From NCBI GenBank assembly GCA_945787885.1, contig CALZJF010000023.1, positions 1 through 37,274 on the forward strand: 37,274 bases of DNA. The letters are read 5' to 3'. Origin of the DNA: an uncultured Bacteroidales bacterium (lineage in GTDB: Bacteria; Bacteroidota; Bacteroidia; Bacteroidales; Bacteroidaceae). A model generated the notes under the pieces. It searched no databases. It saw only the letters and a list, made by a program, of their open reading frames with translations, and was not told the DNA's origin. This document shows, piece after piece, positions 1 through 37,274 of the stretch; the stretch's first letter is position 1; every line of letters starts with the position of its first letter. Both the position numbers and the translations under genes were made by a program.

Positions 1-58
1 TATGACGTAATATATTATAAATGAGTCTCTAAACTAAAAATTAACTAAGTATTGATGG

Positions 59-87
59 TTGGCAAATTCGTGCATTGCTGACCTTTG
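59..87 (+). promoter_or_regulatory. Possible promoter of the Fe-S scaffold/GGGtGRT operon
   Basis: A TTG at 59-61 and GACCTTTG at 80-87 are 18 bp apart, close to the Bacteroidetes pattern (TTTG, 19-20 bp, TAnnTTTG) but with G instead of T in the first position of the -7 box. It lies about 110 bp before the first gene. This is a weak match found by eye. Confidence 0.25.
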
Positions 88-197
88 CGTTTATAGAGAT
101 GTAAAGACATTGCGTTATATGCAGGGAATCGTCGTGTAGAAGAGCTGGATGTTTCCTGCTTGAAAGCCGACATCATATATTTTTTCTTAAATAAAAT

Positions 198-899
198 ATG
201 CAGTACACACACGAAGTTCAAAACATGTGTTGCGTGGCCAAAGGCCCCAACCATGGTCCTGCTCCCATTCCCGAGGAGGGAAAGTGGGTTCAGGCAAAGG
301 AAATCAAGGACATCTCCGGTCTTACCCATGGTATTGGATGGTGTGCTCCTCAGCAGGGTGCCTGTAAGCTTACTCTGAATGTAAAGGAAGGCGTTATTGA
401 AGAGTGCCTTGTAGAAACCATCGGATGCTCCGGTATGACTCATTCGGCTGCAATGGCCAGTGAGATTCTTCCTGGCAAGACCATCCTCGAGGCGTTGAAC
501 ACCGACCTCGTTTGTGATGCGATCAACACCGCTATGCGTGAGCTTTTCCTCCAGATTGTCTATGGTCGTACCCAGAGTGCCTTCTCTGAAGGTGGTTTGA
601 CCATTGGTGCTGGTCTTGAGGACTTGGGCAAGGGCCTTATCTCGCAGACTGGTACGCTTTATGGTACGAAGCTCAAGGGTTCTCGCTACCTCCAGCTGAC
701 TGAGGGCTACATCACTAAGATGTATCTTGACGCTGACGATCAGGTGTGCGGTTATGAGTTCGTACACATGGGTAAGTTCATGGATGCCGTGAAGAAGGGC
801 GTTCCCGCCGATGAGGCTCTGAAGAGTGTTACCGGAACATACGGTCGCACGAAGGAGGAAGATGGCGCAGTTAAGTTTATTGACCCCCGTAAAAACTAA
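198..899 (+). CDS. NifU-like iron-sulfur cluster assembly scaffold-type protein
   Basis: A 233-aa cytoplasmic protein with a segment like the NifU/IscU N-terminal domain: GWCAPQQGACKL (residues 48-59), then IEECLVETIGCSGMTHSA (68-85) and an AASEIL-type helix continuing GKTILEALN (93-101). Cysteines at 49, 56, 70, 77 and 106 are candidate cluster or metal ligands. Proteins of this type are encoded directly upstream of GGGtGRT proteins in Bacteroidetes and clostridia and are annotated as Fe-S assembly scaffolds; the actual function is not established. The next gene starts 12 bp after this stop, so the two are surely one operon. The start at 198 was taken because it is the first ATG in the frame; no ribosome-binding site is visible, as usual in this phylum. 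The client protein is unknown; the GGGtGRT neighbour is the obvious candidate. Confidence 0.75.
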   Translation: MQYTHEVQNMCCVAKGPNHGPAPIPEEGKWVQAKEIKDISGLTHGIGWCAPQQGACKLTLNVKEGVIEECLVETIGCSGMTHSAAMASEILPGKTILEALNTDLVCDAINTAMRELFLQIVYGRTQSAFSEGGLTIGAGLEDLGKGLISQTGTLYGTKLKGSRYLQLTEGYITKMYLDADDQVCGYEFVHMGKFMDAVKKGVPADEALKSVTGTYGRTKEEDGAVKFIDPRKN

Positions 900-911
900 A
901 GAGACACAGCT

Positions 912-1931
912 ATGATTCGTGAAGTAAAATTTGAATCCCAAGACCGTCGTATCAAACAGATTCTGGCTTGTCTGAACGCACACGGTATCGCTTCTATTGA
1001 AGAAGCAAATGAAATTTGTGAAAAGGCTGGTCTCGATCCTTACATGACCTGTGAGGAGACGCAGATGATTTGCTTTGAGAATGCAAAGTGGGCTTACGTG
1101 GTAGGTACCGCCATTGCACTCAAGGAGCAGGCTAAGGATGCTGTCGAGGCTGCTAAGTATATCGGCGAGGGCCTTCAGGCTTTCTGTATCCCTGGTTCTG
1201 TAGCTGATGACCGTAAGGTTGGTATTGGCCATGGTGAGCTTGCTGCTCGTCTGCTCTCTCCTGAGACGAAGTGTTTTGCATTCCTCGCCGGCCACGAGTC
1301 CTTCGCAGCTGCTGAGGGTGCTATTAAGATTGCTCAGATGGCCAACAAGTCAAGGCCTGCTGACAAGCCCCTGCGTTGTATTCTCAACGGTTTGGGTAAG
1401 GATGCTGCCATGATTATCAGCCGCATCAATGGTTTCACCTATGTGCAGACCCAGTTTGATTATTTCACTGGCGAACTGAAAGAGGTGAAGCGTGTGGCAT
1501 ACAGCAATGGTCCTCGTGCCGCTGTGAACTGCTATGGTGCTGACGATGTTCGTGAAGGCGTTGCAATTCTTTGGAAGGAGGACGTTGATGTTTCCATCAC
1601 TGGTAACTCCACCAACCCCACTCGTTTCCAGCACCCCGTGGCAGGAACCTACAAGAAGGAGCGCATCCACGCTGGTAAGCCTTACTTCTCTGTAGCTTCT
1701 GGTGGTGGTACGGGTCGTACCCTCCATCCCGATAACATGGCTGCAGGTCCCGCATCTTACGGTATGACAGACACGCTCGGCCGTATGCACTCCGACGCTC
1801 AGTTCGCAGGTTCTTCTTCCGTTCCTGCTCACGTAGAGATGATGGGCTTCCTCGGCATTGGTAACAACCCCATGGTAGGTTGCTCCGTTGCATGTGCCGT
1901 AAACGTAGACCTCGCCCTCAACAAGAAGTAA
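912..1931 (+). CDS. GGGtGRT protein
   Basis: A 339-aa protein with the family signature GGGTGRT at residues 264-270, followed by a conserved C-terminal stretch with AGPASYGMTDTLGRMHSDAQ and a GIGNNPMVGCSVACAVNV end. Cysteines are numerous (for example 20, 35, 47, 54, 92, 121, 156, 207 and two near the C-terminus), which fits a cluster-binding partner of the scaffold-like protein encoded 12 bp upstream. No catalytic fold is recognised and no biochemical role is known to me for the family. A rho-independent terminator 33 bp downstream closes the two-gene operon. Length and both ends look complete. Confidence 0.85.
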   Translation: MIREVKFESQDRRIKQILACLNAHGIASIEEANEICEKAGLDPYMTCEETQMICFENAKWAYVVGTAIALKEQAKDAVEAAKYIGEGLQAFCIPGSVADDRKVGIGHGELAARLLSPETKCFAFLAGHESFAAAEGAIKIAQMANKSRPADKPLRCILNGLGKDAAMIISRINGFTYVQTQFDYFTGELKEVKRVAYSNGPRAAVNCYGADDVREGVAILWKEDVDVSITGNSTNPTRFQHPVAGTYKKERIHAGKPYFSVASGGGTGRTLHPDNMAAGPASYGMTDTLGRMHSDAQFAGSSSVPAHVEMMGFLGIGNNPMVGCSVACAVNVDLALNKK

Positions 1932-1963
1932 TCTGTAAGTAAAACATTTACAAGATAATAAAG

Positions 1964-1997
1964 TCTCCTGTGATCGTAATGGTTGCAGGAGATTTTT
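1964..1997 (+). terminator. Rho-independent terminator of the GGGtGRT operon
   Basis: TCTCCTG (1964-1970) pairs perfectly with CAGGAGA (1986-1992), followed by five T (1993-1997). It begins 33 bp after the GGGtGRT stop codon. Confidence 0.8.
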
Positions 1998-2117
1998 GAA
2001 TTTATATGGCTGAGGGAATGATAAGCAGTGGATTTATTTTATATTTGTTTCTATTGCTCTTCTCCTATCGTTTTCCTGAGTTTGTTGTAATGCGTAAATG
2101 TCTTGCAAGATTAGTTT

Positions 2118-2169
2118 TCAGGTGCCAATTTGGTGTCAGCTTTGGTATTTGTGAAAAAGTGGCACCTGA
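2118..2169. repeat. 10-bp perfect inverted repeat in the gene-free stretch
   Basis: TCAGGTGCCA (2118-2127) and TGGCACCTGA (2160-2169) are perfect inverted copies 32 bp apart. There is no T-run behind either arm, so it is not an obvious terminator. It lies just beyond the broken end of the IS982-type remnant. Apart from this and the transposase remnant, 1998-2702 shows no supported gene. Confidence 0.5.
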
Positions 2170-2192
2170 GAATAGGGTAATTACCTGTGTTT

Positions 2193-2465
2193 TTATCTGA
2201 TATGCTTTGCACAAACAAAACAACAAATGGGAAAACTTTGTATATCGGTGTGTTTTGTCCAAAAGAAATGTTTCAGGCAACGATAGCCTGAATCATGAAA
2301 CAGTATCATGATAAGCATAACTTCTGCCTTTGACATGGTTGAGTTGCGATGATATTGCCGTTTCTTATCTGTTTTCAGTGTATATTTTTCCATTATGGTC
2401 TCAAAAAACTTGCAAAAGTCATCTGCAATACAAAATAATTCTGTAACTTTGTCCTCGGTGATCAT
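2193..2465 (-). pseudogene. IS982-family transposase, N-terminal remnant
   Basis: The minus-strand frame from the ATG at 2465 reads MITEDKVTELFCIADDFC, then KKRQYHRNSTMSKAEVMLIMI and FHDSGYRCLKHFFW, the N-terminal part of the IS982-type transposases common in Bacteroides and Prevotella. Family members are roughly 300 aa; the recognisable similarity here stops after about 69 residues (near 2259), and the frame ends at 2193 with unrelated residues. The DDE catalytic region is missing. This is a dead leftover, and it marks the left side of the accessory patch with the DUF262 and NERD genes. A longer upstream extension of the frame (to 2546) is not like the family and was left out. Confidence 0.7.
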
Positions 2466-2702
2466 AGCGATTATTGTTTGTAATTCTTTGAACTTCAACA
2501 CAATAATGTTACAAAAATTTTCGCTAATCGCCAAAATTTCAAGCACTTATGTTTCGTCGAACTCACGTTATTTACAACTTTAGAAACAAAAGGCAGGAAG
2601 AAACTTTTGAATAAACTGGCATTGTGCCAAAGGCGTTCCTTCTATATACAAAGCATCTACAGTTGATTATATAGTACAAATCATTGGAAATGAACATTAA
2701 AT

Positions 2703-4520
2703 ATGGCAGTAGAATCACACGATAAAAAACTTGATGAACTTTTGAAGATGGTCGAGGATGGTAAAGCTCAGTTACCCGACTTTCAGCGTAGTTGGGTTTG
2801 GGATGACACTAAGATATGCAAACTCATAGAAAGTATCACATCAGGATTCCCAATGGGTGCAGCCATGTTCCTTGCTAATGGCGGCGAGCATGTTCGTTTT
2901 AAGTACCGTAAGTTTGAAGGCGTAGAGTCAACAGCTGAAGTGACTCCTGAATGGCTTGTGCTTGATGGACAGCAGAGATTAACCACTTTGTATCAGGTTC
3001 TCAAAAGCAAAAAGGCGACAAATACACGTTTCGAAACTAATCGTGATACAACAATTAAGCGTTTCTACTACCTTGATATAAACAAGTGCCTTGATCCTGA
3101 TGCTGACCGTCTGGATGCCATTGTATCTGTTTCAGACAAGAAGCAAAGAACAACAGACATCGGTCGTACTGTAACGCTGGATTTATCAACACGCGAGAAG
3201 GAGTTTGAGAATCTTATGTTCCCTCTGAATATCACCTTCTCACCAAATGACACAGATGATTGGAGGTATGACATGGAAGAGTTCTACAACAATGACAGAA
3301 AGTATAGTTTGCTGTTCAGAGAGTTCTCCCAGAAGATATTACGCCCAATCCTTGCCTATTGTATGCCTGTGATTCAACTCGACAAGGAAACACCAAAGGA
3401 AGCTGTATGCCAAATTTTCGAGAATGTCAATACAGGCGGTGTTCCTCTGACAGTATTTGAACTGGTAACGGCAACCTTTGCAGCAGATGGACATGAGCTT
3501 CGTAAAGATTGGGAAGAGATAAAGAGTACGTTTTCTCATAAGGTTAATGGTGAATTGTTGAAGGAGATTACAGGCGCGAACTTCCTTGCGGCAATGACTC
3601 TGCTCGTCTCTTACTATAAGCGTATAGCCTCTGGTGATGACGAACGTGTGGCTGTAACTTGTAAGAAGCGAGACATTCTTAAACTTGAACTTGCTGATTA
3701 CACGAAGTACCATGACGCACTGGTAAAAGGCTTTTGTGACGCTGCTGACTTTTTAGTGCATCAAGGTATCTTCCGTTCAAGAGACCTGCCATATTCTTCA
3801 CAGCTAATTCCACTTGCAGCCATCTTTGCATACGACAACCTTAATGCTAAACATCTAAACCTTGGATGTAACCAAGACTTGCTGGCAAAGTGGTATTGGT
3901 GTGGCGTTATGGGCGAGCTTTATGGCGGTGCGAATGAGGCTCGTTTTGCTCTTGATATTCTCGGTATGTTCCGTTGGATTGATGGAGGTGATATGCCTGA
4001 TACCGTATATAGGTCAAGCATTCAGCCAACACGCTTGCTGACTATGCAGACAAGAAATAGTGCTGCATACAAGGGAATCATGGCACTAATCTTACAGGAT
4101 TCTCCACTTGACTTTATGACAGGCAATCGTATGGATATTGCTTCTTATATTGATGAAGAGGCTGACATACACCATATCTTCCCGGCGTCATATTGTGAGA
4201 AACAAGGTTTCCCAAGAAATAAATGGAACTCTGTCATCAACAAGACCCCTATCTATGCCTCTTCTAATCGCTCAATAGGTGGCCATGCGCCAAGCATATA
4301 CATCGGTACGATGGCTAACAAAGGACTAAATCAAGCCAAAATCCAAGAGGCAATTGTATCTCACAAGATTAACTATTCGCATCTTGCATCAGACAACTTT
4401 GACGCATATTTTATTGATCGTGCCCAACAACTACTCAACCTAATAGAAAAGGCTATGGGTAAGTCTGTATCTGGCAGAGATAGCGAAGATACTATTAGAG
4501 AGTTCGGTGTAAAATTGTAG
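2703..4520 (+). CDS. DUF262/HNH protein, GmrSD-like type IV restriction candidate
   Basis: A 605-aa single-chain protein. The N-terminal DUF262 (ParB/Srx-like, GmrS-type) domain shows LPDFQRSWVW (24-33), the nucleotide-binding-type LDGQQRLTTLY (87-97) and FENVNTGGVPLTVFELV (239-255). The C-terminal DUF1524/HNH nuclease part has DIHHIFP (488-494) and the later KTPIYASSNRS (514-524) with the conserved Asn. This is the architecture of GmrSD-type enzymes, which cut modified phage DNA using nucleotide hydrolysis; that function is known for characterised family members and is inferred here. All visible key motifs are intact and the length is normal. The NERD gene begins 3 bp after its stop. The AT-rich sequence and the IS remnant next to it suggest horizontal acquisition. 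The substrate modification cannot be told from the sequence. Confidence 0.8.
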   Translation: MAVESHDKKLDELLKMVEDGKAQLPDFQRSWVWDDTKICKLIESITSGFPMGAAMFLANGGEHVRFKYRKFEGVESTAEVTPEWLVLDGQQRLTTLYQVLKSKKATNTRFETNRDTTIKRFYYLDINKCLDPDADRLDAIVSVSDKKQRTTDIGRTVTLDLSTREKEFENLMFPLNITFSPNDTDDWRYDMEEFYNNDRKYSLLFREFSQKILRPILAYCMPVIQLDKETPKEAVCQIFENVNTGGVPLTVFELVTATFAADGHELRKDWEEIKSTFSHKVNGELLKEITGANFLAAMTLLVSYYKRIASGDDERVAVTCKKRDILKLELADYTKYHDALVKGFCDAADFLVHQGIFRSRDLPYSSQLIPLAAIFAYDNLNAKHLNLGCNQDLLAKWYWCGVMGELYGGANEARFALDILGMFRWIDGGDMPDTVYRSSIQPTRLLTMQTRNSAAYKGIMALILQDSPLDFMTGNRMDIASYIDEEADIHHIFPASYCEKQGFPRNKWNSVINKTPIYASSNRSIGGHAPSIYIGTMANKGLNQAKIQEAIVSHKINYSHLASDNFDAYFIDRAQQLLNLIEKAMGKSVSGRDSEDTIREFGVKL

Positions 4521-4523
4521 TCT

Positions 4524-4817
4524 ATGTCACAGTTGCTTTTCATCATTGTAGTTGTATTATTCGTTTCCCTTTCCATATTTCTGGCTTGGTACAATTCTCC
4601 AAAGCAGAAAGGAAAGAGAGGAGAAGCGTATATACATAATGTTTTGATGCAACTATCTGACGAATACACCATAATCGATGACGTTATACTGCTTACAGAA
4701 CACGGTACGACTCAGATTGACCATGTTGTTGTATCAAAGTATGGCATAATAGCAATCGAGACAAAGAACTATCGTGGGGAGATATACGGTGATGACAATA
4801 GGAAGGAATGGACTTAG
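4524..4817 (+). pseudogene. Membrane-anchored NERD-domain protein, C-terminally truncated
   Basis: A 97-aa frame. Residues 4-23 form one membrane helix; KGKRGEAYIHNVLMQL (29-44) and TEHGTTQIDHVVVSKYGIIAIETKNYRGEIYG (58-89) are the start of a nuclease-related domain (NERD), including the IDHVV and IETKNY motifs that correspond to the PD-(D/E)xK-like core. Family members normally continue past the EW motif by many residues, whereas this frame stops at EWT. The following bases do not continue the domain in any frame I could read. It begins 3 bp after the DUF262/HNH gene, so the two were probably co-transcribed. It could be a short functional variant, but a 3' deletion is the simpler reading. Confidence 0.65.
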
Positions 4818-4840
4818 ATGATAATAACAAACGTGAACTA

Positions 4841-4870
4841 TAGGTGTAAATGGTGTAAGACTTACACCTA
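4841..4870. repeat. 9-bp perfect inverted repeat after the truncated NERD gene
   Basis: TAGGTGTAA (4841-4849) and TTACACCTA (4862-4870) are perfect inverted copies with a 12-nt loop that itself contains GGTGTAA. There is no T-run. It sits 24 bp after the premature NERD stop, where the domain homology breaks off. Confidence 0.45.
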
Positions 4871-4961
4871 TGTCACGATGAATCACTGATTTCGTATATG
4901 ATAAAGGCGGACTTTTATAGTTCGTTGTAGAGAATCTTGGGAAGAACCTCTTTTGATATTT

Positions 4962-4999
4962 ATCTCCTGCGTGCTGTAAAAGCATGTAGGAGATTTTTT
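4962..4999 (+). terminator. Rho-independent terminator behind the DUF262-NERD cassette
   Basis: ATCTCCTGCGTGCT (4962-4975) pairs with AGCATGTAGGAGAT (4981-4994) with little mismatch over a 5-nt loop, and the 3' arm runs into six T (4994-4999). It separates the accessory cassette from the candidate RNA gene. Confidence 0.75.
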
Positions 5000-5119
5000 A
5001 TGCCCATAAGTGAAGTGTTTTATGCACAGTCCTATTGAAGATTGCGCAAGGTCGATAGGGAAAATAGCGACTTCGTTCAAAAAATCCCAGAAAAGTTTTT
5101 TTATATCAGATTATGTGTC

Positions 5120-5127
5120 TATATTTG
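5120..5127 (+). promoter_or_regulatory. -7 box (TATATTTG) of the candidate RNA gene
   Basis: TATATTTG is an exact match to the Bacteroidetes -7 element TAnnTTTG and is followed by C. At the expected -33 distance there is only a T-run (5096-5102), not a clear TTTG, so the promoter is partial. Expected transcription start is near 5133. Confidence 0.45.
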
Positions 5128-5132
5128 CACCG

Positions 5133-5445
5133 ATTTAAGGTGTGCAGTCCTTCAGAGCTTTTGCTGCGACGACTGCCACGTGCGAGAGAAATACAGTACG
5201 AGTGGCGATTCCCCTGTTCGACCTATCATAGGAGCAGGTTCTATTTGTGATGAGCCTAATATGTTTTGTATTTCCGTTATTGGTCGGCCTGCGTTAGTAA
5301 TTGGATGTAGAAGCGTTTACATCATTTATATATTTGTTTTATTGCGCAGTGCTGTATGGAAATAGTCAAGTTGCAATGCAGAATCTGCTCTTTTTCCATA
5401 AAAAGCCCCGAAACTCCATAGATGGTGTTTCGGGGTCGTTTTTTT
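5133..5445 (+). ncRNA. Candidate structured non-coding RNA, family not recognised
   Basis: About 310 nt lie between a TATATTTG -7 box and a strong terminator, with no credible reading frame. Several local hairpins are visible: GCAGTC (5144-5149) with GACTGC (5171-5176), enclosing a CAG-AGC/GCTG stem; CCAC (5176-5179) with GTGG; CCTGTTC with GAGCAGG around 5213-5235, enclosing CCTA/TAGG; and TATGGAAA with TTTCCATA around 5354-5400. The unit is flanked by the cassette terminator on the left and the convergent rng gene on the right, so it is a stand-alone transcription unit. A 6S RNA-like molecule is one possibility because of size and context. RNase P RNA is unlikely, since the conserved GAGGAAAGTCC-type block is absent. 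No tRNA or SRP RNA signature was seen. Confidence 0.45.
5406..5445 (+). terminator. Strong rho-independent terminator of the candidate RNA
   Basis: CCCCGAAAC (5406-5414) pairs perfectly with GTTTCGGGG (5427-5435), then TCG and seven T (5439-5445). The stretch 5446-5738 up to the convergent rng gene shows nothing I can support. Confidence 0.85.
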
Positions 5446-5738
5446 GCTTTGTCTTGTGGGTTGATTAGACGAGAGTACTACGCATCTTTTGGGCAGGTTT
5501 TATAAGGGTGAAACCGAAAAGGGTAGTGAACGGGCAGAAGCGTTTACTGTAGTTGTTCTTCTGTTAGAGTGCAATAGTCTTGTAATCAGATGGTTAAAAA
5601 CTTTTGTTCGACAAAATTATAGCTTATCCTAAGGCTAAAAGTACAGAAATTAGGAGAAATTGTTGTTCTGATTTCAGAGAGGCTATGAAGCTTTTCCGCC
5701 CGTGATGAGGAAGGGGTAGGGTGAAAGAACGGAATTTT

Positions 5739-7319
5739 TCAGATGTTTTCGTGTTCTTCGCGCATATCAATTTCTTCTCCTTTAGCGTTGTAGAATTGAT
5801 AGCCCAAGAATGGCAGCGACTGATTAGGAATAATGGAAATGCCCATGCTGTAATGCAGCTTCCAGCGTCGCGCAATGCTGAAGAATCCTCGTTTGATGTA
5901 AGCATCTACAAAGGGGTGTACATGCAGGGAGAAACGTTTGATGCCCATTTCTTTTGCCATCATGCGTATCTTCCCCTCCAAAATGTCGATAAAGAGAATA
6001 CTGGCTTTGATAACCCCGGTGCCTCCACACGACGGACAAGTCTCTTCGACCTTAATATCCATGACGGGCCGCACCCTTTGTCGAGTGATTTGCATGAGTC
6101 CGAACTTGGAGAGCGGAAGTATGTTGTGCTTCGCACGGTCTTTCTTCATGTTCTCCACCATTCTCTCGTAGAGTGCTTGCCGGCTTTCAGGTTGCGCCAT
6201 GTCGATAAAATCTACGACGATGATACCGCCCATGTCTCTCAGTCGAAGTTGTCGTGCCAGTTCGTCAGCAGAAGCCAGATTGACTTCGAGCGCATTCACC
6301 TCCTGTCCTTCTGCCGATCGCGAGCGATTGCCCGAGTTGATATCTACCACGTGCATAGCCTCCGTATGTTCAATATACATGTATGCTCCGTGGTGATAGG
6401 TGACGATGCGTCCGAGAGAGGTCTTAATCTGCTTGGTGACGTTGAAATTATCGAAGATGGGAACTTTCCCTTCATAGAATTTTACAACGTTCTGGCATTC
6501 AGGGGCAATCATCCTGACATAGTCTTTTACTTCCTCATAAACATTTCGTTCGTTGACATGAATAGCCTCGAATGAAGGGTTGAAGAGGTCGCGCAAGAGT
6601 CCGACGGTTCGGCTCGTCTCCTCATATACGAGTGTGACTTTGTCTTCCGTTTTTCTGTGTTTGATGCGGCTGACGACGTCGTTCCAGCGTTGTGTCAGGA
6701 TTTCGATTTCCTGTTTCAGTTCCTGTTCGCGTTTGTCTTCAGCCACCGTCCTGATGATGACTCCAAACCCCTTTGGCTTAAGTTTTGTGACGAGTTGTTT
6801 AAGTCTTGCCCGTTCCGCACCGCTTTTGATTTTGGTGCTGACATTGACTTTGTCAGAAAAGGGTATGAGTACGAGGAATCGTCCGGCGAAGGTGATTTCG
6901 CACGTCAGTCGGGGTCCCTTTGTTGAGATAGGTTCTTTGACGATTTGTACGAGAACTTCATCGCCATTATTGACCGTGTTCTGAATTTTTCCGTCCTTCT
7001 CCGTGGCAGGCTGTTTGGCCAGCTTGTGAATAGGAGTTACTTGCCTGTCGGTTCCGGCATACAATGAGAGGAAATGCTCGTATTGCTTGTATCTTACGCC
7101 GAGGTCGAGGTAGTGCAGGAAGGCGTCTTTCTCGTGTCCCACATTGACAAAGCAAGCATTGAGCCCTGGCATGATTTTTTTGATACGTGCCAGATAGATG
7201 TTCCCTACGGAATACTGTTCCGTCCGACCTTCCTTCTGAAATTCCACGAGTTTCTTGTCTTCGAGAAGTGCGATGGAAATGTCGTTTTTCTGAACATCAA
7301 CAATTACTTCGCTTGTCAT
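5739..7319 (-). CDS. rng: Ribonuclease E/G family protein (Rne/Rng)
   Basis: A 526-aa endoribonuclease for rRNA maturation and mRNA decay, acting in the cytoplasm. The S1-like N-terminal part (about residues 35-140) is followed by the RNase H/DNase I-like catalytic core. Asp326 in MHVVDINSG and Asp370 in GGIIVVDFIDM match the metal-binding aspartates of RNase E, and CPSCGG (428-433) is the zinc-link motif. Length fits the short RNase G type without the long scaffold tail of enterobacterial RNase E. The ATG at 7319 was chosen: the frame extends 57 codons further upstream, but that stretch crosses the terminator hairpin and does not look like the family, while MTSEVIVDVQ is a normal start. It follows HU and the COX24-like gene in the same direction. 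No TAnnTTTG box was seen directly before it, so read-through from that operon is likely. Confidence 0.93.
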   Translation of the reverse strand: MTSEVIVDVQKNDISIALLEDKKLVEFQKEGRTEQYSVGNIYLARIKKIMPGLNACFVNVGHEKDAFLHYLDLGVRYKQYEHFLSLYAGTDRQVTPIHKLAKQPATEKDGKIQNTVNNGDEVLVQIVKEPISTKGPRLTCEITFAGRFLVLIPFSDKVNVSTKIKSGAERARLKQLVTKLKPKGFGVIIRTVAEDKREQELKQEIEILTQRWNDVVSRIKHRKTEDKVTLVYEETSRTVGLLRDLFNPSFEAIHVNERNVYEEVKDYVRMIAPECQNVVKFYEGKVPIFDNFNVTKQIKTSLGRIVTYHHGAYMYIEHTEAMHVVDINSGNRSRSAEGQEVNALEVNLASADELARQLRLRDMGGIIVVDFIDMAQPESRQALYERMVENMKKDRAKHNILPLSKFGLMQITRQRVRPVMDIKVEETCPSCGGTGVIKASILFIDILEGKIRMMAKEMGIKRFSLHVHPFVDAYIKRGFFSIARRWKLHYSMGISIIPNQSLPFLGYQFYNAKGEEIDMREEHENI

Positions 7320-7371
7320 GGTTGTAGTGTTGTTGTAGCGTGTCGCAGGCCGTTGTATGGCCCACCTAAAT

Positions 7372-7430
7372 AAAAAGTCAAGAGCCGGCAGCACCTGAGT
7401 TACAGGAATCACTCGCCGGCTTTTGACTTT
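7372..7430 (-). terminator. Terminator between the COX24-like gene and rng (minus strand)
   Basis: On the minus strand AAAGTCAAAAGCCGGC pairs with GCCGGCTCTTGACTTT around a 25-nt loop, and the 3' arm runs into a T-rich stretch (TTTTTATTT). The stem is long and GC-rich at its top. It lies between the 29-aa gene (ending at 7530) and the rng start at 7319, so it could terminate the HU transcript or attenuate rng. Confidence 0.7.
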
Positions 7431-7529
7431 GTCTCTTTTTGATTGACCCTTATGAATTTTTCGCAACGCAAGCATGCGTGCGCAAGGCACATAAAGGTCA
7501 GAGTTTTCATCCGTCAGGATTCAGAGCGA

Positions 7530-7619
7530 TTATTTGCTCTTGTGACGGTTCTTGCGCAGACGCTTTTTGCGCTTGTGCGTAGACATTTTATGTCTTTTCT
7601 TTTTCTTTCCGTTAGGCAT
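7530..7619 (-). CDS. AURKAIP1/COX24-domain small basic protein (ribosome-associated type)
   Basis: A 29-aa frame. It begins MPNGKKKKRHKMSTHKRKKR and ends RLRKNRHKSK, almost entirely Lys, Arg and His. This matches the AURKAIP1/COX24 (DUF1713) family, relatives of mitochondrial mS38 and mycobacterial bS22, found as roughly 30-40-aa proteins throughout Bacteroidetes. The expected role is a small-subunit ribosomal protein; that is inferred from the relatives. It lies 41 bp downstream of HU in the same direction, and upstream of the terminator at 7372-7430. The start is fixed by the family's typical MPNGKK beginning. It is too short for default gene finders and easily missed. Confidence 0.75.
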   Translation of the reverse strand: MPNGKKKKRHKMSTHKRKKRLRKNRHKSK

Positions 7620-7660
7620 AGTGGTGAATATTATTTGTGTGTGACTTAATGAAATTCAGA

Positions 7661-7963
7661 TTATTCCTCTTCCTCTTCAGGTATATCCTTTCCGGCAACC
7701 TTGGCAATAAATGATTTTGCAGGTTTGAATGCAGGAATGTTGTGAGCAGGGATGATTAGCGTGGTGTTTCGCGAGATGTTTCTTGCAGTCTTTTCAGCAC
7801 GCTGTTTGATGATGAAACTTCCAAAACCGCGAAGGTAGATGTTTTCCTCTTTGGCCATATTTTCCTTTACGGTTTCCATAAAGGCCTCAATGGTAGTCAA
7901 GACGGTATAAGATTCTATTCCAGTCTTCTTTGCGATTTCCTTTACGATATCTGCTTTTGTCAT
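7661..7963 (-). CDS. HU/IHF-family DNA-binding protein
   Basis: A 100-aa nucleoid protein. It starts MTKADIVKEIAKKTGIESYTV with the typical helix-turn-helix dimer body, then IYLRGFGSFIIKQRAEKTARN with the GFGSF turn (residues 46-50) leading into the beta arms, NIPAFKPAKSF (75-85) closing the fold, and an acidic EEEEE tail. It is expected to act as a dimer that bends DNA. Length is slightly above the usual 90 aa because of the tail. The gene has its own good promoter 265 bp upstream and is followed by the COX24-like gene and rng. Confidence 0.93.
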   Translation of the reverse strand: MTKADIVKEIAKKTGIESYTVLTTIEAFMETVKENMAKEENIYLRGFGSFIIKQRAEKTARNISRNTTLIIPAHNIPAFKPAKSFIAKVAGKDIPEEEEE

Positions 7964-8051
7964 TGTTTGTTTTTGAGAGTAGGGTTGTAAAGGTCATGGG
8001 GGGAGAAGTCAGTCTGTCAGCCCCTGGATGTTAGTGTGAAAAATAATGCTG

Positions 8052-8071
8052 CATGGATAGGTTCATCCATG
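8052..8071. repeat. Palindrome in the HU leader
   Basis: CATGGAT (8052-8058) and ATCCATG (8065-8071) form a perfect 7-bp stem with a 6-nt loop, 88 bp before the HU start on the minus strand. Confidence 0.5.
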
Positions 8072-8150
8072 TTTTGAGCATACCCTTTGCACGTTTATTC
8101 TGTGTTGGTTCAGTTTCTGTGCGTTCGTTTTGGTGAAATTCCAATTTGGA

Positions 8151-8166
8151 GTGCATGGGCATGCAC
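8151..8166. repeat. Second palindrome in the HU leader
   Basis: GTGCATGGGCATGCAC is a perfect 7+2+7 palindrome about 65 bp downstream of the predicted HU transcription start. As DNA it could be an operator; as RNA the 2-nt loop is too tight and the stem would open at the top. Confidence 0.5.
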
Positions 8167-8235
8167 CTTTATTCTTGGTTTTTCAGCCCAAAAGTTCAGG
8201 CATTTGGATGCTCTAAAGCATACTCAAATTTGCTG

Positions 8236-8266
8236 CAAAGTTAATGCTTTCAGGTTGATTAGCAAA
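8236..8266 (-). promoter_or_regulatory. Promoter of the HU operon
   Basis: On the minus strand TTTG (8266-8263), exactly 19 bp, then TAACTTTG (8243-8236): a full match to the Bacteroidetes consensus. The predicted start near 8229 gives a 5' leader of about 265 nt before HU, which fills the gene-free stretch 7964-8308. Confidence 0.75.
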
Positions 8267-8308
8267 GTTTTAGCATTATTTTTTTTACAAATCGACGGAA
8301 AAGAAGCT

Positions 8309-8755
8309 TTATTTGTCGTTTGCGGTTGTCATTGGAATCTTCTCTACTCGGCGGATATGTCTGCCTCCTTCAAAGGGCGTGTTGAGAAATTCCTCCATAA
8401 TCTCCCGTGCGGTGTCTGTGCTGATAAAACGTCCAGGCATGACGAGCACGTTCGCATCGTTGTGCTGTCTTGCAAGATGAGCAATCTCGGGCATCCACAC
8501 CAATGCTGCTCGCACTTGTGCATGCTTGTTGAGCGTCATGGAGATGCCCTCGCCCGAACCGCAGACAGCTATGCCGATATGGCATTCCTTGCGTTCTAAA
8601 CCGTTAGCCAGAGCGTGGCCATAGTCAGGATAGTCGCAAGATGCTTCAGAGTCAGTGCCGTAATCTACGTATTCAATGCCTTTTTCCGTCAGATATTGTT
8701 TGACATATTCCTTTAGTGGAAATCCGGCGTGGTCGCTTGCTAATCCTATTTTCAT
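8309..8755 (-). CDS. rpiB: Ribose-5-phosphate isomerase B
   Basis: A 148-aa cytoplasmic enzyme interconverting ribose 5-phosphate and ribulose 5-phosphate. The family motifs are all present: ASDHAG (6-11), the active-site Cys65 in CGSGEGIS (65-72), HNDANVLVMPGR (98-109) for phosphate binding, and the closing FLNTPFEGGRHIRRVEKI. The length is normal. It lies 153 bp downstream of transketolase in the same direction, so the two pentose-phosphate genes probably share a transcript; the gap holds a strong hairpin. The start is the first ATG and matches the family's MKIGLASDH beginning. Confidence 0.95.
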   Translation of the reverse strand: MKIGLASDHAGFPLKEYVKQYLTEKGIEYVDYGTDSEASCDYPDYGHALANGLERKECHIGIAVCGSGEGISMTLNKHAQVRAALVWMPEIAHLARQHNDANVLVMPGRFISTDTAREIMEEFLNTPFEGGRHIRRVEKIPMTTANDK

Positions 8756-8861
8756 TATTAGGCAGTGCTATATAATATATATGTGTATGTAAGGGTGTGA
8801 TGGGTAAGTTCTGCAGAACGTTTGTCGCAGGACTATTGGAGAAGAGCGGGTTGGCAGCAAT

Positions 8862-8903
8862 CTGAAAGTTGGTGGAAAGCAGTTTTCCCCCACCAACTTT
8901 CAG
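8862..8903 (-). promoter_or_regulatory. 14-bp hairpin between transketolase and rpiB
   Basis: CTGAAAGTTGGTGG (8862-8875) and CCACCAACTTTCAG (8890-8903) are perfect inverted copies with a 14-nt loop. The hairpin starts 5 bp after the transketolase stop. On the minus strand no T-run follows, so it is more likely a 3'-end protecting or processing hairpin, or an attenuator dependent on other factors, than a classical terminator. Confidence 0.6.
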
Positions 8904-8908
8904 AATCC

Positions 8909-10927
8909 TTATTCAGCCAGGAAGGCTTTTACTTCGTGGTAGATGTTCGTGGGGTTGAAGCCGAACTTTTCATCAAGAACATTGAAAGGCGCAGATGCTC
9001 CGAAGTGGTCGAGTCCGAAGACTTTTCCGTTCGTGCCACACAGTCCCTCCATGTTCACGGGGAGTCCGGCGGTCAGGCCGAACACCTTTGCACCCGCAGG
9101 AATCAGGCTCTCGCGATATTCGGCGGGCTGGTCGCGGAAGAGTTGCTCTGACGGCACGCTGACTACTCTGGCCTTGATGCCATCAGCAGCCAGCAGTTCT
9201 GCCGTATCAACGAGTGTGCTCACTTCCGAACCATTCGCAACGAGGACGATGTCAGGGTTTTCGCAGGGCAGCGCAGCATATCCGCCGTGCCAGCTGTCAT
9301 ATACGGTGCCGGCAGGCAGGTCTTTTACGTTTTGTCGGCTGAAGATGAGTCCGGTCGGTGTGTCGATGTTTTCCATCGCCATCTGCCAGCAGACGGTGGT
9401 GTCATGCACGTCGGCCGGACGCAGCACGAGCATGGAAGGCTTGCCTGCATGGTTGTGCAGCTTCTCCATGAGTCGGAGCTGTGCCTCCTGCTCGATGGGC
9501 TGATGCGTCGGACCATCTTCGCCAACGCGGAAGGCATCGTGGCTCCAGACGAACTTGACGGGGAGCTGCATCAGTGCAGCCATGCGGATGGCAGGCTTCA
9601 TATAGTCAGAAAAGACGAAGAAGGTGCCCATGGCGGTAAAGAATCCGCCGTGCAGGCTGATGCCTATACATACGCAAGCCATGGTGAGTTCGCTTACTCC
9701 AGCCTGAAGGAAGCCGCCTCCGAAGTCATCGCGCGTAATATTATAGGAGTGTTTCAGGAATCCGTCGGTCTTGTCAGAGTTGGAAAGGTCTGCCGAGCTG
9801 ACAATCATGTTCTCGCAGTGTTCGGATAGCATGGCCAGCACAGCTGCGCTGCCAGCGCGGGTAGGTCCGTTGCTCTTCTGCTGTATGGTGTCCCAAGGGA
9901 GCTTCGGCGCTTTTCCGCTAAACCATTCAGCCATCTTGGCAGCCTTTTCGGGGTTGGCGTCCGCCCAAGCCTTCTCTTCGGCATGGCGTTCAGCCACGAT
10001 TCCGCGCAGTTCTTCCAGGCGGTTGGCATAGAGTTCAGCCACTTCCGGACGAACGTGGAAGGGGTCGTCGGGGTCACCGCCGAGGTTGGTTATGGTGTTG
10101 CGATAAGCGTCTCCACCAAGTGGTGCACCGTGCGTCTTGCAGTTGGCCTCGTAGGAACTGCCGTCTGCCTGACGTGCGCCCTTCGCCATCACGCAGTGTC
10201 CGATGATGAGCGTGGGGCGGTTGGTCTCCTGCAGTGCGGCATCCAGTGCAGCGCGAATCTGCTCAGGGTCGTTGCCGTTGATTTCAAGTACGTTCCAGTT
10301 CCATGCGCGATACTTCATGACGGTGTCTTCGCAGCTGACCTCGCTGGTCATCGTAGAGAGCTGTACCTCATTGGCATCGTAGAACATGATGAGGTTATCG
10401 AGTCCGAGCGTGCCTGCCAGACGTCCGGCACCCTGGCTGATTTCCTCCTGTACGCCTCCATCAGAGATGTAGGCATAAATCTTCTCTTTCTTGAACCCAG
10501 GGTTTCCCGTGCGAGCATACATGGCCTTGGCGGCGATGGCAGCACCGACGGCAAAGGTGTGTCCTTGTCCCAACGGTCCTGAAGTGTTTTCGATGCCGCG
10601 AGTGAAATCCTTTTCAGGATGTCCGGGGCATACGGTTCCCCATTGGCGGAAGGTCTTGAGCTCTTCGATGGTGAAACGTCCCGTCAGCGCCAGCTGTGCA
10701 TAGAGCATGGGGCTCATGTGTCCGGGGTCGAGGAAGAAACGGTCGCGGCATTCCCACGTAGGGGCATCCGGATCGAAGGTCATGTACTCGCTGTAGAGGA
10801 CGTTGATAAAGTCAGCTCCGCCCATGGCACCACCGGGGTGTCCGGACTTTGCTTTTTCCACCATGCTGCACGCCAGGATACGAATGTTGTCGGCAGCAGA
10901 ATTGAGGGTTTGGATAGAGGGTTTCAT
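8909..10927 (-). CDS. tkt: Transketolase
   Basis: A 672-aa thiamine-diphosphate enzyme of the pentose phosphate pathway, transferring two-carbon units between sugar phosphates. Visible motifs: SGHPGGAMGGAD (28-39), LDPGHMSPMLY (67-77), GPLGQGHTFAVG (117-128), the ThDP/Mg-binding segment SDGGVQEEISQGA to DANEVQLS (155-191), and VGEDGPTHQPIEQ in the pyrimidine domain. Length is normal for a full transketolase. The ATG at 10927 was chosen; the frame is open 75 codons further, but that part has no family similarity and spans the promoter. rpiB follows 153 bp downstream. Confidence 0.96.
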   Translation of the reverse strand: MKPSIQTLNSAADNIRILACSMVEKAKSGHPGGAMGGADFINVLYSEYMTFDPDAPTWECRDRFFLDPGHMSPMLYAQLALTGRFTIEELKTFRQWGTVCPGHPEKDFTRGIENTSGPLGQGHTFAVGAAIAAKAMYARTGNPGFKKEKIYAYISDGGVQEEISQGAGRLAGTLGLDNLIMFYDANEVQLSTMTSEVSCEDTVMKYRAWNWNVLEINGNDPEQIRAALDAALQETNRPTLIIGHCVMAKGARQADGSSYEANCKTHGAPLGGDAYRNTITNLGGDPDDPFHVRPEVAELYANRLEELRGIVAERHAEEKAWADANPEKAAKMAEWFSGKAPKLPWDTIQQKSNGPTRAGSAAVLAMLSEHCENMIVSSADLSNSDKTDGFLKHSYNITRDDFGGGFLQAGVSELTMACVCIGISLHGGFFTAMGTFFVFSDYMKPAIRMAALMQLPVKFVWSHDAFRVGEDGPTHQPIEQEAQLRLMEKLHNHAGKPSMLVLRPADVHDTTVCWQMAMENIDTPTGLIFSRQNVKDLPAGTVYDSWHGGYAALPCENPDIVLVANGSEVSTLVDTAELLAADGIKARVVSVPSEQLFRDQPAEYRESLIPAGAKVFGLTAGLPVNMEGLCGTNGKVFGLDHFGASAPFNVLDEKFGFNPTNIYHEVKAFLAE

Positions 10928-11068
10928 TATGCTGGTTCTTGATGAATTTTTTTGTTCAGAGGAAGGGTGGAATGTTTCTTTCGTGGCAGTTGTGCTTGCC
11001 TTCTGTTTTTCAGGACACGCCGTGTCTTTACACGCTGTCTGTATGATATGGATATATAGGAAGATGCG

Positions 11069-11099
11069 CAAATATACACGAAAACCCCCGTTTGACCAA
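11069..11099 (-). promoter_or_regulatory. Promoter of tkt
   Basis: On the minus strand TTG (11099-11097), 20 bp, then TATATTTG (11076-11069), a good Bacteroidetes-type promoter. The leader to the tkt start is about 135 nt. Confidence 0.6.
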
Positions 11100-11152
11100 G
11101 ACTTTAGGTGACAATCGCACATTTTAGTTTCTTTTGTGCTTTGTTTTGCCAC

Positions 11153-12216
11153 TTCCTGTAAAAGGGGAAGCCTGAAAAGCGAGAAGCCTCCGTATGCCTG
11201 AGATTTTGGTGCGCGCTGAGCTTTCGGGCTTTTGATTGGGACGCGGTTTACTCTTAGTCGGGACTGAGAGCACAGACCCTGCGGAAGGGGACAGAGGGCC
11301 TGCGGAATTTACTCTCAGTCGGCGACAGAGAACACAAAGCCTGCGGTAAGAGGGCGCAGCGCCTGCGGAGTGGGCTTGAGCATAATGAGGGAGCGAGGCA
11401 TAGACGATGGGGGCAGAAATTCGGGGACAGCAGGAGGGAAGGTGCTGAAATGTTAATTTTTTTAAGAATTTGCGTGATGCTTCGCGTTAATATATCTTAA
11501 TTTGTTTTGGGAAGAAATGACGATTCTTGTTTTCTAAAGCCCCCGAAAATCCCATTCTTCTGAGATTTTTTTCCCTGTGTGCGAAGAGATGGCGGAAAAT
11601 GAGGGGCAGAAACAGGTAGAAACAGGGCATTTTTATGCCACAAGTGGCCATTTTGACTACTGAAAGTAATCATTTCGCCCCCTGATTGTGGTCAATTTTG
11701 GGGCAAAAGTGCGGTGGAAAAATGGAAAAAACTGGCGTGAAAAGAGGAAAATCGTGGTGAAAATGGCGAATTTCGAGTCAAAATTAGGCGAAGGATTCCG
11801 TGCTTTCAATCAAAAGTCCCGACTTTGATTGCCGTGGATGACAATATTGGGTGCTTTTTCTTCGGTTTTTCTTGTCCAGCCCGATACGAATTGACTGCAC
11901 ACATTTATTTGTTTTGTGGTGAAAAAGTGTAAGAAAATTTCCTCGCTATGAGATACTTGGTGGACTTCTATTTTGGATTGTCGCACGACCCTTGAATAGC
12001 AGGGAGGCATGTAGGCAGAAGGGAGTCAATTCCAATTTGTCATCCTTGTTTTCTCCCTTTCTCTTTGTTGGAAGGGGAAGAATTTTGGATAGAGATTGAA
12101 CCGTTTGTCATCATGGAGGCACTGGGCAATTCTGCCGTGAATGTGAAAGGGGAATGCTGCGTGGTTGAGATAGAGGGAAAACAATAGGCAATGTTGTTTT
12201 GTCGTCCCTAAAATGT
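11153..12216. other. Gene-free stretch upstream of tkt and downstream of the DUF4143 gene
   Basis: About 1.06 kb with no frame that looks coding. The first 250 bp are GC-richer and hold the CCTGCGG-containing direct repeat listed separately. The rest is AT-rich, with many GGAAAA/GGTGAAAA-like stretches. A 66-codon minus-strand frame (11810-12010) has no recognisable similarity and no promoter, and was not called. Confidence 0.5.
11247..11346. repeat. Imperfect 38/39-bp direct repeat
   Basis: Copy 1 (11247-11284) and copy 2 (11308-11346) both begin TTTACTCT, continue AGTCGG and end CCTGCGG or its near variant, with several substitutions in between. CCTGCGG also occurs between and after the copies (near 11299 and 11354). 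Confidence 0.5.
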
Positions 12217-12242
12217 ATCAATCTTGCGGCGTTAAGGTTGAT
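12217..12242 (-). terminator. Possible terminator of the DUF4143 gene
   Basis: On the minus strand ATCAACCTT pairs with AAGATTGAT (one mismatch pair) around an 8-nt loop, followed by ACATTTT. It starts 8 bp after the stop codon. The U-tract is short. Confidence 0.4.
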
Positions 12243-12249
12243 AATCTTT

Positions 12250-13551
12250 TCAGATGATGAAAGCCCTTACGGCATAAAGGGGAATGTTTGACATCCAATC
12301 TTGTTCCTTATAACCCTTCATGGAGAAGCGGATGCCATGGAGGCTGTAGGCTTTGAAATCGTGGGTGATACATGCCGCAAGCGATTTTGATTTCACATTC
12401 TCCTCAGCCTTTACTTCTATAGGATGCACGATAGCATCCTTCTGCACAACGAAGTCCAGTTCCTGAGTGGAATTGTCCTTGCTATAATAATATGTAGGAC
12501 GGTTGGGGATGGTGACTATCTGCTGCAATACATAGTTTTCGGTGAATGCCCCCTTATACTCACTGAAGATATGGTCGCCGATGAGAATGCTTGCTGCGGG
12601 AGCATCAGTCATGGCCCCCAACAATCCCACGTCAAGCAGGTACAGCTTAAATGCGTTTGAGTCGGAGTAAAAGCGCAATGGCACTTTCAGGTCGCGCACC
12701 CTATTGACCTTGTACACCAAGCCGGCATCTACAAGCCACTGTATGGCAATCTCAAAATCTTTAGCACGTGCACCCTTTCTCACCGCCCCATAGATGAACT
12801 TCTTGTTCTCACGAGCCAACTGCTCCGGCACCGATTGCCACACCATCCTTACTCTCTGAGTCTCAGAGGCAGTGTGCTTGGCAATGTCAGCTTCGTATGC
12901 CGCAAGGATATTCTTCTGGATGGTGCGCACGGCTATGGGGTCCTTCGTGCCGCAATAGGTCTTCACGGCTTCTGGCATACCGCCCGTGAAGTAATACTGA
13001 CGCAGCAGGTCGATGAACTTCGGTGCAAACACGTCGGTTAGCTGATGGTCGTCGGAATGGAGTATATCGACGAGCTGCCCTTCGCCCATAGCATCGAGAA
13101 ATTCCTCAAAAGACATGGGATAGAGGTGCATTATATCCACCTTGCCCACGGGGAATGATTCCCCCTGCATATTCATCACGCCAAGCAGAGAACCTGCTAC
13201 AATGATGTGAATGTCAGGGCGGTTCTCGTAGAAGTATTTCAGTGTGGAGATGACGGGAGGAATTTCCTGTATCTCGTCAAGGAAAATGAGCGTCTTCTCA
13301 GGGATTATAGTCTTGTGTGACATGGAGGATAATCCCACCAATATCCTGTCGATGTCGGCATTGCCACTGAACAGGATTCTGGCGAGGTCGTTTTTATAGC
13401 AGTTGATATACACAAGACTGTCGTATTCCTGTTCGCCAAACTCCTTGATGATATACGTCTTGCCCACTTGCCGTGCGCCATACATCATCAGAGGCTTGCG
13501 TGTCTCTGACAGCTTCCATTTCTTCAGTTCGTCATATATAAATCTCTTCAT
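12250..13551 (-). CDS. AAA-type ATPase with DUF4143 C-terminal domain
   Basis: A 433-aa protein. The Walker A motif is GARQVGKT (25-32) and Walker B is LIFLDEIQE (88-96), with IIVAGS sensor 1 at about 117-122. After a winged-helix-like middle (around 225-290), the DUF4143 part carries GAFTENYVLQQI (334-345) and the PD-(D/E)xK-like core ELDFVV (364-369) and IEVKA (378-382). Such proteins are abundant, often in many copies, in Prevotella and Bacteroides genomes; their function is not established (proposals include regulation, or mobile or defence roles). All motifs are intact. It is a single-gene unit on the minus strand, with a promoter and a three-copy direct repeat in its leader. Confidence 0.88.
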   Translation of the reverse strand: MKRFIYDELKKWKLSETRKPLMMYGARQVGKTYIIKEFGEQEYDSLVYINCYKNDLARILFSGNADIDRILVGLSSMSHKTIIPEKTLIFLDEIQEIPPVISTLKYFYENRPDIHIIVAGSLLGVMNMQGESFPVGKVDIMHLYPMSFEEFLDAMGEGQLVDILHSDDHQLTDVFAPKFIDLLRQYYFTGGMPEAVKTYCGTKDPIAVRTIQKNILAAYEADIAKHTASETQRVRMVWQSVPEQLARENKKFIYGAVRKGARAKDFEIAIQWLVDAGLVYKVNRVRDLKVPLRFYSDSNAFKLYLLDVGLLGAMTDAPAASILIGDHIFSEYKGAFTENYVLQQIVTIPNRPTYYYSKDNSTQELDFVVQKDAIVHPIEVKAEENVKSKSLAACITHDFKAYSLHGIRFSMKGYKEQDWMSNIPLYAVRAFII

Positions 13552-13560
13552 GTCCTACGC

Positions 13561-13642
13561 TTTTATGGGGGAATAATTACGGGGCTGACACATTTTTATG
13601 AGGGAATAAAAGATGTGCTGCTACATTTTTATGAGGGAATGA
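13561..13642 (-). promoter_or_regulatory. Three 16-bp direct repeats at exact 33-bp spacing in the DUF4143 leader
   Basis: Plus-strand copies: TTTTATGGGGGAATAA (13561-13576), TTTTATGAGGGAATAA (13594-13609) and TTTTATGAGGGAATGA (13627-13642). Start-to-start distance is 33 bp both times, close to three helical turns. Copies 2 and 3 share 18 identical bases, ACATTTTTATGAGGGAAT. They lie between the predicted transcription start (about 13641) and the start codon (13551) of the ATPase gene, an operator or RNA-level control position. Confidence 0.75.
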
Positions 13643-13647
13643 TGGCG

Positions 13648-13679
13648 CAAAAATACAAAAAAACAGATAAGGCATGCAA
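13648..13679 (-). promoter_or_regulatory. Promoter of the DUF4143 gene
   Basis: On the minus strand TTG (13679-13677), 21 bp, then TATTTTTG (13655-13648), a fit to TAnnTTTG with slightly long spacing. The left arm of the 16-bp inverted repeat (13657-13672) lies inside the spacer. Confidence 0.5.
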
Positions 13680-13719
13680 GATTGGCGTTGGAAATCTTTC
13701 ATTCCTTATCTGTTTTTTT
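13657..13719. repeat. 16-bp perfect inverted repeat overlapping the DUF4143 promoter
   Basis: AAAAAAACAGATAAGG (13657-13672) and CCTTATCTGTTTTTTT (13704-13719) are perfect inverted copies with a 31-nt loop. Read on the plus strand it ends in a T-run and could terminate transcription; read on the minus strand it covers the promoter spacer. Confidence 0.7.
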
Positions 13720-13782
13720 TAGGTAATCCCGCCCGTATCCACCTGTTCCGCCTGCTCTGTGGCTTCCGCACTGCCCACATAA

Positions 13783-13966
13783 GGTGGGTTCTATAAATTG
13801 GTTTTCCCTTGTCACGATATACCGCCGGAGGTGATTGTTTGACACTCTTGAGCTGGGGACAAAATGGACGGCATAGCACAATTAGGCTGGGCTCCGCTCT
13901 CGCCGATTCTCCTTTTGGCTTCGGGAATAATCCCAAAATCAGAAAAGGCGAAATTGTTGAACCTCC
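13783..13966. mobile_element. Degenerate MITE-like element A
   Basis: The left end GGTGGGTTCTATAAATT (13783) and right end AATTGTTGAACCTCC (ending near 13966) resemble the ends of the better-preserved elements at 14185 and 28572. The segment before the right end (CGGGAATAATCCCAAAATC) resembles the right part of element C (CGGAAATAACTCCAAAATC, near 14737). No target duplication is visible. It appears to be an old, decayed copy, with no coding capacity. Confidence 0.5.
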
Positions 13967-14061
13967 TCCAAATTAGACAGAAAGATGACAAAACATGATG
14001 GATTAGCCTATAAAAAGATGGGAGGAATTGGGCAAAAGAGTGTTTTTAAGCATTTTTTTTG

Positions 14062-14069
14062 TACATTTG
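14062..14069 (+). promoter_or_regulatory. TACATTTG -7-like box upstream of the polysaccharide operon
   Basis: TACATTTG matches TAnnTTTG, but no TTTG is found 19-20 bp upstream. It is flanked by an inverted repeat GGGCAAA...TTTGCCC. If active, it would give an RNA running through MITE B and element C into the polysaccharide operon. Weak. Confidence 0.25.
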
Positions 14070-14180
14070 CCCGACAAAAGCAGTCTGCTGTTCGGCAAAC
14101 ATTAGCATGAAAGCAGGGTTTTTGAGTAGGTGTACAAGATTATTCATATAATCCTTGTATTGCCTGCTGCGCATTATCAG

Positions 14181-14377
14181 TATAGGTAGGTTCTATAAAT
14201 TAGCTTGCGATGTATTTGCTGCTATCGTGCCGTAGGTTTTTGTTTTTCATGAGGGAGCGTAGCGGGCTACGTGACTGAATGAAAGACAAAAAGATACGGT
14301 GCGAGAGGCGTGAAGACATCCAAGTAAAGCAGAAACACAGCCTTACATTGAAAACTAATTTATAGAACCTACCTATA
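14181..14377. mobile_element. 189-bp MITE, copy B, with TATA target duplication
   Basis: The core spans 14185-14373 (189 bp). Its ends GGTAGGTTCTATAAATTAG and CTAATTTATAGAACCTACC are perfect 19-bp terminal inverted repeats. Four bases on each side, TATA (14181-14184 and 14374-14377), are identical, as expected of a target-site duplication. Internally the element is one long imperfect palindrome: CGTAGC/GCTACG near the middle, with TTTTTGTTTTTCAT and ATGAAAGACAAAAA on the flanks. There is no open frame, so a transposase must act in trans. The second copy at 28572 has the same length and differs at about 5 positions. Confidence 0.85.
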
Positions 14378-14453
14378 TGATGACAGTTGAGTAGGAGTCA
14401 CTCCACTCCTTTATGTCGCATGCTAATCCTGCATCACCATCCGATGTAATTAT

Positions 14454-14802
14454 TATAGGTGGGTTCTATGAATGTCCACCATCAAAAGATTAACATTTGT
14501 GGTGTGACGCTTTGCTCTGCAGGGAGCCGCTCGCTGCGCATTGGGCTACGTGATGCTACCTCTATGGGGCGCGACCGTGCGGCCATCGAACGAGCGAAAC
14601 CCCAACAACGATGATGCCCACTACGCTCCCTCTATAGTTTACAATTGAACTTATAGGCTGCGCCTTCGTTCCCTCGCCATGGAAAAGCTGAACAAGTTCC
14701 GCTTTGCTCATTAGGCTTAACGCAAGTCTTGACCTCGGAAATAACTCCAAAATCTGCAAACAGAAATAGGAAAATTAGCGAATTTATAGAAATCCACCTA
14801 TA
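14454..14802. mobile_element. Longer MITE-like relative, element C, with TATA target duplication
   Basis: The core spans 14458-14798 (341 bp). The left end GGTGGGTTCTATGAAT and right end GAATTTATAGAAATCCACC are imperfect inverted repeats related to those of copy B. TATA flanks both sides (14454-14457, 14799-14802). Inside it shares GGGCTACGTGA with B but is otherwise different and longer, and ends with a segment related to element A. No transposase frame is present. Confidence 0.65.
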
Positions 14803-14875
14803 AAAATATTTTGCACACCTACTAATTCCATAACCAGAATCCAAAGCCAACCAATCATTCCCATCAGCAAACGAT

Positions 14876-15991
14876 ATGAAACAAACGACCATCAGATTGT
14901 CAGATATAGCAGGCCGCTGCTGGAAGCGTCGGAAATTGCTCCTGACGAACTTTGCCATTGCATTTGTGGTATCAGCCGCCTACATCCTGTGCATCCCGCG
15001 TTATTACAAGGCGCAGGTGCGCGTAGCTCCCGAGGAGACATCCGGCGGCAGTGTCAGTTCGCTCGCCACGATAGCCTCTAATTTCGGTGTTGATTTGGGA
15101 GGTGCCAGTACGACGGACGCCATATCGCCCGAATTGTACCCCGACGTTTTCGAGAGCAACGACTTCATTGTCGATTTGTTGAGTATCGAAGTCTGTAAGG
15201 CAGATGGCAGCCTGAAGACCACTTATTATGACTATATGCTGCACCATCAGCAGACCACGCCGTGGCATCCCGTCGTATCATGGCTGAAATCGCTGCTGCC
15301 CAAGCCCTCCGCCCCCGATGTGAGTGCGGCAAAGAGCCAGGGAAAAGGCGAGCGCCTTGCCCAAAATGGGCGTAAATACGTGGAAGGGCTTGACCCCTTC
15401 TGCCTTACGATGCGGCAGACCATGCTGGTGAAGACGGTGAAGGAAAACATCTCTTGCCAGATTGACAAGAAAAACAATGTGCTGTCCATACGAGTGACGG
15501 ACCAAGACCCGCTGATTGCCGCTTCGATGGCAGACAGTGTGCGCGTGCGTCTGCAGGAATACATCACCGCCTACCGCACCAGCAAAGCCCGCGTAGATGT
15601 GGCGTACTATGAGCAACTCGTGAAGCAGAGTCTGGATGCTTATGTGAAATCCCAGCGCGAATATGCAACCTATGCCGATTCGCATAAGGAGAGCGTGCTG
15701 GCGATGGTCAGCACGGAGGAGACCAAGCTTGAAAATGAAATGGAAGGCTGCTATGCCACCTACAATGCCCTGCGCACGCAGTTGCAGAGCGCACAGGCCA
15801 AGGTGCAGGAGCGTACTCCTGCCTTCACGGTCTTGGAAATTGCCACCGTCCCCGTGAAGCCCGCAGGCCCCAAACGCATGATTTTCGTTGGCGGCATGTG
15901 TATGCTGACGTTGCTTGGCAGTGTCGTATGGCTGTTCCGCAGAGAGCTTAAACAATATCTTAGCGATGACTCGGAATCCGCGAGCGAATAA
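14876..15991 (+). CDS. Wzz-type polysaccharide chain-length determinant (first paralogue)
   Basis: A 371-aa inner-membrane protein. A cytoplasmic N-terminus is followed by a membrane helix (about 24-42), a long periplasmic part with coiled-coil character (about 215-320), and a second helix (about 335-354) preceded by the proline-rich PVKPAGPKR motif and followed by an RRELKQY tail. This is the Wzz/PCP topology. Such proteins set the modal chain length of Wzy-dependent polysaccharides. There is no cytoplasmic tyrosine-kinase domain. It is the first gene of a four-gene operon; the second Wzz-like gene overlaps its end by 26 bp. The start at 14876 follows the MITE cluster, and no convincing promoter lies directly in front. 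Confidence 0.85.
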   Translation: MKQTTIRLSDIAGRCWKRRKLLLTNFAIAFVVSAAYILCIPRYYKAQVRVAPEETSGGSVSSLATIASNFGVDLGGASTTDAISPELYPDVFESNDFIVDLLSIEVCKADGSLKTTYYDYMLHHQQTTPWHPVVSWLKSLLPKPSAPDVSAAKSQGKGERLAQNGRKYVEGLDPFCLTMRQTMLVKTVKENISCQIDKKNNVLSIRVTDQDPLIAASMADSVRVRLQEYITAYRTSKARVDVAYYEQLVKQSLDAYVKSQREYATYADSHKESVLAMVSTEETKLENEMEGCYATYNALRTQLQSAQAKVQERTPAFTVLEIATVPVKPAGPKRMIFVGGMCMLTLLGSVVWLFRRELKQYLSDDSESASE

Positions 15992-16961
15992 GGATGTTCC
16001 CGACATCGACCTCGCGCTGATTTACCGTGCGATGGCTACCCATAGGCGGCAGATACTCTGGTGTCTGTCGCTCGCTTTGGCGTGCGGCATTGTCTTCAGC
16101 CTGTTTTCTGACCGCTCCTATCATAGCCGCACCAGCGTGAAGCTCATCCACGACACGTATTCTTCCGAAGGTCTGAAAAGCATGGGCGTTCGGTTAGGCA
16201 TCAACGTGGGCCGACTGAAAAACCTCGATGCCTATTATGCCCTGCTTTTTCCCGAACTGATGCGCGACAGCCGTCTGATAGGCCATGCCCTGTTCACCCC
16301 CGTCACCACTTGTCAAGGCGAAAAGTTGCTGTTCGGCGAATTTCTCCGCCGCAACCACACCCCCCTGCAGCCCTCCGACCGCAATCTGCAGCGTCCGTCG
16401 GCCACGCTCGACAGCCTGCTGCGCGAGGGCAGAGACTATATTAGAATGCGCGCCGACCACCGCAAGGAGAGCGTCTTGGTAGATGTACGCAGCTCCGACC
16501 CCATAGTGAGCCAGCAAGTGTGCCAAAGCATCAGCGACTATCTGCAGGAGTTCATCCGCGACTATCGCCTCTCGAAGCAGCGCAGCGAGGTAGAGCACTT
16601 CAGGCAAGTGCTGAAGGAGCATAAAGCCAAGATGGAAGCTGCCGAGCGAGCCTACGTGGCATACTGTGATAGCCATTGGGGGCAGCAGTCGCCCTCTTCG
16701 CAAGCCCAGGCAGCAAAGTTGGCGGCAGAATTGCAGAATGCCCGGCATCTGTATGAAGGCGTGAAAGTGGAGTGCCAAGTGTCAGAGTATCGCCTTCACG
16801 ACATGACGCCTGGATTTATCGTCTTGGAAAGTCCCGCCGTCGCCAATCGCAAGACGGGCATCGACCGCGTGTTTTTCTGCTGCACATTCGTGGTGCTCGG
16901 TCTGCTTTTTAGTATCATTTATTATATACGGCGTGAGCTGTGGGCACAAATCATACGATGA
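15966..16961 (+). CDS. Wzz-type polysaccharide chain-length determinant (second paralogue)
   Basis: A 331-aa protein of the same topology as its upstream neighbour: membrane helix at about 30-47, periplasmic coiled-coil region (about 195-275, with RSEVEHFRQVLKEHKAKMEAAE), conserved end FIVLESPAVANRKTGIDR and a second helix (about 300-320) with an RREL tail. The upstream paralogue ends AFTVLEIATVPVKPAGPKR in the same way, so the two arose by duplication, though they are now diverged. The ATG at 15966 was preferred over the frame's first ATG at 15915 because the extra 17 residues overlap the membrane helix codons of the previous gene. Its stop overlaps the flippase start (ATGA). Confidence 0.82.
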   Translation: MTRNPRANKDVPDIDLALIYRAMATHRRQILWCLSLALACGIVFSLFSDRSYHSRTSVKLIHDTYSSEGLKSMGVRLGINVGRLKNLDAYYALLFPELMRDSRLIGHALFTPVTTCQGEKLLFGEFLRRNHTPLQPSDRNLQRPSATLDSLLREGRDYIRMRADHRKESVLVDVRSSDPIVSQQVCQSISDYLQEFIRDYRLSKQRSEVEHFRQVLKEHKAKMEAAERAYVAYCDSHWGQQSPSSQAQAAKLAAELQNARHLYEGVKVECQVSEYRLHDMTPGFIVLESPAVANRKTGIDRVFFCCTFVVLGLLFSIIYYIRRELWAQIIR

Positions 16962-18280
16962 AACTTTCTGATAATCGCAAAAATATCCTCCAGAATCTCG
17001 GGTGGAGCGTCGTAGGCAAGCTGACGACCCTCGGAGGCAGTCTGCTCGTGGGTCTCATCGTGGCGCGCTATCTCGGTCCCGAGCGTTACGGCCTGATGAA
17101 TTATGTCATCAGCATCGTCTTCCTCTTCCAGACCCTCTCCGTCTTCGGACTCGACCAAATAGAAGTGCGCGAGGAAGCCCGTCATCCGCAGGAATGCCCG
17201 AAAATCATAGGTACGGCCTTTGCCATACGCCTCGTGCTCGCCCTCATTGCCATGACTCTCGTGGCAGGATGGGCGTGGGCGTTTGAAGAAGACGCCTACG
17301 TTTCTGCCATGATATGCCTCTATGCGCTGACGATACTGTGCAGCACGCTGAACGTCATCCGCAACTATTTCATGGCCATCGTCCAGAACAAGTATGTGGT
17401 GAAATCAGAAATCGCCCGTACGCTGCTGGGCATGAGCCTCAAAATCTGTCTGTATTTTGCCCATGCCAGCCTGACCTGGTTCATCGCCGCCTGTGCGTTC
17501 GACTTTGTCCTGCTTGCCACGGGCTATGTCATGGCGTATCGTCGTCGCGTAGGTCCGATAAGCAGTTGGAGCTACGATGCCAAATGGCGCCGACTGTTGC
17601 TGCGTGAATCGTTGCCCCTGATGCTCACGACGGCAGCCGTCATCGTCTATCAGCGTATCGATCAGGTGATGATAGGCCGTATGGTGAGCAAGGAGTCAGT
17701 GGGCTATTTCAGCACGGCCAGCCGTTTTGTGGAAGTGCTGGTCTATATCCCCATGATGCTCGCCCAGACCATATCCCCCGTCCTGACCCGCATCCGCACC
17801 ACGAACCGCGCAGTCTATGCAGAGCGCGCGCAGACATTTATGAACATCAGCTTATGGCTAAGTCTGGGAGCGGGAGCCGTGACCTCGATGCTGAGTTATT
17901 GGATTATCTCCATCCTGCTTGGGCCCGCCTACCTTCCCGCAGTGGCCGTACTGCAAATCATGGCATTCAAGGCTGCAAGCGTCGCCTTGTCGAACACCGC
18001 CGGCACGATGCTCGTCGTCGAAGGTCTGCAGCGTTGGGCCATCTTCCGCGACCTCTTGGGGTGCGCCGTCTGCGTTGGGCTCAACTATCTGTTGCTTCCG
18101 CGTTATGGCATTGTGGCAGCAGCCTGTGTGGCCATCATCAGTAATGTCGCCGCCGGCTGGTTGGCCAATCTGCTCATCCCCCCCTATCGCCATCTCTTCC
18201 GGATGCAGACGCGAGCCTTGCTCTTTGGCTGGAAGTCGCTCTTCAGATTGTCAGAACTGAAGGGGACTGCGCAGGAATAA
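16958..18280 (+). CDS. Polysaccharide flippase, Wzx-type
   Basis: A 440-aa integral membrane protein of the MOP/PST superfamily. It starts with KNILQNLGWSVVGKLTTLGGSLLVGLIVARYLGPERYGLMNYV, the characteristic N-terminal signature, and continues with about 12 predicted hydrophobic helices, including the QRIDQVMIGRMVSKESVGYFSTASRFVE segment typical of oligosaccharide flippases. It is expected to flip the lipid-linked repeat unit across the inner membrane. The ATG at 16958 overlaps the stop of the preceding gene by 4 bases (ATGA), indicating translational coupling; the in-frame ATG at 16940 is less likely. Confidence 0.88.
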   Translation: MKLSDNRKNILQNLGWSVVGKLTTLGGSLLVGLIVARYLGPERYGLMNYVISIVFLFQTLSVFGLDQIEVREEARHPQECPKIIGTAFAIRLVLALIAMTLVAGWAWAFEEDAYVSAMICLYALTILCSTLNVIRNYFMAIVQNKYVVKSEIARTLLGMSLKICLYFAHASLTWFIAACAFDFVLLATGYVMAYRRRVGPISSWSYDAKWRRLLLRESLPLMLTTAAVIVYQRIDQVMIGRMVSKESVGYFSTASRFVEVLVYIPMMLAQTISPVLTRIRTTNRAVYAERAQTFMNISLWLSLGAGAVTSMLSYWIISILLGPAYLPAVAVLQIMAFKAASVALSNTAGTMLVVEGLQRWAIFRDLLGCAVCVGLNYLLLPRYGIVAAACVAIISNVAAGWLANLLIPPYRHLFRMQTRALLFGWKSLFRLSELKGTAQE

Positions 18281-18349
18281 ATCCCCGCGTTTGCACCCCG
18301 GCGCAGCCCCCCATTGCAATCTCCCTCTCCCATTGATAGAACACCCCTT

Positions 18350-19609
18350 ATGTTTGTAATCCCATTTCTGTGGTTCACACTCCTGACGGTACTCCTTTGG
18401 CGAAAGCACCAAGGAGCAGACATCAGCGTCTATATGAGTGCGCTCTATGCCTTTACCTCTTTCTTGGCCATCGTGATTGTGGCAGGCGATATGATGGGCG
18501 AGGGCGGCATCCTGTTCTATAACGAGGATGCAGAGTTTGGCGTGCTGCCAACATTGGTTTACTGCATCTTCCTGACATTGACCATAGTGCCCTTCCATCT
18601 TGTCTATGTGCGCGAGATAAAGCGTATCACGTGCCATTCGCCCCTCTTCATAGATGTGCTGAGTCTGTTCTTGGTAGTTGAGAGCTTGGTGAACCTCTAT
18701 TTGGTGGCAGACTCCACGCTCGACATCCTTTCGGGCGACTTGGCCGCCATTCGCCGTAGCGTCTATGCAGGCGATGAGACCCCCGCACAGATTAAGGCGG
18801 AGTCGATGGGCTATATCTTCCGCTTGCTCACGTATTTCAACGTCTCCACCCTGCTGTGTCTGCCCATATTGGGCTACAACCTCTGTTTCCGGCAGAAACC
18901 CTGGTGGTGGAATCTGATGCTCTTCTTTGCCAGCATGAGTTTGCCCGTGGCAGGCATTCAGAGTGCAGACCGCACAGACTTCGTGTTTTGGGGCATGATG
19001 CTGCTCTATTGCTTCGTCTTCTTTTGGCCGCAATCAGGGAAAAAACTGCGCCGCAATGCCATACTATCCCTGCTGCCAGTGGTCGTGGCAGGCGTGGTCT
19101 ATGTGGCCGCGGTCAGCCAGTCGCGCTTTGAAGACCAGAACGGCGGAGCCGCAGGCCGCAATATTCAGTATGCCGGGCAGGGCTATGTGAATTTCTGCTA
19201 TTTCTGGAAATTTGCCAATTACGATGAAGTGGCCTTGGAGCGCGTCTTTCCTGCATACAGCCATTTTGTGAAGAAGATAGATTCCAATGCCAAACGTCGT
19301 GAGGAGCGTTCCGGGCGTCAGGGGTTCTTCATCAGTGTCTTTGCCTCGCTCGTAGGCGACCTTATGCTTGACCTCTCTCCTGTGGGCATGATGGTGTGGG
19401 TGGTCTGCTTCACCCTCATAGGCCTGCTGCTGATACGCTCGTCGCATCGCACACAATATGACCTCTCTGAGGTCCTGCTTCTTTTCGTCATGGCTTGCAT
19501 CCCCCTCTTTGGCATTTTCTACTATCGTTTCGCAGGCTTCTTCTATTCCATCATGGTGCTGATAGCCCTGCTGGTATATTTCAGCGCAAAGTTCCGGATT
19601 CGGCTGTAG
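18350..19609 (+). CDS. Polysaccharide polymerase, Wzy-type
   Basis: A 419-aa very hydrophobic protein with about 10-12 membrane helices and a long extracytoplasmic loop between roughly residues 270 and 330 (SRFEDQNGGAAGRN to NAKRREERSGRQ), as in O-antigen/oligosaccharide repeat-unit polymerases (EpsG or Wzy group). Such proteins diverge strongly in sequence, so the call rests on topology and on its place behind a flippase and two Wzz proteins. The ATG at 18350 was chosen because MFVIPFLWF begins the first helix; 12 more codons upstream are possible. No terminator was seen between it and the tmRNA promoter. Confidence 0.75.
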   Translation: MFVIPFLWFTLLTVLLWRKHQGADISVYMSALYAFTSFLAIVIVAGDMMGEGGILFYNEDAEFGVLPTLVYCIFLTLTIVPFHLVYVREIKRITCHSPLFIDVLSLFLVVESLVNLYLVADSTLDILSGDLAAIRRSVYAGDETPAQIKAESMGYIFRLLTYFNVSTLLCLPILGYNLCFRQKPWWWNLMLFFASMSLPVAGIQSADRTDFVFWGMMLLYCFVFFWPQSGKKLRRNAILSLLPVVVAGVVYVAAVSQSRFEDQNGGAAGRNIQYAGQGYVNFCYFWKFANYDEVALERVFPAYSHFVKKIDSNAKRREERSGRQGFFISVFASLVGDLMLDLSPVGMMVWVVCFTLIGLLLIRSSHRTQYDLSEVLLLFVMACIPLFGIFYYRFAGFFYSIMVLIALLVYFSAKFRIRL

Positions 19610-19706
19610 AGCCTTTCCGTATCAGCATGAAAATGGCAAAAGCTATCGTGGAAGTGTGAAATAACCGCAAAATAGCGCGTGGAACAGCAATTTTGAGAGT
19701 AGTAAG

Positions 19707-19738
19707 TTTTGGCAATCTGCCGGAAAGACGTAAATTTG
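19707..19738 (+). promoter_or_regulatory. Promoter of the tmRNA gene
   Basis: TTTTG (19707-19711), 19 bp, then TAAATTTG (19731-19738), an exact Bacteroidetes consensus promoter. The mature tmRNA begins about 33 bp past the expected start, so a short 5' leader is processed off. Confidence 0.8.
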
Positions 19739-19775
19739 CAGCCACAATCAGCGTTATCAGACGTTCCTTCGATAC

Positions 19776-20182
19776 GGGCCTGACTGGATTTGACAGCGGG
19801 ACGAGATGGTACGTAAGCATGCGGTGAGCCTGCAGGTGGTCACCTTAATCACGGCCTGCGACAATTTATCTGGCGAAAATTCTTACGCTCTCGCTGCCTA
19901 ATCGAAGTATAGTAGATTGGCTTTATTCCTGCGCAAGGCGCGGGAACGAGACATCACCCAAGAGCCGTTTTCCCCGAGGCTTCTTGATTAGCGTGGTGCG
20001 GCATATCGGAGATAGTCGGCGGTAGCCTCGTGCCGCAGATGAAGTTTGTAGAGGATACGGCAATCGTCACGGATGTTCTCGCCTCAGACTTCTGCCCGAC
20101 AATTTCCAATAGAGAACTAAGCATGTAGAAAGCGTATGATTTCCCCGTTTGGACGAGGGTTCGATCCCCTCCAGGTCCACCT
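19776..20182 (+). ncRNA. ssrA: Transfer-messenger RNA (tmRNA)
   Basis: About 407 nt. The 5' acceptor strand GGGCCTG (19776-19782) pairs with CAGGTCC (20173-20179), followed by the discriminator A and CC; the last A of CCA is not encoded. The 5' end continues ACTGGATTTGACAGCGGGACGAGATGG, the conserved tmRNA beginning, and the 3' end has the T-arm GGTTCGATCCCC. The tag frame at 19872-19901 reads Gly-Glu-Asn-Ser-Tyr-Ala-Leu-Ala-Ala-stop, matching the Bacteroidetes pattern that starts with Gly and ends YALAA. The RNA rescues stalled ribosomes with SmpB (not encoded here) and marks products for proteolysis. Confidence 0.97.
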
Positions 20183-20191
20183 TTGCTAAGG

Positions 20192-20236
20192 CATCGCTGC
20201 TCCCCTGTGAAATTAGGGAGGCAGCGATGCTTTTGT
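20192..20236 (+). terminator. tmRNA terminator
   Basis: GCATCGCTGCTCCC (20192-20205) pairs with GGGAGGCAGCGATGC (20217-20231, one bulge) and is followed by TTTTG. It lies 10 bp after the tmRNA 3' end. Confidence 0.85.
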
Positions 20237-20332
20237 ATGCTGCCGTGCATCGAGTTGTCCTTGCTTCGTCCCCGCACGGTGGGAGATTCCTGATAATCCA
20301 TGACTCTGATTGATACCGACGGGCATACACAT

Positions 20333-20354
20333 TATATATATACGCGCGCGCGTG
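20333..20354. repeat. Alternating TA/CG tract (Z-DNA-prone)
   Basis: TATATATATA is directly followed by CGCGCGCGCGTG, giving about 22 bases of strict pyrimidine-purine alternation. It lies between the tmRNA terminator and the gyrA promoter. Confidence 0.6.
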
Positions 20355-20473
20355 AGAAAAAAGGCGAGATGGAGGAAACGCGATAAAAGTACTGCAAAGG
20401 TGAAGAAAATGGCTCAGAACGCGCGAAAATGCCCTTTTACGAGGTCTTGGCATTTATATTTTTTCAAAAAATC

Positions 20474-20504
20474 TTGTATCATCCTCCAAAAGGGCTTAAT
20501 TTTG
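20474..20504 (+). promoter_or_regulatory. Promoter of gyrA
   Basis: TTG (20474-20476), 20 bp, then TAATTTTG (20497-20504). The predicted start near 20511 leaves a leader of about 270 nt before gyrA. Confidence 0.6.
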
Positions 20505-20648
20505 CAGAATAAAGGCAAGTAAAACGAATGACTTTGCCCAACGAACCATGCCGTTTGAATGCTGCGTTGCCACTTTGGCAGAAGGCTTGCCTGTGCAACG
20601 AAGTAAGCGGAAGGCGTCAGACAAAGGATATCCAAACATAAAAAATAG

Positions 20649-20759
20649 AGTGGGGCGTTATAGCATCCCCACTGCCCAACCACGTTCAGGGTAGCTCGGG
20701 GCTGGCTTCAGGCAGGCGATGTAGTCTTGCAGAAAGCCTCTCCCCGAAAAGCTCCCGAG
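20649..20759 (+). promoter_or_regulatory. Structured 5' leader of gyrA
   Basis: AGTGGGG (20649-20655) pairs with CCCCACT (20667-20673). Downstream, CGGGG (20697-20701) plus AGGC (20710-20713) can pair with GCCT (20736-20739) plus CCCCG (20742-20746), while CTCGGG (20695-20700) can alternatively pair with CCCGAG (20754-20759). The two pairings exclude each other, and the second ends 20 bp before the start codon. No known riboswitch was recognised. Confidence 0.35.
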
Positions 20760-20779
20760 GTACAATACTAACTGTAAAG

Positions 20780-23386
20780 ATGATACAGGACACAGACAAG
20801 ATTAAGCATGTGAACATTGAGGACGAGATGAAATCGTCCTACATCGACTATTCGATGAGCGTCATCGTGAGCCGTGCGCTCCCTGATGTGCGCGATGGCT
20901 TCAAACCCGTACATCGCCGCATACTCTATGGTATGTGGGATATGGGTATTACGCATGAGAAAGCTACCAAGAAATCAGCGGCCGTAGTGGGCGAAGTGCT
21001 CGGAAAATACCATCCCCACGGCGACAGCTCTGTATATGGTGCACTGGTACGTATGGCCCAGCCTTGGGCAATGCGCTATCCCCTCGTCATTGGTCAGGGT
21101 AACTTCGGTTCGATGGACGGCGACGGTGCGGCTGCCATGCGTTATACGGAGGCAAAGCTCTCCATCATGGGAGAGATGATGATGCAAGACATCGAGAAGG
21201 AGACGGTGGATATGGTGCCGAACTACGACAACTCGCGCACCGAGCCCAGTGTTCTGCCCACGTGCATTCCGTCGTTCCTCGTCAATGGTGCTACGGGTAT
21301 TGCCGTCGGTATGGCAACCAATGTCCCGACGCATAACATCAGCGAGGTCATCGATGGAGCTATTGCCTATATTGACAATCCTGACATCGATTTGGACGGA
21401 CTGATGCAGTACGTCAAAGGTCCTGACTTCCCCACAGGTGGCTATATCATGGGAACGGAAGGCATCAGAAGTGCCTACGAGACGGGACGCGGACGCATTA
21501 TCATGCGTGCCAAGGCAGAGATTGAAACAGGACCGCTTCACGATAAGGTAGTCATTCGCGAGGTTCCCTATGGCACGAATACTGCCGAACTCTGTTCGCA
21601 CATAGGACAACTCTCTAAGGAAGGAAAGATAGACGGCATCACGAACGTCAACGATGAGTCTGACCGTGAGGGTATGCGCATTGTAGTCGATGTGCGCCGT
21701 GGTCAGAATGCCAATGTTGTGCTGAATAAGCTCTTCAAACTCACTGCACTTCAGGCATCCTTCGCTGTCAATACGATTGCCCTCGTGCCCATTCCTGGCA
21801 CGTCGCCCGTGAAAATGCGTCCTGCACTGCTTACGCTGAAAGACTGCATTCGCTATTTTGTGGAGCATCGTCATGATGTAGTTATCCGCCGTACAGAATA
21901 CGATAAGCGCAAGGCTGAGGAACGCGCCCATCTGCTTGAAGCCCTGATTGTGGCTTCTGACAATATCGATGAGGTGGTACGCATCATCCGTTCGAGCGAG
22001 ACTCCTGCTGTTTCCATCACGCGGTTGCAGGAGCGTTTCGGCTTCGACGATGTGCAGGCGCGCTATGTCGTTGAGATGCGTCTCCGGCAGCTCACCGCAC
22101 TGCAGCAGCAGGAGCTCCATACGGAATATGCCGAGCTGGAGCAGAAGATTGCCTACTATACCCAGATTCTGTCTGACCCCGAGCTTTGTAAAAAGGTGAT
22201 GAAGGACGAACTCGCCGAGGTAAAGGAGAAATACGGCGATGCCCGTCGTACGGAAATCCTGCAGGGAGGCATCAACTTCAATGCCGAAGACTTCTATGCC
22301 GACGACGATGTCGTCATCACCCTTAGCCACATGGGCTATATCAAGCGCACGAATTTGGATGAGTTCAAGGCGCAAGGTCGTGGCGGCGTAGGCAGCAAGG
22401 GCGGTAGCACACGCGATAGCGACTTTATCGAGGCCATCTACCAGGCTTCAATGCACAATACGATGCTCTTCTTCACGGATAAGGGACGTTGCTATTGGCT
22501 TCGCGTCTATGAAATTGAAGAGGGCGGTCGCACGGCGAAGGGACGCGCTATTCAGAATATGCTCAATATTGAGCCCGATGACCGCGTGAATGCCTGCCTC
22601 TACATTAAGGACCTGAAGAATGCCGATTTCTGCAGTACGCACTATGTAGTGTTTGCTACGGAGCGCGGTATCGTCAAGAAGACCTGCCTCACGGAGTATA
22701 GTCGTCCGAGAATGAACGGTGTGAATGCCATCAATATCAATGAAGACGACCGCCTTGTCAGTGTAGTCCTGACGAATGGTAACGACGAGATTCTGATGGC
22801 AAATCGTGGTGGACGTGCCATTCGTTTCCCCGAAAGTGCCATCCGCCCGATGGGACGCACTGCCACGGGTGTACGCGGCATGGTGCTTGATGGGCCTGAA
22901 GATGCCATCGTAGGAATGGTGGCCATTAACGATCCTGAAAAGGAGACGGTGCTCGTTGTCAGCGAGAATGGTTTCGGAAAGCGTTCTGTAGTGGAAGACT
23001 ATCGTCGTACCGGACGCTCTGCAAAGGGTGTCAAGACGCTGAACATCACGGACAAGACGGGAGCTGTCATCGCTATAAAGTGTGTGAAGGAGGATGAAGA
23101 CCTCATGATAATCAATCGTAGCGGCATCACCCTTCGTCTCCATGTCACTGACATCCGCCAGTGCGGACGTGCCACGCAGGGTGTGAAACTCATCAATCTT
23201 ACTAAGCGCAACGATGCCATATCCAGTGTATGCCTCGTGCCTGCCGACGATGAAGAGGAAACGCTTGATGAGAGTCTGACGGAGACTCTCTCTGAGACTA
23301 CCGCCGAAACGCCTGAAACATCAGAAAACATTGATTCTGAAGTGCAGGAAAACGTTGGAACGGACGAAGGCACTGATGTGGAATAA
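20780..23386 (+). CDS. gyrA: DNA gyrase subunit A
   Basis: An 868-aa topoisomerase subunit that cuts and rejoins DNA; with GyrB it introduces negative supercoils. The N-terminal domain shows the CAP-like fold region with HPHGDSSVYG (78-87) and the catalytic Tyr122 in AAMRYTE. Numbering coincides with E. coli: Ser83 is present and position 87 is Gly. The GyrA-box-type motif QGRGGVG (around 535-541) starts the C-terminal beta-pinwheel, which supports gyrase rather than topoisomerase IV. The protein ends with a long acidic Glu/Thr/Ser-rich tail (from about 825). Length is complete. A TPR gene follows after 55 bp. Confidence 0.95.
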   Translation: MIQDTDKIKHVNIEDEMKSSYIDYSMSVIVSRALPDVRDGFKPVHRRILYGMWDMGITHEKATKKSAAVVGEVLGKYHPHGDSSVYGALVRMAQPWAMRYPLVIGQGNFGSMDGDGAAAMRYTEAKLSIMGEMMMQDIEKETVDMVPNYDNSRTEPSVLPTCIPSFLVNGATGIAVGMATNVPTHNISEVIDGAIAYIDNPDIDLDGLMQYVKGPDFPTGGYIMGTEGIRSAYETGRGRIIMRAKAEIETGPLHDKVVIREVPYGTNTAELCSHIGQLSKEGKIDGITNVNDESDREGMRIVVDVRRGQNANVVLNKLFKLTALQASFAVNTIALVPIPGTSPVKMRPALLTLKDCIRYFVEHRHDVVIRRTEYDKRKAEERAHLLEALIVASDNIDEVVRIIRSSETPAVSITRLQERFGFDDVQARYVVEMRLRQLTALQQQELHTEYAELEQKIAYYTQILSDPELCKKVMKDELAEVKEKYGDARRTEILQGGINFNAEDFYADDDVVITLSHMGYIKRTNLDEFKAQGRGGVGSKGGSTRDSDFIEAIYQASMHNTMLFFTDKGRCYWLRVYEIEEGGRTAKGRAIQNMLNIEPDDRVNACLYIKDLKNADFCSTHYVVFATERGIVKKTCLTEYSRPRMNGVNAININEDDRLVSVVLTNGNDEILMANRGGRAIRFPESAIRPMGRTATGVRGMVLDGPEDAIVGMVAINDPEKETVLVVSENGFGKRSVVEDYRRTGRSAKGVKTLNITDKTGAVIAIKCVKEDEDLMIINRSGITLRLHVTDIRQCGRATQGVKLINLTKRNDAISSVCLVPADDEEETLDESLTETLSETTAETPETSENIDSEVQENVGTDEGTDVE

Positions 23387-23441
23387 CTATCTGAAACAGA
23401 CTAATTACCTGATATAGAATAACTCATTAAATTTATTATCT

Positions 23442-24761
23442 ATGAAGAAAATCTTTTCTTTAGCCATTTTCTCCCTCTTTGCCGCTGCTGGCATGGCCCA
23501 GAGCGCAAAGGCGCAGTTGAAGATGGATGAGGGCAAGTTTGCTGAAGCCCTCCAGATTGTTCAGGAAGCCATCGTTGACAACGATGCTGCCGTGAAGGAA
23601 GCTACCGAAAAGGCTCAGGCCAAGGGCAAGCCCGTCGTGCTCGACAAGCAGCACCAGAAGTATGCAGCCCTCTACAATCAGGGTGCTACCTGCTATGCTC
23701 AGATTTTTAACCCCGAGCTCATGAAGGCTGCCAATCAGCAGCCGCTCGATACGATGCTCTTCGTACAGTCGCTCGACAATATGATTGACTTTTACACCAA
23801 GAGCTATACCTACGACAATATGCCTGATGCCAAGGGAAAGGTGAAGGCTAAGTTTAATGCAGACAACCAGCGTTTCGTAGAGAGCTGTCTTGACTACTAT
23901 TTCTATGCTGCTATCTTCCTCAATGAGCGTGGCGATAAGGCGGGTGCCAGCGAGCAGTTCAAGAAGCACATGATGCTCCCTGAGAATCCCATCCTCGCCA
24001 GCAAGAAGGACTCCATTCTTGCAGCCAAGAAGGATAGCTATGAGCAGTGCGCTTACTATAACACTCTCATCAACTACGAGTTGAAGAAGTGGGATGATAT
24101 TCTCGCTACTGTAGATAAGGGCCTGACCAACAAGGAATACAACCACGACCTCTATCTCATCAAGGCTGAGGCTGTGTTGCAGTCGAAGAAGGACACCACT
24201 GCCTATATGGAAGTGCTGAAGGATGCTATCAGCCATGTAGAGAAAAACCAGAGCTTCGCAGAATCGCTGCTCAGCATTTATTACGACCGTAAGGATGCTG
24301 CAGGCGCAGAGGCCACCGTCAACGACTTGCTGGCAAAGAATCCTGAGAGCGTAAGTGCTTGGTATATCAAGGGCTGTATCGGTCTCAACCTCAAGCAGGA
24401 CTATAGCAGTGCCCGCGACTGCTTCGGCAAGGTGCTGGAGAAAGATCCTGAGCATCTGCTCGCTAATGCCAACATGGCTTATGCCTGGATGAATGATGTG
24501 GCTACACGTCGTATGAACGGCGAGTACAAATACATTGACCGCAAGACCGTCACTGGCGAGAAGGCCAAGGCAGAGTACGAGAAGGAACTCGCTGCTGTGC
24601 GTGCTTTCTATGAGAGCGCACGTCCGTATATGGAGAAGGTGCGCGACCTCGCCCCTGACCGCTCTAAGGTATGGGCTCCTGCGCTCCAGCAGATTTATTC
24701 CAACCTCGGCATGGAGGCTGAAGCCAAGCATATGGACGAGGTGATGGAGGCCAATCGCTAA
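23442..24761 (+). CDS. Secreted tetratricopeptide-repeat protein
   Basis: A 439-aa protein with a signal peptide (MKKIFSLAIFSLFAAAGMAQ, cleavage expected after about residue 19). The rest is helical, with TPR-like units, clearest around VNDLLAKNPESVSAWYIKGCIGLNLKQDYSSARDCFGKVLEKDPEHLLANANMAYAW (about 285-345). It probably acts in the periplasm as an adaptor in a protein complex; no specific partner can be inferred. It follows gyrA by 55 bp. The protein encoded next (25028) shares the ending ARPxME...WAPxLxxIYxxLG, so the two are diverged paralogues. The start is set by the signal peptide. Confidence 0.8.
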   Translation: MKKIFSLAIFSLFAAAGMAQSAKAQLKMDEGKFAEALQIVQEAIVDNDAAVKEATEKAQAKGKPVVLDKQHQKYAALYNQGATCYAQIFNPELMKAANQQPLDTMLFVQSLDNMIDFYTKSYTYDNMPDAKGKVKAKFNADNQRFVESCLDYYFYAAIFLNERGDKAGASEQFKKHMMLPENPILASKKDSILAAKKDSYEQCAYYNTLINYELKKWDDILATVDKGLTNKEYNHDLYLIKAEAVLQSKKDTTAYMEVLKDAISHVEKNQSFAESLLSIYYDRKDAAGAEATVNDLLAKNPESVSAWYIKGCIGLNLKQDYSSARDCFGKVLEKDPEHLLANANMAYAWMNDVATRRMNGEYKYIDRKTVTGEKAKAEYEKELAAVRAFYESARPYMEKVRDLAPDRSKVWAPALQQIYSNLGMEAEAKHMDEVMEANR

Positions 24762-25027
24762 TAAGTCAGCCCGATGAACATACGCCCGCACTTTGCCACA
24801 TGGCGCACTATAGGCCAGAGGTCTGTGAGGGGCGAATAGTGACCCATAAGCCAATGCAGGGACGCTGGAAAGCGCCTCTGCATTTGGCACATTTGGGAAA
24901 CTGAACATGGCATGGGGAAGTATATGCCCATGCTCCGAACAATATGGTGTTTGACACAGAAACACATCTTATAAAAGAAGACGAACGTACTCGCAAGTGA
25001 GCTTCTATCTTACAACCTTCTATAGAA
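24762..25027 (+). other. Intergenic stretch with two hairpins between the TPR genes
   Basis: CCAATGCAGGGACGCT (about 24851-24866) can pair with AGCGCCTCTGCATTTGG (24871-24887), and GCATGGG (24910-24916) pairs with CCCATGC (24927-24933). Neither has a T-run. No gene and no clear TAnnTTTG promoter was found. Confidence 0.4.
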
Positions 25028-26380
25028 ATGACGAAAAAACTGTATATTTATCTGTCGGCTGTTCTCCTTATGATGTCTATGGCACTCAGCACATCGGCCA
25101 TTCCCTCAGAACAGTCTGCTGAAAAGAGCGAAAAAGCTCGGCAACGCGAAAAGCGGGCACAGATAAAAAGCATTAAGGAAGCACTGAAGAACAAAAAAGG
25201 GGCAGACGCGTTGAAGGGAGTGGAAAATTTACGAACTGACTCGGCAGAGAAATGGAATCCCATCATCGTGCAGTATGGCGTAGATGCTTGCCGACTTATG
25301 GCCGACGATGAGAATATGCGTCTATATCTAAAGAACAATCCTGACACGACTGCCTTCTTCAATGCACTCTACCGTATCGGACAATATACCCTCCAGTCTG
25401 ACAGCGCGGAAAGCATTGTTGCCTTTGCTGATAGCATGGAGGGCAGGAAGGCCAAATATCGCTTTAGAAAGCCTAACGCGGCTTTGGTGTCGAAGCATTT
25501 AGGCAATATCCTGACAGCATCGCGCTATTTCGCCGCTAAAGCTAAATGGGATGATACCGAGCGTTTTGCGGCTATGGGTATTGACCTCATGCAGTCCGCG
25601 ATGCTGAAATCGCAGAAGAACTATCGCCCTGACACGGCGAGCATCATCAATCTGGCGGTCATACACGCCAATGCCTGCTATATGCAGAAGAAACATGAAG
25701 CCATCGAACGCTTCGGAGATTGGGCACTGAAGGATAGTGCCGCCCATGAGAGCATCTTGGAACGTCTGGTCTATGCCGAGACAGAGCGTGGCGACACTGC
25801 TGCCTATCTGCCAAAGCTGATTGCGGGTCATCATCAATATCCCTACAATATTTTCTTCTTTGGTCGCATAAACGATTATTTCCTGCGTCATGCTCAATAC
25901 AACGATGTCGTTGAAGCGGTGAAATATACTTTGGATAAGGTTGAAGCAGAGGGACTGCTGCACCCTGATGTGGAGGAAGATACGCTCGTAAAGCATGGCT
26001 TGTCGCATGAAAACATCGGACAGTTTTATGAGACACTGGCCATAGCAAGCCATAACCAGGGAAAATTCCGCGATTGTATCACCCAGTCGAATAGTGTGTT
26101 GCAATGGAATCCACAGCACACACGAGCTGATTTCTTCATCGGAGCCAGCTATTTCAGAATGGCTGAGGCGGTGAAAATACCAGAGTCAGTCACGGATTCT
26201 GACTATACAAAAAACTCCAAGGAGCGCGACCGTCTGCTTGAAATGGCACGCCCTCACATGGAAATTTATCGCAAACACAATCCTGAAGAAGCGCGCTTCT
26301 GGGCTCCTCTCCTCTATGAGATTTATCTCTATCTGAATCTCGGAGAAGAATTTAAGGAAATACTGAAGCATTTGCCCTGA
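25028..26380 (+). CDS. Secreted TPR-type protein, paralogue of the preceding gene
   Basis: A 450-aa protein with a signal peptide (MTKKLYIYLSAVLLMMSMALSTSA, about 24 residues), a charged KARQREKRAQIKSIKEALKNKK segment and helical repeats. The C-terminal part (ARPHMEIYRKHNPEEARFWAPLLYEIYLYLNLGEEFKEIL, about 408-447) aligns with the end of the protein encoded at 23442, as does the TPR-like FRDCITQSNSVLQWNPQHTRADFFIGASYFRM (about 345-376). The middle is poorly conserved. A periplasmic role in complex assembly is a guess. The M3 peptidase gene follows after 49 bp in the same direction. Confidence 0.7.
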   Translation: MTKKLYIYLSAVLLMMSMALSTSAIPSEQSAEKSEKARQREKRAQIKSIKEALKNKKGADALKGVENLRTDSAEKWNPIIVQYGVDACRLMADDENMRLYLKNNPDTTAFFNALYRIGQYTLQSDSAESIVAFADSMEGRKAKYRFRKPNAALVSKHLGNILTASRYFAAKAKWDDTERFAAMGIDLMQSAMLKSQKNYRPDTASIINLAVIHANACYMQKKHEAIERFGDWALKDSAAHESILERLVYAETERGDTAAYLPKLIAGHHQYPYNIFFFGRINDYFLRHAQYNDVVEAVKYTLDKVEAEGLLHPDVEEDTLVKHGLSHENIGQFYETLAIASHNQGKFRDCITQSNSVLQWNPQHTRADFFIGASYFRMAEAVKIPESVTDSDYTKNSKERDRLLEMARPHMEIYRKHNPEEARFWAPLLYEIYLYLNLGEEFKEILKHLP

Positions 26381-26429
26381 ACAGGCAGATAAAGCCTTCT
26401 GTTACAGTGTCGTAAACTACTCCTGCTGT

Positions 26430-28508
26430 ATGAATCCATTACTTCAAACACACTTCCACACCCCCTACGAAACCATCCCTTTTCCTGATATTACGGTTGA
26501 GCATTTATCAGAAGCTATTCATCAGGGAATGCAGATGGAGGATGCTGAGATACGGAGCATCATAGATAACCCTGAACTTCCCACCTTCGACAATACGATA
26601 GTGCCGCTCGCAGAGAGCGGTGAGGTGCTCGGAAGGGCTACCACTGTCCTGTATAACCTGCTCTCAGCAGAAACATCTGATGAACTGGAGGCTTTGGCAG
26701 AGGAGATGACGCCGAAATTGACGGCGCACGAGAGTGCCATCAGCATGAATCCTGCACTCTTTCAGCGCGTCAAGGTAGTGGCAAGTCTGCCACAGCCTGA
26801 CAATGCTGAAGACAGAATGCTGCTCGAAAAGACTCTCAAGGGCTTTCTTAGAGCGGGAGCGGGGCTCGACGATGCTGGGAAACAGCGGTTAAAGGAAATC
26901 AAGACCGAACTGGGGCAACTGACTCTGCAGTTCAATCAAAATAATATCAAGGAGACCAATGCCTTCGAGCTTTATATAGAGCAGGAGGGCGACCTTGCCG
27001 GATTGCCTGCAACTGCCATTGAGGCTGCTGCCATCGCTGCAAAGGAACATGGTAAGCCCCGTGGATGGTTGTTTACGCTTCATGCCCCATCCTATCTTCC
27101 TTTTATACGCTATTCTGAAAAACGCGAACTTCGGAAGCAATTGTATATGGCGTATGCCACGCGCTGTGCGCACGACAATGAGCAGAACAACCTGGAAATT
27201 TGTCGGCGTATCGTCAATCTGCGGACGGAAATGGCACAGTTGCTCGGTTACCCGACGTTTGCAGCCTATGCTCTCGACAACAGAATGGCAGGTACGGCAC
27301 AGCGAGTGACGGACTTTCTGCAAAATCTCTGCGACCACTATCTGATGCCTGCGCAGAAAGATTTGGAGAGCGTGCGGCAATTTATGAATGAAGAGGGTGG
27401 AGCAGACGGGGCTTCCGATGCCCAGAAGGTGGAGCCTTGGGATTTACCCCACTACAGTTTCCTGCTGAAACGCCGCGACTACGATGTCGATCCTGAAATG
27501 TTGCGCCCTTATCTCCCCTTGGAGAAAGTCATTGTTGGGGTCTTCGGTCTTGCCACCCGCCTCTATGGCATCACCTTCCGGCCGAACCCTTCGATTCCCG
27601 TCTATCATGAAGAGGTGAAAGCCTATGAAGTGCTGGATGCAAATGGCGATTTCTTGGCAGTGCTCTATGCAGATTTCTTCCCGAGAGCAGGAAAGCAGAG
27701 CGGAGCATGGATGACTTCCTATCGCGATGCTTGCATGAAGCGTCAGGCAGACGGCAGTCTTCGCAGTCAGCGCCCCCATGTCAGCGTGACGATGAATTTT
27801 GCAAAGCCCACTCCGGCTCATCCAGCCTTGCTCACCCTTGGTGAAGTCACGACCTTCCTCCATGAGTTTGGCCATGCGCTCCATGGCATCTTTGCTGCCA
27901 CGCGTTATACCTCCCTCTCCGGCACCAGCGTACTGTGGGATTTTGTTGAGCTTCCCTCGCAGTTCATGGAGAACTATGCTTTGGAGCCAGAGTTCCTGCG
28001 CACCTTCGCCTACCACTACGAAACGGGCGAACCCCTGCCCGAAGAATGGATAGAGCGCATACGGGCAGCACGCAATTTCATGGCAGGCTATGACTGTATG
28101 AGGCAAGTGAGCTTCGGGCTTCTTGATATGGAACTTTATACACGTATCACCCCCATCGAAGCTGCCGCCGAAGGCGAACATCCGCTGTTGCAGATAGAGC
28201 ATGAGGTATGGCGACGCATCGGACTGTCTCGTCCGCCGCGCGAGACCTGCATGCTTGCGCAGTTTGGCCACATCATGAGCGGTGGTTATGCTGCTGGCTA
28301 TTATTCCTATAAGTGGGCAGAAGTGTTGGAAGCAGATGCGTTCGAATGTTTCCGCAGAGAGGGCATTTTCAATGCTGCCACTGCTCAGCGTTTCCGAGAC
28401 ACCATCCTCTCTCAGGGCGGCACGCGCCATCCAAGCGAACTCTATCGTGATTTCCGCGGACAGGAGGCCACCATTGATGCCATGCTTCGGCGCGATGGGT
28501 TAGCATAA
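26430..28508 (+). CDS. M3-family zinc metallopeptidase (Dcp/oligopeptidase A type)
   Basis: A 692-aa peptidase. The zinc motif HEFGH is at residues 478-482, and the third ligand region WDFVELPSQFMEN follows with Glu507. The upstream substrate-binding part PHVSVTMNFAKP (449-460) and the downstream GHIMSGGYAAGYYSYKWAEVLEADAF are typical of the M3A group (oligopeptidase A, peptidyl-dipeptidase Dcp). No signal peptide is visible, so it is probably cytoplasmic and clears oligopeptides. Length is usual. Whether it is a dipeptidyl carboxypeptidase or an endopeptidase cannot be decided by eye. Confidence 0.92.
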   Translation: MNPLLQTHFHTPYETIPFPDITVEHLSEAIHQGMQMEDAEIRSIIDNPELPTFDNTIVPLAESGEVLGRATTVLYNLLSAETSDELEALAEEMTPKLTAHESAISMNPALFQRVKVVASLPQPDNAEDRMLLEKTLKGFLRAGAGLDDAGKQRLKEIKTELGQLTLQFNQNNIKETNAFELYIEQEGDLAGLPATAIEAAAIAAKEHGKPRGWLFTLHAPSYLPFIRYSEKRELRKQLYMAYATRCAHDNEQNNLEICRRIVNLRTEMAQLLGYPTFAAYALDNRMAGTAQRVTDFLQNLCDHYLMPAQKDLESVRQFMNEEGGADGASDAQKVEPWDLPHYSFLLKRRDYDVDPEMLRPYLPLEKVIVGVFGLATRLYGITFRPNPSIPVYHEEVKAYEVLDANGDFLAVLYADFFPRAGKQSGAWMTSYRDACMKRQADGSLRSQRPHVSVTMNFAKPTPAHPALLTLGEVTTFLHEFGHALHGIFAATRYTSLSGTSVLWDFVELPSQFMENYALEPEFLRTFAYHYETGEPLPEEWIERIRAARNFMAGYDCMRQVSFGLLDMELYTRITPIEAAAEGEHPLLQIEHEVWRRIGLSRPPRETCMLAQFGHIMSGGYAAGYYSYKWAEVLEADAFECFRREGIFNAATAQRFRDTILSQGGTRHPSELYRDFRGQEATIDAMLRRDGLA

Positions 28509-28567
28509 TGAGCGAGGCTCACAAATAGCTATTGCAAAATAAATATATAAGTAGGCAATGAAAACTA

Positions 28568-28764
28568 TTATGGTAGGTTCTATCAATTAGCTTGCGATGT
28601 ATTTGCGACTATCGTGCCGTAGGTTTTTGTTTTTCATGAGGGAGCGTAGCGGGCTACGTGACTGAATGAAAGACAAAAAGATACGGTGCGAGAGGCGTGA
28701 AGACATCCAAGTAAAACAGAAACACTGCCTTACATTGAAAACTAATTTATAGAACCTACCTTAT
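28568..28764. mobile_element. 189-bp MITE, copy D, with TTAT target duplication
   Basis: The core spans 28572-28760 (189 bp), the same length as copy B (14185-14373), with about 5 substitutions. TTAT flanks both ends (28568-28571 and 28761-28764). The left inverted repeat has one mismatch (C for A) against the right one. It lies 63 bp after the M3 peptidase stop, in the 359-bp gap before the deaminase gene. No coding capacity. Confidence 0.88.
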
Positions 28765-28867
28765 ATGTTTGAATGCACTAGAGAGAATATTCAGACATAC
28801 AAACCATAATAATTCTTACTATAGAAATAATTTTTGTTGCCTACTTACTATCAACTTACACTATTCT

Positions 28868-29293
28868 ATGCAAGACACGACGACTCTTGACAAACGCTAT
28901 CTGCGCATGGCCACGATATGGGCAGAAAATTCCTATTGCAAACGCCGACAGGTGGGAGCACTGATAGTAAAAGACAAGATGATTATTAGTGATGGCTACA
29001 ACGGCACGCCGTCGGGGTTTGAGAATATCTGCGAGGAGGACGACATCACGAAGCCCTATGTGCTCCACGCTGAGGCCAATGCTATTACGAAGATTGCTCG
29101 CAGCAGCAACAATTCTGATGGGGCTACCCTCTATGTCACGGATTCCCCCTGCATCGAATGCTCCAAACTGATCATTCAGGCTGGCATTCGTCGTGTGGTC
29201 TATGCCCGGGAGTATCGGTTGCGCGATGGCATAGAGCTTTTGGAAAGGGCGGGCATAGAGACCCTTTTCCTGCCCATTGATGAAAGTCGGTAA
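28868..29293 (+). CDS. Deoxycytidylate deaminase (dCMP deaminase family)
   Basis: A 141-aa zinc enzyme. HAEANAI (67-73) and SPCIEC (93-98) supply the catalytic Glu69 and the His67, Cys95 and Cys98 zinc ligands. YNGTPSG (44-50) and the early RQVGALIVKD are typical of dCMP deaminases (ComEB type), which make dUMP for thymidylate synthesis. The ATG at 28868 gives a family-like start; the frame is open upstream to 28769, only 5 bp after the MITE flank, but those 33 residues look non-coding. It may be transcribed with the S41 protease gene 48 bp downstream. Confidence 0.9.
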   Translation: MQDTTTLDKRYLRMATIWAENSYCKRRQVGALIVKDKMIISDGYNGTPSGFENICEEDDITKPYVLHAEANAITKIARSSNNSDGATLYVTDSPCIECSKLIIQAGIRRVVYAREYRLRDGIELLERAGIETLFLPIDESR

Positions 29294-29341
29294 GTTGGTA
29301 ATGAAAAATATTGATAACCTATAGCCTCTATAGAAAATATC

Positions 29342-30973
29342 ATGAAACGCAATTCTTCACGTTTCCTGCCCATCTACATTTCCATAGCAGTCGTTGTGGG
29401 AATGTTTGTCGGAAACTTTTATGCAAATCATTTTGCAGGACGTCGCATCAATCTTATCAACACTTCCAGCAATAAGCTCAGCGACCTTCTGCATATTATT
29501 GATGACCAGTATGTTGACACTGTCTCCATGTCTGAACTCGTTGAGAACTCCCTGCCGCTTATTTTGCGTGAGCTCGACCCCCATTCCACTTATGTCAGTG
29601 CGGACGATGTAGAGTCTGAGATGCAATCGCTGAAGGGAAGTTTCTCAGGCATTGGCGTGCAGTTCATCTTGCTGGACGACACCGTGCGCATCGTTCAGGT
29701 CATCGAAGGCGGCCCATCCGAGCGTGTCGGTCTGAAGGCGGGCGATCGCATTGTTGCCGTTGATAAAAAGCCTTTCGTCGGGAAGAAAATCAATGAGGAC
29801 GAGGTAAAAAAGAAGTTGAAAGGACCCGCTGACAGTGAGGTGGAGTTGCAAATTCTCAGAGCTGGTGAGGCGAAGCCCTTGAGCTTTATCATCAAGCGTG
29901 GCAATGTGCCCGTGAAGAGCATTGACGCCAGCTATATGCTTGACAATGAAACGGGCTATATCCGCATTACAACCTGGGGCGATGCCACCTATTCAGAGTT
30001 TCTCACAGCCATCGCCTCGCTCGGTGCGAAGCAGTCGAGTCTGATTATCGACCTCAGAGGCAATTTGGGTGGCTATCTCAACGCTGCCGTACAGGTGGCA
30101 AACGAGTTTTTGCCGAAGAATCGCCTTATCGTCTATACCAAGGGGCGGCGTTTCCCCCGCGAAGACTATAAGAGCGATGGCAGAGGCAGTTTTCAGCGCA
30201 TGCCGCTCGTAGTCCTTGTCGATGAAACCAGTGCCTCTGCCAGTGAGATTTTTGCCGGAGCCATGCAGGACAACGATCGTGCCATGATTATTGGGCGACG
30301 AACCTTCGGCAAGGGTCTCGTGCAGGTGCCCATCCAGTTCCGCGATGGCAGTATGGTGCGTCTGACTCGGGCCCGCTATTATACGCCTTCGGGTCGTTGC
30401 GTGCAGAAGCCTTATACGCCCGGCGATGAAGAGGCGTATGAGAATGAGCTGATGAAGCGTGCAGAAGATGGCGAATATTTCAATTCAGATAGTATCAAGA
30501 CGTCGGGCGAACAGTTCCACACCCGTATCGGACGCATCGTTTATGGCGGCGGCGGCATTATCCCTGATGTCTTTGTCAGTCGTGATACGACGGGCTACAC
30601 CTCCTATTACCGCCAAATCGTCAGCACTTCGCTCATGTACGAATTTGCGTATCGTTTTGTAGATGCCCATCGTCAGCAGATGAGTGCCTTTGCTTCCTAT
30701 CGGGAAATCGTGAGCTATCTGCGTCGTCAGGACATCGTGCAGACCTTTGTGCGCTATGCTGAGCAAAAGGGCGTGAAGCGCAGAAACCTCATGATTCGCA
30801 CTTCCCACGATTTGATATTCGAGTTCCTTGCTTTCTATATTATTTCCGATTTGCTCGATACGCGAGATGTTGTGGAATATGTCAATCAGAAAGATGCCGC
30901 GGTGAAAAAGGCTTTGGAAATCATCAAGGAGAAAAAGACTTTTCCCACCAAGGAAGACGATGCAGTGAAATAA
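29342..30973 (+). CDS. S41-family C-terminal processing peptidase
   Basis: A 543-aa membrane-anchored periplasmic serine protease. The N-terminal helix (about 9-28) is a signal anchor. The PDZ domain spans about 95-185 (with GIGVQF and GLKAGDRIVAVD). In the catalytic part, Ser299 in TSASASEIFAGA and Lys324 in TFGKGLVQ are 25 residues apart, as in the Ser/Lys dyad of CtpA/Prc proteins. DLRGNLGG (237-244) is also conserved. It probably trims or degrades periplasmic proteins. The C-terminal helical extension (about 400-540) is usual in Bacteroidetes members. The formyl-THF cyclo-ligase gene begins 4 bp after the stop, so they are co-transcribed. Confidence 0.93.
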   Translation: MKRNSSRFLPIYISIAVVVGMFVGNFYANHFAGRRINLINTSSNKLSDLLHIIDDQYVDTVSMSELVENSLPLILRELDPHSTYVSADDVESEMQSLKGSFSGIGVQFILLDDTVRIVQVIEGGPSERVGLKAGDRIVAVDKKPFVGKKINEDEVKKKLKGPADSEVELQILRAGEAKPLSFIIKRGNVPVKSIDASYMLDNETGYIRITTWGDATYSEFLTAIASLGAKQSSLIIDLRGNLGGYLNAAVQVANEFLPKNRLIVYTKGRRFPREDYKSDGRGSFQRMPLVVLVDETSASASEIFAGAMQDNDRAMIIGRRTFGKGLVQVPIQFRDGSMVRLTRARYYTPSGRCVQKPYTPGDEEAYENELMKRAEDGEYFNSDSIKTSGEQFHTRIGRIVYGGGGIIPDVFVSRDTTGYTSYYRQIVSTSLMYEFAYRFVDAHRQQMSAFASYREIVSYLRRQDIVQTFVRYAEQKGVKRRNLMIRTSHDLIFEFLAFYIISDLLDTRDVVEYVNQKDAAVKKALEIIKEKKTFPTKEDDAVK

Positions 30974-30977
30974 CCGT

Positions 30978-31517
30978 ATGGAAAAGAAAGAGTTACGCCG
31001 GCTGATACGCCAGAGGAAATCGCTCCTCACCCCTCAACGTCAGGCTATGGCGGCAGAGGCTTTGCTTCGGCAGTTGTCAGAAGATGATCGTTATGCCCAT
31101 GCACATTGCCTGTTGCTCTATGCCTCCCTGCCAGACGAAGTGCCTACGCTGCGCCTGCTTGAGCAAGCCTCAGCCCGTCATCGCATCGTCTTGCCCTGTG
31201 TGACGGGGCCTTCCACGATGGAGTTGCGCGAATACACCGGGGCTGCCGACCTCTCGATTGGAGCTTTCGGCATACCGGAGCCTACAGGATGCCTCTTCAC
31301 TCATCTGTCAGACATTGAGCTCGCACTGATTCCGGGCATGGCTTTTGATGCTGCCGGCCATCGTTTGGGGCGCGGAAAAGGCTATTACGACCGCTTTCTG
31401 GCCCAGACGCAGATGCAGAGCGTGAGGAAATGGGGCGTGTGCTATGATTTCCAGCTGCTTGACTCCATTCCCACTGATGCCCACGACCAGCCCGTGGAGC
31501 GCGTCCTGATTTGCTGA
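30978..31517 (+). CDS. 5-formyltetrahydrofolate cyclo-ligase
   Basis: A 179-aa cytoplasmic enzyme converting 5-formyl-THF to 5,10-methenyl-THF with ATP. The family signature is PGMAFDAAGHRLGRGKGYYDRF (119-140), with the Gly-rich GRGKGYYDR nucleotide-binding part; the N-terminal KKELRRLIRQRK basic helix and LPDEVPT fit too. Length is normal. It starts 4 bp after the S41 protease gene, and the lytic transglycosylase gene follows 33 bp downstream; the three form one operon without functional link. Confidence 0.93.
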   Translation: MEKKELRRLIRQRKSLLTPQRQAMAAEALLRQLSEDDRYAHAHCLLLYASLPDEVPTLRLLEQASARHRIVLPCVTGPSTMELREYTGAADLSIGAFGIPEPTGCLFTHLSDIELALIPGMAFDAAGHRLGRGKGYYDRFLAQTQMQSVRKWGVCYDFQLLDSIPTDAHDQPVERVLIC

Positions 31518-31550
31518 CGATACCCCCCATCCATTTTTTTCAGAATTGCC

Positions 31551-32819
31551 ATGCCCTTGCTCCTCCTCCTCCTTTCCCTCTCTTTGCTCCTCTCCTCCTG
31601 CCGTGTGAAGCAGGAGGAAAAAGCGTCGTCCATGAGCGGCATCTTTGAGAAACGGGAGGTGAAGGACGATGGGCATTACGATTTGCCACAGATTCTGCGA
31701 AGCGGCGAACTCATCATTGCCACTCTTTCCGGTCCTGACAGTTACTATGACTATCATGGCATGCCGATGGGTTTCCAGTATGCCCTTGCCGAGAATTTTG
31801 CCTCCTCGCAAGGACTCTCCGTCCGCGTAGAGGTGTGTAAAGACACGCTGTCACTGCTGGATATGCTGTGTGACGGCAGTGCCGACGTGATTGCTTATCC
31901 CCTTTCTCGCCATACGCTTTCAGCGCGGCATCTGAAGTCTGCGGGCTATCGTCGCGCAGGATCTTGGGCAGTCAGGGCAGACGTCCCCGTCTTGGCAGAA
32001 GCCTTGGACGCATGGTATCATGAAGGGCTGGAGGACGAGATACAGCAGGCCGCCATCGCGCGGATGAAGAAAAGCCGTCAGGTGACGCGTCATGCCCGCT
32101 CTGCCTATCTCAGTCGCGACCGCGGTGTCATCTCTATCTATGACAACCTTTTCAAGGATGCCCAAGGCGTGACAGGATGGGACTGGCGACTCATTGCCGC
32201 GCAGTGCTATCAGGAAAGTGCGTTCGACCCCAATGCCCGTTCGTACGTCGGAGCCCAGGGCCTCATGCAGCTGATGCCTGCCACTGCACAGGAGATGGGT
32301 GTGAAGCCTGAAGAAGTGTTCCTGCCCGAGAAGAATGTGGATGCGGGAGCACGCTATATCGCCGTCCTCACCCGCAGTTTCTCCGATATTCGCGACCCCG
32401 ATGAGCGCATCAAGTTTGTGCTGGCGAGCTACAACGGCGGCAGTTTTCATATCCGCGATGCCATGGCGCTTGCACGCAAGCATGGGGCCGACCCTCACAC
32501 GTGGGAGAGCGTGGCGCCCTATGTCCTGGCCTTGCAACGAAAAGCTTTTTATACGGATCCTGTCGTGAAATATGGCTATATGATTGGCAGCGAGACGGTG
32601 AATTATGTGCAGAGCATCTTGCAGCGTTGGCGCGACTATGGCGGCCGTGTGGCGATAACGCATGCCCCCATCCTTCCCCCGGACGCTCCTGCCGGAAGTG
32701 CTGACGGCAGAGCATCAGAACGCAGGACATCGCCGAAAAACCGCTTCTCAACGAACCGAAAAATCTTGCGTCCCGAAGATTTGCAGCAGCAGTCTGCTGC
32801 CGGAAACACTGCCGAATAA
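31551..32819 (+). CDS. MltF-like membrane-bound lytic transglycosylase (lipoprotein)
   Basis: A 422-aa lipoprotein: hydrophobic start, lipobox LSSC with Cys17 as the lipidation site. Residues about 45-150 resemble a periplasmic solute-binding domain (LRSGELIIATL...GMPMGFQYALAENFAS...LLDMLCDGSADVIAYPL), and about 205-375 form the SLT/GH23 domain with Glu222 in CYQESAFDPNA as catalytic acid, followed by GAQGLMQLMPATAQEMG and ASYNGG. This is the MltF architecture: muropeptide sensing plus cleavage of peptidoglycan with 1,6-anhydro ends. The binding domain looks shorter than in E. coli MltF. The C-terminal 50 residues are low-complexity and basic. Confidence 0.9.
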   Translation: MPLLLLLLSLSLLLSSCRVKQEEKASSMSGIFEKREVKDDGHYDLPQILRSGELIIATLSGPDSYYDYHGMPMGFQYALAENFASSQGLSVRVEVCKDTLSLLDMLCDGSADVIAYPLSRHTLSARHLKSAGYRRAGSWAVRADVPVLAEALDAWYHEGLEDEIQQAAIARMKKSRQVTRHARSAYLSRDRGVISIYDNLFKDAQGVTGWDWRLIAAQCYQESAFDPNARSYVGAQGLMQLMPATAQEMGVKPEEVFLPEKNVDAGARYIAVLTRSFSDIRDPDERIKFVLASYNGGSFHIRDAMALARKHGADPHTWESVAPYVLALQRKAFYTDPVVKYGYMIGSETVNYVQSILQRWRDYGGRVAITHAPILPPDAPAGSADGRASERRTSPKNRFSTNRKILRPEDLQQQSAAGNTAE

Positions 32820-32850
32820 ATCATCCCCATGCCTTGAATCTTTTTCCCTC

Positions 32851-34476
32851 ATGCCTAACCTTAAATCTTTCTTCTTCCTTGTCCTTCTGCTCTTTGGCCA
32901 TTCCCTGTTGCATGCGGCATCGCTCGAAGACCTCACCAAAGAGCAGCTTCTTGATCGCCTTGACCGTGTGATTGCCCACAAGATGGACTATCGCCTTCGC
33001 GTGATAAGCCATATTGATAGCCTGAAGAGATTGGCAAGCAGCCAATCCCCTTCGCAGCGAGCCGAGACGTATATGCAGATATTTCAGGCATATTCTTCTG
33101 TTCAGAGCGATAGTGCCATGGCCTTTCTGGCCCGCACCGAAGCCTTGCCCCTCTGCCACGAGGATGCCGAGCTGGCAGCACGCGTCAAGATTGGCCGCGC
33201 CAAGGTGTTAGGCGTGATGGGACTCTATAGCAGTGCGCTGCCCGTCATTCAGTCCATTGATGCAAGTCGTTGTTCTGACAGCGTTCGCTTGTTCTACTAT
33301 CAGGTGTGCCGCACGCTCTATGGCTGGATGTCAGACTATGGCGAAGTCTATGACCAGAAAATGCACTACCGCGATTTGACGCAGATGTATCGCGACAGCA
33401 TCATCGAGGCCCAGCAGCCTGGCATCGACCGCAGTATCGTCAAGGCCGACCGTGCGCTGACGTTGGGCGACATACATCAGGCTAAGGCCATCTGCCTGAA
33501 AAACATACCCAATGCCGATGAGCTTCAGCGCGCCTATCTCTATGTCATCATGAGCGATATAGCCCACGAGGAGCAGAATGCTGACGAAGAAATTCGCTAT
33601 CTGGCCATCACCGCCATCAATGATTTGCAGCGTGGCACGACGGAATACAGTGCCCTGCCCAAACTGGCTATCCTGCTTTCAAAGACCGACGAAGGCGCCG
33701 AGCGGGCATACAATTATCTGATATGTGCGATGGACGATGCCGTCTATTGCAAGGCCCGGCTGCGCACCATTGAGGCCACCAACATCTTCCCCATCATCGA
33801 GCAGGGGCACCGCGGACGAATGCACGACCGCCTTACTCTCACCATCGCCATCGCCTGCGCCATCCTCCTCTCGCTGATCATTCTTACCATCGTGCTCTTC
33901 TATGCCCATCGTCGCAACCGCCAGTTGGCAGAAATTCATAAGCAGCTGGATGCCGCCATTGCCGCACAGCGCGAGGTGAACGAAGCCCTGACCGACGCGA
34001 ACGCCCAGCTCGTGCAGGCGAATCAGGTGAAGGCCACTTACATCGCACGCTATTTGGAGCGTTGCCGTTCGTATATTGATTCCATGGAAGTAAACCGCAA
34101 GCGTCTGCTCAAGATGCTGCGCAGCGGGCAGCAGACCGAGGTGGTCAATCTGCTGAAATCTGACAAGACGCTCAGCGAGGAGGAACAAATTTTCTATACC
34201 GATTTCGACGAAGCCTTCCTCACTCTCTATCCGGATTTCGTGGCCCACTTCAATGCGCTCCTGCCGCCTGAGCACCAAGTGATTGTGAAACGCGACGAGC
34301 TGCTCAACACTGAGCTCCGCATCTTCGCCCTTATCAGGCTGGGCATCACGGATTCTAACCGTATTGCCCACTTCCTCAACTATTCTCTTCCCACTATTTA
34401 TAGCTATCGTTCGCGGCTGCGCAATAAGAGCCTCTATCCGAAGGAGGAGTTTGAATCTCGTGTCATGCAGTGCTGA
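32851..34476 (+). CDS. DUF6377 protein: periplasmic TPR-like sensor, membrane helix, cytoplasmic HTH-like end
   Basis: A 541-aa protein. Signal peptide (1-23, ending HAA), helical TPR-like periplasmic part (about 25-320), one membrane helix (328-351), a coiled coil (353-395, with RQLAEIHKQLDAAIAAQREVNEALTDANAQL) and a C-terminal part ending LNTELRIFALIRLGITDSNRIAHFLNYSLPTIYSYRSRLRNKS (486-527), which resembles a LuxR-like helix-turn-helix. This is the layout of the Bacteroidetes DUF6377 family, thought to be membrane-bound regulators; the signal sensed is unknown. The ATG at 32851 was chosen because the signal peptide begins there; the frame is open back to 32662, inside the previous gene. 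Confidence 0.85.
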   Translation: MPNLKSFFFLVLLLFGHSLLHAASLEDLTKEQLLDRLDRVIAHKMDYRLRVISHIDSLKRLASSQSPSQRAETYMQIFQAYSSVQSDSAMAFLARTEALPLCHEDAELAARVKIGRAKVLGVMGLYSSALPVIQSIDASRCSDSVRLFYYQVCRTLYGWMSDYGEVYDQKMHYRDLTQMYRDSIIEAQQPGIDRSIVKADRALTLGDIHQAKAICLKNIPNADELQRAYLYVIMSDIAHEEQNADEEIRYLAITAINDLQRGTTEYSALPKLAILLSKTDEGAERAYNYLICAMDDAVYCKARLRTIEATNIFPIIEQGHRGRMHDRLTLTIAIACAILLSLIILTIVLFYAHRRNRQLAEIHKQLDAAIAAQREVNEALTDANAQLVQANQVKATYIARYLERCRSYIDSMEVNRKRLLKMLRSGQQTEVVNLLKSDKTLSEEEQIFYTDFDEAFLTLYPDFVAHFNALLPPEHQVIVKRDELLNTELRIFALIRLGITDSNRIAHFLNYSLPTIYSYRSRLRNKSLYPKEEFESRVMQC

Positions 34477-34509
34477 TGCTACTGGTGCAGCCGCCCTCTC
34501 ACCATTCAG

Positions 34510-34964
34510 ATTCGTGTTCCATCAAATTTTTCGCGTGGTATATGTTGAACACGAATTACACGAATGGCATGAATGTGTTTGAATGGCGTTTGTGAAAGAT
34601 TCGGGCGATTCGTGATATTCGTGTTCAATAAAAAATTTCCGCATGGTATATGTTGAACACGGATTACACGAATAACACGAATGTGTTTGAATGGCTATTC
34701 CGAAAAATTCGGGCGATTCGTGATATTCGTGTTCCATCAAAATTTTCCGAGTGATATATGTTGAACACGGATTACACGAATGGCACGAATGTGGATGAAT
34801 GGCGTTTGCGAAAGATTCGGGCGATTCGTGCAATTCGTGTTCCATCAAATTTTTCGCGTGGTATATGTTGAACACGGATTACACGAATAACACAAATGTG
34901 GATGAATGGCGTTTGCGAAAAATTCGGGCGATTCGTGATATTCGTGTTCCATCAAAAATTTTCG
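34510..34964. repeat. Array 1 of a 108-bp palindromic tandem repeat
   Basis: A partial tail (from 34510) and four units starting at 34539, 34647, 34755 and 34862 (periods 108, 108, 107 bp). Each unit starts TATATGTTGAACACG and carries CACGAAT three times, then ATTCGTG twice, so its two halves are inverted copies: ACACGAATTACACGAAT against ATTCGTGATATTCGTGT (2 mismatches in 17). A middle segment GAATGGCGTTTG...GATTCGGGCG separates the arms. Units vary by scattered substitutions. Plus-strand stops occur in copies 1 and 2 of the frame that is open in array 2. The array begins 34 bp after the DUF6377 stop and ends 92 bp before the restriction gene's distal end. Confidence 0.9.
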
Positions 34965-35055
34965 ACTATATCCGCCGCCGTCTTGTCCTCAGCACTCATA
35001 GGTTTCATCGCGACGCAATGACCAATGCCTGTTATTTTGCATCAAAATAGAACTC

Positions 35056-35763
35056 TTACTTCTTAATGTAATTTGAAATAAGTTCTTTAATTGTATCTTC
35101 TGCCTTTTCTTGTCCAACCAATTCAATGAGCTGGTTGTAATCTTCAATCTCATTATCGGTGAAAGTTATGACTATCTGGCGTTCTTCTCTGCCAGCTATA
35201 TGGGAATAACTCTCTGGATGAGCCCAGAAGCAATTTCTGCAGAACTCTACATCCTTTTTTGTCCAATTTGGACAATGCTCACAAGTCTATGATTTTGCTC
35301 TGTTTGCAGATGGACTTAACAACATGTAACAATCAACATTATCTTCTTGTTCGCCTCCGATTTCATAAGGTATTCTATGGTCGATTTGCAACAGTCTTTC
35401 TTCCATTGCTTGAAGGTAAACAAAACATACTGCCCCATATTTGTCAACAAGAGCCTTTTTCAAAGCATTCGACAATGCAGTTCTGCCGGCCACCTTTGAA
35501 ACTTTATTGTCCACAAAAACAGGATGCCCAAACTTGTATGCCGCAATATTCCTGCCATCAGATGACTTGACACGATAAGTGACAAGATTGACACCTCGTT
35601 CTCTGACATCACGGGCTGCACGAGGAGCATGTTCATAGCCGTAGTCATTGGCAAGTTCTTCTGTTGTTATGAAACCATGTCTGATGATATGCTGGATTAC
35701 GGTAGAAGGACGCTTGTCTGTTATTGAATTGAGTTTTTTCAAATCTGTTTTTGATAATTTCAT
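35056..35763 (-). pseudogene. HNH restriction endonuclease with an in-frame TAG at codon 159
   Basis: The frame from the ATG at 35763 reads 158 aa to TAG (35289-35287), and continues in the same frame for 76 more sense codons to TAA (35058-35056). The first part holds the HNH nuclease core: LQIDHRIPYEIGGEQEDN (125-142) with Asp128-His129, Asn142 and the NRAKS end (154-158). The part after TAG begins TCEHCPNW and continues EFCRNCFWAHP, a CxxC...CxxC zinc-ribbon-like segment, then a helical end. NRAKS-W-xCEHC is what I would expect of intact relatives, so TAG probably replaces a Trp codon (TGG). Its start overlaps the methyltransferase stop (ATGA). Options: recent nonsense mutation, read-through or sequencing error. 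The 158-aa product alone might still fold but lacks the zinc part. Confidence 0.8.
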
Positions 35764-36662
35764 AGAGCAAATAATAATTGTTCTTGTGCTATAGGAGCGA
35801 CAGCTTCGCGTAAATGGTGGCTCAGGTACAGTGCTTCTACTGTAGTCTCTTTTTTACCCAACAAGAGACTTTGGCTTGAAAGGCCGGCATTTAACATGAT
35901 TTTTCTGAGCCCTAATTCTTCGGGTAGGTCAATTCCATATTGTTTGTCGCCGCATGTACCGTCATAACTGATGATAAAATCAATGCCTCTTCTGTTGAGG
36001 TCATCAACACACTCCACAAAATCATTGAAATCTATGCCAGAAAAATAGCGACAGTCGCGTGACGAGCAAACTCCCTGATATGGGGGATCCATATAGACCA
36101 CATCACCCCGACGGGCGTTTCTTGTTACTTCACGGTAATCCACAGATGAAAATTCGGTCTTATCCTTTAGGTAACTGGAAATCAAAAACACATTTCGGGC
36201 AAGATTCTTAGGATTAGTGCCCATTCTGCGTTTATCAGGAGATTGATTGAACTGCCCCGAACTGCTATATCGCACAGACCCCTTGACGCAACGGGCAAGC
36301 AGATATAACATATTTGCCGCACTCTGATTACCTTTGTTAAAATCATCCCTTACCTTATAGAAGTGCTCAACGCTACCACCTTGATAGGTCAATTGTTCAC
36401 TCCATACTCTTGTATAGTCATCTATGAGGCGTTGGGGATGCTTAATACATTCCTTCAACACATTGACAAGAGGCTCGTTCAAATCATTTAGCAAATAATG
36501 GTCTGCTCTTCTCTGTTTGGCAACCGCTATTGTAATTGCAGCCATACCTGCAAAAGGTTCAATCAATCGGTTAAACCTTTTTGGAATATACTGTAATATT
36601 TGGGGCGCAAGATTTCTTTTGGACCCCTGATACTGTACTATATGCGGAGTTGCTCCATTCAT
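35760..36662 (-). CDS. DNA adenine methyltransferase, D12 class (type II RM)
   Basis: A 300-aa N6-adenine methyltransferase using S-adenosylmethionine. YQGSKRNLAPQIL (11-23) and FAGMAAITIA (37-46, motif I for cofactor binding) precede the catalytic DPPY (192-195, motif IV), the alpha-group order of Dam/D12 enzymes. LNDLNEPLVNVL (58-69) is also typical. Length is normal and all motifs are intact. It overlaps the HNH endonuclease gene by 4 bases, so they form one restriction-modification operon; a fragment of an XRE-type regulator lies directly upstream. With the endonuclease interrupted, it may now act as an orphan methylase. The target sequence cannot be read from the protein. Confidence 0.92.
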   Translation of the reverse strand: MNGATPHIVQYQGSKRNLAPQILQYIPKRFNRLIEPFAGMAAITIAVAKQRRADHYLLNDLNEPLVNVLKECIKHPQRLIDDYTRVWSEQLTYQGGSVEHFYKVRDDFNKGNQSAANMLYLLARCVKGSVRYSSSGQFNQSPDKRRMGTNPKNLARNVFLISSYLKDKTEFSSVDYREVTRNARRGDVVYMDPPYQGVCSSRDCRYFSGIDFNDFVECVDDLNRRGIDFIISYDGTCGDKQYGIDLPEELGLRKIMLNAGLSSQSLLLGKKETTVEALYLSHHLREAVAPIAQEQLLFAL

Positions 36663-36675
36663 CTTCTTTATTGGA

Positions 36676-36786
36676 TTAGGGGGTTAAAAAATCTCTTTTG
36701 TCAATGCCAAGCACTTTGGAAATCATATCAATTGTCTGTAGATCTGGCTGCGTTTTATTATTGCACCATTTAATTTGAATGCGAAG
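36676..36786 (-). pseudogene. XRE-family regulator, C-terminal fragment
   Basis: A 36-codon minus-strand frame reads IQIKWCNNKTQPDLQTIDM and then ISKVLGIDKRDFLTP to a stop at 36678-36676. KWCNNKTQP-LQT-xxIxKVLGID-RDxL is the typical recognition-helix end and tail of small Cro/C1 proteins in Bacteroidetes. The frame is closed upstream by TAA at 36789-36787, and no matching N-terminal half was found in other frames up to 36900. It ends 14 bp before the methyltransferase start, where a controller of a restriction-modification system is often found. Confidence 0.65.
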
Positions 36787-36813
36787 TTATATATTATAAT
36801 TGAAACTGCCAAA
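36782..36813 (-). promoter_or_regulatory. Possible promoter of the RM locus
   Basis: On the minus strand TTTG (36813-36810), 20 bp, then TAACTTCG (36789-36782), one mismatch from TAnnTTTG. Transcription would enter the regulator fragment and then the methyltransferase. Confidence 0.4.
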
Positions 36814-36902
36814 GTCTTTTGGTGAAATAATGGTTTGAGGCCCAATTAAATTAGCACTCTTTTATCATTATAATATTATGTTCCGTAAACATGGTAATAA
36901 GC

Positions 36903-36932
36903 CCCGAAATCTGTGTAACGCAGGTTTTGGGG
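36903..36932 (+). promoter_or_regulatory. Hairpin upstream of the Tat-signal gene
   Basis: CCCCGAAATCTG (36903-36914) pairs with CAGGTTTTGGGG (36921-36932), with mismatches, around TGTAACG. No T-run follows. It lies 43 bp before the ATG at 36976. TTACTTTG (36941-36948) is a poor -7 candidate. Confidence 0.35.
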
Positions 36933-36975
36933 ATTCTATGTTACTTTGCACCGTCAAAATAATGCTTTGAACAAT

Positions 36976-37274
36976 ATGGATAGAAACAATATTACACGCC
37001 GCACGGCTCTCAAAATTATGGGGAGTGCTGCATTGGCCACTATGATGGCTACAACAGGAGCATCTGCTCTCACTTCTTGCATCGATAGCAGAAAGAAGAA
37101 TTTCCGCGTGGTATATGTTGAACACGAATTACACGAATGGCACGAATGTGTTAGAATGGCGTTTGTGAAAAATTCGGGCGATTCGTGCAATTCGTATTCC
37201 ATCAAATTGTTCCGTGTGATATATGTTGAACACGAATTACACGAATGGCACGAATGTGTTAGAATGGCGTTTGT
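36976..37274 (+). CDS. Tat-signal lipoprotein gene, 5' part, running in frame into repeat array 2 (partial)
   Basis: From the ATG at 36976 the frame is open to the window end (99 codons). Residues 1-35 form a twin-arginine signal peptide: TRRTALK (7-13, Arg8-Arg9), a hydrophobic stretch, and LTSC with Cys35 as a possible lipidation site. Such beginnings occur on exported redox proteins (flavodoxin- or oxidoreductase-like) in Prevotella, but no enzyme domain is present here. At about residue 42 (37099) the 108-bp repeat starts, and the frame reads it as a 36-residue unit (VYVEHELHEWHECVRMAFVKN... ), twice before the edge. Either the gene was invaded by the repeat (then a pseudogene), or a short signal-peptide fragment has been joined to it. 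Confidence 0.55.
   Translation, partial: MDRNNITRRTALKIMGSAALATMMATTGASALTSCIDSRKKNFRVVYVEHELHEWHECVRMAFVKNSGDSCNSYSIKLFRVIYVEHELHEWHECVRMAF
37099..37274. repeat. Array 2 of the 108-bp palindromic repeat, continuing beyond the window
   Basis: Units start at 37112 and 37220 (period 108 bp); the sequence before the first (AATTTCCGCGTGG) equals the end of a unit in array 1 (AATTTCCGCATGG), so the repeat begins at about 37099. In this array GTGTTTGA of array 1 copy 1 reads GTGTTAGA and the AATAAC variant is absent, so the plus frame stays open. Confidence 0.88.

Follow-up and report, generated by a model that had tools for sequence, protein, structure and literature searches.

Lone DNA methyltransferases have been proposed to arise by decay of the nuclease gene of a restriction-modification system (Seshasayee et al., 2012, as summarized in PMC6471742), whereas the excerpted text of Oliveira et al. 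(2014; PMC4176335) states that solitary methyltransferase genes rarely arise by such degradation. It is also stated there that loss of the methyltransferase with the nuclease kept may be lethal. A published parallel comes from Mycoplasma agalactiae, for which an excerpt of PMC9465063 describes a frameshift that disrupts hsdR and regards methylation as independent of this gene. As to the nucleases themselves, the zinc sites of HNH type II enzymes stabilize the fold rather than read DNA, according to the relevant part of a review (PMC4081073). Winged helix (wH) domains joined to HNH domains are described in the sections of PMC11037411 dealing with m6A-dependent type IV endonucleases; the enzymes listed there as wH-HNH have 224–283 amino acids and act on methylated DNA, and 87% of the wH fusion genes were reported to be without a methyltransferase among their neighboring genes.

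The DNA analyzed in this study (the window) is a stretch of 37,274 nucleotides from an uncultured Bacteroidales bacterium. Near its end lies a two-gene type II restriction-modification cassette, likely of horizontal origin, in which the endonuclease gene was very probably hit recently by a nonsense change at an invariant tryptophan codon.

Organization and Genomic Setting of the Cassette

The cassette and its flanks comprise the following features, each given with the evidence used for its assignment:

35760..36662, minus strand: Dam/D12-family DNA adenine-N6 methyltransferase gene, 300 aa, open (Pfam, TIGR00571, PADLOC, DPPY motif)
35760..35763, minus strand: ATGA, shared by the end of the methyltransferase gene and the start of the nuclease gene (sequence and ORF ends)
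35290..35763, minus strand: type II restriction endonuclease gene, codons 1–158, winged helix and HNH-like core (PADLOC REase_II PDLC03566)
35530..35700, minus strand: winged helix-turn-helix region, residues 22–78 (Pfam HTH_39)
35290..35394, minus strand: HNH-like core, residues 124–158, DH...N (weak Pfam HNH in relatives; conservation of D128/H129)
35287..35289, minus strand: in-frame TAG, codon 159, Trp in the homologues seen (translation and homologue alignment)
35059..35286, minus strand: 76 sense codons past the TAG, Cys4 (CxxC...CxxC) segment and C-terminal tail (PDLC03566, homologues)
35230..35283, minus strand: Cys161–Cys178 stretch with cysteines 161, 164, 175, and 178 (conservation in 16 aligned intact homologues)
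35056..35058, minus strand: TAA, the family-typical gene end (comparison with homologue ends)
34523..34953, no strand assigned: tandem repeats of ~108 bp on one side of the cassette (repeat search)
37096..37273, no strand assigned: the same ~108-bp repeat on the other side, up to the contig end (repeat search)

The nuclease frame begins with an ATG at 35763 on the minus strand, with the methyltransferase gene upstream of it. A preceding reading of the sequence without database searches (the sequence-only reading) had described 158 codons, a TAG, exactly 76 in-frame sense codons, and a TAA, which is precisely what was found, with the strand, not given there, being the minus strand. When the organism's own genome, a draft of 96 contigs that is 91% complete, was searched, the first half of the nuclease and the methyltransferase gave one match each, and no second nuclease copy able to substitute for the interrupted one was present at E up to 0.001.

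The G+C content of the cassette is 0.38–0.43 (35.0–36.5 kb) in comparison to 0.53–0.59 for the genes at 31.0–34.2 kb; another stretch of low G+C, also 0.38, is located at ~28.5–29.0 kb. Among 58 genomes of the genus, only three contained a match to the nuclease, namely the window, a fragment at a contig end, and a weak HNH match. We infer that the cassette was probably acquired horizontally.

The flanking ~108-bp repeat is partly palindromic and has 111 matches across the own genome, including long arrays elsewhere (e.g., contig C29, 403–2178), and the window contig itself ends inside the repeat. The repeat array also meets an ORF at 36976–37100 on the plus strand, of which only an N-terminal fragment beginning with a signal-like stretch is left, suggestive of a gene truncated by the array.

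Identity of the Two Genes

The methyltransferase gene, whose frame is open over 300 codons with a DPPY motif at residue 192, matched Pfam MethyltransfD12 (1.5e-39), PADLOC MTase_II (1.9e-70), and TIGR00571 dam (137.2 bits, cut-off 114.85), and its best solved relative is the DpnII methyltransferase 1 (2dpm, 8e-18). Presumably being expressed, it should still methylate DNA.

For the nuclease, the part before the TAG matched positions 23–160 of the 235-position PADLOC REase_II profile PDLC03566 (1.3e-25), and the part after the TAG, searched alone, matched positions 162–221 (1.1e-16). Since both halves match one profile in order, the TAG stands where just one profile position would be. The window gene is thus covered over most of its length, on both sides of the stop, by a profile that was also matched by all 16 aligned intact homologues. 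Of the hallmarks of a type II restriction-modification system, the adjacent methyltransferase is present (Dam/D12 gene, ATGA overlap) and an intact endonuclease gene is absent (TAG at the invariant Trp159).

The closest intact relatives have ~235 residues and consist of a winged helix, an HNH-like stretch, and four cysteines near the C-terminus. The winged helix is recognized in the window half by Pfam HTH_39 (E 0.00013, 22.2 bits, cut-off 21.3), which is also listed for five out of nine homologues (E up to 10). Pfam HNH was not listed for the window half in the Pfam search; it matched residues 124–158 of the intact homologue L002 weakly and under the cut-off (E 0.047), and was found in three of nine homologues, at best with 1.8e-6. 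D128 and H129 are invariant in 16/16 aligned intact homologues. The same holds for cysteines 161, 164, 175, and 178, which make up the well-formed CxxC...CxxC segment noted by the sequence-only reading. A profile built from nine homologues retrieved no solved structure below E 0.35.

A tblastn search with the 76 residues following the TAG yielded 14 distinct loci. Eleven of them are 61–88% identical over 74–76 residues (seven intact, three disrupted elsewhere, and one cut by a contig end), and the remaining three are distant (32–45% identity). Judged by homology, the stretch is coding sequence and not a chance open frame.

Codon 159 and the Age of the Lesion

The sequence-only reading had guessed that codon 159 was originally a Trp codon. 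This is supported by the homologues, as Trp is present at this position in 18/18 intact homologues (16 aligned and two further ones). The remaining 11 copies, which have lesions at other places or run off a contig end, have Trp there as well; a stop at codon 159 occurs in none of these sequences. It had also been considered that homologues without the 76-residue part would make the TAG the natural end of the gene. The HNH-like core does lie ahead of the TAG, as would be expected for a functional product of 158 residues. However, none of the 18 intact homologues lacks the 76-residue part, its four cysteines do not vary among the 16 that were aligned, and the family profile PDLC03566 spans it, which argues against the TAG being the natural end and makes a functional shorter product extremely improbable.

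Apart from the stop, the gene appears well preserved. The claim that nothing else in it is decayed holds as far as this was assessed: 45 of the 46 columns that are invariant in the 16 aligned homologues are kept, Trp159 being the only one lost. Substitutions assigned to the window branch amount to 13 synonymous and five nonsynonymous ones before the TAG and to five and one, respectively, after it; for L002, an intact relative, the corresponding branch counts are 12 synonymous and nine nonsynonymous changes before codon 159 and nine of each after it (66 nucleotide differences between the window and L002 could not be polarized and were excluded from these branch counts). By a simple count, the neutral share of the window branch is at most about 0.19. 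This low value, together with the loss of a single invariant column, suggests a young lesion. It has to be considered, though, that little amino-acid change is equally expected of a gene that is read through or mis-sequenced, so that these numbers indicate a young lesion, or a frame still under selection, or a base error, between which sequence alone cannot separate.

An error in sequencing or assembly, or a base from a minority strain, at this one position would mean that the gene is intact and the restriction-modification system working. This explanation draws on the fact that a single codon separates the window gene from its family, with the 45 of 46 invariant columns kept, and on the draft state of the genome. 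On the other hand, single-base substitution errors are rare in consensus assemblies. Moreover, broken nucleases are common in this family, being found at seven of the 24 assessable loci besides the window, even though some of these may be draft errors themselves. We therefore regard an error as unlikely, yet as the most serious competitor of a genuine nonsense change.

If the change is genuine, the TAG would end the protein after 158 residues, with the winged helix and the HNH-like stretch kept and the invariant Cys4 segment and the tail lost. Judging from the conservation of the missing part, this loss would most likely leave the nuclease inactive, and the lesion, seen in the single genome of the species at hand, is most likely recent. 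The cell would accordingly shift from restriction-modification to methylation only, with a lone methyltransferase left. With the methyltransferase still in place, losing the nuclease in this way would not endanger the host, and the possible lethality of the reverse loss (excerpt of PMC4176335) would explain why decay is one-sided.

Possible Read-Through of the TAG Codon

Of the three interpretations offered by the sequence-only reading, recent inactivation of the nuclease with the methyltransferase kept is thus the best supported, whereas little evidence was obtained for a read-through switch that limits nuclease dosage. A programmed or tolerated read-through would yield a little full-length nuclease, and the part following the TAG has indeed changed as little as the part preceding it on the window branch (one nonsynonymous and five synonymous substitutions). 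In addition, a small hairpin starts ~11 nt past the TAG, and RNA folding gave z-scores of −1.66 for the 100 nt after the stop (16 of 200 shuffles fold as well) and −1.87 for 150 nt around it (5 of 200 shuffles as good). However, a similar hairpin is predicted for two relatives without the stop, L003 and L006, and the four such relatives that were folded gave z-scores of −1.06 to +0.36. These z-scores are mild only, and no clear recoding structure was found.

The decoding machinery likewise speaks against read-through. Release factor RF1 is present (458.8 bits, cut-off 423.25), and TAG terminates two of the 22 window ORFs picked as genes, so that a genome-wide reassignment of TAG was rejected. 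The own genome contains 36 tRNA matches above the cut-off, and none of the 34 loci covering all of them has a CUA anticodon; the sole tRNA with the anticodon "tag" is an ordinary tRNA-Leu. A suppressor tRNA was rejected on this basis, in a draft that is 91% complete. Known recoded genes can be recognized by a stop that is conserved in relatives with coding sequence downstream, but here it is shared by 0/18 intact and 0/11 other copies, and neither a suppressor tRNA nor a loss of RF1 was seen in the 91% complete genome. A search for literature on read-through combined with restriction-modification found nothing. All in all, the TAG looks like an ordinary stop, and programmed or tolerated read-through is considered very unlikely. 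Equally little credence is given to the related idea that a trickle of read-through product restricts incoming DNA at very low dose, with the whole 235-codon frame still under selection.

A further conceivable arrangement is a two-subunit enzyme in which the core of 158 residues is joined by a Cys4 peptide with a translation start of its own; in favor of this, it could be said that both parts are intact in sequence. However, no in-frame ATG, GTG, or TTG follows the TAG before residue 56 of the 76, and the only start codon found, the TTG at that residue, lies beyond all four cysteines. Since no homologue was seen to be split in this way either, two subunits are hardly to be expected.

Breakage Pattern Among Related Loci

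The state of both genes was compared among relatives. Of 399 genomes sampled from the host's family, eight contained a close methyltransferase (defined by an E-value of at most 1e-80), and its gene was free of stops in all of them; the nuclease beside it was intact in four and broken in the other four, the window included. The limit of 1e-80 could miss a badly broken methyltransferase, but the nuclease search in the same 399 genomes showed none. This search matched nine genomes, with the nuclease of the ninth (G263) being cut by a contig end.

Over all searches, both genes were readable at 25 loci, 17 of which have both genes intact and eight a broken nuclease next to an open methyltransferase gene; a broken methyltransferase was found at 0/25. 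Not included in this count are L002 (intact nuclease, but a methyltransferase gene running off the contig), L013/L037, L023, and L043 (nuclease gene running off the contig), L046 and L096 (nuclease remnants for which no methyltransferase was found at the locus), L016 (a partial match of 28%), L026–L034 and L038 (weak matches to HNH only), and loci that repeat places already included, namely L001, L011, L015, L019, L025, L035, L036, L047, L048, L049, L082–L088, and L094. The eight nuclease lesions are all different and comprise the TAG of the window, frameshifts at various places, one case with an internal deletion, and one 255-nt insertion with stops. The latter (L024/L035, genome G566) lies between the two matched parts, interrupting the nuclease near residue 128, with 12 stops in the shared frame of these parts and an open methyltransferase beside it; it was counted as broken based on our own translation, although the search table gives it as a stop-free frame of 340 aa.

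If hits fell according to gene length, finding 8/8 lesions in the nuclease would have a probability of about 0.0014. Draft-genome errors could account for some of the eight, although errors of this kind should not spare the methyltransferase. In a tree built from the methyltransferases of 23 out of these 25 loci, the broken state requires seven changes, at least six of them when only well-supported branches are considered, and it shows no clustering (as few changes sufficed in 413 of 500 shuffles); parts of this tree are unsure, as long branches meet and seven of the 20 inner branches are open.

A methyltransferase gene lies beside the nuclease at 26 of the 28 loci with a readable flank (window included). 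The two exceptions, L046 (G1026) and L096 (G1114), carry the same C-terminal remnant of the nuclease, and no methyltransferase was found at either locus, as if representing a later stage of loss. Regarding mobile elements, no nuclease homologue was matched in phages, viral contigs gave a single 28% partial match that was not used, and plasmids gave two records that were both used. One of the loci, L017 on an Aeromonas plasmid of 5128 bases, is a distant family member in which a gene for a helix-turn-helix regulator overlaps the nuclease start and the methyltransferase gene is convergent to the nuclease, possibly a controller-type arrangement.

Comparison With Known Systems

The window gene follows the PDLC03566 REase_II family in order and differs from it by the TAG at one position. 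With HNH (beta-beta-alpha-metal) type II enzymes (e.g., KpnI, Hpy99I, and PacI) it shares an HNH-like core and a Cys4 segment, a likeness known here by sequence, with no solved match below E 0.35. The m6A-dependent wH-HNH type IV endonucleases, compared by their description in the excerpted part of PMC11037411, are alike in having a winged helix joined to an HNH domain. Unlike those genes, which mostly stand without a neighboring methyltransferase, however, the window nuclease and its relatives are accompanied by an adjoining one at the 26 of 28 flank-readable loci mentioned above, which fits an enzyme that is blocked by methylation.

The loss of a nuclease through a nonsense change with the methyltransferase left is a known kind of event. 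As with the orphan methyltransferases that, according to PMC6471742, Seshasayee et al. (2012) described next to degraded restriction genes, an open methyltransferase gene with its motifs adjoins a disrupted nuclease gene; in contrast to the cases summarized there, the lesion here consists of one stop codon, and no decay was seen beyond it. The window copy seems to represent an early stage of decay. By itself, the window gene is most likely ordinary, similar losses appearing to have been repeated in related systems. The pattern in the family as a whole, with the nuclease broken at 8/25 loci and the methyltransferase at 0/25, bears on the question of whether lone methyltransferases originate by decay in place, as proposed by Seshasayee et al. 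(2012), or mostly arrive as such, as favored in the excerpted text of Oliveira et al. (2014).
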